Assembly: GCA_947461175.1 (NCBI GenBank)
Contig: CANHIY010000005.1
Span: 1-56,573 of the forward strand
From: Bacteriovoracaceae bacterium
Lineage (GTDB): Bacteria > Bdellovibrionota > Bacteriovoracia > Bacteriovoracales > Bacteriovoracaceae
Direction of reading: 5' to 3'
Length of the DNA stretch: 56,573 nt
Shown here: positions 1-56,573 of the stretch, piece after piece
Layout of the letters: every line of letters begins with the position of its first letter
Numbering within the stretch: position 1 is the stretch's first letter
Program-made: the position numbers and the translations under genes
The notes under the pieces: generated by a model
Databases searched by the model: none
Seen by the model: only the letters and a program-made list of their open reading frames with translations
What the model was told of the DNA's origin: nothing

Positions 1-264
1 AAACTTGCTATGCTTCAGAATGAACTTTCAGAGAGAGAAGTAGAAGCCTCCGCAGGTGGCGGAATGGTGAAGGTAAAAGTTAATGGAAAACAGCAACTCC
101 TGAGTATTTCTATTAACAAAGAGTGTGTCGATCCCAATGACGTCAGCACGTTGGAAGATCTTGTGTTCACGGCTGTTAATCAGGCCATGAAACAGTCACA
201 AGAAATGGTTCAGCAGGCGATGTCAAAAGTTACAGGCGGCATGAACATACCGGGATTATTTTAG
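1..264 (+). CDS. ybaB: YbaB/EbfC nucleoid-associated protein (5' end cut by window)
   Basis: The reading frame is open to the first base, and the family is normally about 105 residues, so roughly 20 N-terminal residues lie outside the window. The ATG at 10 is probably internal. Visible family features are the Gly-rich GGGMVKVKVNGK segment, the DLVFTAVNQAMKQSQE helix and the C-terminal GGMNIPGLF typical of YbaB. Members are small dimeric DNA-binding proteins that coat or bridge DNA and are very often encoded just before recR, as here: its TAG shares one base with the recR GTG start. Identification is strong; any role in recombination is inferred from the recR linkage. Confidence 0.9.
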   Translation, partial: KLAMLQNELSEREVEASAGGGMVKVKVNGKQQLLSISINKECVDPNDVSTLEDLVFTAVNQAMKQSQEMVQQAMSKVTGGMNIPGLF

Positions 265-860
265 TGATCCAACTTCCAGAAGTGATTAAGAATGCGGTTT
301 CGGCGCTCACTAAATTGCCTGGCGTAGGTGAAAAGACAGCATTTCGCATGGTTTTAAACATGACTCACTGGAAAGCAGATGAGCTTAATTTAGTTGGAAG
401 CTCTATAACTTCACTGAAGGGGTTAAAGCTCTGTACTCAATGTGGAATGTTTTCAGATGAGGATATTTGTTCAATTTGCATTGATGAACATCGGATAAGT
501 CAGAAGACTATGTGCATAGTTGAGAATGCGACGGATTTGATGGCCATTGAAAAAAGTGGAAATTACAACGGTCTTTATCACATTCTGGGGGGAGTTTTAA
601 ACCCACTTCTTGGGATCGGTCCAGAAGAGTTAGGTATGGATGTTTTGAAGGAAAGAATCGTTCATAACGAATTCATAAATGTCATACTTGCTATTAATCC
701 TTCAGTTGAGGGGGACGCAACCTGTTCTTATTTAAAAATGATTTTGCCTCAGGGAATAAAAATAGAAAGGATTGGATTTGGTGTCCCCATTGGAGGGAGC
801 CTTGAGTTTTTGGATCCAATGACAATAACAAAAGCATTAGAAAATCGGAAAAATTTTTAA
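264..860 (+). CDS. recR: Recombination mediator RecR
   Basis: RecR works with RecF and RecO to load RecA on gapped DNA. The 198-residue length is normal. In order: a helix-hairpin-helix with LPGVGEKTA (about residues 18-26), a four-cysteine zinc motif (C57, C60, C69, C72) and a Toprim domain beginning near residue 82 with acidic residues E87 and D91. The start is a GTG whose G is the last base of the ybaB stop, a translational coupling common for ybaB-recR. Its own TAA overlaps the next ATG by one base, so the first genes form one operon. Confidence 0.95.
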   Translation: MIQLPEVIKNAVSALTKLPGVGEKTAFRMVLNMTHWKADELNLVGSSITSLKGLKLCTQCGMFSDEDICSICIDEHRISQKTMCIVENATDLMAIEKSGNYNGLYHILGGVLNPLLGIGPEELGMDVLKERIVHNEFINVILAINPSVEGDATCSYLKMILPQGIKIERIGFGVPIGGSLEFLDPMTITKALENRKNF

Positions 861-1369
861 TGAAACCTATCAATTTATTAGAAAAAATCAGGTCTGTGCT
901 GGATCATAAAAAGTCTGGTATATCTGCACGTATTTTTTTAAGCAGAGAAGATGGTATTACAATCTATGATTCTACTCAAAACCAAACAACAAGTTCTGTA
1001 TCGGCACTTGTCAGCGGAGTATGGCAAGCGTCAGAAGCCTTAGTTGGACTCACAAATCCTAGTCAAAACATATTAGAGTTTCGTCTTGGATTTGATACTT
1101 CATCCCAGGGTATTTTGTTACTGCCACTTCTCTTATCTGGAAAAAAATATTTTCTCGGCGCGATTTACAAAGAATGTTTAAATCCTGGCCAACTAAAACG
1201 TCAACTTGTAATGATTAAAGAGGAAATGAACCTCATCTTCTTTGAAGAACCTTCATTAGTAAAATCTAAAATACAACAAACCAAGACAAACTCTGATCAG
1301 CGTGAAGGATTTCTTTTTCAAGAAATTTCTGATGATGAAATAGATCGTCTTTTTACGACAGGTATATAG
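860..1369 (+). CDS. Roadblock/LC7-type protein, putative MglB-like partner of MglA
   Basis: A 169-residue protein placed immediately before an mglA homologue, one base overlapping recR and four bases from mglA. The first ~125 residues have the alternating strand-helix pattern of a roadblock/LC7 domain ([18 protein letters not shown], then a long helix near [14 protein letters not shown], then strands ending in YFLGAIY). The last ~40 residues are polar and probably disordered, with an acidic [11 protein letters not shown] tail. In Myxococcus MglB is the roadblock GTPase-activating protein of MglA and sets cell polarity. Similarity to MglB itself is not obvious by eye, so the name is inferred from fold pattern, length and position. 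Confidence 0.6.
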
Positions 1370-1373
1370 TCAT

Positions 1374-1964
1374 ATGTCATTTGTAAATTATCACACCAAA
1401 GAAATTAATTGTAAGATTGTTTATTATGGTCCAGGTCTTGGAGGTAAAACTACAAACATCCAGTACATTTACCAAAAAACCAGTTCGCAGAACAAAGGAC
1501 AAATGATCACCCTAAATACCGAAAATGAAAGAACACTTTTCTTTGATTTTCTACCCTTAGATTTAGGTGAGATTAGGGGCTTTAAAACGAGGTTCCACCT
1601 TTACACTGTTCCTGGGCAGGTTTTCTATGAAGCCAGTCGTAAACTAATTTTAAGAGGAGTAGATGGGTTAATATTTGTGGCCGATTCTCAAGTTGAAAGA
1701 ATGGAAGCGAATATTGAGTCCTATCAAGGACTCGAGAAAAATCTCGCGGAACAGGGTTATGATCTGGCCCGGGTACCTATGGTCATGCAATGGAATAAGC
1801 GTGATCTTCCGAATGTTGTTCCGGTTGAAGATTTACAATTTCAATTAAATAAAAAGAAGTTTCCTGCATTTGAGGCAGTAGCCAATAATGGTCTGGGTGT
1901 ATTTGAAACATTAAAGATGGTTTCTAAGTCCGTACTCTTAAATATTAAGGGTGGCCTGGAATAA
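1374..1964 (+). CDS. mglA: MglA-family small Ras-like GTPase
   Basis: MglA is a cytoplasmic polarity switch that marks the leading pole in Myxococcus gliding and has been shown to control prey invasion in Bdellovibrio. Sequence hallmarks: P-loop G19-P-G-L-G-G-K25-T26, the MglA-specific TVPGQ at 78-82 in place of the Ras [29 protein letters not shown] following it, and the guanine-specificity NKRD at 141-144. Length (196) matches MglA. It directly follows a roadblock protein, the usual regulator/GTPase pairing. Identification is very strong; its cellular role here is inferred. Confidence 0.93.
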
Positions 1965-1993
1965 TTTATTTTTCTCGAAGAGGAGTTTATCTC

Positions 1994-2428
1994 ATGACTG
2001 AAAAAATCAAAGCTTTAACAAAAAAGCAACTTGAAACTCTTAAAAATAAGCTTCTTGAGGAAAAAGAAAGTCTGGTTTTTAACGAAGTTAAAACAGAAGG
2101 ACTAGACCTCACGCTCATTAATGGAGGTGATGATGTTGAACAATCTATTTCTGATTACAATAATTCTCATCAGCTTCGTTTTAGAAACAGAGAAGTTTTT
2201 TATGCAAAGAAAATTGAAAAAGCTTTGAAGAAATTTGAAACAAATGAATTTGGACTTTGTAGTGAATGTGGTTGTTGGATTAGGTTTGAGAGACTCCTGG
2301 CACGTCCAACGGCTGAGATGTGTATCATTTGCAAAGAAGAGTCTGAAAGAGATGAGTCTTCAAGCTTTGTAGGTCGGCAATCAAAATCACTTGGAAAAGT
2401 GGTAGACCTAACGGGAATGCTCGCTTAA
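1994..2428 (+). CDS. DksA/TraR-family zinc-finger transcription factor
   Basis: A 144-residue protein with an N-terminal long helical hairpin (about 1-100) and a C-terminal C4 zinc finger: CSEC, 17 residues, CIIC, the DksA/TraR signature. DksA binds RNA polymerase through its secondary channel and works with ppGpp in the stringent response. The acidic hairpin tip may correspond to GGDDVEQSISD (around residue 50). An AGGAG-type ribosome site (AAGAGGAG, 1978-1985) precedes the ATG. Genomes of this group carry several DksA paralogues, so I do not assign dksA itself. It sits between mglA and mtnP in the same direction. Confidence 0.85.
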   Translation: MTEKIKALTKKQLETLKNKLLEEKESLVFNEVKTEGLDLTLINGGDDVEQSISDYNNSHQLRFRNREVFYAKKIEKALKKFETNEFGLCSECGCWIRFERLLARPTAEMCIICKEESERDESSSFVGRQSKSLGKVVDLTGMLA

Positions 2429-2439
2429 GGAGAAAACAA

Positions 2440-3288
2440 ATGTCCAGGATAAAAGTTGCTATCATCGGTGGGTCAGGTATCTATAAATTAGATTCCATAA
2501 AGATCAAAAATCAGCATAAGATTTCAACTCCCTTTGGAGATCCGAGTGCGGAAATTATGGAGTGTGAAGTTGATGGATATTCATTTTATTTCCTTCCTAG
2601 GCATGGGATTGGTCATTACCTAACCCCTAGTGAGGTAAATTACCGCGCTAATATCTTTTCTTTGAAAAAACTAGGAGTGGATACAATCATCAGCATTTCT
2701 GCCGTTGGTTCTTTAAGAGAGGAATATGCACCTAAGCATTTTGTTATGGTTGATCAATTCATAGATTGGACAAAGGGTTTTAGAAAAAGAACTTTTTTTG
2801 AAGCCGGAATTGTTGGCCATGTTTCTACAGCTAGTCCTGTGGAGCCCACGCTATCTAAAAGGCTTTTTGAGGCATCAAAACGTGCAGGTATAGTCTCACA
2901 TCTCGGTGGTACATATGTTTGTATTGAGGGTCCTCAATTTTCAACCAAAGCTGAATCAAATATTTATCGAGGATTTGGAGCCTCCGTTATTGGTATGACA
3001 AACGTACCAGAAGCGTATCTCGCCAAAGAGGCGGGAATTGCTTATGCCACTGTTGCTATGGTCACGGACTATGACTGCTGGAAGGAAGAACATTGTACGG
3101 TCCAGGAAATTATGGATGTTATGAAGTTAAATTATGTTTCTGCTCAAAGGTTCATTCAAGAGGTCATTTCTGATTTATATAAAAATCCGATCAGTTTTGA
3201 TCCTGAAAATCAGTATGCCGTCATTACTGATCCTTCCTTACATAAACCAATTCACAAAGAGATTTTGGAAGTTATACTTAAAAAATGA
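2440..3288 (+). CDS. mtnP: S-methyl-5'-thioadenosine phosphorylase (PNP/MTAP family)
   Basis: Cleaves methylthioadenosine with phosphate to adenine and 5-methylthioribose-1-phosphate, in methionine/polyamine salvage. Family signs in order: IIGGSGIYKLD at the N-terminus, FLPRHGIGHYLTPSEVNYRANI (phosphate-binding PRHG), SAVGSL, CIEGPQFSTKAES, GMTNVPEAYLAKEAGIAYA and VTDYDCW, the last diagnostic of MTAP rather than purine nucleoside phosphorylase. 282 residues is normal. A GGAG site precedes it. The stop overlaps the rsmH start as ATGA, so it is translationally coupled to the front of the cell-wall cluster. Confidence 0.92.
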   Translation: MSRIKVAIIGGSGIYKLDSIKIKNQHKISTPFGDPSAEIMECEVDGYSFYFLPRHGIGHYLTPSEVNYRANIFSLKKLGVDTIISISAVGSLREEYAPKHFVMVDQFIDWTKGFRKRTFFEAGIVGHVSTASPVEPTLSKRLFEASKRAGIVSHLGGTYVCIEGPQFSTKAESNIYRGFGASVIGMTNVPEAYLAKEAGIAYATVAMVTDYDCWKEEHCTVQEIMDVMKLNYVSAQRFIQEVISDLYKNPISFDPENQYAVITDPSLHKPIHKEILEVILKK

Positions 3289-4262
3289 CAGAGTATCTTT
3301 CTCATTTCTCAGTTCTTCTAAAAGAGTGTCTGGATTATCTGGAGCTAGGGAGTAAAGACTCTGGATCCCACATTTTGGCCGATTTAACTTTTGGAGCAGG
3401 TGGGCATACATTTGCTATGTCTGATCGCATACCAGGGTCTGAAGTTTATTCAACAGATCAGGATCCAGATGCTTTGATTAATGGATTCAATAAAATAAAA
3501 TCACTTGGAAAAGAAGACTCCATACATTTACTTCCTATGAATTTTGAAAAATTTCCTGAATGGTGTGAAGAAAATAAGATGCATGGGAAATTTGCCGGCA
3601 TTCTCATGGATCTTGGAGTGTCATCACACCAATTTGATAAGATGGAAAGAGGCTTCAGCTTCCGGGCGAATGCTCCTCTTGATATGAGGATGAATTATGA
3701 GGACAACTCTACCCCAACGGCGGCGGATCTCTTAAACTCATTACCGGAACATGAAATCGCTGAAATCATTTTTAAGTATGGAGAAGAAAGACTTTCTAGA
3801 AAAATAGCTTCAAGAATTGTTGAATTACGTTCAAAAGAAAAAATAACCAGCACAAGTCAAATAGAGGATATTTGTTTTCATGCTTACCCTGCGAGAGATC
3901 GACATGGAAAGATACATCCGGCCACAAGAACTTTTCAAGCTTTAAGAATTTCCGTTAATCAGGAATTAACAGTTTTAGAAAATACTATACCAAAATTGTT
4001 GCCCTATCTGGCTGACGGAGGAGTTCTTGCGATTATAAGTTTTCATTCACTGGAGGATAGAATTGTTAAACATACTTTTAAAGAAATAGTGGAGAAAAAA
4101 GATTTTCCTGCTATCATTTTAACTAAGAAACCACTTACGGCCACAGAAGAAGAGCTATCACAGAATTCACGTTCAAGAAGTGCTAAACTTCGCATTTTAC
4201 AACGGAGTTCTCTACCAGGAGGGTTTGATGGCACTAAGAAGAAAAGATACAATAAAGCCTAA
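3285..4262 (+). CDS. rsmH: 16S rRNA (cytosine-1402-N4)-methyltransferase RsmH
   Basis: Uses SAM to methylate N4 of C1402 in the 16S rRNA decoding centre, and is the customary first gene of the dcw cluster (mraW). Seen: FGAGGHT SAM-binding loop, STDQDPDA, GILMDLGVSSHQFD, the ERGFSFRANAPLDMRM segment, PATRTFQALRISVNQEL and the ISFHSLEDRIVKHTFK block. 325 residues fits the family. The ATG overlaps the mtnP stop by four bases; its 3' end overlaps the ftsL-like gene by 35 bases. No mraZ precedes it in this window, a departure from many dcw clusters. Confidence 0.96.
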   Translation: MTEYLSHFSVLLKECLDYLELGSKDSGSHILADLTFGAGGHTFAMSDRIPGSEVYSTDQDPDALINGFNKIKSLGKEDSIHLLPMNFEKFPEWCEENKMHGKFAGILMDLGVSSHQFDKMERGFSFRANAPLDMRMNYEDNSTPTAADLLNSLPEHEIAEIIFKYGEERLSRKIASRIVELRSKEKITSTSQIEDICFHAYPARDRHGKIHPATRTFQALRISVNQELTVLENTIPKLLPYLADGGVLAIISFHSLEDRIVKHTFKEIVEKKDFPAIILTKKPLTATEEELSQNSRSRSAKLRILQRSSLPGGFDGTKKKRYNKA

Positions 4263-4539
4263 TAACAAATTAATTTATTTTCTTTTTAACCCCAGAGCAT
4301 TGCCTTTTACTCTTACCTTTACAACATTGGCCATTTTATTTGTCGGCTTTCGCATGAAGGGTATTGAGCAAGCATACCTTTTAAATTCCATGAAGCAGGA
4401 CATTCACAAGGCCACTATAAGAAACAAGGAACTCAAAGCCCAAAGGGCCCGAGAGATGTCTGTACCTAAACTTCGGGAGTTTGCTGCCAAATATGACTTA
4501 AAAGAACCTGGTCCAGAACAAATAATTCTTATTCCTTAG
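4228..4539 (+). CDS. ftsL: FtsL-like cell-division protein
   Basis: A 103-residue bitopic protein: a short basic cytoplasmic tail (MALRRKDTIKPNN), one membrane segment (about residues 22-42) and a periplasmic helix with heptad-like spacing (LLNSMKQDIHKATIRNKELKAQR) that suits the FtsL/FtsB coiled coil. FtsL families are too divergent to recognise by sequence alone; position between rsmH and ftsI and the architecture carry the call. The start at 4228 was chosen because CAGGAGGG (4217-4224) sits just upstream; a longer frame from 4180 has no such site. It begins inside the end of rsmH. Confidence 0.78.
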   Translation: MALRRKDTIKPNNKLIYFLFNPRALPFTLTFTTLAILFVGFRMKGIEQAYLLNSMKQDIHKATIRNKELKAQRAREMSVPKLREFAAKYDLKEPGPEQIILIP

Positions 4540-4559
4540 GATTTGAAGGAGCAGGCTCC

Positions 4560-6482
4560 ATGGTAAAAAATCGAGTTTTTTTTAGTTTTATCATCTTTTG
4601 TTTTTTGTTTGCACTGGTACTTAGTAAAGCGTTCTATATACAGGTAATAAATAAAGGGAAACTTCTCTCTTATGCGAAGTCACAATTTTTTCGTGAGGTA
4701 AAAGAATACCCTAATCGTGGAAATATTCTGGATAGAAATGGTAATCCTCTGGCAATCAACGTACATGTCTATAACTTATTTACGATACCAAAAAACAAAA
4801 ATACCCAGTTTTATAATCAGCTAAGATCTTTATCAAAAATTGTTCCCCAACTCCCCTTTGAAAAAATTAAGTCTCTGGTACAAAAGCGAAACAAATACAC
4901 CTGGCTTGGAAGAAAGATACGACTTTCTGAGGAACAAATTAAAAAAATTAAAAAATTAGATGGGATATTTATTGAGGCCCATACCGAGAGGGTATATCCA
5001 AACCGTGAACTATTGGCCCAGACATTGGGTTTTGTTGGTATGGATAATGTGGGTTTAGCTGGCATTGAAAATAGTCTAAATAATGAGCTAAAAGGTAAAC
5101 CTCAAGTTGTAAAATATATCAGGGACGCAAAAGGTAGACCTATAAAGTATGAAACAAAAGCTTCAGAGTTGGTTGCAATGGATGTCAATCTTTCAATAGA
5201 TAAGGATATTCAGGGAGCACTTGAGAGTTATTTGAAAGAATCAGTGATTTATCACAAGGCAAATCGTGGTGGTGCAGGTGTAATGGATGCGGAAACAGGT
5301 GAAATAATTGCCATAGCAAATTATCCTACCTACGACCCGAATCTGGCAACCTCATACCCCTTAGAACATAGAAAACTAGCCTTTGTAACAGATCCATTTG
5401 AACCAGGGTCTATATTTAAGACTCTTACCTTTGCGTCAGCCTTAGAAAATAAAATTGCTAGTCCAGAAACTAAATTTTTCTGTGAATATGGAAAAATGAG
5501 AGTTCAAAATCACTGGATTTCTGAAGCTGAAACCCATGAAAAATTTGAGTGGTTAACTCTTTCAGATATTTTAAAACATAGTTCCAATGTGGGGACTACG
5601 AAAGTGGCTTTTGCTTTAAAATATCCTAAGCTGAGGGCAACTTTAGATAAATTTCGAATTTCTGAAAAAACTGGAATTGAAATCAAAGGAGAATCAAAGG
5701 GCATCTTAAGTTATAAAGCGACTGATAAAGTACGTCCACTCTCACTGAGTAATATAAGTTTTGGACAAGGAGTAGCTACCACAGCACTTCAGATGTTGAG
5801 GGCCTATGCTTCCATTGCTAATGGAGGGTATTTGGTAAAGCCTACACTTTTAAAAAATGAATCATCACAAATTAACAAAGAAAATAGAATCATTTCAGAA
5901 AAAACGGCTCTGGATTTAACAAAAATGCTTGTCTCTGTTGTGGAGGAAGGAACGGGTGATAATGCCAAAATTCCACATTACGAGATTGCCGGGAAAACCG
6001 GTACTGCTCAAAGAGTTTCTCCAAGTGGAGGATATTCAGGGTACATAGGAAGCTTTATTGGATTTCCAGTTAATGTTAACAGAAAGTTTGTCGTCATGGC
6101 CTACATTGATAATCCAACTGAAAATGGCTACTACGGGGGAGTCACGGCGGCACCTATTTTTAAGAAAATTACTCAGTACATTCTTTATAAGAAAAAAGAT
6201 TTTGCTCAATTTGCAAAGTATGATGAAAAATCAAACACTAAGAATCTGGATGAAGTTCAGGTTCAACAAGCTCAATCGACAAAAATTTTTCCGCAGGGAC
6301 TAATGCCGGATTTTACTGGGCTGGATAAATCCAGTGCAATGCAACTTGCACAGGAGAGAGATATTGTTTTGGATATCTATGGATTTGGGGTAGTAGCAGG
6401 ACAGTCAATTACTCCAGGAACTCCAATTGCAGGAACTACAAATTTAAAATTAAATTTTGAAGCCCCTACTTATGTTGAATGA
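4560..6482 (+). CDS. ftsI: Division transpeptidase FtsI (PBP3) with C-terminal PASTA domain
   Basis: Septal peptidoglycan transpeptidase, class B PBP. 640 residues: N-terminal membrane anchor (about 8-25), a dimerisation domain with YPNRGNILDRNGNPLA, then the transpeptidase domain with S284-I-F-K287 (active serine), S341-S-N343 and K479-T-G-T. The last ~65 residues form a PASTA-like domain (GLMPDFTGLDKSSAMQLAQ ...), more usual in Gram-positive or sporulation PBPs but known in some FtsI. Preceded by GAAGGAGCAGG. The TGA overlaps murE by 11 bases if murE starts at its ATG. All catalytic motifs are intact. Confidence 0.95.
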   Translation: MVKNRVFFSFIIFCFLFALVLSKAFYIQVINKGKLLSYAKSQFFREVKEYPNRGNILDRNGNPLAINVHVYNLFTIPKNKNTQFYNQLRSLSKIVPQLPFEKIKSLVQKRNKYTWLGRKIRLSEEQIKKIKKLDGIFIEAHTERVYPNRELLAQTLGFVGMDNVGLAGIENSLNNELKGKPQVVKYIRDAKGRPIKYETKASELVAMDVNLSIDKDIQGALESYLKESVIYHKANRGGAGVMDAETGEIIAIANYPTYDPNLATSYPLEHRKLAFVTDPFEPGSIFKTLTFASALENKIASPETKFFCEYGKMRVQNHWISEAETHEKFEWLTLSDILKHSSNVGTTKVAFALKYPKLRATLDKFRISEKTGIEIKGESKGILSYKATDKVRPLSLSNISFGQGVATTALQMLRAYASIANGGYLVKPTLLKNESSQINKENRIISEKTALDLTKMLVSVVEEGTGDNAKIPHYEIAGKTGTAQRVSPSGGYSGYIGSFIGFPVNVNRKFVVMAYIDNPTENGYYGGVTAAPIFKKITQYILYKKKDFAQFAKYDEKSNTKNLDEVQVQQAQSTKIFPQGLMPDFTGLDKSSAMQLAQERDIVLDIYGFGVVAGQSITPGTPIAGTTNLKLNFEAPTYVE

Positions 6483-7839
6483 AAAAATACTGAAAGAAAT
6501 TCTTAATATTCCATCTTTAAAAAGTGAGATTACAGATATTCACTGGAAAAGCCAGGAATCAGATGCTAACTCAATTCTTTTTTATAAAATAATTAATGAT
6601 GAAAAATCCAAAAACATTTTTAATGAAAGAATACAAAATTCAAAATTTGCCTGGTTAATTACCAATCTGGATCACCCCTCAAGACCTAAAAATAGCTCTG
6701 TGTTAGCTGAGTCAGAGTGGCCTCGAATACAGAAGATGATTCTAGATGAATTTTATCCAGTTCCAAACCTGAAACTGATCGCAGTTACCGGGACAAATGG
6801 TAAGACTACGACTGCCGACCTTGTTTTACAGTTAGGAGAGCTCTGCGGAAAAAAAGGGTTTAGCATAGGAACTCTTGGCGTAAGAGAGAATCATAAAACA
6901 ATTCTGGATTTTGGATTAACTTCTCCAAGTTTTATTGATTTAAGAAAATTTCTTAACAAGTATGGTAAAGGGAAAGACTTTTGTGTCTTAGAAGCAAGCT
7001 CTCATGCTCTGGTTCAGGAAAGACTTTATGGACTAGAGTTTCATATGGCTGGGTGGTTATCTTTCTCCCAGGATCATCTCGATTATCACAAAACAATGGA
7101 AGAATACTTTTCTGCAAAAATGCTTATTTTTAATTTATTAGATTCCACGGCAACTCTTTTTGTACCCTTTGAACAAGATGAGTTATTTAGAGAAATAAAA
7201 AAATCAAAGTCTAATGTATCTAAGGCTAGAGTGTTAAATCAAAAACTACCTCTTTTCTTTTCGACAAGATTTAATCAGAACAATCTTGAAGTGGCTTTTG
7301 AGCTTGTTGAAAAAACTTTTCAGGTTAAAATTCCAGACGTCTTAGAACTGCTGATCCCCCCAGACGGTCGTTTTTTTATAAGAAATTTTAAAAGTAATTA
7401 CATTATTGTTGATTTTGCTCACACACCAGATGCCCTTGAAAATATATGTTTAGGTATTAAAAATGCATTTCCCCAACATAAGTTGAAAGTTCTTTTTGGA
7501 TGCGGTGGAGACCGGGACCGTGCCAAAAGACCGTTGATGGGTCAAATTGCAGATTCTTATTCCGATAAAATTTATCTCACCAGTGATAATCCGAGAGGTG
7601 AAGATCCTGAGCAAATTATTTCAGACATAATGTCCGGTATTCCTTCGGTCCATAAAATTGTGAAAATAGTTGAGAGACCTCAAGCCGTTCAACGAGCCTT
7701 TTCTGAATTAAAAGAGAATGAGGTACTTCTTCTTGCCGGTAAAGGGCATGAGGATTACATTTTAATAAAAGGTATAAAACATCCTTACAGTGATATTTCA
7801 GAAGTAGAAAAGTTTCTTTTAAAGGAAAATAATAAATGA
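6472..7839 (+). CDS. murE: UDP-MurNAc-L-Ala-D-Glu:meso-DAP ligase MurE
   Basis: Adds the third stem-peptide residue in cytoplasmic peptidoglycan synthesis. Seen: ATP loop GTNGKTT, SSHALVQERLYGL, metal/active-site SFSQDHLDYH, the carbamylated-lysine region EEYFSAKMLIF, FAHTPDALE, and DNPRGEDPEQI; the DNPR motif marks meso-diaminopimelate as substrate. Length is 455 residues from the ATG at 6472, slightly short because the N-terminal UDP-sugar domain is compact (about 95 residues). A TTG at 6457 is an alternative start; neither has a strong ribosome site. The stop overlaps murF as ATGA. Confidence 0.94.
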   Translation: MLNEKILKEILNIPSLKSEITDIHWKSQESDANSILFYKIINDEKSKNIFNERIQNSKFAWLITNLDHPSRPKNSSVLAESEWPRIQKMILDEFYPVPNLKLIAVTGTNGKTTTADLVLQLGELCGKKGFSIGTLGVRENHKTILDFGLTSPSFIDLRKFLNKYGKGKDFCVLEASSHALVQERLYGLEFHMAGWLSFSQDHLDYHKTMEEYFSAKMLIFNLLDSTATLFVPFEQDELFREIKKSKSNVSKARVLNQKLPLFFSTRFNQNNLEVAFELVEKTFQVKIPDVLELLIPPDGRFFIRNFKSNYIIVDFAHTPDALENICLGIKNAFPQHKLKVLFGCGGDRDRAKRPLMGQIADSYSDKIYLTSDNPRGEDPEQIISDIMSGIPSVHKIVKIVERPQAVQRAFSELKENEVLLLAGKGHEDYILIKGIKHPYSDISEVEKFLLKENNK

Positions 7840-9233
7840 TTAATCTTTCCCTACTTTCAAAGTGTTCAAGCTTAAAAAATAAATATTCTCTTTCTGGTTC
7901 ACTAAGCTTTTGTACTGACACCAGAAAATATTTTCACCCAAGTGTGTTCGTAGCGATACCAGGATTAAAAACAAACCCATTGGATATTATTGAGGAATTA
8001 TTAACTCAAGGCTGCCCAGTGGTTATTTATCAAGAAAATGACGTTAATCAAAAAAAAGTGGAGAACCTTAAGAAAAACTTCAGCACAACGGAGTTTATAC
8101 CCGTTACTGATAGTGTAACTTTTCTTCAGGAAGTTTCACATTTTCATATTAATGAATGGAAGGAAAAGAATAGTAAAAATATTATTTTTGCCATATCTGG
8201 TTCTAATGGGAAGACAACTCATAAAGAGATGCTCTCGTTTCTTTTAAATGAAGTTCTTCCTGGAAAAGTTGTGTCTACGGAGAAAAATAACAATAATCAC
8301 CTTGGTGTTCCACTTACCTTATTGAAAGTAACTGACGAGACTCAATTTGTTGTTCTTGAGTTAGGGAGTAATCATCCAGGAGAAATTAAAGTTTTATGTG
8401 ATATTGCACATCCCAATTCAGGTCTCACAACTAATATTGGTGCAACACATATGGAATTTTTTGGGACTGAACAAAAAGTTTTTGAAGAAGAAGGCTATCT
8501 TTATCATGCGGTAAAAGAAATTAGTGGAGATAAGGGATTATTTCTTATTAACTTGGATGATCCCTTCCTAAAGAATCTTGCTCCAACTTTAGGGTCTATC
8601 ACTTTTGGGGAACATCATGCAGCTGATGCAAAAGTCATTTTCCTGGAAAATGGTGCGGAAATTCATTTTAAAAATCAAAAATTTGTAGCAACTAATCCCT
8701 TTATAACGGGAAAACATAATAAGCTTAATCTTATTACATGCCTTTTTATTGCAAGTTACTTTTATCCTTTTCATAAGGATGAATTTACGGAGGCCTGTAA
8801 GAAGTTTAGACCTACTAAAAACCGCTCTGAATGGATTGAGTTTGATCATCGTCAAGTTTATCTAGATGCCTATAATGCTAATCCATCTTCTATGAAAGCT
8901 GCTCTTCAAGGTTTTAAGGAGAGTATTCTCGCCCAAGGTTTAAATATTGCTGACTCTTGTGTTGTTTTGGGGGACATGTATGAGCTTGGAGATTCAACTC
9001 ATCGTTATCATAAAGAGGTTGCTCAATATGTGAAAGATTTGGGTTTCCCTAATGTCTACTTTGTTGGCCACTACTCTGCTGATTATCTAGATGGTTTTCC
9101 TGAGGGAAAGCCAAAGCGTTCAATTGAAGAATTTAAAAATGAATATAGAAATGAGTGTTTAAAGAAATTCACTATTCACTTTATAAAAGGCTCACGCTCT
9201 TTACAATTAGAGTCACTGTTCGATATAACTTAA
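7836..9233 (+). CDS. murF: UDP-MurNAc-tripeptide:D-Ala-D-Ala ligase MurF
   Basis: Adds the D-Ala-D-Ala dipeptide to complete UDP-MurNAc-pentapeptide. 465 residues: N-terminal UDP-sugar domain (about 1-110), ATP loop SGSNGKTTHKEM with K126, EKNNNNHLGVP, LELGSNHPGEI, TNIGATHMEFFGT, GKHNKLNL and a C-terminal ligase domain with YNANPSSMKAAL and VLGDMYELGD. All family motifs are conserved, which is useful when judging the odd MurD downstream. Starts in a four-base ATGA overlap with murE. The next gene, mraY, begins 25 bases later behind an AAAGGG site. Confidence 0.95.
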   Translation: MINLSLLSKCSSLKNKYSLSGSLSFCTDTRKYFHPSVFVAIPGLKTNPLDIIEELLTQGCPVVIYQENDVNQKKVENLKKNFSTTEFIPVTDSVTFLQEVSHFHINEWKEKNSKNIIFAISGSNGKTTHKEMLSFLLNEVLPGKVVSTEKNNNNHLGVPLTLLKVTDETQFVVLELGSNHPGEIKVLCDIAHPNSGLTTNIGATHMEFFGTEQKVFEEEGYLYHAVKEISGDKGLFLINLDDPFLKNLAPTLGSITFGEHHAADAKVIFLENGAEIHFKNQKFVATNPFITGKHNKLNLITCLFIASYFYPFHKDEFTEACKKFRPTKNRSEWIEFDHRQVYLDAYNANPSSMKAALQGFKESILAQGLNIADSCVVLGDMYELGDSTHRYHKEVAQYVKDLGFPNVYFVGHYSADYLDGFPEGKPKRSIEEFKNEYRNECLKKFTIHFIKGSRSLQLESLFDIT

Positions 9234-9258
9234 GTTTATCTTTTTTAAAGGGATAAAC

Positions 9259-10335
9259 ATGCTGTATCATTGGCTTTACCCACTAAGTCAAAACATTCAT
9301 TTTTTTAATGTTTTCAAGTACATCACTTTTCGCTCCTTCTTGGCTTTCATCATTGCCACTACAATTTCAATTTTGTGGGGAAAGCATTTTATTGCCTTGA
9401 TGAAATTAAGGCAGTTTGGACAGACGATCCGAGATGAAGGACCGGAGTCCCACAAAAAAAAGAAAGGAACTCCAACCTTTGGAGGGGTCTTCATCCTTGG
9501 TTCTGCCATGTTTGCCTGTGTAATTTGTGGTAATTTTGTCTCAGATCCGTTCTTAATTGCCTCTTTTGTGACGATCTCCTATTTTTTTCTGGGAGGGCTT
9601 GATGACTATCTGAAAGTACTCAAGAAAAACACAAAAGGTGTGTCGGCCAGGCAAAAGCTTCTTTGGCAATTTTCAACCGCTCTTGTTGCGTCATATGGCA
9701 TGATAGCCCTAGAAGTTACTGACACAAACATCTATGTGCCCTTCATTAAAGATCCAATTCTTGATATTGGATGGTTTTATGTACCTTTTGCCGCCTTCGT
9801 TATTGTAGGTTCATCAAATGCTCTGAATTTAACCGATGGACTAGATGGTCTTGCCATAGGACCGACTATTATTTCAGCCGCAACTCTAGGCCTCTTTTCT
9901 TACCTCGCTGGTCACTCAGAGCTCTCAAATTACTTACTTATACCCTATGTGCCCGATGTCGGAGAACTTCTGGTATTGGTTTCTGCTATCATTGGCGCTG
10001 GGGTAGGATTTCTTTGGTATAACGCTTATCCTGCTGAAATCTTTATGGGTGATGTGGGCTCACTATCTCTTGGTGGGTGCCTAGGAACAATAGCAGTGCT
10101 CACAAAAAATGAATTTTTATTTGTTTTAATTGGTGGAATTTTTGTTATAGAAGCAGTCTCAGTAATTCTTCAGGTGGCATCATTTAAAACACGGGGTAAA
10201 AGAATTTTCAAAATGGCGCCTCTACATCATCATTTCGAATTGATGGGGTGGCCTGAAACCAAGGTTATTGTGAGGTTTTGGATAGTGAGTTTGATTTTTG
10301 CTATTCTCGCCCTGGCAACCCTGAAACTGAGATAA
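9259..10335 (+). CDS. mraY: Phospho-MurNAc-pentapeptide transferase MraY
   Basis: Integral membrane enzyme that transfers phospho-MurNAc-pentapeptide to undecaprenyl phosphate to make lipid I. 358 residues with about ten membrane segments. Signatures: GPESHKKKKGTPTFGG on the first cytoplasmic loop, FLGGLDDYLKV (catalytic Asp pair), SNALNLTDGLDGLA, NAYPAEIFMGDVGSLSLGG and the histidine-rich MAPLHHHFELMGWPETKV. All catalytic positions that I can recall are present. Lies between murF and murD as in most dcw clusters. Confidence 0.97.
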   Translation: MLYHWLYPLSQNIHFFNVFKYITFRSFLAFIIATTISILWGKHFIALMKLRQFGQTIRDEGPESHKKKKGTPTFGGVFILGSAMFACVICGNFVSDPFLIASFVTISYFFLGGLDDYLKVLKKNTKGVSARQKLLWQFSTALVASYGMIALEVTDTNIYVPFIKDPILDIGWFYVPFAAFVIVGSSNALNLTDGLDGLAIGPTIISAATLGLFSYLAGHSELSNYLLIPYVPDVGELLVLVSAIIGAGVGFLWYNAYPAEIFMGDVGSLSLGGCLGTIAVLTKNEFLFVLIGGIFVIEAVSVILQVASFKTRGKRIFKMAPLHHHFELMGWPETKVIVRFWIVSLIFAILALATLKLR

Positions 10336-10353
10336 ATTAATTAAGGAGTCAAC

Positions 10354-11736
10354 ATGGAGCAGTATAGAGGAAAAAAAGTTCTCATCGTAGGTCTAGGCAA
10401 AACTGGATTTGCTTTGATTAATCTTTTTAATCAGTGGGGATGTGACATAAAGGTAACAGACTTAAAACCCATTTTTGACCTTAACAAACAGGTGAAGCGT
10501 CTTAAAAAAATTAATCCTGTTCCTGGTATGACTTTGGGAGAACATAAGGATGAGGATTTTATTGAAGCTGATTTGGTCGTCTATTCTTCCTCAGTAGATC
10601 CAAATCTACATCAGTTAAAAGTTGCAAAAGAACATGGTCGGGCAGTTTATTCTGATTTTGCTTTTGCATATGAACATACACAAAAGCCTATTATTGCAGT
10701 TTGTGGATCCCATGGCAGAACTATTATATCCCATATGATTGGATATACTCTTAAGCTTGATAAAAAAAATGTTTTCATTGGTGGCACTTCAGAAGAACCC
10801 TTTGTTAATTTTCTTGGCTTACCAAATAAAGAAGAGTTTGATTACTGTGTGGTGGAAGTTTCACCCCAGCAACTTCAGACGGTAGAGAGCTTTAAACCCT
10901 TAATGGCCGTTTATCCAAATCTCGAAGAAAAAAACTTATTGGGAAGATTCAAAAACTCAGCCGATTATCTTGACACTGCCCTTAAAGTGGCGCGGAACTT
11001 AGGTCCAGAAAACTACTTAATTGTAAATTTTGATAAGCTTGCACCAAATTCCGTTTTAAGAACTTCTCAAGCTCAAACACTTTGGTATTCAAGAAAATCT
11101 TTTGTTACTATGGGTGTGATTTCTGAAATCCAGGGAACTCATTTTCATGATAAAAGAATTCACTGTAATATTCATTTTCATTCAGAATTTAAAGTTACTG
11201 ATATGCGAATTGTTGGTGTTAATAATCGTGAAAATCTCATGGCCGCAATTACTGCCTGTAAAGCCTTAAAAGTTTCCGATCAAGCTATTCAACAATGTAT
11301 AGAAAAATTCCCTGGCATTCCTCATCGCTTGGAATTTGTTGTTGAAAAAAATGGAGTCCGTTTTTACAACGACTCTAAGTCAGAAACAATGGATCAGTTA
11401 AAAATATCTCTTGAAGCTTTCAAGGATCAAGTGATTCTGATTGCAGGAGGAAAAGAGCTTGAAGGCGTGGTTTTCGATAAGTATGCCAATATTATCCGTG
11501 AAAAAGTACGAGTTCTAGTTCTCGTTGGTGAAGTAAAGGAAACAATGAACCGGGTGTTGGGAGATGTCACCCAAACTTATCTTGTAGGATCATTTGATGA
11601 ATCAGTTCTGTTGGCCTATCAAAAATCAAGAACTGGAGATACAATCTTACTTTGTCCTGGAAATGAAGGTTCAGATGTATTCAGAGATTTTGAAGAGAAA
11701 GGTAATTACTACAAAAAATTAATCTTCCAATTATAA
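10354..11736 (+). CDS. murD: MurD-like protein with degenerate catalytic motifs
   Basis: By position, length (460) and overall similarity this is MurD, which adds D-Glu to UDP-MurNAc-L-Ala. N-terminal GLGKTGFALINLF, central VVEVSPQQLQTVESFKP and C-terminal GIPHRLEFV with FYNDSK are clearly MurD. However the ATP loop is G118-S-H-G-R122-T, with Arg for the universal Lys; the segment that should read N...DH.D is N189-L-E-E-K-N-L-L, with no His/Asp; the HN before the C-terminal domain is N290-N291; NDSKAT is NDSKSE; and SPACAS is CPGNEG (434-439). The frame is intact and neighbouring Mur ligases are canonical, so this is selective change, not a sequencing error. Preceded by AAGGAG. It may be a pseudo-ligase or an altered enzyme. 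Confidence 0.8.
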   Translation: MEQYRGKKVLIVGLGKTGFALINLFNQWGCDIKVTDLKPIFDLNKQVKRLKKINPVPGMTLGEHKDEDFIEADLVVYSSSVDPNLHQLKVAKEHGRAVYSDFAFAYEHTQKPIIAVCGSHGRTIISHMIGYTLKLDKKNVFIGGTSEEPFVNFLGLPNKEEFDYCVVEVSPQQLQTVESFKPLMAVYPNLEEKNLLGRFKNSADYLDTALKVARNLGPENYLIVNFDKLAPNSVLRTSQAQTLWYSRKSFVTMGVISEIQGTHFHDKRIHCNIHFHSEFKVTDMRIVGVNNRENLMAAITACKALKVSDQAIQQCIEKFPGIPHRLEFVVEKNGVRFYNDSKSETMDQLKISLEAFKDQVILIAGGKELEGVVFDKYANIIREKVRVLVLVGEVKETMNRVLGDVTQTYLVGSFDESVLLAYQKSRTGDTILLCPGNEGSDVFRDFEEKGNYYKKLIFQL

Positions 11737-11741
11737 TTTTT

Positions 11742-11776
11742 CCCCTCAAGGCATATGAAAGGTGTGCCTTGAGGGG
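11742..11776 (+). terminator. Perfect 12-bp inverted repeat between murD and ftsW
   Basis: CCCCTCAAGGCA (11742-11753) pairs exactly with TGCCTTGAGGGG (11765-11776) across an 11-base loop. It lies six bases after the murD stop, in the only sizeable gap (about 115 bases) inside the mur part of the cluster. No clean run of T follows on the + strand (AAAGATTTTATATATTTA), so it may be a weak terminator, an attenuator, an mRNA-processing stem or a protein site rather than a strong stop. Confidence 0.6.
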
Positions 11777-11852
11777 AAAGATTTTATATATTTATTGAGC
11801 CCGGCCCTAACTCAAGATAGACTGTTACAAACCTTAATTGTGGCAGTTTTCA

Positions 11853-13019
11853 ATGATTGAAAATAATAAACTAGAAAAGTTAAGTAATTACTTCCTGATC
11901 AATGTCTTTTTTTTAATACTATTTGGCGTCATTATGGTGTTCTCTGCCAGTTATATGTATGCAACTGAGAACATGGGCTCAAGTTATTTCTTTTTGGCAA
12001 AACAGTTAATCTTCATTGTATTAGGACTTTTACTTGCTCTGATATTTTCTCGGATGAAAGTCCTTTTTTTATATAAGCATGCTTATAAATTGAATGCTTT
12101 TTTCGGTTTCCTTGTAACCCTCACACTTATCCCAGGACTAAGAGTTGTTATTAAGGGTTCTAAGAGGTGGTTAAATATAGGATTTATGCATCTTCAGCCA
12201 GGGGAATTTGTTAAATATTCTCTAATGTTTGCTGCCATTAAATATTTTGAAAACTTCAACAATTATACCCCCAAGCAAAGAGTAATTTATCTTTTGGGAC
12301 TTATTTACCCTCTTGGTGTTTTTATTCTACAGCCCGATTTTGGAACATTTTTTATTTCAGCACTTATTATTGGATTTATTGCTTACCTCAGTGCTTTCCC
12401 CAGGAAATATTTTTATTCAGTTTTAATCCTTGGGATGATTGGCGCTTTTGGCATTCTTATCTCTGCTCCTTATAGGGTTAAAAGATTACTGACGTTTTTG
12501 GATCCATGGAAAGATCCAAGAGGTGCAGGGTTTCAAGTTATTCAGTCATTTCTTGCCTTTGCCAACGGATCTTTCTTTGGGCAGGGTTTGGGCAATAGTA
12601 ATGAAAAACTTTTCTATCTCCCAGAGGCCTATAATGATTTTATTTTTTCAGTAATTGGAGAGGAGCTTGGTTTTTTAGGAGTCCTTATTACGATCTTGAT
12701 GTTTTTGAGCTTTATATTCATCGGTTTTAAAATGGCGATTTCCCTAAAGTCCAAAGTTGGGGGGATAATGGTTTCGGCTATAATTTTTGTTATAGGCCTA
12801 CAGGCATTTATGAACATGGGTGTCGTTCTTGGAGTTCTTCCCACAAAAGGATTAAATCTTCCCTTCATCAGTTATGGAGGTTCATCCATGGTAGCAAACC
12901 TTGGTGCTTTAGGGCTTATATTTGCGTGCTTAAAAATTCAACCAGGCGATTCACGGGTTCCAAATAGTCGTCAACCTCAGTATCAAAAAGGGGCGCTTAA
13001 AAGCGTATTTAATTCATGA
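11853..13019 (+). CDS. ftsW: Septal peptidoglycan glycosyltransferase FtsW (SEDS family)
   Basis: Polymerises lipid II glycan at the septum with FtsI. About 388 residues and ten membrane segments. Signatures: VFSASYMYA in the first segment, KRWLNIGFMHLQPGEFVKYSL, ILQPDFGT, and GLGNSNEKLFYLPEAYNDFIFSVIGEELGFLG, followed by LNLPFISYGGSS. These are the usual FtsW/RodA blocks; the dcw position argues for FtsW. An ATG at 11853 is taken as start; a TTG at 11838 would add five residues, and neither has a good ribosome site. The stop overlaps murG as ATGA. Confidence 0.94.
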   Translation: MIENNKLEKLSNYFLINVFFLILFGVIMVFSASYMYATENMGSSYFFLAKQLIFIVLGLLLALIFSRMKVLFLYKHAYKLNAFFGFLVTLTLIPGLRVVIKGSKRWLNIGFMHLQPGEFVKYSLMFAAIKYFENFNNYTPKQRVIYLLGLIYPLGVFILQPDFGTFFISALIIGFIAYLSAFPRKYFYSVLILGMIGAFGILISAPYRVKRLLTFLDPWKDPRGAGFQVIQSFLAFANGSFFGQGLGNSNEKLFYLPEAYNDFIFSVIGEELGFLGVLITILMFLSFIFIGFKMAISLKSKVGGIMVSAIIFVIGLQAFMNMGVVLGVLPTKGLNLPFISYGGSSMVANLGALGLIFACLKIQPGDSRVPNSRQPQYQKGALKSVFNS

Positions 13020-14071
13020 AATATGCTGTTTTAGTAGCTGGAGGGACTGGTGGACACATAAACGCGGCTCTTGCTGTTGGAGAAGCACTTAAAACAGAGG
13101 GCTGGGATATTTTCTATCTTACAGGTAAAAGACCCTTGGATCATAAGTTGTTTGAAGGACAGAATGTCAGGCATCTTGATTCAAAACCACTAAGAACAAA
13201 AAATCCCCTGGAACTCATTAAAAATCTTGCCATGAATTTAATTAGCTTCATCTTGATACTAGTTACATTCATAAAAAAACGGCCTGATATGATTCTAGGT
13301 GCTGGCGGTTATGTTTGTGGTCCGACGCTTCTGGCGGGCTATTTGTTGTTCATCCCTATTTTTATTATAGAGCAAAATGCAGTGATGGGTTTAACAAATC
13401 GAATTTTAGGCTGGATCTCAAAGGTTATTTTCGTACATTTCAAAAAGACCTATGGATTGTCTGATAGTCTTTCTAAAAAAGTAAAAGTTGTGGGTAACCC
13501 CACTCGAAAATCCATACGTCCAGTTCCTCTCAAATCTTTCGATGGAGAGTTAAAAGTTCTAGTTTTTGGCGGTAGTTTAGGAGCAACTCAAATAAATAAG
13601 GTTGTTTGGGATATTCTTCAGTCTTCTCCTCTTGAGAAACTTAGTATCCATCATCAACTAGGTTCGGACGTTAAGGTTCAGAACTTTTCTACAAATGTGA
13701 ATTATGTTCCATTTCAGTATATTGATGATATTCAAAGGGAATATGAGTGGTGTGATGTGATTATCTGTCGATCTGGCGCAAGTACGATTTCAGAACTGTC
13801 TATCATAAGAAAACCTGTGCTTATTTTCCCCTATCCCGCAGCGACGGATAATCATCAATTTCATAATGCTGAAATTTTTAAATCAGAATCTGATTTTACG
13901 GTAGAAGTACTCGATCCTAAGCTTGATCATATTGTATGTGTTAAGCTCACTCAGGAATTTCTTTCCAAGGCTTACCGACAAGAGTTAGAGTACTCTAAAA
14001 ATCCCTCTCATGGTAATCACACCTGTGATGAAATTTTAAAAGAGATAAAACTGCATGTTAGGCTGGCTTAA
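13016..14071 (+). CDS. murG: UDP-GlcNAc:lipid I GlcNAc transferase MurG
   Basis: Makes lipid II at the inner face of the membrane. 351 residues, GT-B fold: N-terminal VAGGTGGHINAALAV glycine loop, LGAGGYVCGPTLLAG, EQNAVMGLTNRIL, then the C-terminal half with VFGGSLGATQIN, ICRSGASTISEL and FPYPAATDNHQFHNA (UDP-GlcNAc binding). Motifs are complete. Start overlaps ftsW by four bases; its end overlaps murC by 17 bases. Confidence 0.95.
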   Translation: MKYAVLVAGGTGGHINAALAVGEALKTEGWDIFYLTGKRPLDHKLFEGQNVRHLDSKPLRTKNPLELIKNLAMNLISFILILVTFIKKRPDMILGAGGYVCGPTLLAGYLLFIPIFIIEQNAVMGLTNRILGWISKVIFVHFKKTYGLSDSLSKKVKVVGNPTRKSIRPVPLKSFDGELKVLVFGGSLGATQINKVVWDILQSSPLEKLSIHHQLGSDVKVQNFSTNVNYVPFQYIDDIQREYEWCDVIICRSGASTISELSIIRKPVLIFPYPAATDNHQFHNAEIFKSESDFTVEVLDPKLDHIVCVKLTQEFLSKAYRQELEYSKNPSHGNHTCDEILKEIKLHVRLA

Positions 14072-15431
14072 AACAACGAAACTACATTTTATTGGCATCG
14101 GTGGAATTGGTATGAGTGGTATTGCTGAAATACTTCTCGATCTTGGTTATAAGGTTTCAGGTTCTGATATTAATTCTTCATTGGTGATAGAAAATCTTAA
14201 AAAGAAGGGAGCTGAAGTTTTTATTGGCCATAGATCTGAAAACGTTGATGGGGCTAATATTGTTGTTTATAGTTCTGCCATTGATCATAAAAATCCAGAA
14301 GTAATCAAAGCCCTGGAGCTGGAGATCCCTATGATCCGTAGGGCAGAAATGCTCGCTGAACTTATGAGATTAAAGTTTGGAATTGCGGTGGCAGGATCCC
14401 ACGGGAAAACAACCACAACAAGCCTCATCGCTACCATTTTTCATGAAGCTCTTATGGATGCAACTTATGTGATTGGCGGAATAGTGAGAAATCTTGGTGG
14501 AAATGCAAGAAAGGGAGATGGGGAGTATCTCATAGCTGAGGCGGATGAATCAGATGGGTCTTTTTTACTTTTAAATCCTATTATGGCTGCTGTAACCAAC
14601 ATCGATGATGATCATCTGGATCATTATGGGAGTAAAAATAAAATTGTTGAAGCTTTTGAGAAATTTGTTAACAAGCTGCCTTTTTACGGGAAAGTTATCT
14701 TAAATGCCAACGATTCAACTTCTGTTGAAATAAAAGCGTCGGTTAAAAGATCCATCATTTGGTATGGAATTGAGCTTCAAGATGAGGAATGTGATTACAT
14801 AGCAAGGTCTATTGAACTCTCTGCTTCCGGAACGGAATTCGACCTTTATCATAAAGGCGAAAAAATTTCGCGGATTCATACGAACATGATGGGCTATCAT
14901 AATGTTTCAAATGCACTGGCTGCGATAGCTATTTCACGAGAGGCAGAACTAAGTTGGGAGGTCATTCAAAAAGGACTTTTAAGTTTTCAAGGTGTCGGGA
15001 GACGTCTTGAAAAGCTTTACGAAAAAGGTAATTTTGTCGTGATAGATGATTATGGTCACCATCCAACTGAAATTAGAGCAACCATCTCTACTCTGAGGAA
15101 GGTGGATAATCGTTGCCTATGTGTGGTTTTTGAACCTCATCGATTTTCAAGAACACAAAACTTTTGGACTGAGTTTCAGGATTGTTTTGAAGGGACAGAT
15201 GAATTATTTATTGGCCCAATTTATCCTGCTTCTGAAAAACCAATAGATGGAATCACATCCGAAGCTTTAGTTTCTGAAATGAAGCAAAAGGGAAAAATTG
15301 CTTCATATATTTCTTCACTAGATGAGATGAGTTCACTGATCGCTGAAAGAAAAAGTAAGGACGTAATTTTTGTAACTCTTGGTGCAGGAGCAATCTCAAA
15401 AAAAATCAGGGAAATTATCACATTACTATGA
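14055..15431 (+). CDS. murC: UDP-MurNAc:L-alanine ligase MurC
   Basis: First amino-acid ligase of the stem peptide. 458 residues: HFIGIGGIGMSGIAEIL for UDP-sugar, GSHGKTTTTSL with K118 for ATP, EADESDGSF, TNIDDDHLDHYGS for metal and substrate, HNVSNALAA, and DDYGHHPTEIRATI plus VFEPHRFSRT. Every expected catalytic residue is present, in contrast with the MurD-like protein upstream. Starts within murG; stop overlaps murB as ATGA. Confidence 0.96.
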   Translation: MLGWLKTTKLHFIGIGGIGMSGIAEILLDLGYKVSGSDINSSLVIENLKKKGAEVFIGHRSENVDGANIVVYSSAIDHKNPEVIKALELEIPMIRRAEMLAELMRLKFGIAVAGSHGKTTTTSLIATIFHEALMDATYVIGGIVRNLGGNARKGDGEYLIAEADESDGSFLLLNPIMAAVTNIDDDHLDHYGSKNKIVEAFEKFVNKLPFYGKVILNANDSTSVEIKASVKRSIIWYGIELQDEECDYIARSIELSASGTEFDLYHKGEKISRIHTNMMGYHNVSNALAAIAISREAELSWEVIQKGLLSFQGVGRRLEKLYEKGNFVVIDDYGHHPTEIRATISTLRKVDNRCLCVVFEPHRFSRTQNFWTEFQDCFEGTDELFIGPIYPASEKPIDGITSEALVSEMKQKGKIASYISSLDEMSSLIAERKSKDVIFVTLGAGAISKKIREIITLL

Positions 15432-16327
15432 ATCTTTTTTCTGAGATTTCCTCCATAGATGGATGTTTCTTATTTTTAGATCAAGATCTGACAAAGTTTA
15501 CAACTATGAGGCTTAAGTCTCGAGGAGATTTGGTAGAGATAAAAAGCATACCCTCCTTGCAAAAGTTACTGCCCATTCTTAAAAATCATCATAAAAAATA
15601 TATTGTTGTCGGTTGGGGTGCAAATCAGATTCTTCCTCATAAGTGCAAAGATCTTGTCATTCATCTTGATTTTAACTTTGATACAAATTATTTGAATCAG
15701 CAAAGGGATGAATATGACTTACCTGCTTCTTTAGGTCTTAATCATCTAACTCATCATGCACTAAAATTTAGCCTTTCTGGTTGGGATTTTTTTACAGGCA
15801 TTCCTGCCTCCCTGGGTGGTGCCATTTATATGAATGCAGGTACTAACTTGGGTGAAATTGGTTCACTTACAAAAAAAGTTAGGATAGTTACCCCTGAAGG
15901 TCAATTAAGAGAGGAGACCATCAACTCCCTTAGCTTTTCCTATAGAAAGAATCATTTTATAAAGTGTGGGGAGATCATCGTAAGTGCAGTGATTTCTCAC
16001 AGGGGAATAGACCCAGAGATACCTGATAAAATAAAAGGCTACCTAGAGTATAGAAAAAAGACTCAACCACTCTCTACTAAGAATTGTGGTTGTGTTTTTA
16101 AAAATCCTAAAAGAGAGCTACAAGCGGGAAGACTTATCGATTTGTTGGGATTAAAGGAGCTCTCAATGGGGGATCTCCGGGTGAGTCCAAAGCATGGCAA
16201 TTTTATTGAAAATTTAGGAGATGGAAATTGGGATCAATTTCAATCTATCCTCAAAATTATTAAGTCCAATATTGATCACTTCTATGGAATTGAATTTGAA
16301 TTGGAAGTTAAAATCTCCTATGATTAA
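15428..16327 (+). CDS. murB: UDP-N-acetylenolpyruvoylglucosamine reductase MurB
   Basis: FAD-dependent reduction of UDP-GlcNAc-enolpyruvate to UDP-MurNAc. 299 residues: FTTMRLKSRGDLVEI at the N-terminus, WGANQILP, GWDFFTGIPASLGGAIYMNAG (FAD and catalytic region), FSYRKNHF, CGCVFKNPKR and GLKELSMGDLRVSPKHGNFIEN. The arrangement (SYR motif present, CGCVFKNP-type site) suggests the type II-like shorter form. Begins in a four-base overlap with murC; the next gene begins three bases after its stop. Confidence 0.95.
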   Translation: MNLFSEISSIDGCFLFLDQDLTKFTTMRLKSRGDLVEIKSIPSLQKLLPILKNHHKKYIVVGWGANQILPHKCKDLVIHLDFNFDTNYLNQQRDEYDLPASLGLNHLTHHALKFSLSGWDFFTGIPASLGGAIYMNAGTNLGEIGSLTKKVRIVTPEGQLREETINSLSFSYRKNHFIKCGEIIVSAVISHRGIDPEIPDKIKGYLEYRKKTQPLSTKNCGCVFKNPKRELQAGRLIDLLGLKELSMGDLRVSPKHGNFIENLGDGNWDQFQSILKIIKSNIDHFYGIEFELEVKISYD

Positions 16328-16330
16328 CCT

Positions 16331-17083
16331 ATGCGAAAATCTTTTTTAGTATTTGTCTTGATACTTAAATCATACAATGCCTTGTCTGCGGTTCCTGATA
16401 GTTTCACTCAGAAGAATGTTCACTACAGAACTTACTTTGGTGAGTGTCCCTCAAAATCTTCAGGCATGCTCTCAATTTTGCTTATGAAAGAGTTTGAAAA
16501 AAATCATTCTCTCAAAGATGTTAAAGAAAAAATTTTGAACGAGAAATTGGATGAGAAGTACTTTTTAAGTGATTACCGAATCTCGTATAACCCTGTTTTA
16601 AAAACGCTAAAAATTAATTTTGAGTGTCCTGAGCCCCTCGCAAAAATTCAAGTTTATAAATCAAATGGGCAAGAACATTACTCGGCAATTCTTGCTGATA
16701 ATTCTAAAATGTATGAACCTCAGTATGAAAACTTGATGAGAGTTGAGAAAAAATTATCATATCCTCTTCCACTGCTTGCGATATCCATGGAGCAAATTGA
16801 ATCGACTGCCCCCACCCAATTAGCACAATTTATAAAAAAAATTGAAACAGATTTACGAAAACAAATTTCCGAGATTATTTTAAATAAAAACAATGAGTTA
16901 ACTTTGATTTTTGCACTTTCAGGAAGGGCGACCAGTGTGTTTATGGGGGCAGACTTTTGGGAAGAAAAACTTATCAAGCTTTCAAAAATTGTTGCTTATG
17001 TTGGAAAGAATAAAAGATACCCAACAACGATTAATCTGGTAAATTCGAAAAAGGTTGTTGTCAAGTTTTCTGACAAAATCTAA
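16331..17083 (+). CDS. FtsQ-position secreted/anchored protein, putative divergent FtsQ
   Basis: 250 residues between murB and ftsA, where ftsQ normally is. N-terminus is a single hydrophobic segment (about 4-21) with almost no cytoplasmic tail and a possible signal-peptidase site after ALSA, unlike the tail-TM-POTRA layout of classic FtsQ. The C-terminal third (LIFALSGRATSVFMGADFWEEKLIKLSKIVAYV ... PTTINLVNSKKVVVKF) resembles the FtsQ beta domain that contacts FtsB/FtsL. A clear POTRA motif is not visible; there is a possible disulfide pair, C39 and C98. The function as FtsQ is inferred from position plus this C-terminal pattern. Confidence 0.55.
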   Translation: MRKSFLVFVLILKSYNALSAVPDSFTQKNVHYRTYFGECPSKSSGMLSILLMKEFEKNHSLKDVKEKILNEKLDEKYFLSDYRISYNPVLKTLKINFECPEPLAKIQVYKSNGQEHYSAILADNSKMYEPQYENLMRVEKKLSYPLPLLAISMEQIESTAPTQLAQFIKKIETDLRKQISEIILNKNNELTLIFALSGRATSVFMGADFWEEKLIKLSKIVAYVGKNKRYPTTINLVNSKKVVVKFSDKI

Positions 17084-17091
17084 AATTTAAG

Positions 17092-17146
17092 AAAAGCTAT
17101 GAATGCTTTTTTAGTCAGAATGAATCTGCCCTCTTCATTTGAAGAG
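17092..17146 (+). other. Two small hairpins in the ftsQ-like/ftsA gap
   Basis: AAAAGC (17092-17097) and GCTTTT (17105-17110) form a 6-bp stem followed by TTT, a weak terminator-like element. CTCTTC (17131-17136), ATTT, GAAGAG (17141-17146) form a tight second hairpin just before the GAGAAGGGA ribosome site of ftsA. They could lower read-through or tune ftsA translation; this is inference. Confidence 0.35.
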
Positions 17147-17165
17147 ATTTTGAGAAGGGAATCTC

Positions 17166-18398
17166 ATGAGTACCAAAAGTGTGATTGTCGCTTTAGATAT
17201 TGGAACTACAAAAGTTTGCACTCTCATTGCACAAAAATCCGATAAGAATTTAGATATACTTGGAGTTGGATCTCACCCGAGTCAGGGACTAAAGAAAGGC
17301 TCGGTTGTAAATATAGAAAAAACAGTTGAAAGTATTCGCAGTTCCATAGAAGAAGCTAAATTGATGGCCGGGATTGATGAGCTTGATTCTGCAACTGTGG
17401 GAATAGCTGGTAATCATATTTATTGTTTTAACTCCTCAGGAGTTGTTCCTGTAAAAAATAAAGAAATCACACAGGCTGATGTTGACAGAGTTGTAGAAGC
17501 TGCCAAAGCAGTTTTAATTCCTACAGACCGTGAAATCCTTCATGTCATTCCTCAGGAATTCAAGGTGGATAATACCTCAGGTATCAAAAATCCAATTGGT
17601 ATGTGTGGGTCCAGGCTTGAGGGAAAAGTTCATATTGTCACTGGTAAATCACCACTTATTCATAATTTAATTAAATGTGTTGAGCAGGCAGGCCTTCAGG
17701 CCAATCAAATTGTTCTTCAACCTATAGCTTCTTCAAAGTCAGTCCTGACCAGTGAAGAAAAAGAACTTGGTGTCGTTTTAGTTGATATTGGTGGAGGGAC
17801 AACTGACCTCGCCGTCTGGAAAGATGGTAGCCTCCTTCATTCACAAATTATTCCATTAGGTGGGAATCACTTTACTAATGATCTTGCTGTAGCTCTTAAA
17901 ATTCCCCATAACGAGGCAGAGCGGATCAAGCTCACCCATGGAACTGTTCTGACCACTCATAAGAATGAAACTTACTTAACTGTCCAGGGTTTATCCGGAA
18001 CAAAGCCACGAGAAGTACCCTTAAGTTTTGTAGCTGAAATTTTAGGAGCTCGAGCAGAAGAATTATTGAAGGTGATTAATGAGATTATAGTAGAAAAAAA
18101 TCTTCAAAATGAAATAAATGGAGGATACGTTTTAACAGGCGGAGGTGCTCTTATCCGGCACTTAAGTGAATTTGCTGAGTACTGTTTAGAAAAGCCAGTT
18201 AAGATGGGATATCCCGTGGCATTTGGTGGAATGACGACAGCCATGCAGCATCCAAAGTTTTCAACTGTCTTGGGTCTTATCCAAGAATCAACCAATCTTT
18301 CTCAAGCAAGAACTCGAGAACAAAAGCTCGAAGATGAAACTGATATGTTTGATAAGTTTAGTAAATCAATTAAAAACGTTTTCAAAGAAATTTTCTAA
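17166..18398 (+). CDS. ftsA: Cell-division actin homologue FtsA
   Basis: Membrane tether for FtsZ and recruiter of late division proteins. 410 residues: ALDIGTTKVCTLIAQ phosphate-1 motif at the N-terminus, the 1C domain insert (EREILHVIPQEFKVDN ... IKNPIGMCGSRLEGKVHIVTG), VVLVDIGGGTTDLAVW phosphate-2, and GGYVLTGGGALI adenosine motif. The C-terminal FDKFSKSIKNVFKEIF is an amphipathic membrane-targeting helix. GAGAAGGGA (17152-17160) precedes the ATG. ftsZ follows after an 18-base gap carrying GGAGG. Confidence 0.97.
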   Translation: MSTKSVIVALDIGTTKVCTLIAQKSDKNLDILGVGSHPSQGLKKGSVVNIEKTVESIRSSIEEAKLMAGIDELDSATVGIAGNHIYCFNSSGVVPVKNKEITQADVDRVVEAAKAVLIPTDREILHVIPQEFKVDNTSGIKNPIGMCGSRLEGKVHIVTGKSPLIHNLIKCVEQAGLQANQIVLQPIASSKSVLTSEEKELGVVLVDIGGGTTDLAVWKDGSLLHSQIIPLGGNHFTNDLAVALKIPHNEAERIKLTHGTVLTTHKNETYLTVQGLSGTKPREVPLSFVAEILGARAEELLKVINEIIVEKNLQNEINGGYVLTGGGALIRHLSEFAEYCLEKPVKMGYPVAFGGMTTAMQHPKFSTVLGLIQESTNLSQARTREQKLEDETDMFDKFSKSIKNVFKEIF

Positions 18399-18416
18399 TA
18401 CCGGAGGAACCTCTTT

Positions 18417-19970
18417 ATGTTCGATATCGCGGATAATTCTCATCTTGTTGATGGTGCTAAAATTAAAGTAATTGGTGTTGGGGGTGGTGGATGTAATGCT
18501 GTCAATACGATGATTCGTGCTGGGTTAACGGGAGTTGAATACATTGTCGCCAATACTGACTCACAGGCACTGGCTGCCAATCTAGCAGGAACAAAGATAC
18601 AGCTTGGTGGTAATGTGACGAAAGGTCTCGGAGCTGGAGCTAACCCGGAAGTAGGTCGTAAGGCGGCCATTGAGGATTATGAAAAGTTATCTGAGGTGTT
18701 AGATGGTGCTGATATGGTTTTTGTAACCGCCGGTATGGGTGGTGGGACAGGCACTGGTGCCGCTCCCGTAATTGCGAAACTTGCTCGTGAGCTAGGAGCC
18801 TTAACTGTTGGGGTTGTCACAAAGCCTTTTTTCTTTGAGGGTAAAAAACGATCACGACAGGCAGAGGATGGCATTCGATCTCTAGAAGAATCAGTTGATT
18901 CACTTATTTGTATTCCAAATCAACGTTTGCTTCAACTCGCTGGTGAAAATCTTTCTCTGGTAGATACATTCAAGGCGGCAGATGAGGTTCTTTTAAATGC
19001 TGTTCAGGGTATTTCAGATTTAATCAATAATACTGGACTTATAAATGCAGATTTTGCAGATGTGTCTACAGTTATGACCAATAAGGGTTTATCTCTCATG
19101 GGCACAGGAACGGCTACTGGTGCAGAACGTGCTCTCAAAGCTGCAAAACAGGCGATAAGTTCTCCCCTCCTTGAAGATGTATCCATCAATGGAGCAACAG
19201 GAATTATTATTAATATTACTGGTAACAGTTCATTAACAACTCATGAAACAAACCAGGCTGTAACCCTTATCATGGAAGCGGCTGATGAGGACGCAGAAAT
19301 AATTTTTGGTACAGTAATAGATGAGAGTCTTGGAGATGCAGTTAAAGTAACTGTTATAGCAACAGGACTTCAGATAGGACGAAAAGATGCTCCACTTTCA
19401 ATTCATCCTCAAACTAACCAAAAAATGGCAGTTAGTAATTCAACAGTTCAGGATAATTTCATTAATCCTCAGGTGAATACATCAAACCTCAACTCGAACA
19501 CCACAATGAACAGTCCAATAAAAACAGAAATTCCTGTTTCAAGGATTGAAGTTAGGGAAGAAAATATTCCTTCAAATCCAAGAAGTGAATATAACGTTAA
19601 ATCTGAGAGTAGTTTTGATTTTGAAAATGCAAAAACATCTGACTTGCAAAATTCAAGACCTAAAATTAATTGGGCCGAGAAGTTACAGACAGCAGCTTCA
19701 AAATATGAATCTCAGAAAAATTTTGAATCACATTTAAATTCTGCTCCAGTTGCTCCCAAAGCACCTCCAGTTGTAGAGAGGCAGGAATACTCACACTTTG
19801 ACAATTCTGAGCCTGCTCAGAATAACATTTCAAGCCAGGCGGCACAGAACAGAGAGTCCAGAATAAAGTCGATTGCTGAAAAACTTGGTTTTTTTAATTT
19901 TGATGAAGATGAGTTTGATACTCCATCATTTATGAAAAAGAATGAAAGAGGACAGGATTCTCAAATTTAG
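18417..19970 (+). CDS. ftsZ: Cell-division tubulin homologue FtsZ with long C-terminal linker
   Basis: Forms the Z-ring GTPase polymer. Core (about 1-325) holds [16 protein letters not shown], the tubulin signature [10 protein letters not shown] (108-117), and [13 protein letters not shown]. Total length of 517 exceeds the usual 350-420 because of a roughly 170-residue Asn/Ser/Gln/Pro-rich linker. The C-terminal conserved peptide that binds FtsA is visible as D501-T-P-S-F-M-K-K (501-508), followed by nine more residues, so the protein is complete. CCGGAGGA precedes the ATG. Last gene of the dcw cluster, closed by a hairpin. Confidence 0.97.
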
Positions 19971-19975
19971 TTTTT

Positions 19976-20006
19976 AAACCCATCGCATATCCTATGTGAT
20001 GGGTTT
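19976..20006 (+). terminator. Terminator hairpin between convergent ftsZ and zinc-finger gene
   Basis: AAACCCATC (19976-19984) pairs with GATGGGTTT (19998-20006), extended inward by a G-T wobble and CAT/ATG to a 13-bp stem with a 5-base loop. Being symmetrical and placed between two convergent genes, it can serve both strands. No strong T-run follows on either side beyond TTAATTATT. Confidence 0.75.
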
Positions 20007-20011
20007 AATTA

Positions 20012-20593
20012 TTACTCAAAATGTTTTTTAACCTGATCTGCATCAGGCTTCATTGAAAAGAGTACAAAATAAGTCTCTATGTGGTTGTGATCAACATTAA
20101 TCTTATAATGGGTCTCAATATATGTAGGTATATTTTTTTCATCAAACAAAACTTTCTTTGCGTCGTAAAGGCTGACTCCATTCTGAGGGGCATCAGGAGA
20201 GGCTTCTATTTTAAGAATCTCTTCCCACTCATTCCTCATGACCATTGGGAGGTGGATTTTGCAAAAATATAGAGATTTGAAGGGTTTTACGCAGGAAGAA
20301 CAAAAGTGTTTGTCACAGATCGCACATTGCACCTCCCCTGGCTCTTTTGGGTGGTTGGGACAGTAGAGATCGCTCTCTTTTTTAGAAATTTCTTTTAGCT
20401 TTGTGATGCGCTCTAGTATTTCTGGATGAAAATCAGATCTAGCGACATCTTTTGGCCGACTATCTTTCCCAATATTTAAAGGAAGATTTGGATTTTGAGA
20501 GATTACTTTAAATATGATTATTGTCAGGAGAACTAAGACAATAACCAGGATAAAAAGTGTTAAAGAGATAAGGACAATCGCCGCAGTTTCCAT
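20012..20593 (-). CDS. Membrane-anchored B-box-like zinc-finger protein, unknown function
   Basis: 193 residues, not recognised as a named family. One N-terminal membrane segment (about 5-30), a polar linker, then a Cys/His cluster: C78, H81, C90, C93, C98, C101, C111, H114, spaced like a B-box or cross-brace zinc finger binding two zinc ions. The rest (about 118-193) is a mixed alpha/beta domain. With the N-terminal segment as anchor the zinc domain should be cytoplasmic, but topology is not certain. It lies 29 bases after the RNase J stop on the same strand, so probably in one operon with it. Confidence 0.7.
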   Translation of the reverse strand: METAAIVLISLTLFILVIVLVLLTIIIFKVISQNPNLPLNIGKDSRPKDVARSDFHPEILERITKLKEISKKESDLYCPNHPKEPGEVQCAICDKHFCSSCVKPFKSLYFCKIHLPMVMRNEWEEILKIEASPDAPQNGVSLYDAKKVLFDEKNIPTYIETHYKINVDHNHIETYFVLFSMKPDADQVKKHFE

Positions 20594-20622
20594 AAAATTT
20601 ATTCTTAAAATTTACAAACCTT

Positions 20623-22242
20623 TTAAGAAAAAAGGTGAATTTCAGTTAATGGTTTATAACCTAGATAATTATTATAAAACTGTCTGGTGAGAATTTTTAA
20701 TTGATTTTTAAAATATTCATCATCCCTTGTGTTTAAATTCTTATTGATTTGATCAAGCAAAATGTTTTTTAGTTTATCCTTTGCTTCATCAGCGCTAAGT
20801 GGTAGCCCAAAAAGTGATATCTCTAATTCTTGAGAATATTTTCTGTAGCTGATAAACACCGCTCCCAAAGTTGCCATTTTTCTTCTTTGAGAGATTTGAG
20901 TTTTTTCAATTTCCAATGATTTTCCGTGGATTAACTTCGGATCTTTAGCATCAAGATTACCTATTTTGATTGTGTCTTCATTAAAGATGACTTCTTGGTA
21001 GTTATAAATTAAGTGAGAGGATATTTCAGGATATTGGTTTTTAATGAAGTCAGAATGTTTTTTTAAAAGATAAGATTCCCCATGGATAGGGAAATAAAAA
21101 TTGGGGGTAAAGTTTTTTAATAAAAGCCTTAAATCTTCTTTGCCTGGATGCCCTGAGGCATGAATAAGATCATCATTTGCGGTTATTATATGCATCCCAA
21201 ACTCTGTTAGTTTATTGTAAATCCGAAATATTTTTTTCTCATTGCCAGGAATAACTTTTGAACTAAAAATAATGAGGTCACTAGGACGAGGTTTTAAATT
21301 AGTATCTTCTCCATAACTAAATCTCCTCAGTGCTGAAAGAAAATCGCCTTGGCAACCAGATAAGAAAATTAGCATTTTCCCATCATCATTTTTAACTTGT
21401 TCTGGTTCACAGAAGTATTCAGGTGGAAAGCTAGTATGATTAGTTTCAAAAGCAACTTCTATGTAAGTTTTTAGTGATCTGCCCATGATCACAACTTTTC
21501 TTCCTGCATCTTTGGCATGCTTGGTGATTAAATCCATACGATGAACATTGGAAGCAAACAGCGTAATGTAAATTCGATTTTCATCCCTTTCCATCAAATT
21601 TTTTAGATTAGCATTCAGCTCTCCCTCTGTCGTTGTTTTCATATCGTTGAGGATGTTGGTTGAATCTAAAAAGTAAGCTGTTTTTCTGCATTCTTTCATT
21701 TTTTCTTTGATTCTTGCCAAGTCAATGGGACGCTCATGAGTTGCCGCAAGGTCTACTTTGAAGTCAGAGATATACAACGCCCCCCAATTTTTATCCTTGG
21801 TTCTTATAACTACGCCAAAAGTTTCAGGGATGGAGTGGTTTACATGAACTGGATACAAGTCAACATCTTTAAAACTAAGATGAGAGTGTTCATTATAGAT
21901 GACATACTTAAAATGAATTTTCTGTTCAATAAGTTTTTTTTGAATCAAGTGGAGGGTGAAGCGACTAACGTAAACAATGATGTCTGGAAAAGATTTTAAA
22001 AGATGAGCTAGTCCGCCAATGTGGTCTTCATGCCCGTGTGTGATAATAATGGCAGTCAGTCGGTTGGGATCTAATATTGAAAAATCAGGAATAAGATAGT
22101 TAATATTGAAACATTCCTCGTAGGGGAATAGCATTCCACAATCGATGACAACCTCTTCATTCGGAGTTCGAATAAGGGTCATATTAGATCCTATCTCTTG
22201 AACGCCACCAATAGGTATAAGACTAAAATTTTGATGTTTCAT
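20623..22242 (-). CDS. rnj: Ribonuclease J (metallo-beta-lactamase/beta-CASP)
   Basis: Exo/endoribonuclease of mRNA decay and rRNA maturation. About 539 residues. Seen: GGVQEIGSNMTLI, the metal site H69-G-H-E-D73-H74-IGG, a later HVNHSIPETFGV and YISDFKVD, the beta-CASP insert with ITLFASNVHRMD and GRSLKTY, and HASGHPGKEDLRLLL plus PIHGESYLLKKH (metal ligands). The start at 22242 is preferred because AAGGAAGG lies a few bases upstream; an in-frame TTG at 22263 is less likely. The usual C-terminal domain is short. Placed downstream of uridine kinase. Confidence 0.92.
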   Translation of the reverse strand: MKHQNFSLIPIGGVQEIGSNMTLIRTPNEEVVIDCGMLFPYEECFNINYLIPDFSILDPNRLTAIIITHGHEDHIGGLAHLLKSFPDIIVYVSRFTLHLIQKKLIEQKIHFKYVIYNEHSHLSFKDVDLYPVHVNHSIPETFGVVIRTKDKNWGALYISDFKVDLAATHERPIDLARIKEKMKECRKTAYFLDSTNILNDMKTTTEGELNANLKNLMERDENRIYITLFASNVHRMDLITKHAKDAGRKVVIMGRSLKTYIEVAFETNHTSFPPEYFCEPEQVKNDDGKMLIFLSGCQGDFLSALRRFSYGEDTNLKPRPSDLIIFSSKVIPGNEKKIFRIYNKLTEFGMHIITANDDLIHASGHPGKEDLRLLLKNFTPNFYFPIHGESYLLKKHSDFIKNQYPEISSHLIYNYQEVIFNEDTIKIGNLDAKDPKLIHGKSLEIEKTQISQRRKMATLGAVFISYRKYSQELEISLFGLPLSADEAKDKLKNILLDQINKNLNTRDDEYFKNQLKILTRQFYNNYLGYKPLTEIHLFS

Positions 22243-22314
22243 GACCTTCCTTGATGGATTCAAGAGTGATGGATAAAAAAGACATTAGCTCAAAAGACTT
22301 AGTGGATCAAAGAC

Positions 22315-22971
22315 TTATTGAAGTTGGCTAAATTCAAAATTTTCAGTGGATGTCTCATTATGAGTACGATTATCTAGAAATTCCTTTATTCGTGCCGAAA
22401 GAATTAAAGCAGCAACGTCGGTTTCCTCTCCAACAGTGAAGTCAGCATATTGCTTTTGTGGATCAAGGTATTTTTGATACATAGGTCTTACTGTGTCATA
22501 GTACTGGGAAATAACGGAATCAAGTGAGCGACCTCGCTCCCTTACATCTCTGTGAAGACGTCTGGTGAATCTTATATCTGCTTCTACGTGAAGAAAGCAT
22601 TTGATATCTAATAAATCTCTGATTTTTTGATCATACAAACTAAAAATGCCCTCAAAAAGGACCACTTTGCATGGTCCTATGTTTTCATATTTAGTCGTTC
22701 GACTTGATGTAGAAAAATCATATACTGGACAATGAATTCGATGCCCATTTTTTAAATCACTAAGGTGTGTCCGAAGTAAGTCCCAGTCAAAGGCGTCTGG
22801 ATGATCAAAATTCACCATTCCGTTCAATTGGGGCACTGTAGGTAGGTAATAAGAATCCATGTGCAACAGTGAAGAGCAGGAGTTATTTACTGCCCTCATC
22901 ACTTTCTTTGCAAAGGTTGTTTTTCCTGACCCTGAACCGCCGGCTATTCCTACTAGGAAGATTTTACTCAT
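22315..22971 (-). CDS. udk: Uridine kinase
   Basis: Phosphorylates uridine (and cytidine) to the monophosphate in pyrimidine salvage. 218 residues from the ATG at 22971, the family norm; the frame extends 58 codons further upstream but that segment has no family similarity. Seen: Walker A GIAGGSGSGKTT, HMDSYYLP, NFDHPDAFDWDLL (substrate Asp region), FEGIFSLYD, and RRLHRDVRERGRSLDSVISQY. Divergent from prmA with about 120 bases between, which must hold both promoters. Likely first gene of a udk-rnj-zinc-finger operon. Confidence 0.92.
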   Translation of the reverse strand: MSKIFLVGIAGGSGSGKTTFAKKVMRAVNNSCSSLLHMDSYYLPTVPQLNGMVNFDHPDAFDWDLLRTHLSDLKNGHRIHCPVYDFSTSSRTTKYENIGPCKVVLFEGIFSLYDQKIRDLLDIKCFLHVEADIRFTRRLHRDVRERGRSLDSVISQYYDTVRPMYQKYLDPQKQYADFTVGEETDVAALILSARIKEFLDNRTHNETSTENFEFSQLQ

Positions 22972-23091
22972 ATGGAATTTTCTTTTATCAGAAAAGTTCA
23001 TTTTTAAGCAAGAAAACACCCGTAATTGTAATTTTTTTATCCTCACATCAGAAATTAAATGAGTTATAAGTGCTAAGAATAAAGGAAATTT

Positions 23092-24048
23092 ATGGAAACT
23101 TATTGGATTGTGACACTTTTTCATTATCAACCTACTATGGCTCAAAAAATTAATCTTGAATCTATGGCTATTAGCGAATTCGAAACTCTGGGTGTTGAAG
23201 AATTCTCCCTAACAGAACCAGAGGTTGATGAGATTCTTGGAGAACGATCTTATTCTGGTGGAGATTTACCCCAGCATGTGTTGGACGAAGTTGAGGAAAA
23301 AATATTTTGTCATCCCACTACCTGCAGATTCTTCTTTTTAGATGAAAATAATGCAAACCACTTTTTAAACTTTGTGACAAGAGAGCTTCTTTGTGAGGCA
23401 CAGGTAGAAGAAATATTATCTCAGGACTGGAATGTTGAATGGAAGAAACACTACTCGCCCATCTGCGTGAATGAACAACTAGAAATTGTTCCTTCATGGC
23501 TGCAGGAGCATGGATCACAAAGTAAAGAGAAGATTTTTATTTACCCTGGTATGGGATTTGGAACCGGTAGCCATGAAACAACTTTTCTTTGTTTAAAAAT
23601 ATTTACTGAAAAAATTCTTGGTACGGATGTTAAAACAGTTTTAGATTTTGGTTCAGGGTCAGGTATACTTGGTCTCTCTGTTTTTAAATTTTATCCAGAA
23701 GCTAATATTGATTTTTTTGACATAGATCCAGAGGCCAATAAAAATTGTTATCAAAATGCGATTATCAATAACTTAGAAAACAGTAATTTCAGACTTCTTT
23801 TACCTGACTTTAGAGAAAAACTGCTTCCAGGTTATGATTTAATATTTGCTAATATTCTGGAGGGAATCCTCATTGCTGAAAGAGATGCTCTAGTTTCTTC
23901 GTTAAACTCTCACGGCTTTTTGATTTTGTCGGGTTTACTTAATCATCAGGTAGATCATATTATTAAAATTTATTCTTTTTCTGGGCTTCAGCTTATGTAC
24001 CAAATCCAAAAGGGAGATTGGTCTGCCCTTCTATTTAAGAAGAGTTAG
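23092..24048 (+). CDS. prmA: Ribosomal protein L11 methyltransferase PrmA
   Basis: Trimethylates ribosomal protein L11 with SAM. 318 residues: a divergent N-terminal substrate-recognition domain (about 1-120), then a Rossmann methyltransferase with GMGFGTGSHETT, VLDFGSGSGILGL, FFDIDPEANKNCYQNA and the catalytic LIFANILEGILI. The GTGSHETT block is diagnostic of PrmA. AAAGGAAAT precedes the ATG. Two bases separate its stop from rsmE, a common pairing. Confidence 0.92.
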   Translation: METYWIVTLFHYQPTMAQKINLESMAISEFETLGVEEFSLTEPEVDEILGERSYSGGDLPQHVLDEVEEKIFCHPTTCRFFFLDENNANHFLNFVTRELLCEAQVEEILSQDWNVEWKKHYSPICVNEQLEIVPSWLQEHGSQSKEKIFIYPGMGFGTGSHETTFLCLKIFTEKILGTDVKTVLDFGSGSGILGLSVFKFYPEANIDFFDIDPEANKNCYQNAIINNLENSNFRLLLPDFREKLLPGYDLIFANILEGILIAERDALVSSLNSHGFLILSGLLNHQVDHIIKIYSFSGLQLMYQIQKGDWSALLFKKS

Positions 24049-24050
24049 TC

Positions 24051-24743
24051 ATGAGGGCGTATTTTCTGGAGTCTTTAGTCGAAAAAGATGATTACATTCT
24101 TTTAGTGGATGAATCTCTTCATCATCTTTTAAGAGTCGCAAGATTAAGCACAAGCGAGGAAGTACTTCTTCTGAATGGGAGAGGGCTTCAAGTAAGAACT
24201 TTAGTGATGAATATTTCAAAAAAAGAGATTCATCTAAAGACTCTAGCTGTATTTAACTATCAGCGAAAATATCAATTTGATTTAGCACTTTGTATGCCAA
24301 AACGTGAGGCTTTGGAACTATGCCTAAAGGAGGCAACAGAACTTGGTTTTGAAAATATACATTTAATTAAATCAGATTTTTCCCAAATGAAGTTTCCAGA
24401 GAGGGAAAGAGTTCATAAACTAATAATTTCCGGTGTAGAACAGTCAAATGCACCGTATGCGCCTCATTTATTTTTCTCAAATTGGGATCAAATACCTTGG
24501 AGTTCATATCATGAAGTTTTACTCTTAGACTCCCAGTCCAAGAGAAGTAACTGGGCTGTTACTACCGTCCCATCTAAGAAATTACTTGTTGTTGGCCCAG
24601 AGGGTGGTTTTTCTCTTACTGAGTTGAATTACCTATATTCTCAAAAAAATATTAGACCCATAACTTTACCAACCCCAATTCTTAGAACACCCACTGCATT
24701 AGCAGTTGGTGCAGGGATGATGATCCAAAGTTTGCTTAATTGA
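24051..24743 (+). CDS. rsmE: 16S rRNA (uracil-1498-N3)-methyltransferase RsmE
   Basis: SPOUT-class (knotted) methyltransferase acting on U1498 of 16S rRNA. 230 residues: N-terminal PUA-like domain with HHLLRVARL, LCMPKREALELCLKEATELGFENI, SGVEQSNAPYAP, the knot motif VVGPEGGFSLTEL and the C-terminal LRTPTALAVGAG (usually LRTETA). Length and motifs are normal. Probable operon with prmA upstream and the RDD gene 35 bases downstream. Confidence 0.93.
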   Translation: MRAYFLESLVEKDDYILLVDESLHHLLRVARLSTSEEVLLLNGRGLQVRTLVMNISKKEIHLKTLAVFNYQRKYQFDLALCMPKREALELCLKEATELGFENIHLIKSDFSQMKFPERERVHKLIISGVEQSNAPYAPHLFFSNWDQIPWSSYHEVLLLDSQSKRSNWAVTTVPSKKLLVVGPEGGFSLTELNYLYSQKNIRPITLPTPILRTPTALAVGAGMMIQSLLN

Positions 24744-24778
24744 GTTTAGAGTTGGTAAGATAAGAGAAAGGGAGATTT

Positions 24779-25474
24779 ATGAATTTGGAACAAGTAAAAA
24801 ATGCTAAAAATAATCCTCCACTTTCGGATGAAGATTTTGAATTAAACTTTAAACCCATCACCTCTGGGTTAGGATTTCATACTCAAAAAATTTCTGAAAT
24901 CAAACCAATCGTTAATGAACGGGCTATTACTGTTAATCCCATTAAAGTTACTCCAGCTCCAAAAAAAGAGATGAATGTTTACCAAAATGATCTCTCCATC
25001 TTCTACAATCAAAATCAGTCTGGGCTTACTCATTCCGAAGAAGATACGAGCATGGTTGAAGAAAAAATCCTCGTAAATGCGTCTAAGACGCAAAGGATTT
25101 TTGCCTATTTGATAGACCTACTGTTGTTGACAACTATTTTGGGAATTGTTTTGGTTATTATGGCGAAAACAATCGGAATGGATCTAGTACAGGTGTGGAC
25201 AACTTACCCTGACGAGATGACACCACTTTTTGTTACACTTTTTTGCGGTTTTTACATTATTTATTTTTCTATTTTCGATAAGGCAAACCATTCCACTTTT
25301 GGCAAAAATTTTTTTGGAATTCGAGTAACAGGCTTAGATAATTCCTCACTTTCCTTGGGATCTTTACTTCTACGTTCACTGTTTAGTCTTTTGAGCTTTG
25401 TGAGTTTAGGTCTTTTCGCGTTTTTTGATCTTCAAAACCGTATTTCAGGTTCAAAAGTTATTAGGGTTAAATGA
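24779..25474 (+). CDS. RDD-family membrane protein
   Basis: 231 residues. The first ~100 are polar and probably disordered. An RDD domain follows, with RIFAYLIDLLLLTTILGIVL (the Arg-Asp-Asp pattern appears as R...D), a second segment near TLFCGFYIIYFSIFD, and a conserved-looking TFGKNFFGIRVTG ... LLLRSLFSLLSF. Family members are small multi-span proteins, some linked to ion exchange, mostly uncharacterised. AAAGGGAG precedes the start, and the stop overlaps the next start as ATGA. Confidence 0.8.
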   Translation: MNLEQVKNAKNNPPLSDEDFELNFKPITSGLGFHTQKISEIKPIVNERAITVNPIKVTPAPKKEMNVYQNDLSIFYNQNQSGLTHSEEDTSMVEEKILVNASKTQRIFAYLIDLLLLTTILGIVLVIMAKTIGMDLVQVWTTYPDEMTPLFVTLFCGFYIIYFSIFDKANHSTFGKNFFGIRVTGLDNSSLSLGSLLLRSLFSLLSFVSLGLFAFFDLQNRISGSKVIRVK

Positions 25475-25926
25475 TGTTTAGTACTGAACTAGATAATTTC
25501 CTATTTTTAAACAAAGACAAAAGAATAGTTTTTACAAATGGCTGTTTTGATATTCTTCATAAGGGTCACGTTAGCTATTTATCTGAGGCAAAAAAACTTG
25601 GTGATTTACTTATTGTAGGACTAAATTCTGATGCAAGTGTAAAGCGTCTTAAGGGGAGTGATCGCCCCATAAACAATGAAAATGACCGTCGCTTTGTTTT
25701 GTCACAACTAAAGTCTGTAGATTTTGTAGAAATCTTCCATGATGATACACCTCTTGATCTTATAAAAAAAATTATGCCAAACATTCTCGTAAAGGGAGGA
25801 GATTGGAGGATCGATCAAATCGTCGGTGGAAAAGAAGTTATTGAAAATGGTGGTGATGTTTTTTCTTTGAACTTTATCGATGGTTATTCCACATCTTCTA
25901 TAATCCATAGAATTCAGCATTCCTGA
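25471..25926 (+). CDS. rfaE2: D-glycero-beta-D-manno-heptose 1-phosphate adenylyltransferase (RfaE2 type)
   Basis: 151 residues matching the adenylyltransferase half of HldE: FTNGCFDILHKGHVSYL (nucleotidyltransferase HxGH), LLIVGLNSDASVKRLKGSDRPI, ND/RR then LVKGGDW and a C-terminal GYSTSSII. It makes ADP-heptose for the LPS inner core from heptose 1-phosphate and ATP. Bifunctional HldE also has a kinase half; here it is separate, so the kinase must be elsewhere. A second ATG three bases downstream is an equally possible start. Its presence supports a heptose-containing LPS. Confidence 0.9.
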   Translation: MMFSTELDNFLFLNKDKRIVFTNGCFDILHKGHVSYLSEAKKLGDLLIVGLNSDASVKRLKGSDRPINNENDRRFVLSQLKSVDFVEIFHDDTPLDLIKKIMPNILVKGGDWRIDQIVGGKEVIENGGDVFSLNFIDGYSTSSIIHRIQHS

Positions 25927-26237
25927 TGATTTCTTTGCAACTTAATTTTGAAGAAAAATTAGATGTTCTTACTTGGTACCACATGGAGAATGCAATTCAT
26001 TGTTCATCATCCCTATGGTTCAGTTTAGTATGTGCCTCATTAAGATTGAAACACTCAATTTTAATCATAGAAAAGCCTTTGGCCCTGTTTCCACATTGGA
26101 ATCCGGAGTCTAGGTGGTGCACAGGAGAGAACTGGAGCTGGCTCTCAGCAAGAAGCCTTGGTCCTCTTGTGTTAAAATTTAATGAGCCAGTTACGAACTA
26201 TCAAGAGTTTAGGAGTTTTCTGGTTTTGTCTAAGTAG
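25926..26237 (+). CDS. Small unknown protein translationally coupled to rfaE2
   Basis: 103 residues, not recognised. The ATG shares one base with the rfaE2 TGA (TGATG), a classic coupling arrangement, and codon use resembles its neighbours, so it is probably a real gene. It is rich in Trp (5) and Ser with a pair of Cys, has no clear membrane helix and contains an IIEKPLALFPHWNPESRWCTGENWSW block suggestive of a folded domain. Function cannot be inferred beyond possible association with LPS heptose synthesis. Confidence 0.55.
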   Translation: MISLQLNFEEKLDVLTWYHMENAIHCSSSLWFSLVCASLRLKHSILIIEKPLALFPHWNPESRWCTGENWSWLSARSLGPLVLKFNEPVTNYQEFRSFLVLSK

Positions 26238-26288
26238 TCATTTTTGCTTAAATTGTTAATTTTTTTTGTCAATTTTTCCGATCAAGCC

Positions 26289-26315
26289 TCAAGTATTATC
26301 CGACTATTTCGATAA
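26289..26315 (+). promoter_or_regulatory. Sigma-28 (FliA)-type promoter of flagellin
   Basis: TCAA (26289-26292), exactly 15 bases, then TTCGATAA (26308-26315), close to the FliA consensus TAAA-N15-GCCGATAA. Predicted transcription start about 26322, giving a ~54-base leader ahead of the flagellin ATG. Confidence 0.75.
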
Positions 26316-26330
26316 GGGAATGCGAACTCT

Positions 26331-26346
26331 ACCATAAAGGTATGGT
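26331..26346 (+). other. Small hairpin in the flagellin 5' leader
   Basis: ACCATA (26331-26336), AAGG, TATGGT (26341-26346): a perfect 6-bp stem with a tetraloop about ten bases into the predicted leader. Such 5' stems often stabilise abundant mRNAs; role here is inferred. The AAGGAG ribosome site lies at 26362-26367. Confidence 0.4.
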
Positions 26347-26375
26347 TCTAACGATTCTTTCAAGGAGTACGTTGA

Positions 26376-27206
26376 ATGGGCTTAAGAATCAACACCAACA
26401 TTGCCTCTCAAGAGGTACAGCGAAACCTGAGGACGAGTAACTCTCTCCAGGAAGCTGAGTTTTCAAAACTGTCTTCTGGTAAAAGGATTAATAAATCTGC
26501 AGATGATGCTGCAGGTTTAGCAATCGCTAACAAGCTCGAAGCAGAGACCAGAAGCCTTCGTATGGCAACAAGAAATGCCAACGATGCCATCTCAATGGTT
26601 CAGACCGCCGAGGGAGGTTTGAACGAGACCAGTAACATCCTCACAAGACTTCGGGAGCTCTCTATCCAGTCTGCTTCCGATTCTATGAGTGACCAGGACC
26701 GTGGTTATCTCGCCCTAGAGTATGATCAATTGGTTCAGGAAGCTGACCGTATTTCAAAAGTCACTTCTTTTAACGGACGCCAGCTATTAAGTGGTAAAGG
26801 TGAAGTGCTTCAGTTCCAAGTGGGAGCATTTAGTGGGGATGACAACTTAATTGAAATTGATTCAAGCTTGTCTGATTCCTCTGCTGAGAGCCTTGGTATA
26901 GCTGGTTCAAATGTAAGAGATAAATCAGATGCTTTAGATAATTTAGAGCGCATTGATAATGCTATTGGAAAAGTCAGCGCTTATAGAGCTAGTTTTGGTT
27001 CTTTGCAATCAAGATTAGGCACAACAATTAATAATTTAGATGTGGCTATTGTCAATCAGGAGTCTGCACGTTCACGTATCCAAGACGTTGATGTCGCAGA
27101 ATCCGCTGCAAAACTTGCCTCTGCTCAAATCAAAGTAGCCGCAGGTGCAGCTACTTTGGTGCAAGCTAACGCCATTGGTAATTCTGCCCTGAGGTTAGTT
27201 GGTTAA
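26376..27206 (+). CDS. fliC: Flagellin
   Basis: Filament subunit, 276 residues. The conserved N-terminal D0/D1 (MGLRINTNIASQEVQRNL ... LSSGKRINKSADDAAGLAIANKL) and C-terminal D1/D0 (IQDVDVAESAAKLASAQIKVAAGAATLVQANAI) are joined with almost no variable D2/D3 region, giving a compact flagellin. Only one flagellin gene is seen in the window; the organism may have more. Codon use is more optimised than in neighbours, fitting high expression. It has a sigma-28 promoter, strong AAGGAG site and its own terminator, so it is a monocistronic unit. Confidence 0.96.
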   Translation: MGLRINTNIASQEVQRNLRTSNSLQEAEFSKLSSGKRINKSADDAAGLAIANKLEAETRSLRMATRNANDAISMVQTAEGGLNETSNILTRLRELSIQSASDSMSDQDRGYLALEYDQLVQEADRISKVTSFNGRQLLSGKGEVLQFQVGAFSGDDNLIEIDSSLSDSSAESLGIAGSNVRDKSDALDNLERIDNAIGKVSAYRASFGSLQSRLGTTINNLDVAIVNQESARSRIQDVDVAESAAKLASAQIKVAAGAATLVQANAIGNSALRLVG

Positions 27207-27238
27207 TGAGAATTTGGAAGTGTTGCTGTTTTAAGCCC

Positions 27239-27274
27239 AAAACCTTCCGGTCCTAACCGGTCCGGAAGGTTTTT
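27239..27274 (+). terminator. Rho-independent terminator of flagellin
   Basis: AAAACCTTCCGG (27239-27250) pairs perfectly with CCGGAAGGTTTT (27262-27273), an 11-base loop, and the stem runs into TTTTT. A strong 12-bp GC-cored stem, as expected after a highly expressed gene. Confidence 0.9.
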
Positions 27275-27336
27275 ACGGAGTCTAGGCTTTGGATAATCAT
27301 AATAAACTCATGAAGATTCAAGACGAGGGTATCATC

Positions 27337-28041
27337 ATGAACCTTTTGTCAGGGGCAAATATTCGCAAATCGGAAGTGTTTGTCTGGAAGTTTTTTGGAA
27401 ATACCAAGCATATTGGGCAAGTTCGAATTGAGTATATGAGAAAAAACCGCAAGGATTTTTGTATTTCGCCCATTGAGGGGCAAGAAAAAATAGTTCATGA
27501 ATTAATATATCTTCAGGATTGGGTAGATCTTTATATTCCTGAATCCCTCGCTCTCCTAAGATGTAGTTTAAAGTCGATTGATTCACCACAAAGGTATTTT
27601 TTAAAGATTCCAATTCTTGCAGGTCAGGTTGAGAGAAGAAAGAGCCTAAGGTTACATGTTCATGAGTCCTCTGAGGTCAAGCTCACATTTTCTAAATCGG
27701 TGACCATGTTAAATACAATGAGTCAGCGTTTTACCAAGGATTGTTTTGATCTAAGTTCTGGTGGTTTTTCTTTTCTAGTATCTAAAATGGAGCTTAAGTT
27801 TTTTCAAGTTAACGATTCCATACAGTCCATGGAAATTAAGACCAAAGACTGGATGACGGTAGTTACTTCTTCTATCAGAAGTATATTGGAGGTAGAGCCT
27901 GATGAATTCAATAACCTCCCCTATAAGGTTTGGAGAATTAATTGTGCCTTTACTTCTATTGATAAAAACAGCCAAAAGTATCTTGAAAAATTCATTTTTG
28001 AGAGGATAAAGAGCGATCTTAGTGATATAAGTGATGCGTGA
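27337..28041 (+). CDS. PilZ-domain protein (putative c-di-GMP receptor)
   Basis: 234 residues from the ATG at 27337, chosen because GACGAGGG lies seven bases upstream (27322-27329); in-frame TTG 27289 and ATG 27310 lack ribosome sites. The C-terminal half is a PilZ domain: E-R-R-K-S-L-R (RxxxR at about 101-105) and D-L-S-S-G-G (DxSxxG at about 138-143), the two c-di-GMP-binding motifs. The N-terminal half is a beta-rich domain that could be YcgR-like. Placed after flagellin, it may act as a motility brake, but that is inferred. Overlaps the next gene by four bases. Confidence 0.8.
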   Translation: MNLLSGANIRKSEVFVWKFFGNTKHIGQVRIEYMRKNRKDFCISPIEGQEKIVHELIYLQDWVDLYIPESLALLRCSLKSIDSPQRYFLKIPILAGQVERRKSLRLHVHESSEVKLTFSKSVTMLNTMSQRFTKDCFDLSSGGFSFLVSKMELKFFQVNDSIQSMEIKTKDWMTVVTSSIRSILEVEPDEFNNLPYKVWRINCAFTSIDKNSQKYLEKFIFERIKSDLSDISDA

Positions 28042-28772
28042 GTAAGATTGTTGCAATTTCTGATGTTCATATCAAACGCCCTGGAGATGATGGCGATCGT
28101 TTGTTATTAAGTTTTTTCTCTCATCCTCTTGTGGCATCTTCTGATGTTATCGTACTTTTAGGTGATATTTTTGACCTAATGTGTGGACCACATCAGGAAT
28201 ACTTGAAGCTGTATCAGCACCAATTTCAAAAAATAACTGATCTTCATAAGAATGGTAGAAAAATTTATTTTTTTGAAGGTAACCATGATGTCCATTTAGA
28301 AAAGTTGTTTAAAAAAATCTGGAAAAATGATGAAATAATACTTTCTCAAAATCCGATAGTAGAGATAATAGAAGGAAAAAAATATCTTTTCTCCCACGGA
28401 GATGAATACGATATTGAGAACCTTGGCTACCACAGGTACCTCTCTTTTATTAGGTCAGCCCCCTTAAAGTTTATTGCAGATAATATAATGCCCTATGGGC
28501 TCCTCTCCTATTTGGGAGAAAGAGCTTCTAAGTTATCAAGAAAAAATGGTTCAAGGTCGTTTGATGCTGAAGTCGTTAAAGATAAGTTTCGCTTAGGAGT
28601 CAGTAGGATTACTCGAGGAGATTTTGATTTTGTTTTGGGCGGCCATAGTCACGTAAAAGATCAATTTGTTTTGCCAGGGACTAACTCCCTCTATGTGAAT
28701 AATGGCTATGCACTTCAGAGTAAAAGTTTTATTTACATAGAGAACCACAGCCTACAGTTTGTGAAATTATAA
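28038..28772 (+). CDS. LpxH-like metallophosphoesterase (UDP-2,3-diacylglucosamine hydrolase family)
   Basis: 244 residues, calcineurin-like fold with all metal motifs: ISDVHI, LLGDIFDL, FEGNHDVHL, FSHGDEYD, and GGHSHV. Length and layout match LpxH, which cleaves UDP-diacylglucosamine to lipid X in lipid A synthesis. Closely related LpxH2-like enzymes exist, so the substrate is not certain. GTG start overlapping the PilZ stop by four bases. Confidence 0.8.
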   Translation: MSKIVAISDVHIKRPGDDGDRLLLSFFSHPLVASSDVIVLLGDIFDLMCGPHQEYLKLYQHQFQKITDLHKNGRKIYFFEGNHDVHLEKLFKKIWKNDEIILSQNPIVEIIEGKKYLFSHGDEYDIENLGYHRYLSFIRSAPLKFIADNIMPYGLLSYLGERASKLSRKNGSRSFDAEVVKDKFRLGVSRITRGDFDFVLGGHSHVKDQFVLPGTNSLYVNNGYALQSKSFIYIENHSLQFVKL

Positions 28773-28847
28773 CTATCACAATTGAATTTCCAGGGTTGGT
28801 GTTCCAAATACCAAGCTTTAAATTTTGAAAACTTAAGTTAGATTGGT

Positions 28848-30476
28848 TTATGATAGTTGAGTCATTGTCCTCACCTCTTCAGTTATTTTTTTTCCTAAAA
28901 CAACTCTAATTTTAGACTCTGTTCTTGCCTCTTCATTTTTTGCCTCAATATCTTTGTTAACGATGATCAATGATTCTGCGAATTGAGCGATTTGAGGAAG
29001 ATGGGTGATTGCAATGACTTGCCCATGTAGTGCAACCTCGGTAAGTGCTTTTCCGATACAGTTTGCTGTTTCTCCTCCGATGCCGGTATCTATTTCATCG
29101 AAAAGAAAAATGCTGATGGAGTCCTGAGCGCTGGAGATTTGTCTCAGGCTTAGTAATATTCGAGAGAGTTCTCCACCAGAGGCGATATCTTTGATCTTAA
29201 AGAAGCCTTCACCAGGATTAGTTTCAGCAATGAAGTTTATTTTAGAAATACCATTTTCTGATAAGTGTTCTAACTCCTCAATAACAAGCTTAATGGTGGC
29301 ACCAGTCATTTTTAAATTACGTACTTTTTTTGTGATCTCGTTTGCAAGTTTTTCTCCAAATGTAATTCTGTTGAGGTGAATATTTTTTGCCATTACCATA
29401 AGACTTTTTTCAATTGAAATAATTTTAGTGGAGATATCCTCAAGGTTTATTTCTAAAGATTCGAGGAATTTCTTTTCATTTAAGAAATCAATTTGAGTTT
29501 GAAGGATCGATTCAATAGAACCACCAAATTTTTTTTTGATTCTTTGATAGTTATCGATTCGTTCTAGTATCTTTTCTAGCTCATCCGGTTCTATCTCAAG
29601 GTTCAATTTTTTCTCAATATTGGAAAGAAGAGATTGAACCTTATCTTCAATCTCTAAAAGTAAATCCGAAAAATCTTCAAAGATATCAGAATTTTTTTTA
29701 AAGAGATGACCTAAGTGCTTAAATTGCTCTACCACTCCTGGTTTGTCCTCGTCTCCTTCAAGACAGCTTTTCGCCTGATAACAAATTTTTTGAGTTTTTT
29801 CTAAGCCCATCATGAGTGTTTTTTTTCTTAAAAGATGTTCCTCATCCGGAGTGGAGGGGTTGAGTTTTTCAATTTCCTCGAGTTGATAATTAAGATAATC
29901 AATTCTTTGATTCCTTGAATTTTTTGATTCCAATAATTGCTCAATTTCTTTTTTAAGTTTTTTGAATTCACTAAGTTTCGATTGAAATTGAATGACTTCA
30001 TGACCTTGTTTTGCAAATTGATCTAAAAGATGGATTTGGTAATGATCAGAAAGAAGTTTTTGATTTTCAAATTGTCCAACGAGATCAATAAATTTTCTGG
30101 AGAAGGTGGATAAGAAGTTTACCGTGCATGAAAGATGATTGATATAATTTTTCGTATTACCATTTCTATAAATTAGTCTTTTTATGACAATTTCTTTTTC
30201 CTCTATCGGAAAACCTTCAGTTTCAAGAAATGATCTCACGTTTTCGTCTTCGCAATAAAAAGAAGCCTCTATGAGTGAATATTCGGTCTCTCTTCTTACG
30301 ATTTTTTTGTCAGCTCTTGCACCCAGGATGAGTTGCAAAGCATCCAAGACGAGACTTTTACCTGATCCTGTTTCACCAATAATTGCATTAAATCCTTGCT
30401 TGAAATCGATTGATTGATTTTTGAATGTTGCAAAATTTTGAATAATAAGTTTTTTAAGATGGAAATCATTTGCCAT
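28848..30476 (-). CDS. recN: DNA repair protein RecN
   Basis: SMC-like ATPase in double-strand-break repair. 542 residues: Walker A G34-E-T-G-S-G-K40-S, long coiled coil in the middle (about 150-365) interrupted by a hinge-like region, then ABC signature ASGGELSRILLSLR, Walker B FLFDEIDTGIGG and ITHLPQIAQFA. All motifs are intact. It has its own candidate promoter (30510-30537) although it lies only 80 bases from nadK. Converges on the LpxH-like gene. Confidence 0.95.
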   Translation of the reverse strand: MANDFHLKKLIIQNFATFKNQSIDFKQGFNAIIGETGSGKSLVLDALQLILGARADKKIVRRETEYSLIEASFYCEDENVRSFLETEGFPIEEKEIVIKRLIYRNGNTKNYINHLSCTVNFLSTFSRKFIDLVGQFENQKLLSDHYQIHLLDQFAKQGHEVIQFQSKLSEFKKLKKEIEQLLESKNSRNQRIDYLNYQLEEIEKLNPSTPDEEHLLRKKTLMMGLEKTQKICYQAKSCLEGDEDKPGVVEQFKHLGHLFKKNSDIFEDFSDLLLEIEDKVQSLLSNIEKKLNLEIEPDELEKILERIDNYQRIKKKFGGSIESILQTQIDFLNEKKFLESLEINLEDISTKIISIEKSLMVMAKNIHLNRITFGEKLANEITKKVRNLKMTGATIKLVIEELEHLSENGISKINFIAETNPGEGFFKIKDIASGGELSRILLSLRQISSAQDSISIFLFDEIDTGIGGETANCIGKALTEVALHGQVIAITHLPQIAQFAESLIIVNKDIEAKNEEARTESKIRVVLGKKITEEVRTMTQLS

Positions 30477-30509
30477 ACGTATACTCTCCGTATCTTTGGT
30501 GATACTCTT

Positions 30510-30537
30510 ATGTTACGGACTATTTACGTACGGTCAA
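30510..30537 (-). promoter_or_regulatory. Candidate recN promoter with an 11-bp-spaced CGTAA repeat
   Basis: Reading the minus strand: TTGACC (30537-30532), 16 bases, TAACAT (30515-30510), a good sigma-70-type match. Inside it CGTAA occurs twice with starts 11 bases apart (30528-30524 and 30517-30513), one helical turn, as expected of an operator. It does not match the TTAC-N3-GTAA LexA box reported for Bdellovibrio. Confidence 0.45.
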
Positions 30538-30556
30538 TTGTGAATTGCGAAATCTT

Positions 30557-31465
30557 CTAATCTTTTTTATTAGTGAGAAACTTATCTCTGATAGTTTCAA
30601 AGTAGAAACGATCGGGGTTTCTTATCAGAGAAATCTTTTTCATTTTTGAACTATTTATGAGTACCTGATCTTGCTCGTCGATATTAATAGCTACCTGCCC
30701 ATCAATAGTTAGCGTCATTGAGTGATGTGGGGGGAGAATCTTCAAACTTATGGGGTTTGTGTCGGGTACAACAAAAGGTCTATGAATTAAAGAGTGTGGA
30801 CAAATTGGTGTTAATATCAGGCAATCCACGTCAGGATGAACGATCGGGCCCCCTGCCGCCATGGAATAGGCAGTAGATCCCATAGGAGTAGAGATGATTA
30901 TTCCATCTCCTGCCAAGTTATAGATATGTTCAGAATGATATTCAGCTCTGATATAAATCATTCTTGCGATGTCATTTTTAGCAAGAACCGCATCATTAAA
31001 AAAATAATCTTGAAAATGTAACAAACCCTTACGAATAATTGAAACATGACAAAGTGGTTTTACAGTGACTTCAAAATTTCCCGCAAGTATTTCGCTTAGC
31101 TTATCAAAATACTCGTTCTGATTGAATTCTGTAATAAATCCAAGCCGTCCTAGATTAATTCCAAGAACAGGTATTTTTCTGTTTATGCGTCGACAAACAC
31201 CAATGAGGGTTCCATCTCCGCCTAAAGAAATCATTACATCTACCTTGTTATGGAACTTAGTTGAACTCCAAAAAGAAAGGGATTCAGTTGATTTATTTTT
31301 AAAAAACTTATGAACTCTTTCTTGCTCATCAATTTTAAATACGACTTGTTTTTGTCTTTTTAAGAGCCAAGCACATAAATTTGGTAGAAGTCTATAAAAC
31401 TCCGGGGTGGAATTGGGTTTAAGGGTAATGCCTACAATTTTAATGTTTTTGTTTTTTTTTATCAT
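30557..31465 (-). CDS. nadK: NAD kinase
   Basis: Phosphorylates NAD to NADP. 302 residues with the family motifs GGDGTLIGVCRR (GGDG), GINLGRLGFITEF, FFNDAVLAK (NE/D motif as ND), the LAGDGIIISTPMGSTAYSMAAGGPIVHP block, and a C-terminal TIDGQ. Preceded by the receiver gene with one base between, so cotranscribed with the flagellar and signalling genes upstream. nadK next to recN is a frequent gene order. Confidence 0.95.
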   Translation of the reverse strand: MIKKNKNIKIVGITLKPNSTPEFYRLLPNLCAWLLKRQKQVVFKIDEQERVHKFFKNKSTESLSFWSSTKFHNKVDVMISLGGDGTLIGVCRRINRKIPVLGINLGRLGFITEFNQNEYFDKLSEILAGNFEVTVKPLCHVSIIRKGLLHFQDYFFNDAVLAKNDIARMIYIRAEYHSEHIYNLAGDGIIISTPMGSTAYSMAAGGPIVHPDVDCLILTPICPHSLIHRPFVVPDTNPISLKILPPHHSMTLTIDGQVAINIDEQDQVLINSSKMKKISLIRNPDRFYFETIRDKFLTNKKD

Positions 31466-31466
31466 T

Positions 31467-31826
31467 TCATTCCACCATAATTTTTAAGGCTTGTTCAAGA
31501 TCATCAAATGGCTTATTTAGAAGGCGGCATTGATAGGAGTTTGCCCTGTTGAGTACTTGAGGTGAGTTGTAAGCTGTCATGATAATAAATTTTGAGGAAA
31601 TTTCTTTTGGACGATACTTTTTTTTAGACTCCTCAATAACATCAAAACCAGAAATATCCTGGAGCATCAAATCGCAAATAATTCTGTCATAATCGTGATT
31701 TAATATGAATTCAATTGCTTGTTTACCGCTCGCTGAAACGTCAATCTCGAAACCGCGTCGCTCAAGCAGTTTTTTCAAAGATTGCTGAATTAAGATTTCA
31801 TCTTCAATGATTAAAAATTTTTTCAT
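31467..31826 (-). CDS. Single-domain response regulator (CheY-like receiver)
   Basis: 119 residues, receiver domain only: acidic pair E8-D9, phospho-acceptor D52 in IICDLML, Thr in FIIMTAY, and Lys in LLNKPFDD. No DNA-binding or enzymatic output domain. Overlaps the histidine-kinase stop as ATGA, so it is almost certainly that kinase's partner. It may act by protein contact or as a phosphorelay intermediate. Confidence 0.92.
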   Translation of the reverse strand: MKKFLIIEDEILIQQSLKKLLERRGFEIDVSASGKQAIEFILNHDYDRIICDLMLQDISGFDVIEESKKKYRPKEISSKFIIMTAYNSPQVLNRANSYQCRLLNKPFDDLEQALKIMVE

Positions 31827-33529
31827 GAAATTGGCAATGTTAATCTAAAGTGTGCTCCCGTAGGTTTATTATTAATCAAATATTCTAAATTACCACCCAT
31901 TTTTAATGCTAAATTTCTAGATAAGACTAACCCTAGTCCTGTTCCTTGTGACTTTGTTGTAAAAAATGGTTTGAAAATTTGTGAGCTTTGTTCAGTTGGT
32001 ATATTTGGCCCATTATCAATCATATCAATAAAAACCTCAGTGGATGATCTGCTAATCAAAATCTTGAGTTCTGGACGATAAACTTGAGATTTCATAGCCT
32101 GAGAAGCATTTACAATAAGATTAAATAAAATTTGAATGACAAATATTCCAGGAACATTAATTTGTAGTTCTTCAGTATTCATCCCGAAATTAATAATTTT
32201 TTTAATTTCTCTGCTCTCGCTCTTAGAAAGAACAATTGATTCTTCAATAATTTTTTTGATTGAAATCAACTTGGACTCATTCTGAATTTGGTATAAATTC
32301 GAAAAATTTTCAATAATTTTCTGGCTCCGGATAATATTTTTTTTAACCTCACCAATCAAAATGGAATTTGATTGGTCTAGACCTGATTGCTCAAAGAGTT
32401 CTGCACTTAGTTTAAGGCCAAAGAGTGGATTACTTAATTCATGCCTCAAAGTGTTGAGTAATTCACCGAGAAGTGAAATTCTTTGAAAATGAAAAAGATC
32501 AAATGCATAATGCCTTAATTCATCACAATCAAAAAGATCAATAATAAAATTTGATTTCACCCTTTTGTGGAAGAAGATGTCTTTGTCTGGGATATTGCTT
32601 ATATAAGAGTCACTTAAAAAATATGTTCCATTTTGAGTGTTTTTAATTCTGACTGGAATTGGAAAATCTTTCAAACAGGTCCTAAATTCAGAGATTTTTT
32701 TATCAGAAAATTCCTGTTCAATGAGCCGTTCAAAGTGCGGCTGTAGAAGATCAATGCAAGTTTCAAACAATTCGATCTCGTTTTTGCTGTAAGCCAAAAA
32801 ATCATTCCTCGAAACCATTGCTACAAGACTGTATTTTTTTGAAATGATTTCTTTTGCCAAGAAACTCCCATTGAATGGAAGATTAATTTTCATAAAATAC
32901 TCTGTTGAGAACGATTTTATTTTGGATTTCTTGACGGAATGAAAGAGGACGTTAAAGTCTTTTACCTCAATCAGTTTTTGTGTTTTTTCATCTCTCCATA
33001 TAACTCCAAAGAGTTTTGCCTTTGTTTGTCCCTTTAGATGTAAAACAAGCAGTGAGCTTTCAAATTTTTGTAAAAAAGGTACGTTGAGTAATTTTGACAT
33101 TAAACTATTTAAGCTTTGAGATTCTGATGAAATAGAATTAACTTTTTTTATAATTTCATCCCAAAGGTCTTTAAGGTTTTGATTGGTGTCAGAAGAAACA
33201 CTCGAGAAAATTTTTTTTTCTATGTTTTGTGTAGTTTTTAAAAAAGATTCAAAGGCATCCTGAGGGAAATGATTGGCGTTAGGTAGATTAATTTTAAGTA
33301 GCGAGAGGATGTTTTTTAGGAAGTAAGGAAATAATGTACGGTCTCCATCCGATGTCTCAAGGATTAATTGATGATTATTTTTTAGAAAGGATACATCTGG
33401 ATTTTTGTTGTTTAGAGGGAGGAAATTTAAGAAATGACACTCAGGGAAATCTGAAATAATTTGAGGATCGATAAAAATCGTTTTTCTTGAATCAATGTCT
33501 TCATTGAGAGCGCTGGGTTTATTGTCCAC
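31823..33529 (-). CDS. Sensor histidine kinase, soluble, with long N-terminal sensory region
   Basis: 568 residues with no clear membrane segment. The N-terminal ~350 residues have no recognised motif, though a GAF-like domain around 130-270 is possible. The kinase core follows: phospho-His in LRHELSNPLFGL (around 365), N-box LIVNASQAM, G1 DNGPNIP, F-box FKPFFTTK and G2 GTGLGLVLSR. All catalytic motifs are intact. Encoded between a flagellar operon and nadK, four bases overlapping its receiver. Signal unknown. Confidence 0.88.
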   Translation of the reverse strand: MDNKPSALNEDIDSRKTIFIDPQIISDFPECHFLNFLPLNNKNPDVSFLKNNHQLILETSDGDRTLFPYFLKNILSLLKINLPNANHFPQDAFESFLKTTQNIEKKIFSSVSSDTNQNLKDLWDEIIKKVNSISSESQSLNSLMSKLLNVPFLQKFESSLLVLHLKGQTKAKLFGVIWRDEKTQKLIEVKDFNVLFHSVKKSKIKSFSTEYFMKINLPFNGSFLAKEIISKKYSLVAMVSRNDFLAYSKNEIELFETCIDLLQPHFERLIEQEFSDKKISEFRTCLKDFPIPVRIKNTQNGTYFLSDSYISNIPDKDIFFHKRVKSNFIIDLFDCDELRHYAFDLFHFQRISLLGELLNTLRHELSNPLFGLKLSAELFEQSGLDQSNSILIGEVKKNIIRSQKIIENFSNLYQIQNESKLISIKKIIEESIVLSKSESREIKKIINFGMNTEELQINVPGIFVIQILFNLIVNASQAMKSQVYRPELKILISRSSTEVFIDMIDNGPNIPTEQSSQIFKPFFTTKSQGTGLGLVLSRNLALKMGGNLEYLINNKPTGAHFRLTLPIS

Positions 33530-33560
33530 AATATAAAGGTATTTATTTTATCTCTTCAAA

Positions 33561-34907
33561 TCAATAGATAATAACTTCATTTTTACTTATTGTTACTGAT
33601 AATAACTCCATAAGACCTTTTAAGGCCTGGTACTCCTCGGCGTAAATGAGATAATTGTTTTGTGAGTGTTCAATCAAAGATGTTCCGAGGTTTTGGTTTC
33701 GCCTTAAACGGTAAAAATCTAAAAATGGTCTTAATAGCCGATGTGATTTAGCAAGTTCAGTTGAAAGTGAATCGATGTCGAGTAATATTTTTATATTTTC
33801 TTCAATGATCTGAGGGTCCGCAGATGGAGATTTTGCCTGCTGATAGATGTGGTCTATAGAAACCATCGCATATTCGTAAATTCGTATTAACTTTTTTAAT
33901 GCTTCTGTATTTGATCGTATCAGACCTAGCTGACTTTCTGTACATTTCATAATTTCGAGATGTACATCACTCATGCTTAAGAGATAGTTCCATAGGATTA
34001 AATGTGATTGATAAAATGGGTAATTTCCATCGAGTGATCGTATGTTTTTTAAAAAAGAACCGTTGAAAATCTGATTGTCAATTTTGTAAATAGAAAAAGG
34101 ACCGTCGGTATTTGTTTTGTTCAAGATTTCATTTTCAATTGTTTTCAACAAAGGAGAAGACAAAAATGTCCCTCCGTTGGAGCTTATAATTAAATGATCA
34201 CCACTGTATGGTATTAGATTAAAACCTTGAAACGATGACGTTAGAAAAATAGATTTTCCTCCCGCTTCGCAAAACTGTAAAACTTCTAAGCTTGAGGGGC
34301 CTATGTAAAGTGTTCTTGATACATCCTCAATCAGGTCTACCTCAGATATATCTATGATTGGAATTGAAAGTTTTTGTGTTAATAATGTGATAAAAATCTC
34401 TTGTTCCTCGGGATTAAATACCTGAGGCAGGCTACTTCCGTAAGCTATTTGCTTGATTGGTAACCTTGGTGTGTTTTTGATTTCAAGGACAGACTTTATT
34501 CCAAGAATGTTTTTATAAATATCCCTGAGGTGAAAAGTGAGAAACGGAGCACCGTTCTTTAGCGTTAAAAGATAAGTTGTCCATAGATCTTCAACAGTCA
34601 GTTTGTTCTCTTTTCTTAAAGCCCCAACTTTGTGAGTAGACTTTACGATGTCTTGATAATCCCAGCTTTTTTCATTTAGTGAAAAATTTACAGATAAGTC
34701 ATAGTCCTTTGATAGTGCTTGAGAAGGGTCAGTGGTAAGACCTTTCATCAGCGGAATCATGCTATTTGAGATGGAATCAATTGATTTTTTTTCAGCCAAG
34801 ACCGTTAATTCAAAATCTTTCATTTGATAATTTAATTTCTCTAAGACTTGGAGAGTCTCAAATAGAAAGTATGGGTCGTCGAGCTGGATGATTAAAATTT
34901 TTTTCAC
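33561..34907 (-). CDS. Glycosyltransferase-9-like protein in the flagellar operon, function unknown
   Basis: 448 residues, not a named family to me. The start (KKILIIQLDDPYFLFETLQVLEKL) and the region TLYIGPSSLEVLQFCEAGGKSIFLTSSFQGFNLIPYSGD resemble the two halves of heptosyltransferase (GT9, GT-B fold) proteins, but the usual GDSGPMHLA acceptor loop is degraded. The C-terminal ~140 residues are helical. It lies two bases after the FliT-like gene, tying it to filament assembly. It might modify flagellin or be a non-catalytic scaffold; confidence in the fold is moderate, in the function low. Confidence 0.5.
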   Translation of the reverse strand: MKKILIIQLDDPYFLFETLQVLEKLNYQMKDFELTVLAEKKSIDSISNSMIPLMKGLTTDPSQALSKDYDLSVNFSLNEKSWDYQDIVKSTHKVGALRKENKLTVEDLWTTYLLTLKNGAPFLTFHLRDIYKNILGIKSVLEIKNTPRLPIKQIAYGSSLPQVFNPEEQEIFITLLTQKLSIPIIDISEVDLIEDVSRTLYIGPSSLEVLQFCEAGGKSIFLTSSFQGFNLIPYSGDHLIISSNGGTFLSSPLLKTIENEILNKTNTDGPFSIYKIDNQIFNGSFLKNIRSLDGNYPFYQSHLILWNYLLSMSDVHLEIMKCTESQLGLIRSNTEALKKLIRIYEYAMVSIDHIYQQAKSPSADPQIIEENIKILLDIDSLSTELAKSHRLLRPFLDFYRLRRNQNLGTSLIEHSQNNYLIYAEEYQALKGLMELLSVTISKNEVIIY

Positions 34908-34909
34908 GA

Positions 34910-35257
34910 CTATTTTACATCATTTAAATTGTAGACTTTAATATTGTCTTTTTGACGGACAGTTTGTTCAATTTCTTGCTTCAGTTTTGTTTGATATTCC
35001 TGTAGTTTTAGAATAAGTTTGTCGTCTAGTTTTTTAATGTATTCAATTTTTTTGTTTAAGTCAGACTTCTTTTCTTCATCTACTTCATCCCAGCTAACAC
35101 TCTTAGATATTTGATCAATAATTAAGAACAACCTGTCTCTATTTTCTGTAAAATCTTCAAGGTTAATATTTTCAAATAAATCACTCTTTAGAATTTCCTC
35201 AGTGACAATGATTGCTTTCAAGACAAATTCATCTAGGAGTTCAAGCATTTTATTCAT
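34910..35257 (-). CDS. FliT-like small helical protein (putative flagellar chaperone)
   Basis: 115 residues, all helical and highly charged (LLDEFVLKAIIVTEEILKSDLF ... NRDRLFLIIDQISK), with a coiled coil at about 70-105. FliT/FlgN chaperones are too divergent to prove by eye, but an NRDRLF segment and position directly after fliS, overlapping by one base, is where fliT usually lies. FliT chaperones the FliD cap and holds FlhDC or FliI in enterics. Assigned by context. Confidence 0.6.
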   Translation of the reverse strand: MNKMLELLDEFVLKAIIVTEEILKSDLFENINLEDFTENRDRLFLIIDQISKSVSWDEVDEEKKSDLNKKIEYIKKLDDKLILKLQEYQTKLKQEIEQTVRQKDNIKVYNLNDVK

Positions 35258-35655
35258 TATGCACTCTTTGTAGTGTTATTTTGATTTTTAATATTTTTTA
35301 TCGCCTCAGTCCATCCATCATAAAGTGTATTTAAGACTTTTAAGCAACCTTCAAGATAACCTTTATCTATTTTGATATTTGCTTGGGTGCTTGAGTAGAG
35401 GATGTAGTCATAAAGAGAGGCGAGCTCTTTGGCAACTTCACCGCCAACTTCAAAATCAAGGCTGTTGGAAAGTTCCACGATAATGTCTTGAAGTTTTCCA
35501 ATGTATTCACCTTTTTTTGCAAGGTTTTTTTGTTCAATTGCTTCAATTGCTTTTTTACAATGTTTGATGGCAGCTTGATATAGCATGAGAAGGATTTGTT
35601 CCTTGCTCGCCGTCTCAACGGATGTCTTTTTGTATGCACCTAACCCATAACTCAT
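35257..35655 (-). CDS. fliS: Flagellin export chaperone FliS
   Basis: Binds the C-terminus of cytoplasmic flagellin to stop premature polymerisation. 132 residues: YGLGAYKKTSVETASKEQILLMLYQAAIKHCKKAIEAIEQKN at the N-terminus is the FliS signature, followed by helices and LYDYILYSSTQANIKID. A perfect AGGAGGG precedes the ATG. Second gene of the fliD operon, 31 bases after fliD. Confidence 0.93.
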   Translation of the reverse strand: MSYGLGAYKKTSVETASKEQILLMLYQAAIKHCKKAIEAIEQKNLAKKGEYIGKLQDIIVELSNSLDFEVGGEVAKELASLYDYILYSSTQANIKIDKGYLEGCLKVLNTLYDGWTEAIKNIKNQNNTTKSA

Positions 35656-35687
35656 CTCGACCCTCCTATGTCATACCGACAATCATA

Positions 35688-37073
35688 TCATAGTTGAGAA
35701 ATTCCTGGTGCAGAGGCAAAACCTGCAAGCCCAGCTCCTTGCCCTTTAATTTTGGATATGGTTTCTTCTAATCTACCGAATTTCGCTTTTAATACTTCTT
35801 CTTTTTGTTGAATAATTCTCTGACGGTTTTGTATTTGTCGATCTATTTGGCTTATCTGACTTTGAAGTCCATTTTTTCTATTTGGAAGTGTTCCGCTCGG
35901 TGGAGCCAGTAATAGTCTAGCTGTTTCGTCAAGGATGTCGACAAAGCCATTCGTCTTTCCATTTTCTACTGAATATCTTCCTGTAAGAACCTCGGTCACT
36001 GCTTTGTAGTCTTTTGATAACAATGCCTCAAATTTTGCCTGGTCAAATTTTAATAAACCATCCCGTTGGAAAGTAATTCCAATGTCACCAACCCTTAGAG
36101 ATCCTCTATCAGTTTTAACAGTTGCAAACATGGCAGATCTTATCCGGCTTTCAATCGTCTGCAGCATGGAGTCTCCACCAAGTGTTCTTGATGAATCGGA
36201 TTTTTCGTCCATGCTATTCTGGTCTTTAATAAACTTTAAAACATTATTGATCGAATCAACAAGAGTGTTGATTTTTCCACCTATTTTTTGAATATCCTCA
36301 TTTATTTCAATTGTTATTTCTTCACCTGGTTTTGCTTTCTTTAGCTCCATTGTCACTCCAGGTATCAAATCAGCGACCCTGTTGCCAGGAACTTCAATTT
36401 CAAATCCATCTAATTTAATCTTGGCATCTTGTGCAGGTCTTTCTTGCTCGAAAACCAGGTCTATTTCACCATCAACCAAATAAAGATATGGGAAATCTAC
36501 TCTGTTTTTATCCCCTGTCTCAGACATGGATAACATAAGCCTCCATGGTTCATCTTCATCTTTGCCATCATTAACAACCACTGCCCTATACCCAAGCTCA
36601 GGGTTTTTATTTATGATTTTTGCGATCCCAGTTAAGTTGGCATTTTCTTCATCAATATAAATTTCTTTTTCCTCTCCGTTTGGCAGTGTCAAACCGATGT
36701 ATCCAACGCCAACGTATGTTTTATCTTTATCTTCAACACCATTTGTAAGTGCCGAGGATTTTTGTGCCAGCTGAAGAATTTCCAGTTGATATTTTGAAGG
36801 CTCAGCTATGTTCTTGTCTGCGCTCACAAGTACATCTTTACTGTCGCCGGTATTGACGGCAAGTTCTCTCAAGCTTCTTGCGTTTTTATTTTTCATCACC
36901 TCGCTACGAAGACTTTCAACAAGTTTGGTGATTTCTCCTACGAGAGTTTTTTTATCATTGATTTTACTTTTTCTTGCTTCCATTTGCTGAATAGGTATTT
37001 TTTCAGCTTCCAGAATTTGCTGAACGATATCCTTAGGAAGACCTGTACCAATAGAGCCGAATGCAATTCCCAG
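35688..37073 (-). CDS. fliD: Flagellar filament cap protein FliD, non-ATG (CTG) start
   Basis: Distal cap that folds flagellin at the filament tip. Proposed 461 residues. Upstream of the first ATG (36983) the same frame continues with GIAFGSIGTGLPKDIVQQ and LEAEKIPIQQMEARKSKI, the conserved N-terminal FliD helix, back to an in-frame TAG with no ATG, GTG or TTG. A perfect AGGAGG (37084-37079 on the minus strand) ends six bases before CTG at 37073, so CTG is the likely start (ATT at 37067 is the alternative). The C-terminal half has the FliD_C features (VGDIGITFQRDGLLKFDQAKFEALL) and terminal coiled coil (~400-450). Confidence 0.85.
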   Translation of the reverse strand: MGIAFGSIGTGLPKDIVQQILEAEKIPIQQMEARKSKINDKKTLVGEITKLVESLRSEVMKNKNARSLRELAVNTGDSKDVLVSADKNIAEPSKYQLEILQLAQKSSALTNGVEDKDKTYVGVGYIGLTLPNGEEKEIYIDEENANLTGIAKIINKNPELGYRAVVVNDGKDEDEPWRLMLSMSETGDKNRVDFPYLYLVDGEIDLVFEQERPAQDAKIKLDGFEIEVPGNRVADLIPGVTMELKKAKPGEEITIEINEDIQKIGGKINTLVDSINNVLKFIKDQNSMDEKSDSSRTLGGDSMLQTIESRIRSAMFATVKTDRGSLRVGDIGITFQRDGLLKFDQAKFEALLSKDYKAVTEVLTGRYSVENGKTNGFVDILDETARLLLAPPSGTLPNRKNGLQSQISQIDRQIQNRQRIIQQKEEVLKAKFGRLEETISKIKGQGAGLAGFASAPGISQL

Positions 37074-37301
37074 ATCTTTCCTCCTGAAAGTAGGCCTACT
37101 GAGAGAGTCGGGTATAAATCCTTTAAACCCAATCTAAGGTTAGCACGGGACATATTTGTCGCAAGTGGGAAGAAAGTGAGCTACCATTGACGGAAGTGGT
37201 TTAAGAAAAGTGAAAAAGAGAGAAGGTGAACTACGTCTCCTCTCTTTTTCGCTGGTCTATGGTGGGACAAGAGACTTATCCCACGGTTCTAATCGGATAT
37301 T
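37074..37301. other. Intergenic region between divergent fliD and a membrane-protein gene
   Basis: About 228 bases. Holds the fliD AGGAGG at its left edge and must contain two divergent promoters; I see no confident sigma-28 or sigma-54 match. A minus-strand frame from 37153 (ATGTCCCGT...) overlaps fliD in another frame and looks non-coding. The right half has two hairpins listed separately. Confidence 0.5.
37212..37284 (+). other. Tandem hairpins in the leader of the 37302 gene
   Basis: GAAAAAGAGAG (37212-37222) pairs perfectly with CTCTCTTTTTC (37240-37250), 17-base loop; then GTGGGA (37262-37267) pairs with TCCCAC (37279-37284), 11-base loop. Both sit 18-90 bases before the ATG at 37302. 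Could be terminator-like attenuator plus ribosome-site structure; not matched to any riboswitch I know. Confidence 0.45.
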
Positions 37302-38843
37302 ATGGAAGATACTTTAGTAAAAAAATCAAATATTATCTGGGATAAGTCGAAATTCTTTTTAAATCGGCTACTTATCTATTTTTCTTTTTTGCTTCTACCT
37401 GTTTGGATTCAGAAAACCCTGGCGATTAATATTTTCATGCAAAGCCTTTTGATGCTTGCTTACTTATTATTCATGAGTGGCCAGTGGTATTTACTCGGTA
37501 AAGAAATAGACCATCGCTTAAAGATCTACTTTAGGGCAAATTCAACTGTTGACCGTATACTTTATCGATTGATTATTGGTTATTCAACAATGATGATTAT
37601 TTTCAACCTCATGTCATTCATACCCGAGGGTATGGTTAGACATTTTTTTTGGGGATTTTTTGTTGTCCTAGGTTTGTTTTATTCCTGGCCTACAAGGGGA
37701 AAAATTATAGAGGAGTCAGTTTCGACTCAGTTTACAGAGTACAGATATCTAGATTCTTTTGAAAAAACAGTTCTTTTTATGACGATTTCAATGTTCATCG
37801 TCAGTATGCCAAGTTTTCCATTCTTAACCAATCTTGAGACTCTTAAGTTAATAGTTGATGCTGAAGAAAAAATGCACGGACAAATCTGGAATTTTCTACA
37901 TTTTAATTTCTTTCCGTTTAAACGATTTCCTCATTTAGTAAATCTTGGATGGAACATGCATTTCTATTTTATTAACTTAAGTTTTTACTTACTTGCATTT
38001 TATGGCATTTTAAGATTTTTTATCTCCAGACGGTTATCCATGCTTGGAGTGTTTGCACTTGTCTCTACCTGGTCATTTTCATTATTTTTAAAAAAAGATC
38101 CTTTCGTAAGTGCTACAACCTATTTTTCAGTCATTTGGATATGGTCGATCCTGTGGTGTGTGAAAAGTTCCACTTATCGTTCCGGACTTATGTATGGAAT
38201 GCTCTGCTTTACGGGAGTTGTTTTAAATTATAATTACGTTTTTCTTTTTCCTGTAGGGCTTGGTTTGCTCTATTTTATTTTTTTAGATGATTCCACAGAT
38301 TGGTACAAAGCCCAATTCGTGAAGTACACGACTCTAGGAATGTTTCTTATTTTAGTTACGATGATTACTCAAATAAATTTAAATTTTTTTGAAAATTCTC
38401 TGACGTTATCTGAATTATCAAAACACCTATCAATAATTTTAAAAAGAAAAGCATTTTACTCGTTATCATTTTTAGGAATGATCTCTCTTCTCTTGTTAAT
38501 CTTTAAGCCCAAAAGAAAGACTCTTAGGGTGTTAACCCTTGACCATAAAAGATTAAGAGAATTTGGACTTCTCATGTTTGTGTTGATCTTGTTGGGGTTA
38601 TATGTTGAAAAAGATTTGATACAAAATTTTGGACTACTATGGTTTATAGTTTTTCTGAGTATCCTGCCTCTAGAGTGGATATTTCAAAGCATCTCAAGGC
38701 TTCGTTCTAGAAGAAATTTTATCTATATGATCTACGTATTAGTTTGTTTGCTAGACTCACACTTCGAAGGACGCATTAGAATTTTATATAATCTCTATCA
38801 ATCCCCTCCGGACATAGTTGATCTTTTAAATCGTGCGCCTTAG
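37302..38843 (+). CDS. Large polytopic membrane protein, unknown function
   Basis: 513 residues with about 11-13 hydrophobic spans and short charged loops, beginning with a 30-residue cytoplasmic tail. Not recognised. A loop after the fourth or fifth span (LETLKLIVDAEEKMHGQIWNFLHFNFFPFKRFPHLVNLGWNMHFYF) is the most polar, possibly periplasmic; its arrangement is loosely like GT-C glycosyltransferases or O-antigen ligase/polymerase types, but I see no catalytic motif. No convincing ribosome site precedes the ATG, which follows two hairpins. Single gene between fliD (divergent) and a short gene with its own promoter. Confidence 0.7.
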   Translation: MEDTLVKKSNIIWDKSKFFLNRLLIYFSFLLLPVWIQKTLAINIFMQSLLMLAYLLFMSGQWYLLGKEIDHRLKIYFRANSTVDRILYRLIIGYSTMMIIFNLMSFIPEGMVRHFFWGFFVVLGLFYSWPTRGKIIEESVSTQFTEYRYLDSFEKTVLFMTISMFIVSMPSFPFLTNLETLKLIVDAEEKMHGQIWNFLHFNFFPFKRFPHLVNLGWNMHFYFINLSFYLLAFYGILRFFISRRLSMLGVFALVSTWSFSLFLKKDPFVSATTYFSVIWIWSILWCVKSSTYRSGLMYGMLCFTGVVLNYNYVFLFPVGLGLLYFIFLDDSTDWYKAQFVKYTTLGMFLILVTMITQINLNFFENSLTLSELSKHLSIILKRKAFYSLSFLGMISLLLLIFKPKRKTLRVLTLDHKRLREFGLLMFVLILLGLYVEKDLIQNFGLLWFIVFLSILPLEWIFQSISRLRSRRNFIYMIYVLVCLLDSHFEGRIRILYNLYQSPPDIVDLLNRAP

Positions 38844-38882
38844 GTTAAGATCTTAGATTTACTTACTTTTTTAAGAATTCTT

Positions 38883-38912
38883 TTGCACCGTATCTGGGCA
38901 ATTTGTTACAAT
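38883..38912 (+). promoter_or_regulatory. Strong sigma-70-like promoter of a short gene (candidate leaderless start)
   Basis: TTGCAC (38883-38888), 18 bases, TACAAT (38907-38912), near consensus TTGACA/TATAAT. Transcription would begin about 38918-38920, at or within the ATG at 38918, so no room for a ribosome site. Confidence 0.5.
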
Positions 38913-38917
38913 TATTA

Positions 38918-39199
38918 ATGAGTATTCGGGAAGGGAATGGACCCCTTCTTCGCGATCAAGGAGGACTTTTGTACAAGGCACCCTTAACCGCTACCGTCTT
39001 TAAAGATTTTTCATCCTGCTACCAACATTTCTCGTCTCGGCCAGTTAAAAACGAACCTTTTGTTTATGTAGATTCATCCGGGGTCAAGCTTTTGACAGGC
39101 GTAGTTGACGAAAAAAGCACCAATCCCGAGGGGATTTTTGCATTATCACTTGCAGAAGATGGTTTTGTTGAAATGCTTGCCTTGAGTGAGGCCGGTTAA
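38918..39199 (+). CDS. Short unknown protein, candidate leaderless gene
   Basis: 93 residues from the ATG at 38918. Not recognised; the sequence alternates hydrophobic and polar residues in a way that suits a small beta-rich fold (GVKLLTGVVDEKSTNPEGIFALSLAEDGFVEML), without signal peptide or membrane helix. There is no Shine-Dalgarno upstream; instead a near-consensus promoter ends six bases before the ATG. Codon use is similar to neighbours. Followed by 250 bases of non-coding DNA. Confidence 0.55.
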   Translation: MSIREGNGPLLRDQGGLLYKAPLTATVFKDFSSCYQHFSSRPVKNEPFVYVDSSGVKLLTGVVDEKSTNPEGIFALSLAEDGFVEMLALSEAG

Positions 39200-39451
39200 C
39201 TATACATTTCAAAATAGTGGTAGGTATTTTTGGTTTAACAACAATTTTTGGGGACAACTCATTAGGTGTTAATAAGCAAAAGTACCTTCTATGGAGATAT
39301 TTGCTTCAGGGGTCATCATAAGTAGTTGGATTTATTGTTTTCTTAATTTTAGATCTATTTTGAATGACCTCAGTCTCCATAAATATGATTGTGGAAAAGT
39401 CCCCTCGAAATGTGGATATCTTAGAATTTTTGACGGTCACAAGTCAAAAAT
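39200..39451. other. Non-coding region with weak hairpins
   Basis: No credible gene. AAGCAAA (39274-39280) can pair with TTTGCTT (39300-39306) around a small inner stem, and TATGGAGA/TCTCCATA recur in inverted orientation some 80 bases apart. Could be 3' untranslated RNA of the short gene or an unrecognised small RNA; nothing matches a known family. Confidence 0.4.
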
Positions 39452-39455
39452 CTAA
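39421..39455 (-). terminator. Hairpin overlapping the nth stop codon
   Basis: ATTTTTGAC (39426-39434) pairs with GTCAAAAAT (39443-39451) around an 8-base loop; TTAG/CTAA extend the stem past a bulged A. The distal side includes the nth stop, so it is probably the nth terminator, AT-rich but long; no T-run beyond the stem. Confidence 0.5.
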
Positions 39456-40102
39456 CGGCCTTTTTTAAACACTTTATCCTTTGAAGGACACAGATCCTTT
39501 AAATCGCAGAGATCGCACTGTGGTCTTCTGGCGATACAGGTTCTTCGTCCTAAAAAAATGAGTAAATGAGATAGATCAGTCCAGTGGTCATTGGGATAAA
39601 GTTTCATAAGATCCTGCTCCACTTTGACAGGATCAGTTTCTTTAGTGAGTCCCAAAAGATGAGCAGTTCTTTTAACGTGAGTATCAACAACGATACCAGT
39701 GTTAATATTGAAGGCATTTCCTAGTACGACATTAGCTGTTTTCCGACCAACTCCAGGTAAATCACTCAATGCCTCCACTGTCTTTGGTACTTCACCAGCA
39801 TGATTTTTTACCAGTTGTTGAGCACAGCCAATAAGACTTTTAGTTTTGTTCCTAAAAAAGTTAATAGATTTAATAATTTCCTGAACATCTTCTTCTTGAG
39901 CATGAGCAAGCTTTTCAGGAGTAGGGTATTTTTTGAAAAGTCTAGGCGTAACCATATTTACCCTAATGTCGGTGCATTGGGCGGATAGTATAGTTGCGAG
40001 CAAGAGTTCAAAAGCATTAGAGTGATTAAGTTCGCAGTGGGCATCAGGATGAATTTTTTTCAGCCTAGAAAAGATTTCCAAAGCCATTTTTGATTTCTTC
40101 AT
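39452..40102 (-). CDS. nth: Endonuclease III (DNA glycosylase/AP lyase)
   Basis: Base-excision repair of oxidised pyrimidines. 216 residues: ILSAQCTDIRVN, helix-hairpin-helix LSDLPGVGRKTANVVLG with the catalytic Lys, IVVDTHVKR with the catalytic Asp, and the C-terminal 4Fe-4S cluster C-x6-C-x2-C-x5-C (CIARRPQCDLCDLKDLC). Complete and typical. Stands alone on the minus strand between two plus-strand genes. Confidence 0.96.
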   Translation of the reverse strand: MKKSKMALEIFSRLKKIHPDAHCELNHSNAFELLLATILSAQCTDIRVNMVTPRLFKKYPTPEKLAHAQEEDVQEIIKSINFFRNKTKSLIGCAQQLVKNHAGEVPKTVEALSDLPGVGRKTANVVLGNAFNINTGIVVDTHVKRTAHLLGLTKETDPVKVEQDLMKLYPNDHWTDLSHLLIFLGRRTCIARRPQCDLCDLKDLCPSKDKVFKKGR

Positions 40103-40186
40103 ATCACCAAACTTATCAAAATTGGCCTATTTCTACAAAGACTGCTATACCCATCGAACTAAAATTTAAATGGTGTGTATTAAGAA

Positions 40187-40783
40187 ATGGGAAATTTTAA
40201 GATCAAAGATCATTATTTTAAAAAGGCTAAAAGCGAGAATTATCTTGCTCGAAGTATTTATAAGTTAGAAGAAATTGACTCAAAATATAAAATTCTAAGT
40301 CCTGGTATGCTGGTGGTTGACTTTGGCTATCATCCTGGCTCATGGATTCAATATGCCTCAAAGGTCATTGGTGATGAGGGAAGAGTCGTTGGAATTGATG
40401 TCCGAGAAGTGAATAAAAAATTATCTGGTGTTAAAAATGTAAGAGTTTATCAAAAAGATATTTTTGATATTCAAAATGTATCACAGTTAGAGGTCCAAAG
40501 TCCGTTTGATGTAGTTTTGTCTGACATGGCGCCAAACACCTCAGGGATTAAATCTCTCGACCAAGACCGAAGTCTTAATCTAGTTGAATCAGTTTTTGGA
40601 CTTCTCCCTAAATTTTTAAAACCAGGGGGGCATTTCGTGATTAAAGTCTTTGATTCTCAGCATGCTCAAGATTATCTCAGAGAGCAGAGGATTTTATTTA
40701 AAGATTTTCACTATTTAAAACCCAAATCCACGAGAAGTATTAGCAAAGAATTTTTTGTCATTGGAAAGAACTTTAAGGCATAA
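40187..40783 (+). CDS. rlmE: 23S rRNA (uridine-2552-2'-O)-methyltransferase RlmE/FtsJ
   Basis: 198 residues. Catalytic K-D-K-E tetrad is readable: Lys in YLARSIYKLEEID, Asp in VLSDMAPNTSG, Lys in FVIKVFD and Glu near KEFFVIG. SAM-binding VVDFGYHPGSWIQ and GIDVRE follow the usual order (GAAPGGWS-type loop as GYHPGSW). Methylates the ribose of U2552 during 50S assembly. The stop is eight bases before the next ATG, so it leads an rlmE-transpeptidase-lepB operon. Confidence 0.93.
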   Translation: MGNFKIKDHYFKKAKSENYLARSIYKLEEIDSKYKILSPGMLVVDFGYHPGSWIQYASKVIGDEGRVVGIDVREVNKKLSGVKNVRVYQKDIFDIQNVSQLEVQSPFDVVLSDMAPNTSGIKSLDQDRSLNLVESVFGLLPKFLKPGGHFVIKVFDSQHAQDYLREQRILFKDFHYLKPKSTRSISKEFFVIGKNFKA

Positions 40784-40790
40784 TGCTTTA

Positions 40791-42038
40791 ATGGTTTTTA
40801 GGTTATTAAACCGCAAATTTTATTTATTTCTTGGTCTGCTTGGACTTTTTAGTTTGCCCGTCTGGGGAAACTTGAATTTTATTAAAGATAATAGCCTTTT
40901 TATTCCTCAAAACTTCTCTGGAAAAGCAGAGTCAGTTTCCTTTGATTTTTCTAAGATTCTATCTAGTCATAAGAGTTGGGGCGAGCAACTTAATTATGAT
41001 AGTACAAAATATAAAGTTCAATATACTTTCAATTTTGATCTGGAAAACTTTATAAAAAAACAGCTATCACTTTATCATCCCGATTACACTTCTGTTGTAG
41101 TCTTGGATAATGAAACGGGTCATGTTCTTGCGGCTGTAGATTATGCCAGAAGAACAAATACCTTTGGACGAGATTTGGCATTTACGAATAGTCATCCTGC
41201 TGCCAGCATTTTCAAGGTCATTACCGCTGCGGACTTACTAGAAAATACACACATCAAAACAGATACGGAATTTAGCTTTACTGGCCGTTCCACAACATTA
41301 TACCGCCATCAATTAAAAGAACCTGCTGGTCGACGTCGCATGATAAGAACTCTGGATCTAGAAAAAGCCTTTGCGACCTCTAATAATGTAATCTTTGGTA
41401 GGACCGCAATTGAAAACTTAACACCAGCAGGTCTTAAGAAAATGGCAGAAAAATTTGGTTTCAACAAACGTCTTGTCGAAGGTATTGATCTGGCACCCTC
41501 AGTATTTAATATGGCCTCAGATCAGTATAACCTAGCGGAGTTTTCTTCAGGCCTAAATGATAAAACTCTTATGAGTCCAATTCACGGGGCGGTTATTGGT
41601 TCTGTCGTTGCCAATGGAGGGATTCTTCGTTACCCGATTGTGATAAAATCTTTAGAAAGCTTAGGTGATAAAAAAATTATTTTTCCTCCTTTAAAAAAAG
41701 ATGAAGTAGTTCTGACTCCCCGGACATCTGAAGATTTAAGAACCATGTTCATGGCGACCGTGACTCAAGGTACTGCCCGTGCGTCTTTTCGAAGAAGTAA
41801 GTATCTACTGGATAAACTTGAAATTGGAGGAAAAACCGGAAGTCTTACTGGTGGAGAGCCTTTTGGTAAGAGAGACTGGTTTGTGAGTTACGCAAAATCC
41901 AATGAGGATAAAAATGATAAAGGAATTTCTATTTGTATTATGATCGTGAATCAAAAAAAGTGGTATGTAAAATCATCACTCATTGCCAAAAATATCATGG
42001 AATTTTATTACTCAAATCTTTATACACAGAAAAAATAA
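40791..42038 (+). CDS. Compact penicillin-binding transpeptidase-domain protein
   Basis: 415 residues: hydrophobic N-terminal segment (about 8-27, anchor or signal peptide), a short ~85-residue linker, then a transpeptidase domain with S139-I-F-K142, S196-N-N198 and K347-T-G. There is no class B dimerisation domain or PASTA domain, so this is a minimal PBP, possibly related to PbpA/PBP-like or class D-like proteins. Substrate and partners unknown. The start at 40791 is taken as first ATG before the hydrophobic segment; 40755 is in frame but lies in rlmE. Sits between rlmE and lepB. Confidence 0.8.
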   Translation: MVFRLLNRKFYLFLGLLGLFSLPVWGNLNFIKDNSLFIPQNFSGKAESVSFDFSKILSSHKSWGEQLNYDSTKYKVQYTFNFDLENFIKKQLSLYHPDYTSVVVLDNETGHVLAAVDYARRTNTFGRDLAFTNSHPAASIFKVITAADLLENTHIKTDTEFSFTGRSTTLYRHQLKEPAGRRRMIRTLDLEKAFATSNNVIFGRTAIENLTPAGLKKMAEKFGFNKRLVEGIDLAPSVFNMASDQYNLAEFSSGLNDKTLMSPIHGAVIGSVVANGGILRYPIVIKSLESLGDKKIIFPPLKKDEVVLTPRTSEDLRTMFMATVTQGTARASFRRSKYLLDKLEIGGKTGSLTGGEPFGKRDWFVSYAKSNEDKNDKGISICIMIVNQKKWYVKSSLIAKNIMEFYYSNLYTQKK

Positions 42039-42052
42039 AAAAGGCGGACCTA

Positions 42053-42853
42053 ATGGAAGAAAATTCAAATACTGGATTAGAAATGGTTCCTGATAAGAAT
42101 AATACCAGTGTTGCAGCACCTATTATAAACAAGAAAGATAAGTTCGTGAAAGAAGTAAAATCATTCACATTAATAATCTTGTCTGTATTAGTTTTTCGTT
42201 CAGTTCTCTTTGAACCATTTAAAATTCCCTCTGGATCAATGATCCCTACTTTGCTCATAGGTGATTTTATTCTGGTCAATAAATTTTCATATGGATTTAA
42301 ACTCCCTTTTAGTGACTGGTTTAGTGATCCCATCTATCTCACAAATCCAACCCAGCCTCAGAGAGGAGATGTTGTGGTTTTTAAATATCCTAAGGATACT
42401 AATCTTAATTACATCAAACGAGTCATAGGTCTACCTGGAGATACGGTTGAAGTGATTGATAAAGTTGTTTATGTAAATAATCAGCCTATTGAGACGAAGG
42501 AGATTGAAGGAAAGGAAATCCTTGAAGATATGGATGATCGGTACAAGTCGTATCAGTTTAAATTTTTGGAAACGAAAACTGGCCAAGCATCACATATTAC
42601 TCAAGTAGACATGGGAAATGACTATTTTGCAAATTACTATAAATTCACTGTGCCTAAAGATAATTATTTCGTCATGGGCGACAATCGTGATTTCTCTGCT
42701 GATTCAAGACGCTGGGGAACCGTACCTTTTGGACATATTAAAGGGAAGGCTATCTTAGTTTGGTTCTCTCTTTCTGTGCCTTGGCCTTGGAGTGAAGATG
42801 AGCAGGAGTCCTGGAAATTCAGGCCATGGAGAATGGGAACATTGATAAAATAA
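42053..42853 (+). CDS. lepB: Signal peptidase I
   Basis: Removes signal peptides at the outer face of the inner membrane. 266 residues from the ATG at 42053, with AAGGCGG just upstream; a longer frame from 41933 lies in the preceding gene and is not family-like. One membrane span (about 36-52), then catalytic S62 in PSGSM, K122 in YIKRVIGLPGD, and the C-terminal GDNRDFSADSRRWGTVPFGHIKGKA box. Serine-lysine dyad is intact. Confidence 0.95.
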   Translation: MEENSNTGLEMVPDKNNTSVAAPIINKKDKFVKEVKSFTLIILSVLVFRSVLFEPFKIPSGSMIPTLLIGDFILVNKFSYGFKLPFSDWFSDPIYLTNPTQPQRGDVVVFKYPKDTNLNYIKRVIGLPGDTVEVIDKVVYVNNQPIETKEIEGKEILEDMDDRYKSYQFKFLETKTGQASHITQVDMGNDYFANYYKFTVPKDNYFVMGDNRDFSADSRRWGTVPFGHIKGKAILVWFSLSVPWPWSEDEQESWKFRPWRMGTLIK

Positions 42854-42880
42854 ACCTTGGCTTAACTGGTTATCAGGAGT

Positions 42881-42947
42881 TCAGCTCATCCAAAATTCTG
42901 TGCTTTCTTTAAGATGTTGCGGATGAGCTGATCCCATTCAGAGGGAT
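42881..42947. repeat. Inverted repeat between convergent lepB and membrane-protein gene
   Basis: TCAGCTCATCC (42881-42891) pairs perfectly with GGATGAGCTGA (42921-42931), 29-base loop; ATCCC (42931-42935)/GGGAT (42943-42947) forms a second small stem. Neither is followed by a T-run. Probably the transcription end of one or both convergent genes; a structured RNA is possible. Confidence 0.4.
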
Positions 42948-42961
42948 GTAGGTATTCACAA

Positions 42962-44584
42962 TTAGAGATAGAAATTATTGCTTTTTTTACTAAGCTTATT
43001 AGTGATATTTAAACATTCTTCCCAACTCTTCTTTTGGCAGTAAGGATGAACATAATAAGCGGTAATGGGGTGAAATTCTTTACCGCTTATAGAATGATTT
43101 TTCATCTTTTTAATAATTTCTAAAATTACGAGATCGGCTTCATCTGGATTAGAGTTTTTTAAATAAAGTGCTGCCAACGTGAGATGAGGAATTAGATTAT
43201 TTTCTGAAAGAATTTTTAGTTTTTTGATCCTTTCTGCTAATGGAATTAAGTCTTCATGAAATAAAATATTTGAAATCATCGCAGTATGACTTGTAGCTCG
43301 ATACTGTGTTGCCCCTTGTGAACTTAAGCAGTCAAAATTTTTAAGATATGTTCTAAGTTCATCAGAAACTTGTAAATGTGACTCGTAAGTCATTTTTAAA
43401 AAATTAACAGCATTTTTACAATTTGGTCTATTTTGAAAGCTTGATTCAGTTAAAATAACAGGATTAAGCCATTTTTTTGACTCAAAATGAGAAATAAGAC
43501 CAAAAATCAAGACAATAAAAATTATCAAAGACATTTGGAACTTATTTGTTCTGGATGGAAGAAAATGATTTGAGAGCATAAAAACAGAAAACGAAGGGAA
43601 AAGGAGGTAACTGTCAAACAAGTGTTGTGGAGTATTAAGAATAACTAGTAATGAAAGATAACCAGGTATTAACCAAGCCAAGACATCTGGTGAGACTTTT
43701 TTTTTATAGATAAAAAGAGAAGAGACAACAAAAAAAAGTAATCCGATCAGTACACTGAAGTCTCCAAGTTCATAGTTAAATGCCAGTTTGAAGGGAAAAA
43801 AAATCTGAAAGTGATAATGACCAAAGGCAAGAATTTTATCTGAGATATTAAATAGCTGAGTTGTTTTAGAAGCATAATGATGATGAAAAACATCACTATT
43901 TTGATAATAGAAAAAATTTGTTACCGACAATAATATAAAAGTGATGGTTAAAGGAGACAGATACTTAAAAAGATGGAAATTGTTTGTGTTCTTTTTACGT
44001 ATCAAAAAGATAAATGTCCAAAGAGGCCATAAAATTGTTATTGGCTGAGAGAGACATGAACACACGTAAAAGAAAGTGAATTTCAGTGATTTTTTTATTG
44101 TTAATTCTTTTAAAGTGACTATTTCAAGAGAAGCAAAAAGTATAAAGAAAAAAGACAAGAGATGTTTACGTGCAACTCCCCAACTTATTGTATAAGTAAA
44201 AAGAGGATTAACGGAGAATAATAGTAAAAAAAGAAAGCATAGGATGACTGCTTTTTCCTGGAAAACAATCCTTTGAATCTTAAAAATCAGATAGCAGCAA
44301 CCAATCCACAGGGAGAAATTTTGAAAAATAGAGATATTTATATTAAAATTTTTAAAAAAAAATAAATCCAAAAAAAAAGTTAAATCTCTGATAGGTTGAA
44401 AATCTATAGTTTGAAATTGAAAAAGTTTTGTAATGTAATCGATGGGGCCGCTAAATGTAAGAAGTTGGTCGTAAATGATCTGAGCATCAGGATTTACAGA
44501 TTTAATTGCAGTGATGAGAGGAAAATAAATAAGGATGTTAATGATTATTAAGAGGATGAAGGGATATCTTTTTAAAAAAATCAT
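42962..44584 (-). CDS. Polytopic membrane protein with C-terminal TPR-like region, unknown function
   Basis: 540 residues, about 11 membrane spans over the first ~380, then a soluble C-terminal part (about 385-540) with helical pairs resembling TPR repeats (LTLAALYLKNSNPDEADLVILEIIKK). The early loop with QPIRDLTFFLDLFFF and the overall layout are like GT-C/PMT-family glycosyltransferase-related proteins with TPR tails, a common annotation in this group, but I cannot identify a catalytic Asp motif. Downstream of mutS2 by 19 bases on the same strand. Confidence 0.65.
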   Translation of the reverse strand: MIFLKRYPFILLIIINILIYFPLITAIKSVNPDAQIIYDQLLTFSGPIDYITKLFQFQTIDFQPIRDLTFFLDLFFFKNFNINISIFQNFSLWIGCCYLIFKIQRIVFQEKAVILCFLFLLLFSVNPLFTYTISWGVARKHLLSFFFILFASLEIVTLKELTIKKSLKFTFFYVCSCLSQPITILWPLWTFIFLIRKKNTNNFHLFKYLSPLTITFILLSVTNFFYYQNSDVFHHHYASKTTQLFNISDKILAFGHYHFQIFFPFKLAFNYELGDFSVLIGLLFFVVSSLFIYKKKVSPDVLAWLIPGYLSLLVILNTPQHLFDSYLLFPSFSVFMLSNHFLPSRTNKFQMSLIIFIVLIFGLISHFESKKWLNPVILTESSFQNRPNCKNAVNFLKMTYESHLQVSDELRTYLKNFDCLSSQGATQYRATSHTAMISNILFHEDLIPLAERIKKLKILSENNLIPHLTLAALYLKNSNPDEADLVILEIIKKMKNHSISGKEFHPITAYYVHPYCQKKSWEECLNITNKLSKKSNNFYL

Positions 44585-44603
44585 AAAATTTTGCCCATGA
44601 TAA

Positions 44604-46973
44604 TTATTTTACAGTTATTTTAGTTTCTCCATCATTTCCATTTTCAGGAGTTTGGCCGATGAAATTTTTTGATTTTTTTAAAAAATCTCTTAACCAGTTT
44701 TTTAAAATGCCATCTCCATGACCATGAATGATACTCAAGTAGGGAAGATCTCCTGATAACAGGTCCCCTAACGCCTGATCAATCAAATTTTGAAATTCAG
44801 CAAGCCGCATACCTCGAACATCATATTCAACGTGGGATTGAGATGTCTTCACAATACTTACATTAACCGATGGTTGGCGTTTTTGATTCTGAGATCTAAT
44901 TAAGCTAGAAACAGGTACAGATATCTTGATCGGTCCTTTGGCAATAATAACCTCATTCTTTTTCAGATCAGTTCCATAGATGAGGAATTCTTTTTTTAAT
45001 ATGAGGGAATAAACACTGTCGCCAGTTTTTAGATCGTGGATGTTCAAATTTCCAGTTTCAGAAGTGGGTGTACTAGGTTTCTCCTTGGTCCCTCCAATTT
45101 TTCCTACTTGAGAGTGAAGGGAGTGCGCCTTCTCTTCAATTTTTTTAATTTTTGAGATCTCATTATTTCTTGCTAATTCTACAATGCCTTTTGCTTCATT
45201 TATAATTTTTGATATTTCGATTCTTGCCTTAGAGATTTCACCCTCTAGTTTTAAATTAAGAATCCCCTCCATGGCTCCTTTCTGATTTTTCAGGTCAATT
45301 TCAAGCCTTCTGTTGGAGCTTATTAATTTATCTAACTCAATTTCTTTTTGAGATACTTTTTGGAGTAGAGTTTCGTAGCTTATATTCTTGGAATTTAGCT
45401 GAGCATTTGCTCTTTCTGGAACATGATAAAGTTCAGGACTATTTTTTGATAATAATTTAAAGATATCAATTGCCATTGATGGACCGGGAGTACCCCAAAT
45501 GATTTTATAGGTAGGTTTCATTGAAACCGTATCAAAGCCTACGTGACAAGAAATGTAGCATCTATCCTGATGAATGAGAGTTTTAAACATTTGATGATGA
45601 GTTGATACAATGATATGGCACTGTGACTTTTTATGTAATTCATCAAAATAAGCTAAGGAGAGAGCAGAGGCCTCATCTGATGAGGTGGAGTTGAAAATTT
45701 CATCAATTAAGACAAGGTTTGTGGAGAGGATATTTTCAAGAAGATTAATGTAGTTTTTAACTTCCCCTGAAAAAGAACTCAAGCCCGATTGCAAGTTTTG
45801 TAGATCGTTACCAAAGTAAAAAAGACCTTCGTAGGGGTACATTTGAGCTTCTTTAGCAGGTACAAAATATCCATGATAAAAAAGAAGATAAGACAGAGTA
45901 ATAGATTTCAGGAAAACTGTTTTACCACCAGTGTTTGGACCAGAAATCACAATACCTTGATTATTCGAAGTGCAATTGACATCATTTTTTACAGCGTTAT
46001 GAATCAGAGGGTGGAATATTTGTGAAAAATTGAAACCAGGAGATTGAGTTACCTCAGGTTCTGATAATTTGAATTTATTCGAAAAATCAGATTTCGCCAG
46101 GTAAAAGTCAATTTTTCTGATTAATGAAAGTGAACTAAAGAGAAGTGGTGAAAACTCACTTAGAAGCCTCGAAAACTGTAGTCCTAATTGGTTGATGATT
46201 TCGTCAATTTTAGCAATAAGTTCGAGCCTTTTATTGCACCCCTCTCTAACTTCAACTGGCTCAACGTAGAGTGTTTGACCTGACTCAGAACGAGCAATGA
46301 TGGTCCCGAGTTCTGATCTGTAGGAGTCTGACCTTACAGGTACTACGAATCGGTCAAAATGTATGTCATAACTGCTATACTGGAGTGTTTTTGAGTGAGA
46401 TGGATGTATAATCCACTCATGAATTATTTTTCTGACCCTCTCCTCAGTATCTTTCAAGCGTAAATTTAGTTCTGAGAGCTCTGGGTGACGGTCGAAATGA
46501 ATAGTGCCGTCCGATTCCACAAGGTGACGGAACTTCTGAATGAATTTAGTCTGGATTGGTTTGAAATCCATTTGACTGATTTCCTGAAACTCGTTGATGT
46601 GAAATGATGGGATGTGATTTTTTATAAAATAAATGGATTCGGCCAAAAGAGTTACTTTATTTAAATCAGTAAAGCTCAGAACGCCATCTTTTTGAAGATA
46701 ACCTAAGTTGCGATCTAATGTATCATCAGCAGGTAGTTTTTTTAAAATTTGATCAATTACATGCCTGTAATCATCATCAAATTCACTCATATATGATTGA
46801 ATACGAGAAAACTCAATTTTTAACTCCTCAATTTTTCCTGTGTAGATAGTATGAGTTAGTTGACTCTTATTAATCTCAAAATAAGCAAATTGAGTTATAA
46901 TTTCAGAAAGGATGTTCCACTCAACTTGATGATGATGTGGTGAAAGTTGAGTGGTGAGAAGATTTATAGTCAT
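44604..46973 (-). CDS. mutS2: MutS2-family ATPase with C-terminal Smr domain
   Basis: About 789 residues. Clamp and coiled-coil regions at the N-terminus, then MutS ATPase: Walker A GPNTGGKT (near 340), DEIFNSTSSDEASAL, and STHH; after a second coiled coil (~510-630) a KOW-like segment and the Smr domain with DVRGMRLAEF and HGHGDGILKNWL. MutS2 in Bacillus detects collided ribosomes and feeds the RQC pathway; other members suppress recombination. The ATG at 46973 is used; ATG 46988 is five codons upstream. The gene starts head-to-head with an rqcH homologue, supporting the ribosome role. Confidence 0.9.
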   Translation of the reverse strand: MTINLLTTQLSPHHHQVEWNILSEIITQFAYFEINKSQLTHTIYTGKIEELKIEFSRIQSYMSEFDDDYRHVIDQILKKLPADDTLDRNLGYLQKDGVLSFTDLNKVTLLAESIYFIKNHIPSFHINEFQEISQMDFKPIQTKFIQKFRHLVESDGTIHFDRHPELSELNLRLKDTEERVRKIIHEWIIHPSHSKTLQYSSYDIHFDRFVVPVRSDSYRSELGTIIARSESGQTLYVEPVEVREGCNKRLELIAKIDEIINQLGLQFSRLLSEFSPLLFSSLSLIRKIDFYLAKSDFSNKFKLSEPEVTQSPGFNFSQIFHPLIHNAVKNDVNCTSNNQGIVISGPNTGGKTVFLKSITLSYLLFYHGYFVPAKEAQMYPYEGLFYFGNDLQNLQSGLSSFSGEVKNYINLLENILSTNLVLIDEIFNSTSSDEASALSLAYFDELHKKSQCHIIVSTHHQMFKTLIHQDRCYISCHVGFDTVSMKPTYKIIWGTPGPSMAIDIFKLLSKNSPELYHVPERANAQLNSKNISYETLLQKVSQKEIELDKLISSNRRLEIDLKNQKGAMEGILNLKLEGEISKARIEISKIINEAKGIVELARNNEISKIKKIEEKAHSLHSQVGKIGGTKEKPSTPTSETGNLNIHDLKTGDSVYSLILKKEFLIYGTDLKKNEVIIAKGPIKISVPVSSLIRSQNQKRQPSVNVSIVKTSQSHVEYDVRGMRLAEFQNLIDQALGDLLSGDLPYLSIIHGHGDGILKNWLRDFLKKSKNFIGQTPENGNDGETKITVK

Positions 46974-48305
46974 ATGATCCAGTACCATTTAGATTTGCTT
47001 AAACAAATTAAAAATATCAAAGAAATTTCCCTCTCCCAAGGGCAAATCCAGAAAATATATAGTACAGCTTACTATATTGCATTCTCTATTCGCATTCCAG
47101 GTAAAACCTGGTACCTCTATTTTGGGCGCGGAGGGGGCTTTGAGGGTGTTTGGGCCCACTCTACTCCACCACCATCCGAGTTAAGAAGAAAGGATAAATT
47201 TCTTGAATATCTTAGGAGACATCTGTCTTCTTGTAGCTTTTTGGATGTTTCACTTGATCCTTTTGACAGAATTCTTAGGCTCGACTATCAAAAATACGGT
47301 AGAGTTCAATCGTTTTACTGGTTCTGGAAAGGAAGAAAGCTTTATTTCATTCACTATTTTCAGGATAAACCTGAAGCTCCTTTTAAAATTCTTCTAAGCT
47401 GGAGAGGAAAAGCTTTTCAACTTGATTTGCCTGACAACGATTTATCCTTGTTTTTTGATGAAGTAGGAAGACTTCAAGAAATGAAGAAAGACTTATCAGC
47501 AAAAGAAATAAAAGAGATGGGGACTCTCCTGTCTGAGGAACTTCTTGTTTCTCAATTAAAGACGGATAAGATAAAGCCTGATTTTCTAAGGAGAAAAAAA
47601 ACAAATATTGAAGATGATTTGAGAAGGACAAGTGAATGGAAAAAACTTCAACAACTTCTTGATAACCATGAATCTCTGGACGGGATGAATGAGTTAGTGG
47701 TTTCAAGTCACAAGATTAAATTTTCAAGGGATCTCAACATTTTTGAGAGAAGGGATATTGTTTTTCAAAAAATAAAAAAATTAAAAAAAGGTGAACTCAT
47801 CCTCCGCGAAAGATTGGAATCAGTTGAAAAAGAGTTGTCTGGAAAAATTGAAATTCAAAAAAAAGCTTCTCAGATACCTCTCGTAAAACCTGTTTGGGGA
47901 GTTGAAGTTATTAAAACAAAACAGTCTCCCGAAACACATCAAGATTATAAGATCTTGATTCTAAATAATTTTCAAATTGGAATAGGTCTAAACGCACACG
48001 GTAATGATTATTTAAGAAATAAGTGGGCAAATAAGGATGACCACTGGATTCACTTGGACTCTAGAAAAAGTTCCCATGTAATAATAAAAACAAACAATGA
48101 TAGTCTTCCTCCTTTGGAGGTATTTTATTTGAGTGCCTCAATACTTGCCTATTTTTCTCAATTCAGTTCTGATTGGATTCCTATTATCCACACTCAGGTG
48201 AAAAATTTGAAGGGTATTGCTGGAAGTCCAGGTATGGTAACATACAAAAAAGAAAAGCGACTCAATTGTCCAAAACAAAATTTGGACGAAATAATTAAGG
48301 ACTAA
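46974..48305 (+). CDS. rqcH: RqcH/NFACT-family protein (ribosome quality control)
   Basis: 443 residues from ATG 46974 (a TTG at 46947 is in frame). N-terminal NFACT-N with GQIQKIYS, LRRHLSSCSFLDVSLDPFDRI: the D98-R99 pair matches the DR motif essential for tRNA-Ala recruitment in Bacillus RqcH (D97-R98). A coiled coil (about 160-290) and C-terminal NFACT-R with DDHWIHLDSRKSSHVII and IHTQVKNLKGIAGSPGMVTY follow. It is about 120 residues shorter than Bacillus RqcH, the middle HhH region being reduced. Function, C-terminal alanine tailing of stalled peptides on 60S-like large subunits, is inferred from family. Last base gap of one to the next gene. Confidence 0.87.
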   Translation: MIQYHLDLLKQIKNIKEISLSQGQIQKIYSTAYYIAFSIRIPGKTWYLYFGRGGGFEGVWAHSTPPPSELRRKDKFLEYLRRHLSSCSFLDVSLDPFDRILRLDYQKYGRVQSFYWFWKGRKLYFIHYFQDKPEAPFKILLSWRGKAFQLDLPDNDLSLFFDEVGRLQEMKKDLSAKEIKEMGTLLSEELLVSQLKTDKIKPDFLRRKKTNIEDDLRRTSEWKKLQQLLDNHESLDGMNELVVSSHKIKFSRDLNIFERRDIVFQKIKKLKKGELILRERLESVEKELSGKIEIQKKASQIPLVKPVWGVEVIKTKQSPETHQDYKILILNNFQIGIGLNAHGNDYLRNKWANKDDHWIHLDSRKSSHVIIKTNNDSLPPLEVFYLSASILAYFSQFSSDWIPIIHTQVKNLKGIAGSPGMVTYKKEKRLNCPKQNLDEIIKD

Positions 48306-48306
48306 A

Positions 48307-49098
48307 ATGAAATTTTTATTTTTAATTCTTGTTTTTTCAACCGGCTTAATTGCTAATGACGCTCAGTCTATTTTCAAAAAATTTGAATCGAAGTCCTACT
48401 CAATTAAAATGAAGGGAGTAAAGGATTTGGTGTTTGACCTTGAAAGTGAACTATTAACCAGACAAATTAACGAACAGCAGGTTTTTGGGAAAATAGACCA
48501 ACTCTTTTTTAGAGTTTATTGGACATTAAATCCCGACAGGGTTGCCGTTGAAGTCATCGGTCTTCCTGAGGGCTTTAAGGAAATGAAAGAAGAATTAAAA
48601 GCGAGTATATCCCCATTTATTGATGAAATAATTTCTAAGCCACTTGAATCAAAGTTTACAGGTTACAAGTTTTCTGTGAAGCCACTAACAAATGAGGTTA
48701 TTGCAACAGATTCGACGGGATTGGCACCCATACCAAGTCATCACCTTAAATTCGACCAAGAAGATAGGCTGATCCAGATTGTGTCCAATAAACCTGTAGG
48801 GTCAATGGTATTGGATTTTCAGTATGAAAAAAACAGGTCGAACGATGGAAAATGGCTTAAAAATCAGGAGATCATATCTATCAATGAAAATGGTCAGGAA
48901 ATAATAAGCTCTAAAATTTTTAATTACACATCCCTTAGCGGAATAACTTTCATTCAAGAAGTAAAATTAACCACAGAGAAAAAGTCCGGTAATAAGACTG
49001 TCGAGCAAATTAAAATTTCAGACAAGATTAAGTTTAGTCATTTTAAAGTTAATGAGGGCCTTGCAATGAAGTATTTTTTATCGATGCCACCAAGATAA
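48307..49098 (+). CDS. Secreted periplasmic protein, possible LolA-like fold
   Basis: 263 residues with a signal peptide (MKFLFLILVFSTGLIAND). The rest is rich in beta strands with many charged residues (MKGVKDLVFDLESELL ... FFRVYWTLNPDRVAVEVIGLPEGFKEM ... LDFQYEKN). The pattern, strands alternating with EVIGLP and KFDQEDRLIQI, recalls LolA/LolB or outer-membrane lipoprotein-sorting-type folds, but no motif settles it. One base after rqcH, so likely cotranscribed. Confidence 0.55.
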   Translation: MKFLFLILVFSTGLIANDAQSIFKKFESKSYSIKMKGVKDLVFDLESELLTRQINEQQVFGKIDQLFFRVYWTLNPDRVAVEVIGLPEGFKEMKEELKASISPFIDEIISKPLESKFTGYKFSVKPLTNEVIATDSTGLAPIPSHHLKFDQEDRLIQIVSNKPVGSMVLDFQYEKNRSNDGKWLKNQEIISINENGQEIISSKIFNYTSLSGITFIQEVKLTTEKKSGNKTVEQIKISDKIKFSHFKVNEGLAMKYFLSMPPR

Positions 49099-49166
49099 AC
49101 AATCCTTCCGTCTTGAGCATAAAATATTAGTAGTTATAATAATAAAAATAACAATGTAGGTGTAAT

Positions 49167-50357
49167 TTGCGTTCAATTTCGCTTTCAAAAAGTGGAATAA
49201 ATAAAATTCGATCTCGCCAATTTGAGTTGAAAGCCTCCGATCTGGAAGATCCAATAAAGTCTCTGGCCCCCGGAGAGTGGTGTCTTGCAAATTTGTCTCC
49301 GTCAGAGTTGTGGGTTTGTTTCGTTAATCCATTAGTTCAGGAAAAATATGCTGCAATTCAGATTATAACCAGCTTAAAGCTTGAGGATGTTAACAATTTT
49401 TCTCCGGAACTGTTTATAACTCAAAAAATTACAGAAGCTTTTCAAAAAAGACTTTGTTTTCTAGGCTACGAAAAAAACTCACGGGTTTTTTATGGATGGA
49501 GTGATGGTTTACCCGGACTCATCATTGATCAGTTTGAGAATGCATCTATAATTCAAATCAATACTGCAGGTATAGATCGTTACAGAAACTTGATAAAACA
49601 GGTTATGGAGAGGATCACTAATAAAAGATCCTATTTTCTTGATAATAAGAAATACAGGGAAAAGGAATCACTTCCTTCCTATGAGTCTGATATTGTCCCG
49701 GATCTCATTGTTGTAGAAAATCATTTGAATTACAAGTTAAGGTCAGAAATTATTCAAAAAGTTGGTTTCTATTTTGATCATCGTGAAAATCGACATCAAT
49801 TAATTAACTTTTTGTCTAGAATCTCTAAAGGATACAAAAAAGGTCTCGATCTTTTTTCCTATGTTGGTGCTTGGGGGGTTTGTGCTCTGAAAGCAGGTTT
49901 ATCAGAAATGCATTTTGTTGACCAGGGTGATTTTGGCGTTGAAATAATTGAAGCATTACGCTTAAACAATTTTGAAGGAAGAGGCACTTATCATCGGGCG
50001 GATGTTTTTAAATTTCTAGATGAAGAATTTAAAAAAGGTAATCCTTACGAATTGGTACTTTGTGATCCTCCGGCCTTTGCCAAAAGTGTTTTACAAAAAT
50101 CTCAGGCACTAGAGGGCTATAGTAAATTACATAGAAAAGTTTTCAAGTTAGTGGCTAACGGCGGACTTGCTTGTTTTTCATCCTGTACCCATTACGTTAG
50201 TCATGAAGAATTTCAACGAAATATTATAGATGCTTCTCAAAAAGAAAAAAGAAAAATTCAGCTTGTTTACGCGGGTATTCAAGGATTTGATCATCCGATT
50301 AATATTCAGGAAGATCGCTCAAATTATATTAAGAGTTATTTTTATTTAGTGGAGTAA
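49167..50357 (+). CDS. RlmI-like class I rRNA methyltransferase
   Basis: 396 residues: N-terminal PUA-like domain (about 1-75), a linker domain with VFYGWSDGLPGLIIDQFENASIIQI, then a Rossmann methyltransferase with VGFYFDHRENRHQL, GLDLFSYVGAWGVCAL, VDQGDFGVEII, LVLCDPPAFAKS (DPPxF) and a catalytic Cys region FSSCTHYVS. Closest to RlmI (m5C1962 of 23S rRNA) by layout. Starts at a TTG (49167) preceded by AGGTG; the sequence before it is not family-like. Confidence 0.85.
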   Translation: MRSISLSKSGINKIRSRQFELKASDLEDPIKSLAPGEWCLANLSPSELWVCFVNPLVQEKYAAIQIITSLKLEDVNNFSPELFITQKITEAFQKRLCFLGYEKNSRVFYGWSDGLPGLIIDQFENASIIQINTAGIDRYRNLIKQVMERITNKRSYFLDNKKYREKESLPSYESDIVPDLIVVENHLNYKLRSEIIQKVGFYFDHRENRHQLINFLSRISKGYKKGLDLFSYVGAWGVCALKAGLSEMHFVDQGDFGVEIIEALRLNNFEGRGTYHRADVFKFLDEEFKKGNPYELVLCDPPAFAKSVLQKSQALEGYSKLHRKVFKLVANGGLACFSSCTHYVSHEEFQRNIIDASQKEKRKIQLVYAGIQGFDHPINIQEDRSNYIKSYFYLVE

Positions 50358-50360
50358 TTT

Positions 50361-51302
50361 ATGCATTTACAGGAAAAAGCTCAATTGGTTGTTAATCAGG
50401 CAAAAAAAATTATTTTTGGACAGGATGAGTTATTAGAATCTATTGTGGCTGCTTTAGTTTGCGAAGGGCATTTACTAATTGAAGGTTTACCAGGACTTGG
50501 CAAAACATTGAGTGTTTCTGTGATGAGTAAACTTTGTGAATTACATTTTCAGAGGATTCAATTTACACCCGACTTACTACCATCTGACCTCATTGGAACA
50601 ATGATCTATAATCAACAAAAGCAAGAGTTTTCAACAAAGTTTGGACCAATTTTTACACAACTCGTTTTAGCTGATGAAATCAACCGTTCACCAGCTAAAG
50701 TGCAAGCGGCACTTTTAGAAGCTATGGCAGAAAAACAGGTAACGATTGGTGATAAGACTCATAAACTCCCTAGTCCTTTTGTTGTGCTTGCTACACAAAA
50801 TCCAATTGAACAAGAAGGGACCTATAATTTACCTGAGGCACAGCTTGACCGGTTCATGATGAAGATATCAGTTGATTATCCTGATTTTGAAGCAGAGAAA
50901 AGTGTTTTAGGTCTTAGGCCATCTCACTTGGAGCTAAATCCAGTTATACATCAACAAGACCTCTCGTTGATGAAAGAAAAGGTCGAGTTGATTTATGTAG
51001 ATGAAAAAATAAAAGACATAATTATAAGGATTGTTCATGCTACAAGACCAGGCAGTAAATTTTTTCAAAAGAAATATGAGGGAGCAATTACTGCGGGAGC
51101 TTCACCTCGTGCATCAATTTGGCTTTACAAAATTGCCAGATTTAAAGCCTTTATGGATGGAAAAGATTTTGTTTCACCGGATCACATATTATCAATAGTG
51201 CCCTCTGTTTTAGGACACAGGGTGATACCTTCCTATGAGGCACAAATTGATAAAATTAATACCAGAAACTTAGTGGCAACTATCGCGGCGAGTGTTATCT
51301 GA
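50361..51302 (+). CDS. MoxR-family AAA+ ATPase
   Basis: 313 residues: Walker A EGLPGLGKT, RIQFTPDLLPSDLIG, Walker B LADEINRSPAKVQAALLEAMAE, VLATQNPIEQEGTY and PEAQLDRFMM, with the GASPRASIWLYKIAR lid segment. MoxR ATPases act as chaperones with VWA-domain partners encoded next door, as here (DUF58, two VWA proteins). Three bases separate it from the preceding RlmI-like gene, so the bat operon may be transcribed with it. Confidence 0.93.
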   Translation: MHLQEKAQLVVNQAKKIIFGQDELLESIVAALVCEGHLLIEGLPGLGKTLSVSVMSKLCELHFQRIQFTPDLLPSDLIGTMIYNQQKQEFSTKFGPIFTQLVLADEINRSPAKVQAALLEAMAEKQVTIGDKTHKLPSPFVVLATQNPIEQEGTYNLPEAQLDRFMMKISVDYPDFEAEKSVLGLRPSHLELNPVIHQQDLSLMKEKVELIYVDEKIKDIIIRIVHATRPGSKFFQKKYEGAITAGASPRASIWLYKIARFKAFMDGKDFVSPDHILSIVPSVLGHRVIPSYEAQIDKINTRNLVATIAASVI

Positions 51303-51303
51303 G

Positions 51304-52146
51304 ATGAATTTAAAAGAAATAGAAAGAGTTGTTGGAATGATCCAGACTCACATTTTTCGAAATTCAAATGCCTACTCCACAGGTATTTTACGTTCTCATT
51401 TTCGTGGTTCTGGGCTTCAGTTTCGCGAGCATCAAGTATATGTACCTGGTGATGATGTTAGATTTATTGATTGGAAATTATCTGCGAGATCATCAAACGT
51501 TTATGTTAAGACTTTTGAAGAAGAAAGAAATGTTGAGATTGTTGTCTTTTTAGATTTATCTCACACTCTCTTTTATGGGTATCTGCATACTTCAAAACTT
51601 CAGGCAATCATTGAAATTATAGCACTTCTCTATCTTTTGGCAGGTGAAACCCATGATCTCATTCGGGTGATTATTTGGGGCAACAAAACCTTAAGTCTTC
51701 CGCCCAAGAAAGGAAAGGAGGGGCTTACACTTTTTATTTCGACACTCGAGAAGCTTGGCTTATTAGATGAAAAAGCCTCCGTAAAAATCAGGCAAAATGG
51801 ATCAATCAATAGTCACAGTGAAGTCACAAAAATTGCCCAAGTTAAATCATTTCTTGCAAGGAGGAAGGAGGTTATTTATCTCGGAGATTTAAGTTTAATT
51901 GAAAATAAAGAAACCTGGTCCAAAATACTGGATAAAAAAAATATGCACTGTTTTCGAATCTACTCACCTGTAGATAAGAACACTCACCTTCCTTATTTAT
52001 ATAAGATAAAGAATCCAATGACTGGAAAGAGCCTAGTTGGTGACTTGAAGGGGGAATCTCAAGAGTCATTTTTTATAAAACAAAGGTATAAAGAAATAGG
52101 AGTGCATGAACGCTACTTAGAAAAGTTCATAAAAGACTTAGTGTGA
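51304..52146 (+). CDS. DUF58 (VWA-like) protein of the MoxR operon
   Basis: 280 residues from the ATG at 51304, one base after the MoxR stop. Seen: FRGSGLQFREHQVYVPGDDVRFIDWKLSARSSNVYVKTFEEERNVEIVVFLDLS, the DUF58 hallmark, with D-x-S at the MIDAS-like position. Usual partner of MoxR, probably client or adaptor. The stop overlaps the next GTG by four bases. Confidence 0.9.
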   Translation: MNLKEIERVVGMIQTHIFRNSNAYSTGILRSHFRGSGLQFREHQVYVPGDDVRFIDWKLSARSSNVYVKTFEEERNVEIVVFLDLSHTLFYGYLHTSKLQAIIEIIALLYLLAGETHDLIRVIIWGNKTLSLPPKKGKEGLTLFISTLEKLGLLDEKASVKIRQNGSINSHSEVTKIAQVKSFLARRKEVIYLGDLSLIENKETWSKILDKKNMHCFRIYSPVDKNTHLPYLYKIKNPMTGKSLVGDLKGESQESFFIKQRYKEIGVHERYLEKFIKDLV

Positions 52147-52901
52147 TAAGATTTTTTGTTTTAATTTTAATTTTAATCCCAAATATTTGTTTGTCATCTG
52201 GCAAAATTCATTTCGAATTATCTGAAGATAGAGTCATGCAGGGAAGTTTGATAAAGTCGAAATTTAAGTTTCAGCAAAATTCAGAGCAAAGCCTTCGTAT
52301 AGAAAATCTTGAAGGGATATCAATTGGGGATACAATCTATATTAATGAACTTTCGCTTGTGAATGGTGATTCAGATGGAAAGATCATAAATGGTGATGCA
52401 TCTATTATCTTCATTAAGGTCCCTGAAAAATCAAATTTAGAGCATAAAATAGATGGATTTAATATTGAGGCAACTTGGACACAAGTTGACATCTTGCCAA
52501 CAGAATTACCAGAAGATTTACTTTTAGGTGAGTTTAATTTTCCCGACACAAAAAGAGTGATCCTCTGGATTGCCATAGGGGTAGGGATTTTATTTTTTCT
52601 TGTCCTTATATTTCTTTATTGGATGAAGAGGAAGAATCTTAAGTTTAAAAAGCTTAAAAAAATAAATATTAAAAATAGCCTTTTATCTCCAGTTTCCTAC
52701 AATGAAGTGGTTCATATATGGGAAATGAAACATGATATTTTGAAAGTCTTCCCTGACCTTGGAGATGAGTTTAAGAAACTTGAAACGGTATTATTTAGAT
52801 ACCAATTCAAGCCTCACCGAAGTAAGTCAGAGGAGGAAGAAGTCTTGGTTGCATATAGAAAATTTATTGATTCTATCAAGGGTGGGTTTGATGGAGTTTA
52901 A
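52143..52901 (+). CDS. Secreted/membrane-anchored protein of the bat operon, DUF4381-like
   Basis: 252 residues: signal peptide (residues 1-19, ending CLSSG), an extracytoplasmic beta-rich domain (about 20-135), one membrane span (about 138-160) and a charged cytoplasmic tail with helices (FPDLGDEFKKLETVLFRYQF). Equivalent genes (BatD-like or DUF4381) often lie between DUF58 and batA. GTG start overlapping DUF58 by four bases; the batA ATG overlaps its end by 11 bases. Confidence 0.65.
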   Translation: MIRFFVLILILIPNICLSSGKIHFELSEDRVMQGSLIKSKFKFQQNSEQSLRIENLEGISIGDTIYINELSLVNGDSDGKIINGDASIIFIKVPEKSNLEHKIDGFNIEATWTQVDILPTELPEDLLLGEFNFPDTKRVILWIAIGVGILFFLVLIFLYWMKRKNLKFKKLKKINIKNSLLSPVSYNEVVHIWEMKHDILKVFPDLGDEFKKLETVLFRYQFKPHRSKSEEEEVLVAYRKFIDSIKGGFDGV

Positions 52902-53868
52902 GCACCCCATGCTTGTCTGGATAGGCGTTATCGCTTCTCTTTTATGGAGTGTTGATTACTGGAAAGTATTTCATAAAGCTCAGCTCTATTTTCCCATTAC
53001 TAAATCAAAATTCAGTTCTGTAAAATTCTTAATAAGACTTTTTTTATTTATAATTGGAGTTCTGGGGTGGGCCTATCTAAGTTATTCACTTATGCAGCCA
53101 AGAAAAGCACAAAAATTTTCTCCTACAAACATTGAAGTAAACGACATCGTTCTTTGTATCGATGTGTCTAGATCTATGTTAGCTGAGGATATTAGACCGA
53201 ATAGGTTAGAAGTTGCTAAGCAGAGGATCAGGGAGTTTGCAAAACTAAGACCGACGGATAGAATTTCTATTGTTATCTTTTCTGAAAAAGTCCTAACCCT
53301 GCTGCCTCTTACAACGGATCCATCCTTAGTGGATCAAGTGCTGTCTGAAATATCGATTGGATATTTAGGAAGTGGAACCAATATTGGGGATGGGCTGGCC
53401 CTAAGTGTTGCAAGAGCACTTAATAGTGAGGCAAAAAATAAAGTGATAGTTCTTCTCACAGACGGAGTTGCGAATGTGGGTACAATGACGCCAATGCAAG
53501 CTGCAGAAGAAGCAAAAAAATATGGAATCAAAGTTTATACCATTGGTCTTGGAACTGATGAGGATGCCAAAATTCCTGTTGGAAACGGTGTTTTCGGTAC
53601 ACAGTACCAACTCATTCCTGGAGGATCAATTGATTACAAGGTTCTGAATGAGATTTCAGAAATGACGGGAGGAAAATTTTATCCTGCTAAAAGTGATCAA
53701 GCTCTCAAAAATATATTAGAGGATATTCAAAAATTAGAAAAAACTAAAATAAAAATAAACAATCAGATCGTTTATGATGAGCAGTTTTACTTTTATCTTG
53801 TAGTGGGGATTGTTCTTCTTTTTAGTGTTGAGATCATCCGGCGCATCCTTCTCAAGGATATTCTATGA
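52891..53868 (+). CDS. batA: BatA-like VWA membrane protein
   Basis: 325 residues: two N-terminal membrane spans (about 5-20 and 45-68), a von Willebrand A domain with MIDAS DVSRS, SGTN and TDGVAN (about 85-285), and a C-terminal span (about 300-318). The start at 52891 follows AAGGGTGGG and gives the normal N-terminal MEFKHPML; the in-frame codons before it belong to the preceding gene's other frame. Stop overlaps batB/C by four bases as ATGA. Confidence 0.9.
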   Translation: MEFKHPMLVWIGVIASLLWSVDYWKVFHKAQLYFPITKSKFSSVKFLIRLFLFIIGVLGWAYLSYSLMQPRKAQKFSPTNIEVNDIVLCIDVSRSMLAEDIRPNRLEVAKQRIREFAKLRPTDRISIVIFSEKVLTLLPLTTDPSLVDQVLSEISIGYLGSGTNIGDGLALSVARALNSEAKNKVIVLLTDGVANVGTMTPMQAAEEAKKYGIKVYTIGLGTDEDAKIPVGNGVFGTQYQLIPGGSIDYKVLNEISEMTGGKFYPAKSDQALKNILEDIQKLEKTKIKINNQIVYDEQFYFYLVVGIVLLFSVEIIRRILLKDIL

Positions 53869-55628
53869 ACTTTAATCAGTTAGGATATGTAATTCCACTT
53901 TTAGTTATTTTTATCGTTTTTGTTTTTATTCTTATGAGGATGGAGAAGAAATTTTTTGAATTCATTAAATTACATTGGTTCTATTGCAGAAGTACTTTAA
54001 GCTATTTTTCTACTTTTCTTTATATTCTTGGGATGGGAGGCCTTCTTCTAAGCCTTCTGGATCTTCGTGGGGCAGAAGAAAAAATTAAAACACCTGCTCC
54101 AACAGAGAGAACGATCATTTTGATAGATACATCAGCCAGTATGTTGGCAGAAGATGTAAAACCAAGCAGACTAAAAAAAGCTGTTTTAATTGCAAAGCAT
54201 TTTGCAAGAAAAGCTGTTGGTCATCAACTTTCAATTATTGCATTTGCTGAAATTCATAAAAAAATTGTACCCTTTACCAATGACCTAGATCTTATAGACG
54301 CTCGTCTTGAATCTTTAGAAAATTTGAGAAACCACTACGGCTCTTCTGCTCTCTCAGTGGCTATTCAGGAAAGCGTTCAATATTTCAAAGAGATAGATTC
54401 TGACTTTAAGGGAAATATTGTTGTTGTAACAGATGGTGAAGAAACCTCTGAAGGTATCGAACTTAAGATACCAAATAACATTAAAGTCGCACTTGTTGGC
54501 GTGGGAACAACCAATGGAGGGAAAATACCTTTGGATGACGGTAGAGGTTTCCGAATTGATTATAAAAGAGAACGAGGTAAAGAAGTTATCACAAAACTTA
54601 ATGAAAATTTCTTTAAGACACTGGCGAGCGAGAATTCAGGAATAAGATATTGGATTACTAGTAGTTATTCTCTGCCTTCAGATGAAATCATTAATTTTTT
54701 CAGAGGAGAAAATGCATCAACCGGTCAAGAGCAGGATATGATCATTAGACCTGTCATGATGGAGTGGATAGTTGTCCCTTCACTCATCTTTTTAATTGTA
54801 TCTTATTTTTTTAAGTCCATTCGGATATTTACCCTTGGCATTTTTTTTATATTGAGTCCTGTTTTTTCACAAGAGACTGATGTGAAATTAAGTCCCGAAA
54901 CTTCACTCAAGCTAGAGAAACTGCAAACTGGAAAACTAAGTAGGTATGAAAAAATAAAACTTGCTGATGAATTGTATAAGTCAGGCATTAAAGAAGAGGC
55001 AGTTGCACTCTACGAGGAGAATTTACCGGACAATCTGGATCCAGAGATACCACCTGAGGCCTATCTTAATTATGGGACAACATTAATAGATAAAGGTGAC
55101 ATAAAGAAAGCATTATCTGTTTATCAGAAATTATCTAGTTCGCTTGATAAAACAGAGAGGTCAAAAAAAATACAAGACATGATGAATAAAAATGCACTTT
55201 CATTTTTTAAATTGCAGGAGAAAAAGAAAAAAGAGCAGGAAGAGAAAGATAAACAAAGTAAGGACTCTGAAAATAAAGATCAAAGTAAGGATTCAAAAGA
55301 TAATCAAGATCAAGGTCGTACCGGTAAACAGGAAAACCAAAAAAAACAGGGCTCTGGATCTGATTCTGGAGAGGAAGAAAAGAATAAAAATGAATCAAGC
55401 AAAGATGAACCCAATAAAAGTGGTGATGAGCAAAACAAGGAAAATGATTCAGATCAAAAGGATAACACAGATCCAAAGAACCAGGAGTCCAAGCCACTTC
55501 CCGCTAAAAAAGTGCCAGCTAAGTTAAAGCAGTTGATGTCCGATGATAGACAACTCCAAATGAAAAGAATTGAAAATGGAACTAGAGATCTTAACCGTGT
55601 TAAATCCAGAAAAAGTAAGGATTGGTAG
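53865..55628 (+). CDS. BatB/BatC fusion: VWA domain plus TPR and charged tail
   Basis: 587 residues. N-terminal two spans, VWA domain (about 75-275) with MIDAS DTSAS and VTDGEE, a further span (about 304-330), then a periplasmic part with TPR-like repeats (about 365-450; LNYGTTLIDKGDIKKALSVYQKL) as in BatC, ending in a ~100-residue Lys/Glu/Asp/Ser/Gln-rich low-complexity tail (55220-55490). Separate batB and batC are usual; here they are joined. In-frame and uninterrupted, so a true fusion. The low-complexity tail also creates a spurious antisense frame. Confidence 0.85.
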   Translation: MNFNQLGYVIPLLVIFIVFVFILMRMEKKFFEFIKLHWFYCRSTLSYFSTFLYILGMGGLLLSLLDLRGAEEKIKTPAPTERTIILIDTSASMLAEDVKPSRLKKAVLIAKHFARKAVGHQLSIIAFAEIHKKIVPFTNDLDLIDARLESLENLRNHYGSSALSVAIQESVQYFKEIDSDFKGNIVVVTDGEETSEGIELKIPNNIKVALVGVGTTNGGKIPLDDGRGFRIDYKRERGKEVITKLNENFFKTLASENSGIRYWITSSYSLPSDEIINFFRGENASTGQEQDMIIRPVMMEWIVVPSLIFLIVSYFFKSIRIFTLGIFFILSPVFSQETDVKLSPETSLKLEKLQTGKLSRYEKIKLADELYKSGIKEEAVALYEENLPDNLDPEIPPEAYLNYGTTLIDKGDIKKALSVYQKLSSSLDKTERSKKIQDMMNKNALSFFKLQEKKKKEQEEKDKQSKDSENKDQSKDSKDNQDQGRTGKQENQKKQGSGSDSGEEEKNKNESSKDEPNKSGDEQNKENDSDQKDNTDPKNQESKPLPAKKVPAKLKQLMSDDRQLQMKRIENGTRDLNRVKSRKSKDW

Positions 55629-55630
55629 TT

Positions 55631-56573
55631 ATGAAATTAGCAATTTTTCTGATAGTTAGTTTTTTAAGTTACAGTCTTTTTGCTGATGAATTAAAAGTTG
55701 ATATCAACCCTAGAAGACCTGTTGCTGGCGAGGTTTTTCAAGCTTACTTTCGGGTCTTTACCACTGACTCGGAAATGCCTAATATAAATTTTAGTCCAGA
55801 AAATCTGGAGGTTGTTGGTAAATCCAATCAAGGCATATCAACGAGAACCATATACGCAAATGGTAAATTAACTGTTACCAGAGAGCTAACAATTGTCTAT
55901 GATCTCGTTGCCGCTAAAGCTGGTGTTTCTAGTCTAAGAAACATCAACGTTCAGCTTAGTCAGGGTAACATCAGGCATCCCAGTTTAACCATCGAGATTT
56001 TTAGAGAACCTCAGGAGATTTCTGAAGTATTTATTCAGGCAGATGTGCCTAAAAAATCACTTTATCTTGGGGAGGGCGTTGTTGTCCGTTACTACCTTTA
56101 CAGCAAAGTCCCGGTAAGTAACCTAGATATAAAAAAATACCCTAAGTTAAATCATTTCTTAAAGCGTTTCCTACAGGAGCCTGAGCAAACAGAAAGAGTT
56201 TTAGTTGATGGTCAGACCTACATGCGCACACAAATTTATGCCGCAAAACTTTTTCCGGAAAAGGTTGGGGAACTAAAGATTGATTCTTTAAAAATGACTG
56301 CGTCCTATGCGAGTGCAAGGGCCAATGATCCTTTTAGTGCGTTTGGAATCAATCAAACGATGCGAAATAAAACCATGACTAGCGAAGTGGTCAAAATTGA
56401 TGTTCTTCCTTTGCCAGAGCCAGTGCCAACTGATTTCACTGGTCTTGTTGGAGAGCATGAATTTCAACTGCAAACTAATCAAACAAAACTGATTGTTAAT
56501 GAACCTCTTGAGATAAAATTAACGGTTACTGGCAATGGAGCACTTGAAAACGTTGATTCACCGGTACTCTTAA
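55631..56573 (+). CDS. batD: BatD-like oxygen-tolerance protein, cut by window end
   Basis: Open from the ATG at 55631 to the last base, about 314 residues so far. Signal peptide (ends SLFA), then repeated beta-sandwich segments: LKVDINPRRPVAGEVFQAYFRV, the IFREPQEISEVFIQADVPKKSLYLGEGVVVRYYLY module, a YPKLNHFLKRFLQEPEQTERVLVDGQTY stretch, DPFSAFG and LPLPEPVPTDFTGLVGEHEF, characteristic of BatD. Expected C-terminal span lies beyond the window. Two bases after the batB/C stop. Confidence 0.9.
   Translation, partial: MKLAIFLIVSFLSYSLFADELKVDINPRRPVAGEVFQAYFRVFTTDSEMPNINFSPENLEVVGKSNQGISTRTIYANGKLTVTRELTIVYDLVAAKAGVSSLRNINVQLSQGNIRHPSLTIEIFREPQEISEVFIQADVPKKSLYLGEGVVVRYYLYSKVPVSNLDIKKYPKLNHFLKRFLQEPEQTERVLVDGQTYMRTQIYAAKLFPEKVGELKIDSLKMTASYASARANDPFSAFGINQTMRNKTMTSEVVKIDVLPLPEPVPTDFTGLVGEHEFQLQTNQTKLIVNEPLEIKLTVTGNGALENVDSPVLL

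Follow-up and report, generated by a model that had tools for sequence, protein, structure and literature searches.

Why does the dcw cluster of a Bacteriovoracaceae bacterium, from a family that includes predators of other bacteria, keep a MurD whose active site has been rewritten? The window, i.e., the whole stretch of 56,573 nucleotides analysed here, corresponds to contig C5 (1-56573); the assembly totals 3.0 Mb in 211 contigs and is 89.7% complete. The reading frame in the murD slot is uninterrupted over 460 codons, as an earlier note made from the letters of this DNA had stated, and the protein reaches 254.1 bits against the NCBIfam profile TIGR01087 (cut-off 211.95). An AlphaFold model (pLDDT 83.4; weak at residues 282-288, 321-323, and 440-450) agrees with the canonical fold motifs that the note described: the 33 best PDB matches are MurD structures, with TM-scores of 0.55-0.67 normalized by the query. 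Because the protein exceeds the curated MurD cut-off, it represents an annotation trap, and a pipeline that uses TIGR01087 alone would call it an active ligase. The features discussed below are collected in Table 1.

Table 1. Positions in the window of the dcw MurD, its altered sites, and the two adjoining genes.
Feature	Position	Strand	Remark
Degenerate MurD (probable pseudo-ligase)	10354..11736	+	460 aa; dcw murD slot
P-loop GSHGRT	10705..10722	+	Lys115 -> Arg122 (AGA 10717-10719)
N138 -> Thr145	10786..10788	+	place from alignment columns
N189-LEEKNLL motif	10918..10941	+	H183 -> Asn194
Lys198 (carbamylated in MurD) -> Ala209	10978..10980	+	Lys retained by about half of the family
Patch 244-281, WYSRKSF...GTHFHDKRIHCNIHFHSEFKV	11083..11196	+	central domain, His-rich, near-invariant, gained
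T321 -> Glu344	11383..11385	+	family residue counts
CPGNEG (434-439) replacing SPACAS, D-Glu pocket	11653..11670	+	alignment to E. coli MurD
mraY	9259..10335	+	directly upstream of degenerate murD; comparable conservation
ftsW	11838..13019	+	directly downstream of degenerate murD

Family positions are given in the literature numbering of E. coli MurD, to which the window protein was aligned. The two proteins share the Mur ligase fold (PDB 3lk7, 2uag), the gene position, and a score above the equivalog cut-off, whereas the window protein lacks the P-loop lysine, N138, H183, and T321. The alignment shows replacement of K115, N138, H183, K198, T321, and S415. Position 348 has no lysine either; the partner of K348 depends on the alignment (I, N, T, and others in one, E or D in another) and is never Lys. 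The changes thus fall in the P-loop, the metal/substrate residues, and the D-Glu pocket, and we take the substituted positions to be the P-loop lysine, the Mg-binding His, and the D-Glu contacts of E. coli MurD. Retained are D35, a basic residue at 37, E157, S159, N268, N271, R302, D317, K319, and F422, with D35 and residue 37 presumably being the UDP-sugar pocket positions. Of the residues expected in an active MurD, K115, N138, H183, and K198 are absent from the window protein. The accessible part of one study describes Lys198 mutants of MurD as considerably less active (PMC4816537). The motif changes listed in the earlier note were all recovered: Arg122 in GSHGRT, NLEEKNLL beginning at N189 where N-x-x-x-D-H-x-D is expected, NN for HN, NDSKSE for NDSKAT, and CPGNEG at 434-439. 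Its statement that almost every catalytic residue is lost was overstated, because E157, S159, N271, R302, D317, and K319 are retained. As for its claim that MurC, MurE, and MurF keep the corresponding residues, inspection by eye, confined to these positions, found GxxGKT and the His at the motif in place.

The losses are a property of the group. The class sample comprises 129 genomes, which share one family code. The degenerate copy was detected in 120 of them (a few copies are partial), and no high-quality genome lacks it (73 of 73; completeness 90% or more, contamination 5% or less); the nine genomes with no match are all less than 90% complete. Within the genus, 22 of 23 other genomes carry it at 83-90% identity, one copy being truncated at a contig end. 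Among named genomes, a scan found 99 relatives; the 80 listed are 60-89% identical to the window protein, and most carry the titles Bacteriovoracaceae, Bacteriovorax, or Halobacteriovorax, while some are named more loosely. The residue counts cover 73 degenerate sequences, taken from 73 genomes among the 120. Position 115 is Arg in all 72 sequences that cover it (one does not), position 138 is T in 71 and S in two, with Asn in none, and position 183 is His in 0 of 73. Position 321 is E in 69 and T in four. Lys198 is absent from 36 of the 73, the window protein included (K 37, A 27, S 5, C 4). E157, S159, D317, and K319 are each retained in 72 of 73 sequences, and R302 in at least 71 of 73. R115 and T138 are likewise invariant in 66 rows comprising the window protein and 65 named loci. 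The alignment with Bacteriovoracia copies that the earlier note had proposed as a check thus shows the losses of K115, N138, and H183 recurring, and because they recur across 73 class sequences we rejected chance or an assembly artefact as their source. No viral relatives were found with the two patterns scanned. One assembly with 5% contamination holds the degenerate MurD twice (G011:C39:44488-45867 and G011:C7:8336-9715) and is probably mixed.

The gene is under strong purifying selection. Among 18 genomes with both murD genes (see below), i.e., 153 pairs in which synonymous sites are mostly saturated, the pN of the degenerate copy was below that of the live MurD in every one of the 153; the 11 unsaturated pairs usable for both gave a median dN/dS of 0.028 versus 0.071. 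At least 95% conservation is seen at 169 columns of the window protein in the degenerate set versus 79 in the live set. Identity to the window protein was also compared with that of MraY: 86.9 versus 86.8% in near loci (n=24; MurD higher in 12), 73.0 versus 69.8% at middle distance (n=11; MurD higher in 11/11), and 61.9 versus 67.4% in the most distant loci (n=40; MurD higher in 2/40). In the distant loci the degenerate MurD ranks under FtsA (64.6%) and over FtsZ, FtsI, FtsW, MurB, MurC, MurE, and MurF. It is more conserved than MurB, MurC, MurE, MurF, and MurG in each locus compared, the MurG comparison (33 of 33) covering 33 loci of which just one is distant.

The largest gain in conservation lies in a hairpin at residues 244-281. 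Its mean column conservation is 0.86 in the degenerate set versus 0.44 in 42 MurDs from other families of the phylum, which are presumed dcw orthologues and include two, from genomes G208 and G287, that are partly degenerate. In the second MurD the same residues reach 0.16, a figure lowered by gaps. The stretch ranks third among 423 of its kind within the degenerate set; H263, H265, and R268 are invariant (73/73), H276 is present in 71, and H270 in 67 of 73. As a guess, it might be a metal or docking site. The segment 184-203 round H183, in contrast, is less conserved in the degenerate set than in MurDs of other families (0.56 versus 0.66).

A second MurD is encoded elsewhere in the genome. 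Four of the six Mur_ligase_M matches of the window genome lie in the dcw cluster, and the sixth, on contig C77, looks by reading like Mpl. The remaining one (G000:C37:14674-15987; 438 aa) scores 319 bits with TIGR01087 and carries GTNGKTTT, an intact His motif, Lys198, and SPGFPSFDQF. It is the compensating MurD that the earlier note had envisaged, and its presence gives residue 2 of the stem peptide a plausible maker. All 23 other genomes of the genus have it (57-80% identity, one partial). In the class, its profile matches 114 of 129 genomes, in 113 of them elsewhere than at the dcw place, and it is off-cluster in 70 of 73 high-quality genomes, off-cluster places being told from dcw places by eye. 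The idea that these genomes hold no compensating MurD was therefore rejected. The 68 second copies read, out of 113 and including the one on C37, all keep K115, N138, E157, H183, and K198 as well as S159, R302, D317, K319, and T321. Exceptions that count against a pseudo-ligase with a replacement are G101 (95% complete) and G114 (100% complete), in which a second MurD was not found, G048, whose only full match is at the dcw place and whose second copy is a fragment, and family f2, treated below. Of 41 loci of the second MurD, 37 have a methyltransferase-like ORF nearby, and 25 have one that resembles aminopeptidase P (names by reading; e.g., L191 from 5183 and L207 from 5313).

The second MurD could itself have a different activity, being an L-Glu-type MurD2 or another ligase, with residue 2 made differently. 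The positions of MurD2 in Xanthomonas are Glu, Arg, Pro, and Phe at D182, K348, A414, and L416. Where the window protein has K, L (E in another alignment), E, and S, the commonest letters in the second MurD are N, R, P, and F, so that three of the four agree with what the accessible part of the Xanthomonas study gives (PMC8788868): R348 in 67, P414 in 67, and F416 in 64 of 68 copies. Furthermore, the glutamate racemase MurI could be detected neither in the window genome nor in 11 of 73 high-quality class genomes. Against this, 65 of 68 copies have N, S, or T instead of Glu at the fourth position, and the same part of that study reports that S. mutans MurD also has the Arg, its physiological substrate being D-Glu (PMC8788868). 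MurI is present in the other 62 of 73 high-quality genomes, and with this count the lead of a second MurD deprived of D-Glu was dropped. D-amino-acid-transaminase-like proteins, at E 3e-44 or better, were detected in 11 of 13 MurI-lacking genomes searched (11 of 12 besides the window genome); as these matches are all below the curated cut-off, another transaminase class is possible. We regard a second MurD that does not ligate D-Glu as quite unlikely.

For the degenerate protein, a decaying relic or a gene kept for operon transcription alone would fit the lost catalytic residues and the apparent absence of a dcw-type copy from one genome, G250. A dN/dS of about 0.03, the absence of internal stops among the class matches listed, and a protein-level conservation that exceeds that of most cluster enzymes contradict this reading, which we consider scarcely conceivable and rejected. 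The same purifying selection fits an enzyme that is still active, i.e., a ligase or ATP-using enzyme in which Arg stands in for the P-loop Lys and the active site or substrate is new. The invariant Arg115 and the near-universal E157, S159, R302, D317, and K319 agree with such an enzyme, and weak or altered activity is possible because K198 persists in 37 of 73 sequences and E157, S159, D317, and K319 in 72 of 73 each. On the other side, K115, N138, and H183 are lost together, T321 has become Glu in 69 of 73, position 198 is free among K, A, S, and C, and conservation is lower round H183 than in MurDs of other families and has gained most in the hairpin. This makes a retained ATP-dependent activity, to our judgement, rather unlikely. 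A mere switch of substrate appears less likely too, because the changes affect ATP/Mg residues and not the D-Glu pocket alone.

At the level of sequence, the dcw MurD has lost catalytic residues, is conserved as a protein, keeps its slot, and is accompanied by an intact replacement. What is expected of a pseudoenzyme is found here: catalytic residues gone, fold retained, and purifying selection on the gene. Of the three options that the earlier note raised, namely a pseudo-ligase, a substrate switch, and a compensating MurD elsewhere, the first is best supported because a compensating MurD with the catalytic set exists. The window protein is therefore probably a pseudo-ligase that is kept for binding, scaffolding, or regulation, with a partner that we infer; it may be either of the two that the note named, a scaffold or a regulator. 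In the proposed mechanism, the second MurD, from another lineage, would add residue 2 of the stem peptide, and the degenerate copy would be kept because its fold, UDP-sugar pocket, and patch 244-281 bind a partner or precursor. The retention of D35 and a basic residue at 37 fits a kept UDP-sugar pocket. Binding would most likely take place next to MraY at the membrane, and the protein might hold precursor-synthesis proteins together or sense UDP-MurNAc-peptide.

MraY as the partner is weakly suggested by gene adjacency and similar conservation. The order of genes is ftsI, murE, murF, mraY, degenerate murD, ftsW, murG, murC, murB, ftsA, ftsZ, which is the usual dcw order and agrees with the canonical flanks described in the earlier note. 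These names were given by reading, with NCBIfam scores that exceed the cut-off for murE and murC and narrowly miss it for murF. In named loci, mraY lies directly upstream of the degenerate murD in 80 of 80, and ftsW directly downstream in 71 of the 78 with room. Between ftsW and murC, murG passed a length filter in 1 of 43 distant versus 22 of 25 near loci, some loci being short, and in L112 (11470-14065), the locus of Halobacteriovorax marinus, murC comes immediately after ftsW; it seems that more distant genera lack murG at this place. Upstream of the cluster, window positions 1374-1964 encode a small Ras-like GTPase (Arf/Gtr1 Pfam match), by reading presumably MglA-like, and a 169-aa ORF with no Pfam match (860-1369) adjoins it.

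Whether cytoplasmic Mur enzymes form a physical complex is an old open question, difficult to test because each Mur protein is also an essential enzyme. In this group evolution appears, from the sequences, to have removed the chemistry of one Mur member and kept the protein, so that a non-catalytic role of MurD could be studied here with the pathway left alive. Mur ligase complexes with MurG, MreB, and MraY have been described in some bacteria (PMC4929429, available in part), and in M. tuberculosis Mur ligases interact with FtsZ, FtsW, and FtsQ, while ligase-ligase contacts were not found (PMC3605390, with a correction to its Fig. 5, PMC10965061; both available in part). The closest precedent for a regulator may be mycobacterial CwlM, a peptidoglycan-enzyme homologue whose enzymatic function is non-essential; through its association with MurA it influences precursor synthesis from within the cytoplasm, according to the accessible text (PMC4946905). 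Unlike the window protein, for which the partner is putative, CwlM is an amidase homologue and not a Mur ligase. The plant MurE-like protein of the plastid RNA polymerase complex has, in the parts available, a role distinct from peptidoglycan synthesis (PMC4080259, PMC12681378), but it derives from a different ligase, works in an organelle, and retains many catalytic residues, whereas in the window genome a second MurD accompanies a full dcw cluster. MurD2/MurL of Xanthomonas is also a changed MurD in the peptidoglycan pathway, but the accessible text presents it as an active L-Glu ligase, whereas the degenerate MurD lacks ATP/Mg residues (PMC8788868). Among the matches listed from the open-access literature, none describes a MurD that has lost catalysis or the MurD of this group, and we found no mention of MurD in the accessible part of a comparative genomics paper on the phylum (PMC11656739). 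Pseudoenzymes and cell-wall-enzyme-derived regulators like CwlM are already known; a probable pseudo-MurD that is conserved within the dcw cluster would be a new addition to them.

A quick tree of 118 rows places all degenerate copies in a single clade (SH-aLRT 100) with a long stem (1.03 changes per column) within the phylum's dcw-type MurD lineage. Of 28 second copies, 27 join the off-cluster-type MurDs found in other families (SH-aLRT 86), and the one from G123 falls elsewhere. The exact placement of the degenerate clade is supported at 68/54 only in a more careful 60-row tree; the quick tree has it as sister to families f17/f24 (SH-aLRT 91), which would fit one loss shared with them, but the careful tree does not. 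MurD was detected at E 1e-45 in 220 of 240 phylum genomes, and residues were read in selected families only, where the loss of any of K115, E157, H183, K198, and K319 was labelled degenerate. Such dcw copies occur in f7 (4/4 genomes read), f17 (2/2), f24 (1/1), f2 (G151 complete; G024 and G032 in pieces), and the single genomes G208 and G287. In the 11 of these loci checked, mraY adjoins all and ftsW was seen in eight. The losses differ: f7 lacks E157, f17 and f24 lack H183 and K319, and all retain Lys115. In f2 (G151, G024, G032; L350, L356, L365, L352), H183, K198, and K319 are lost where covered, and Lys115 is kept there too. The genomes of f7, f17, f24, G208, and G287 each have a second MurD with K115, N138, E157, H183, and K198, and in f2, with genomes 75-88% complete, a second MurD was not found. 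On the tree the degenerate state needs six changes (five to six in bootstraps), at least three of them forced by well-supported branches. Several lineages of the phylum, mostly with a second MurD, thus seem to have separately lost the chemistry of the dcw copy and yet kept the protein.

G250, of family f6, seems to be the exception. Most f6 genomes have two MurDs, the dcw copy being mildly changed in 5 of 6 dcw copies read, and G277 gave one MurD match, a fragment. G250 (one contig, 3.35 Mb, 99% complete; L388, L418) yielded just one MurD at E 1e-42, which belongs to the off-cluster type; the dcw-type MurD can therefore apparently be lost. Its dcw cluster is broken up in the 800 kb examined as two 400-kb parts, with murE-murF near 628 kb and ftsA-ftsZ near 2.67 Mb; neither mraY nor a dcw-type murD was found in the rest of the 20-kb murE-murF piece, and mraY was not located in the 800 kb. 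We tentatively propose, as a possibility that we hold to be doubtful, that the murD slot between mraY and ftsW has a structural role separable from catalysis, and that in Bacteriovoracia the protein has turned into a dedicated hub, which would bind UDP-MurNAc-peptide, pair with MraY, and carry a new docking or metal site rich in His. G250 lowers the odds of such a separable role. If it existed, such a role might also be hidden in the ordinary MurD that other bacteria have. In f9 (L351, L353, L354, L355), the four genomes read have a single short, very divergent dcw MurD with the main catalytic residues retained. At the second MurD loci of f7 (L346, L359, L360, L363), the off-cluster MurD adjoins a murF-like gene.
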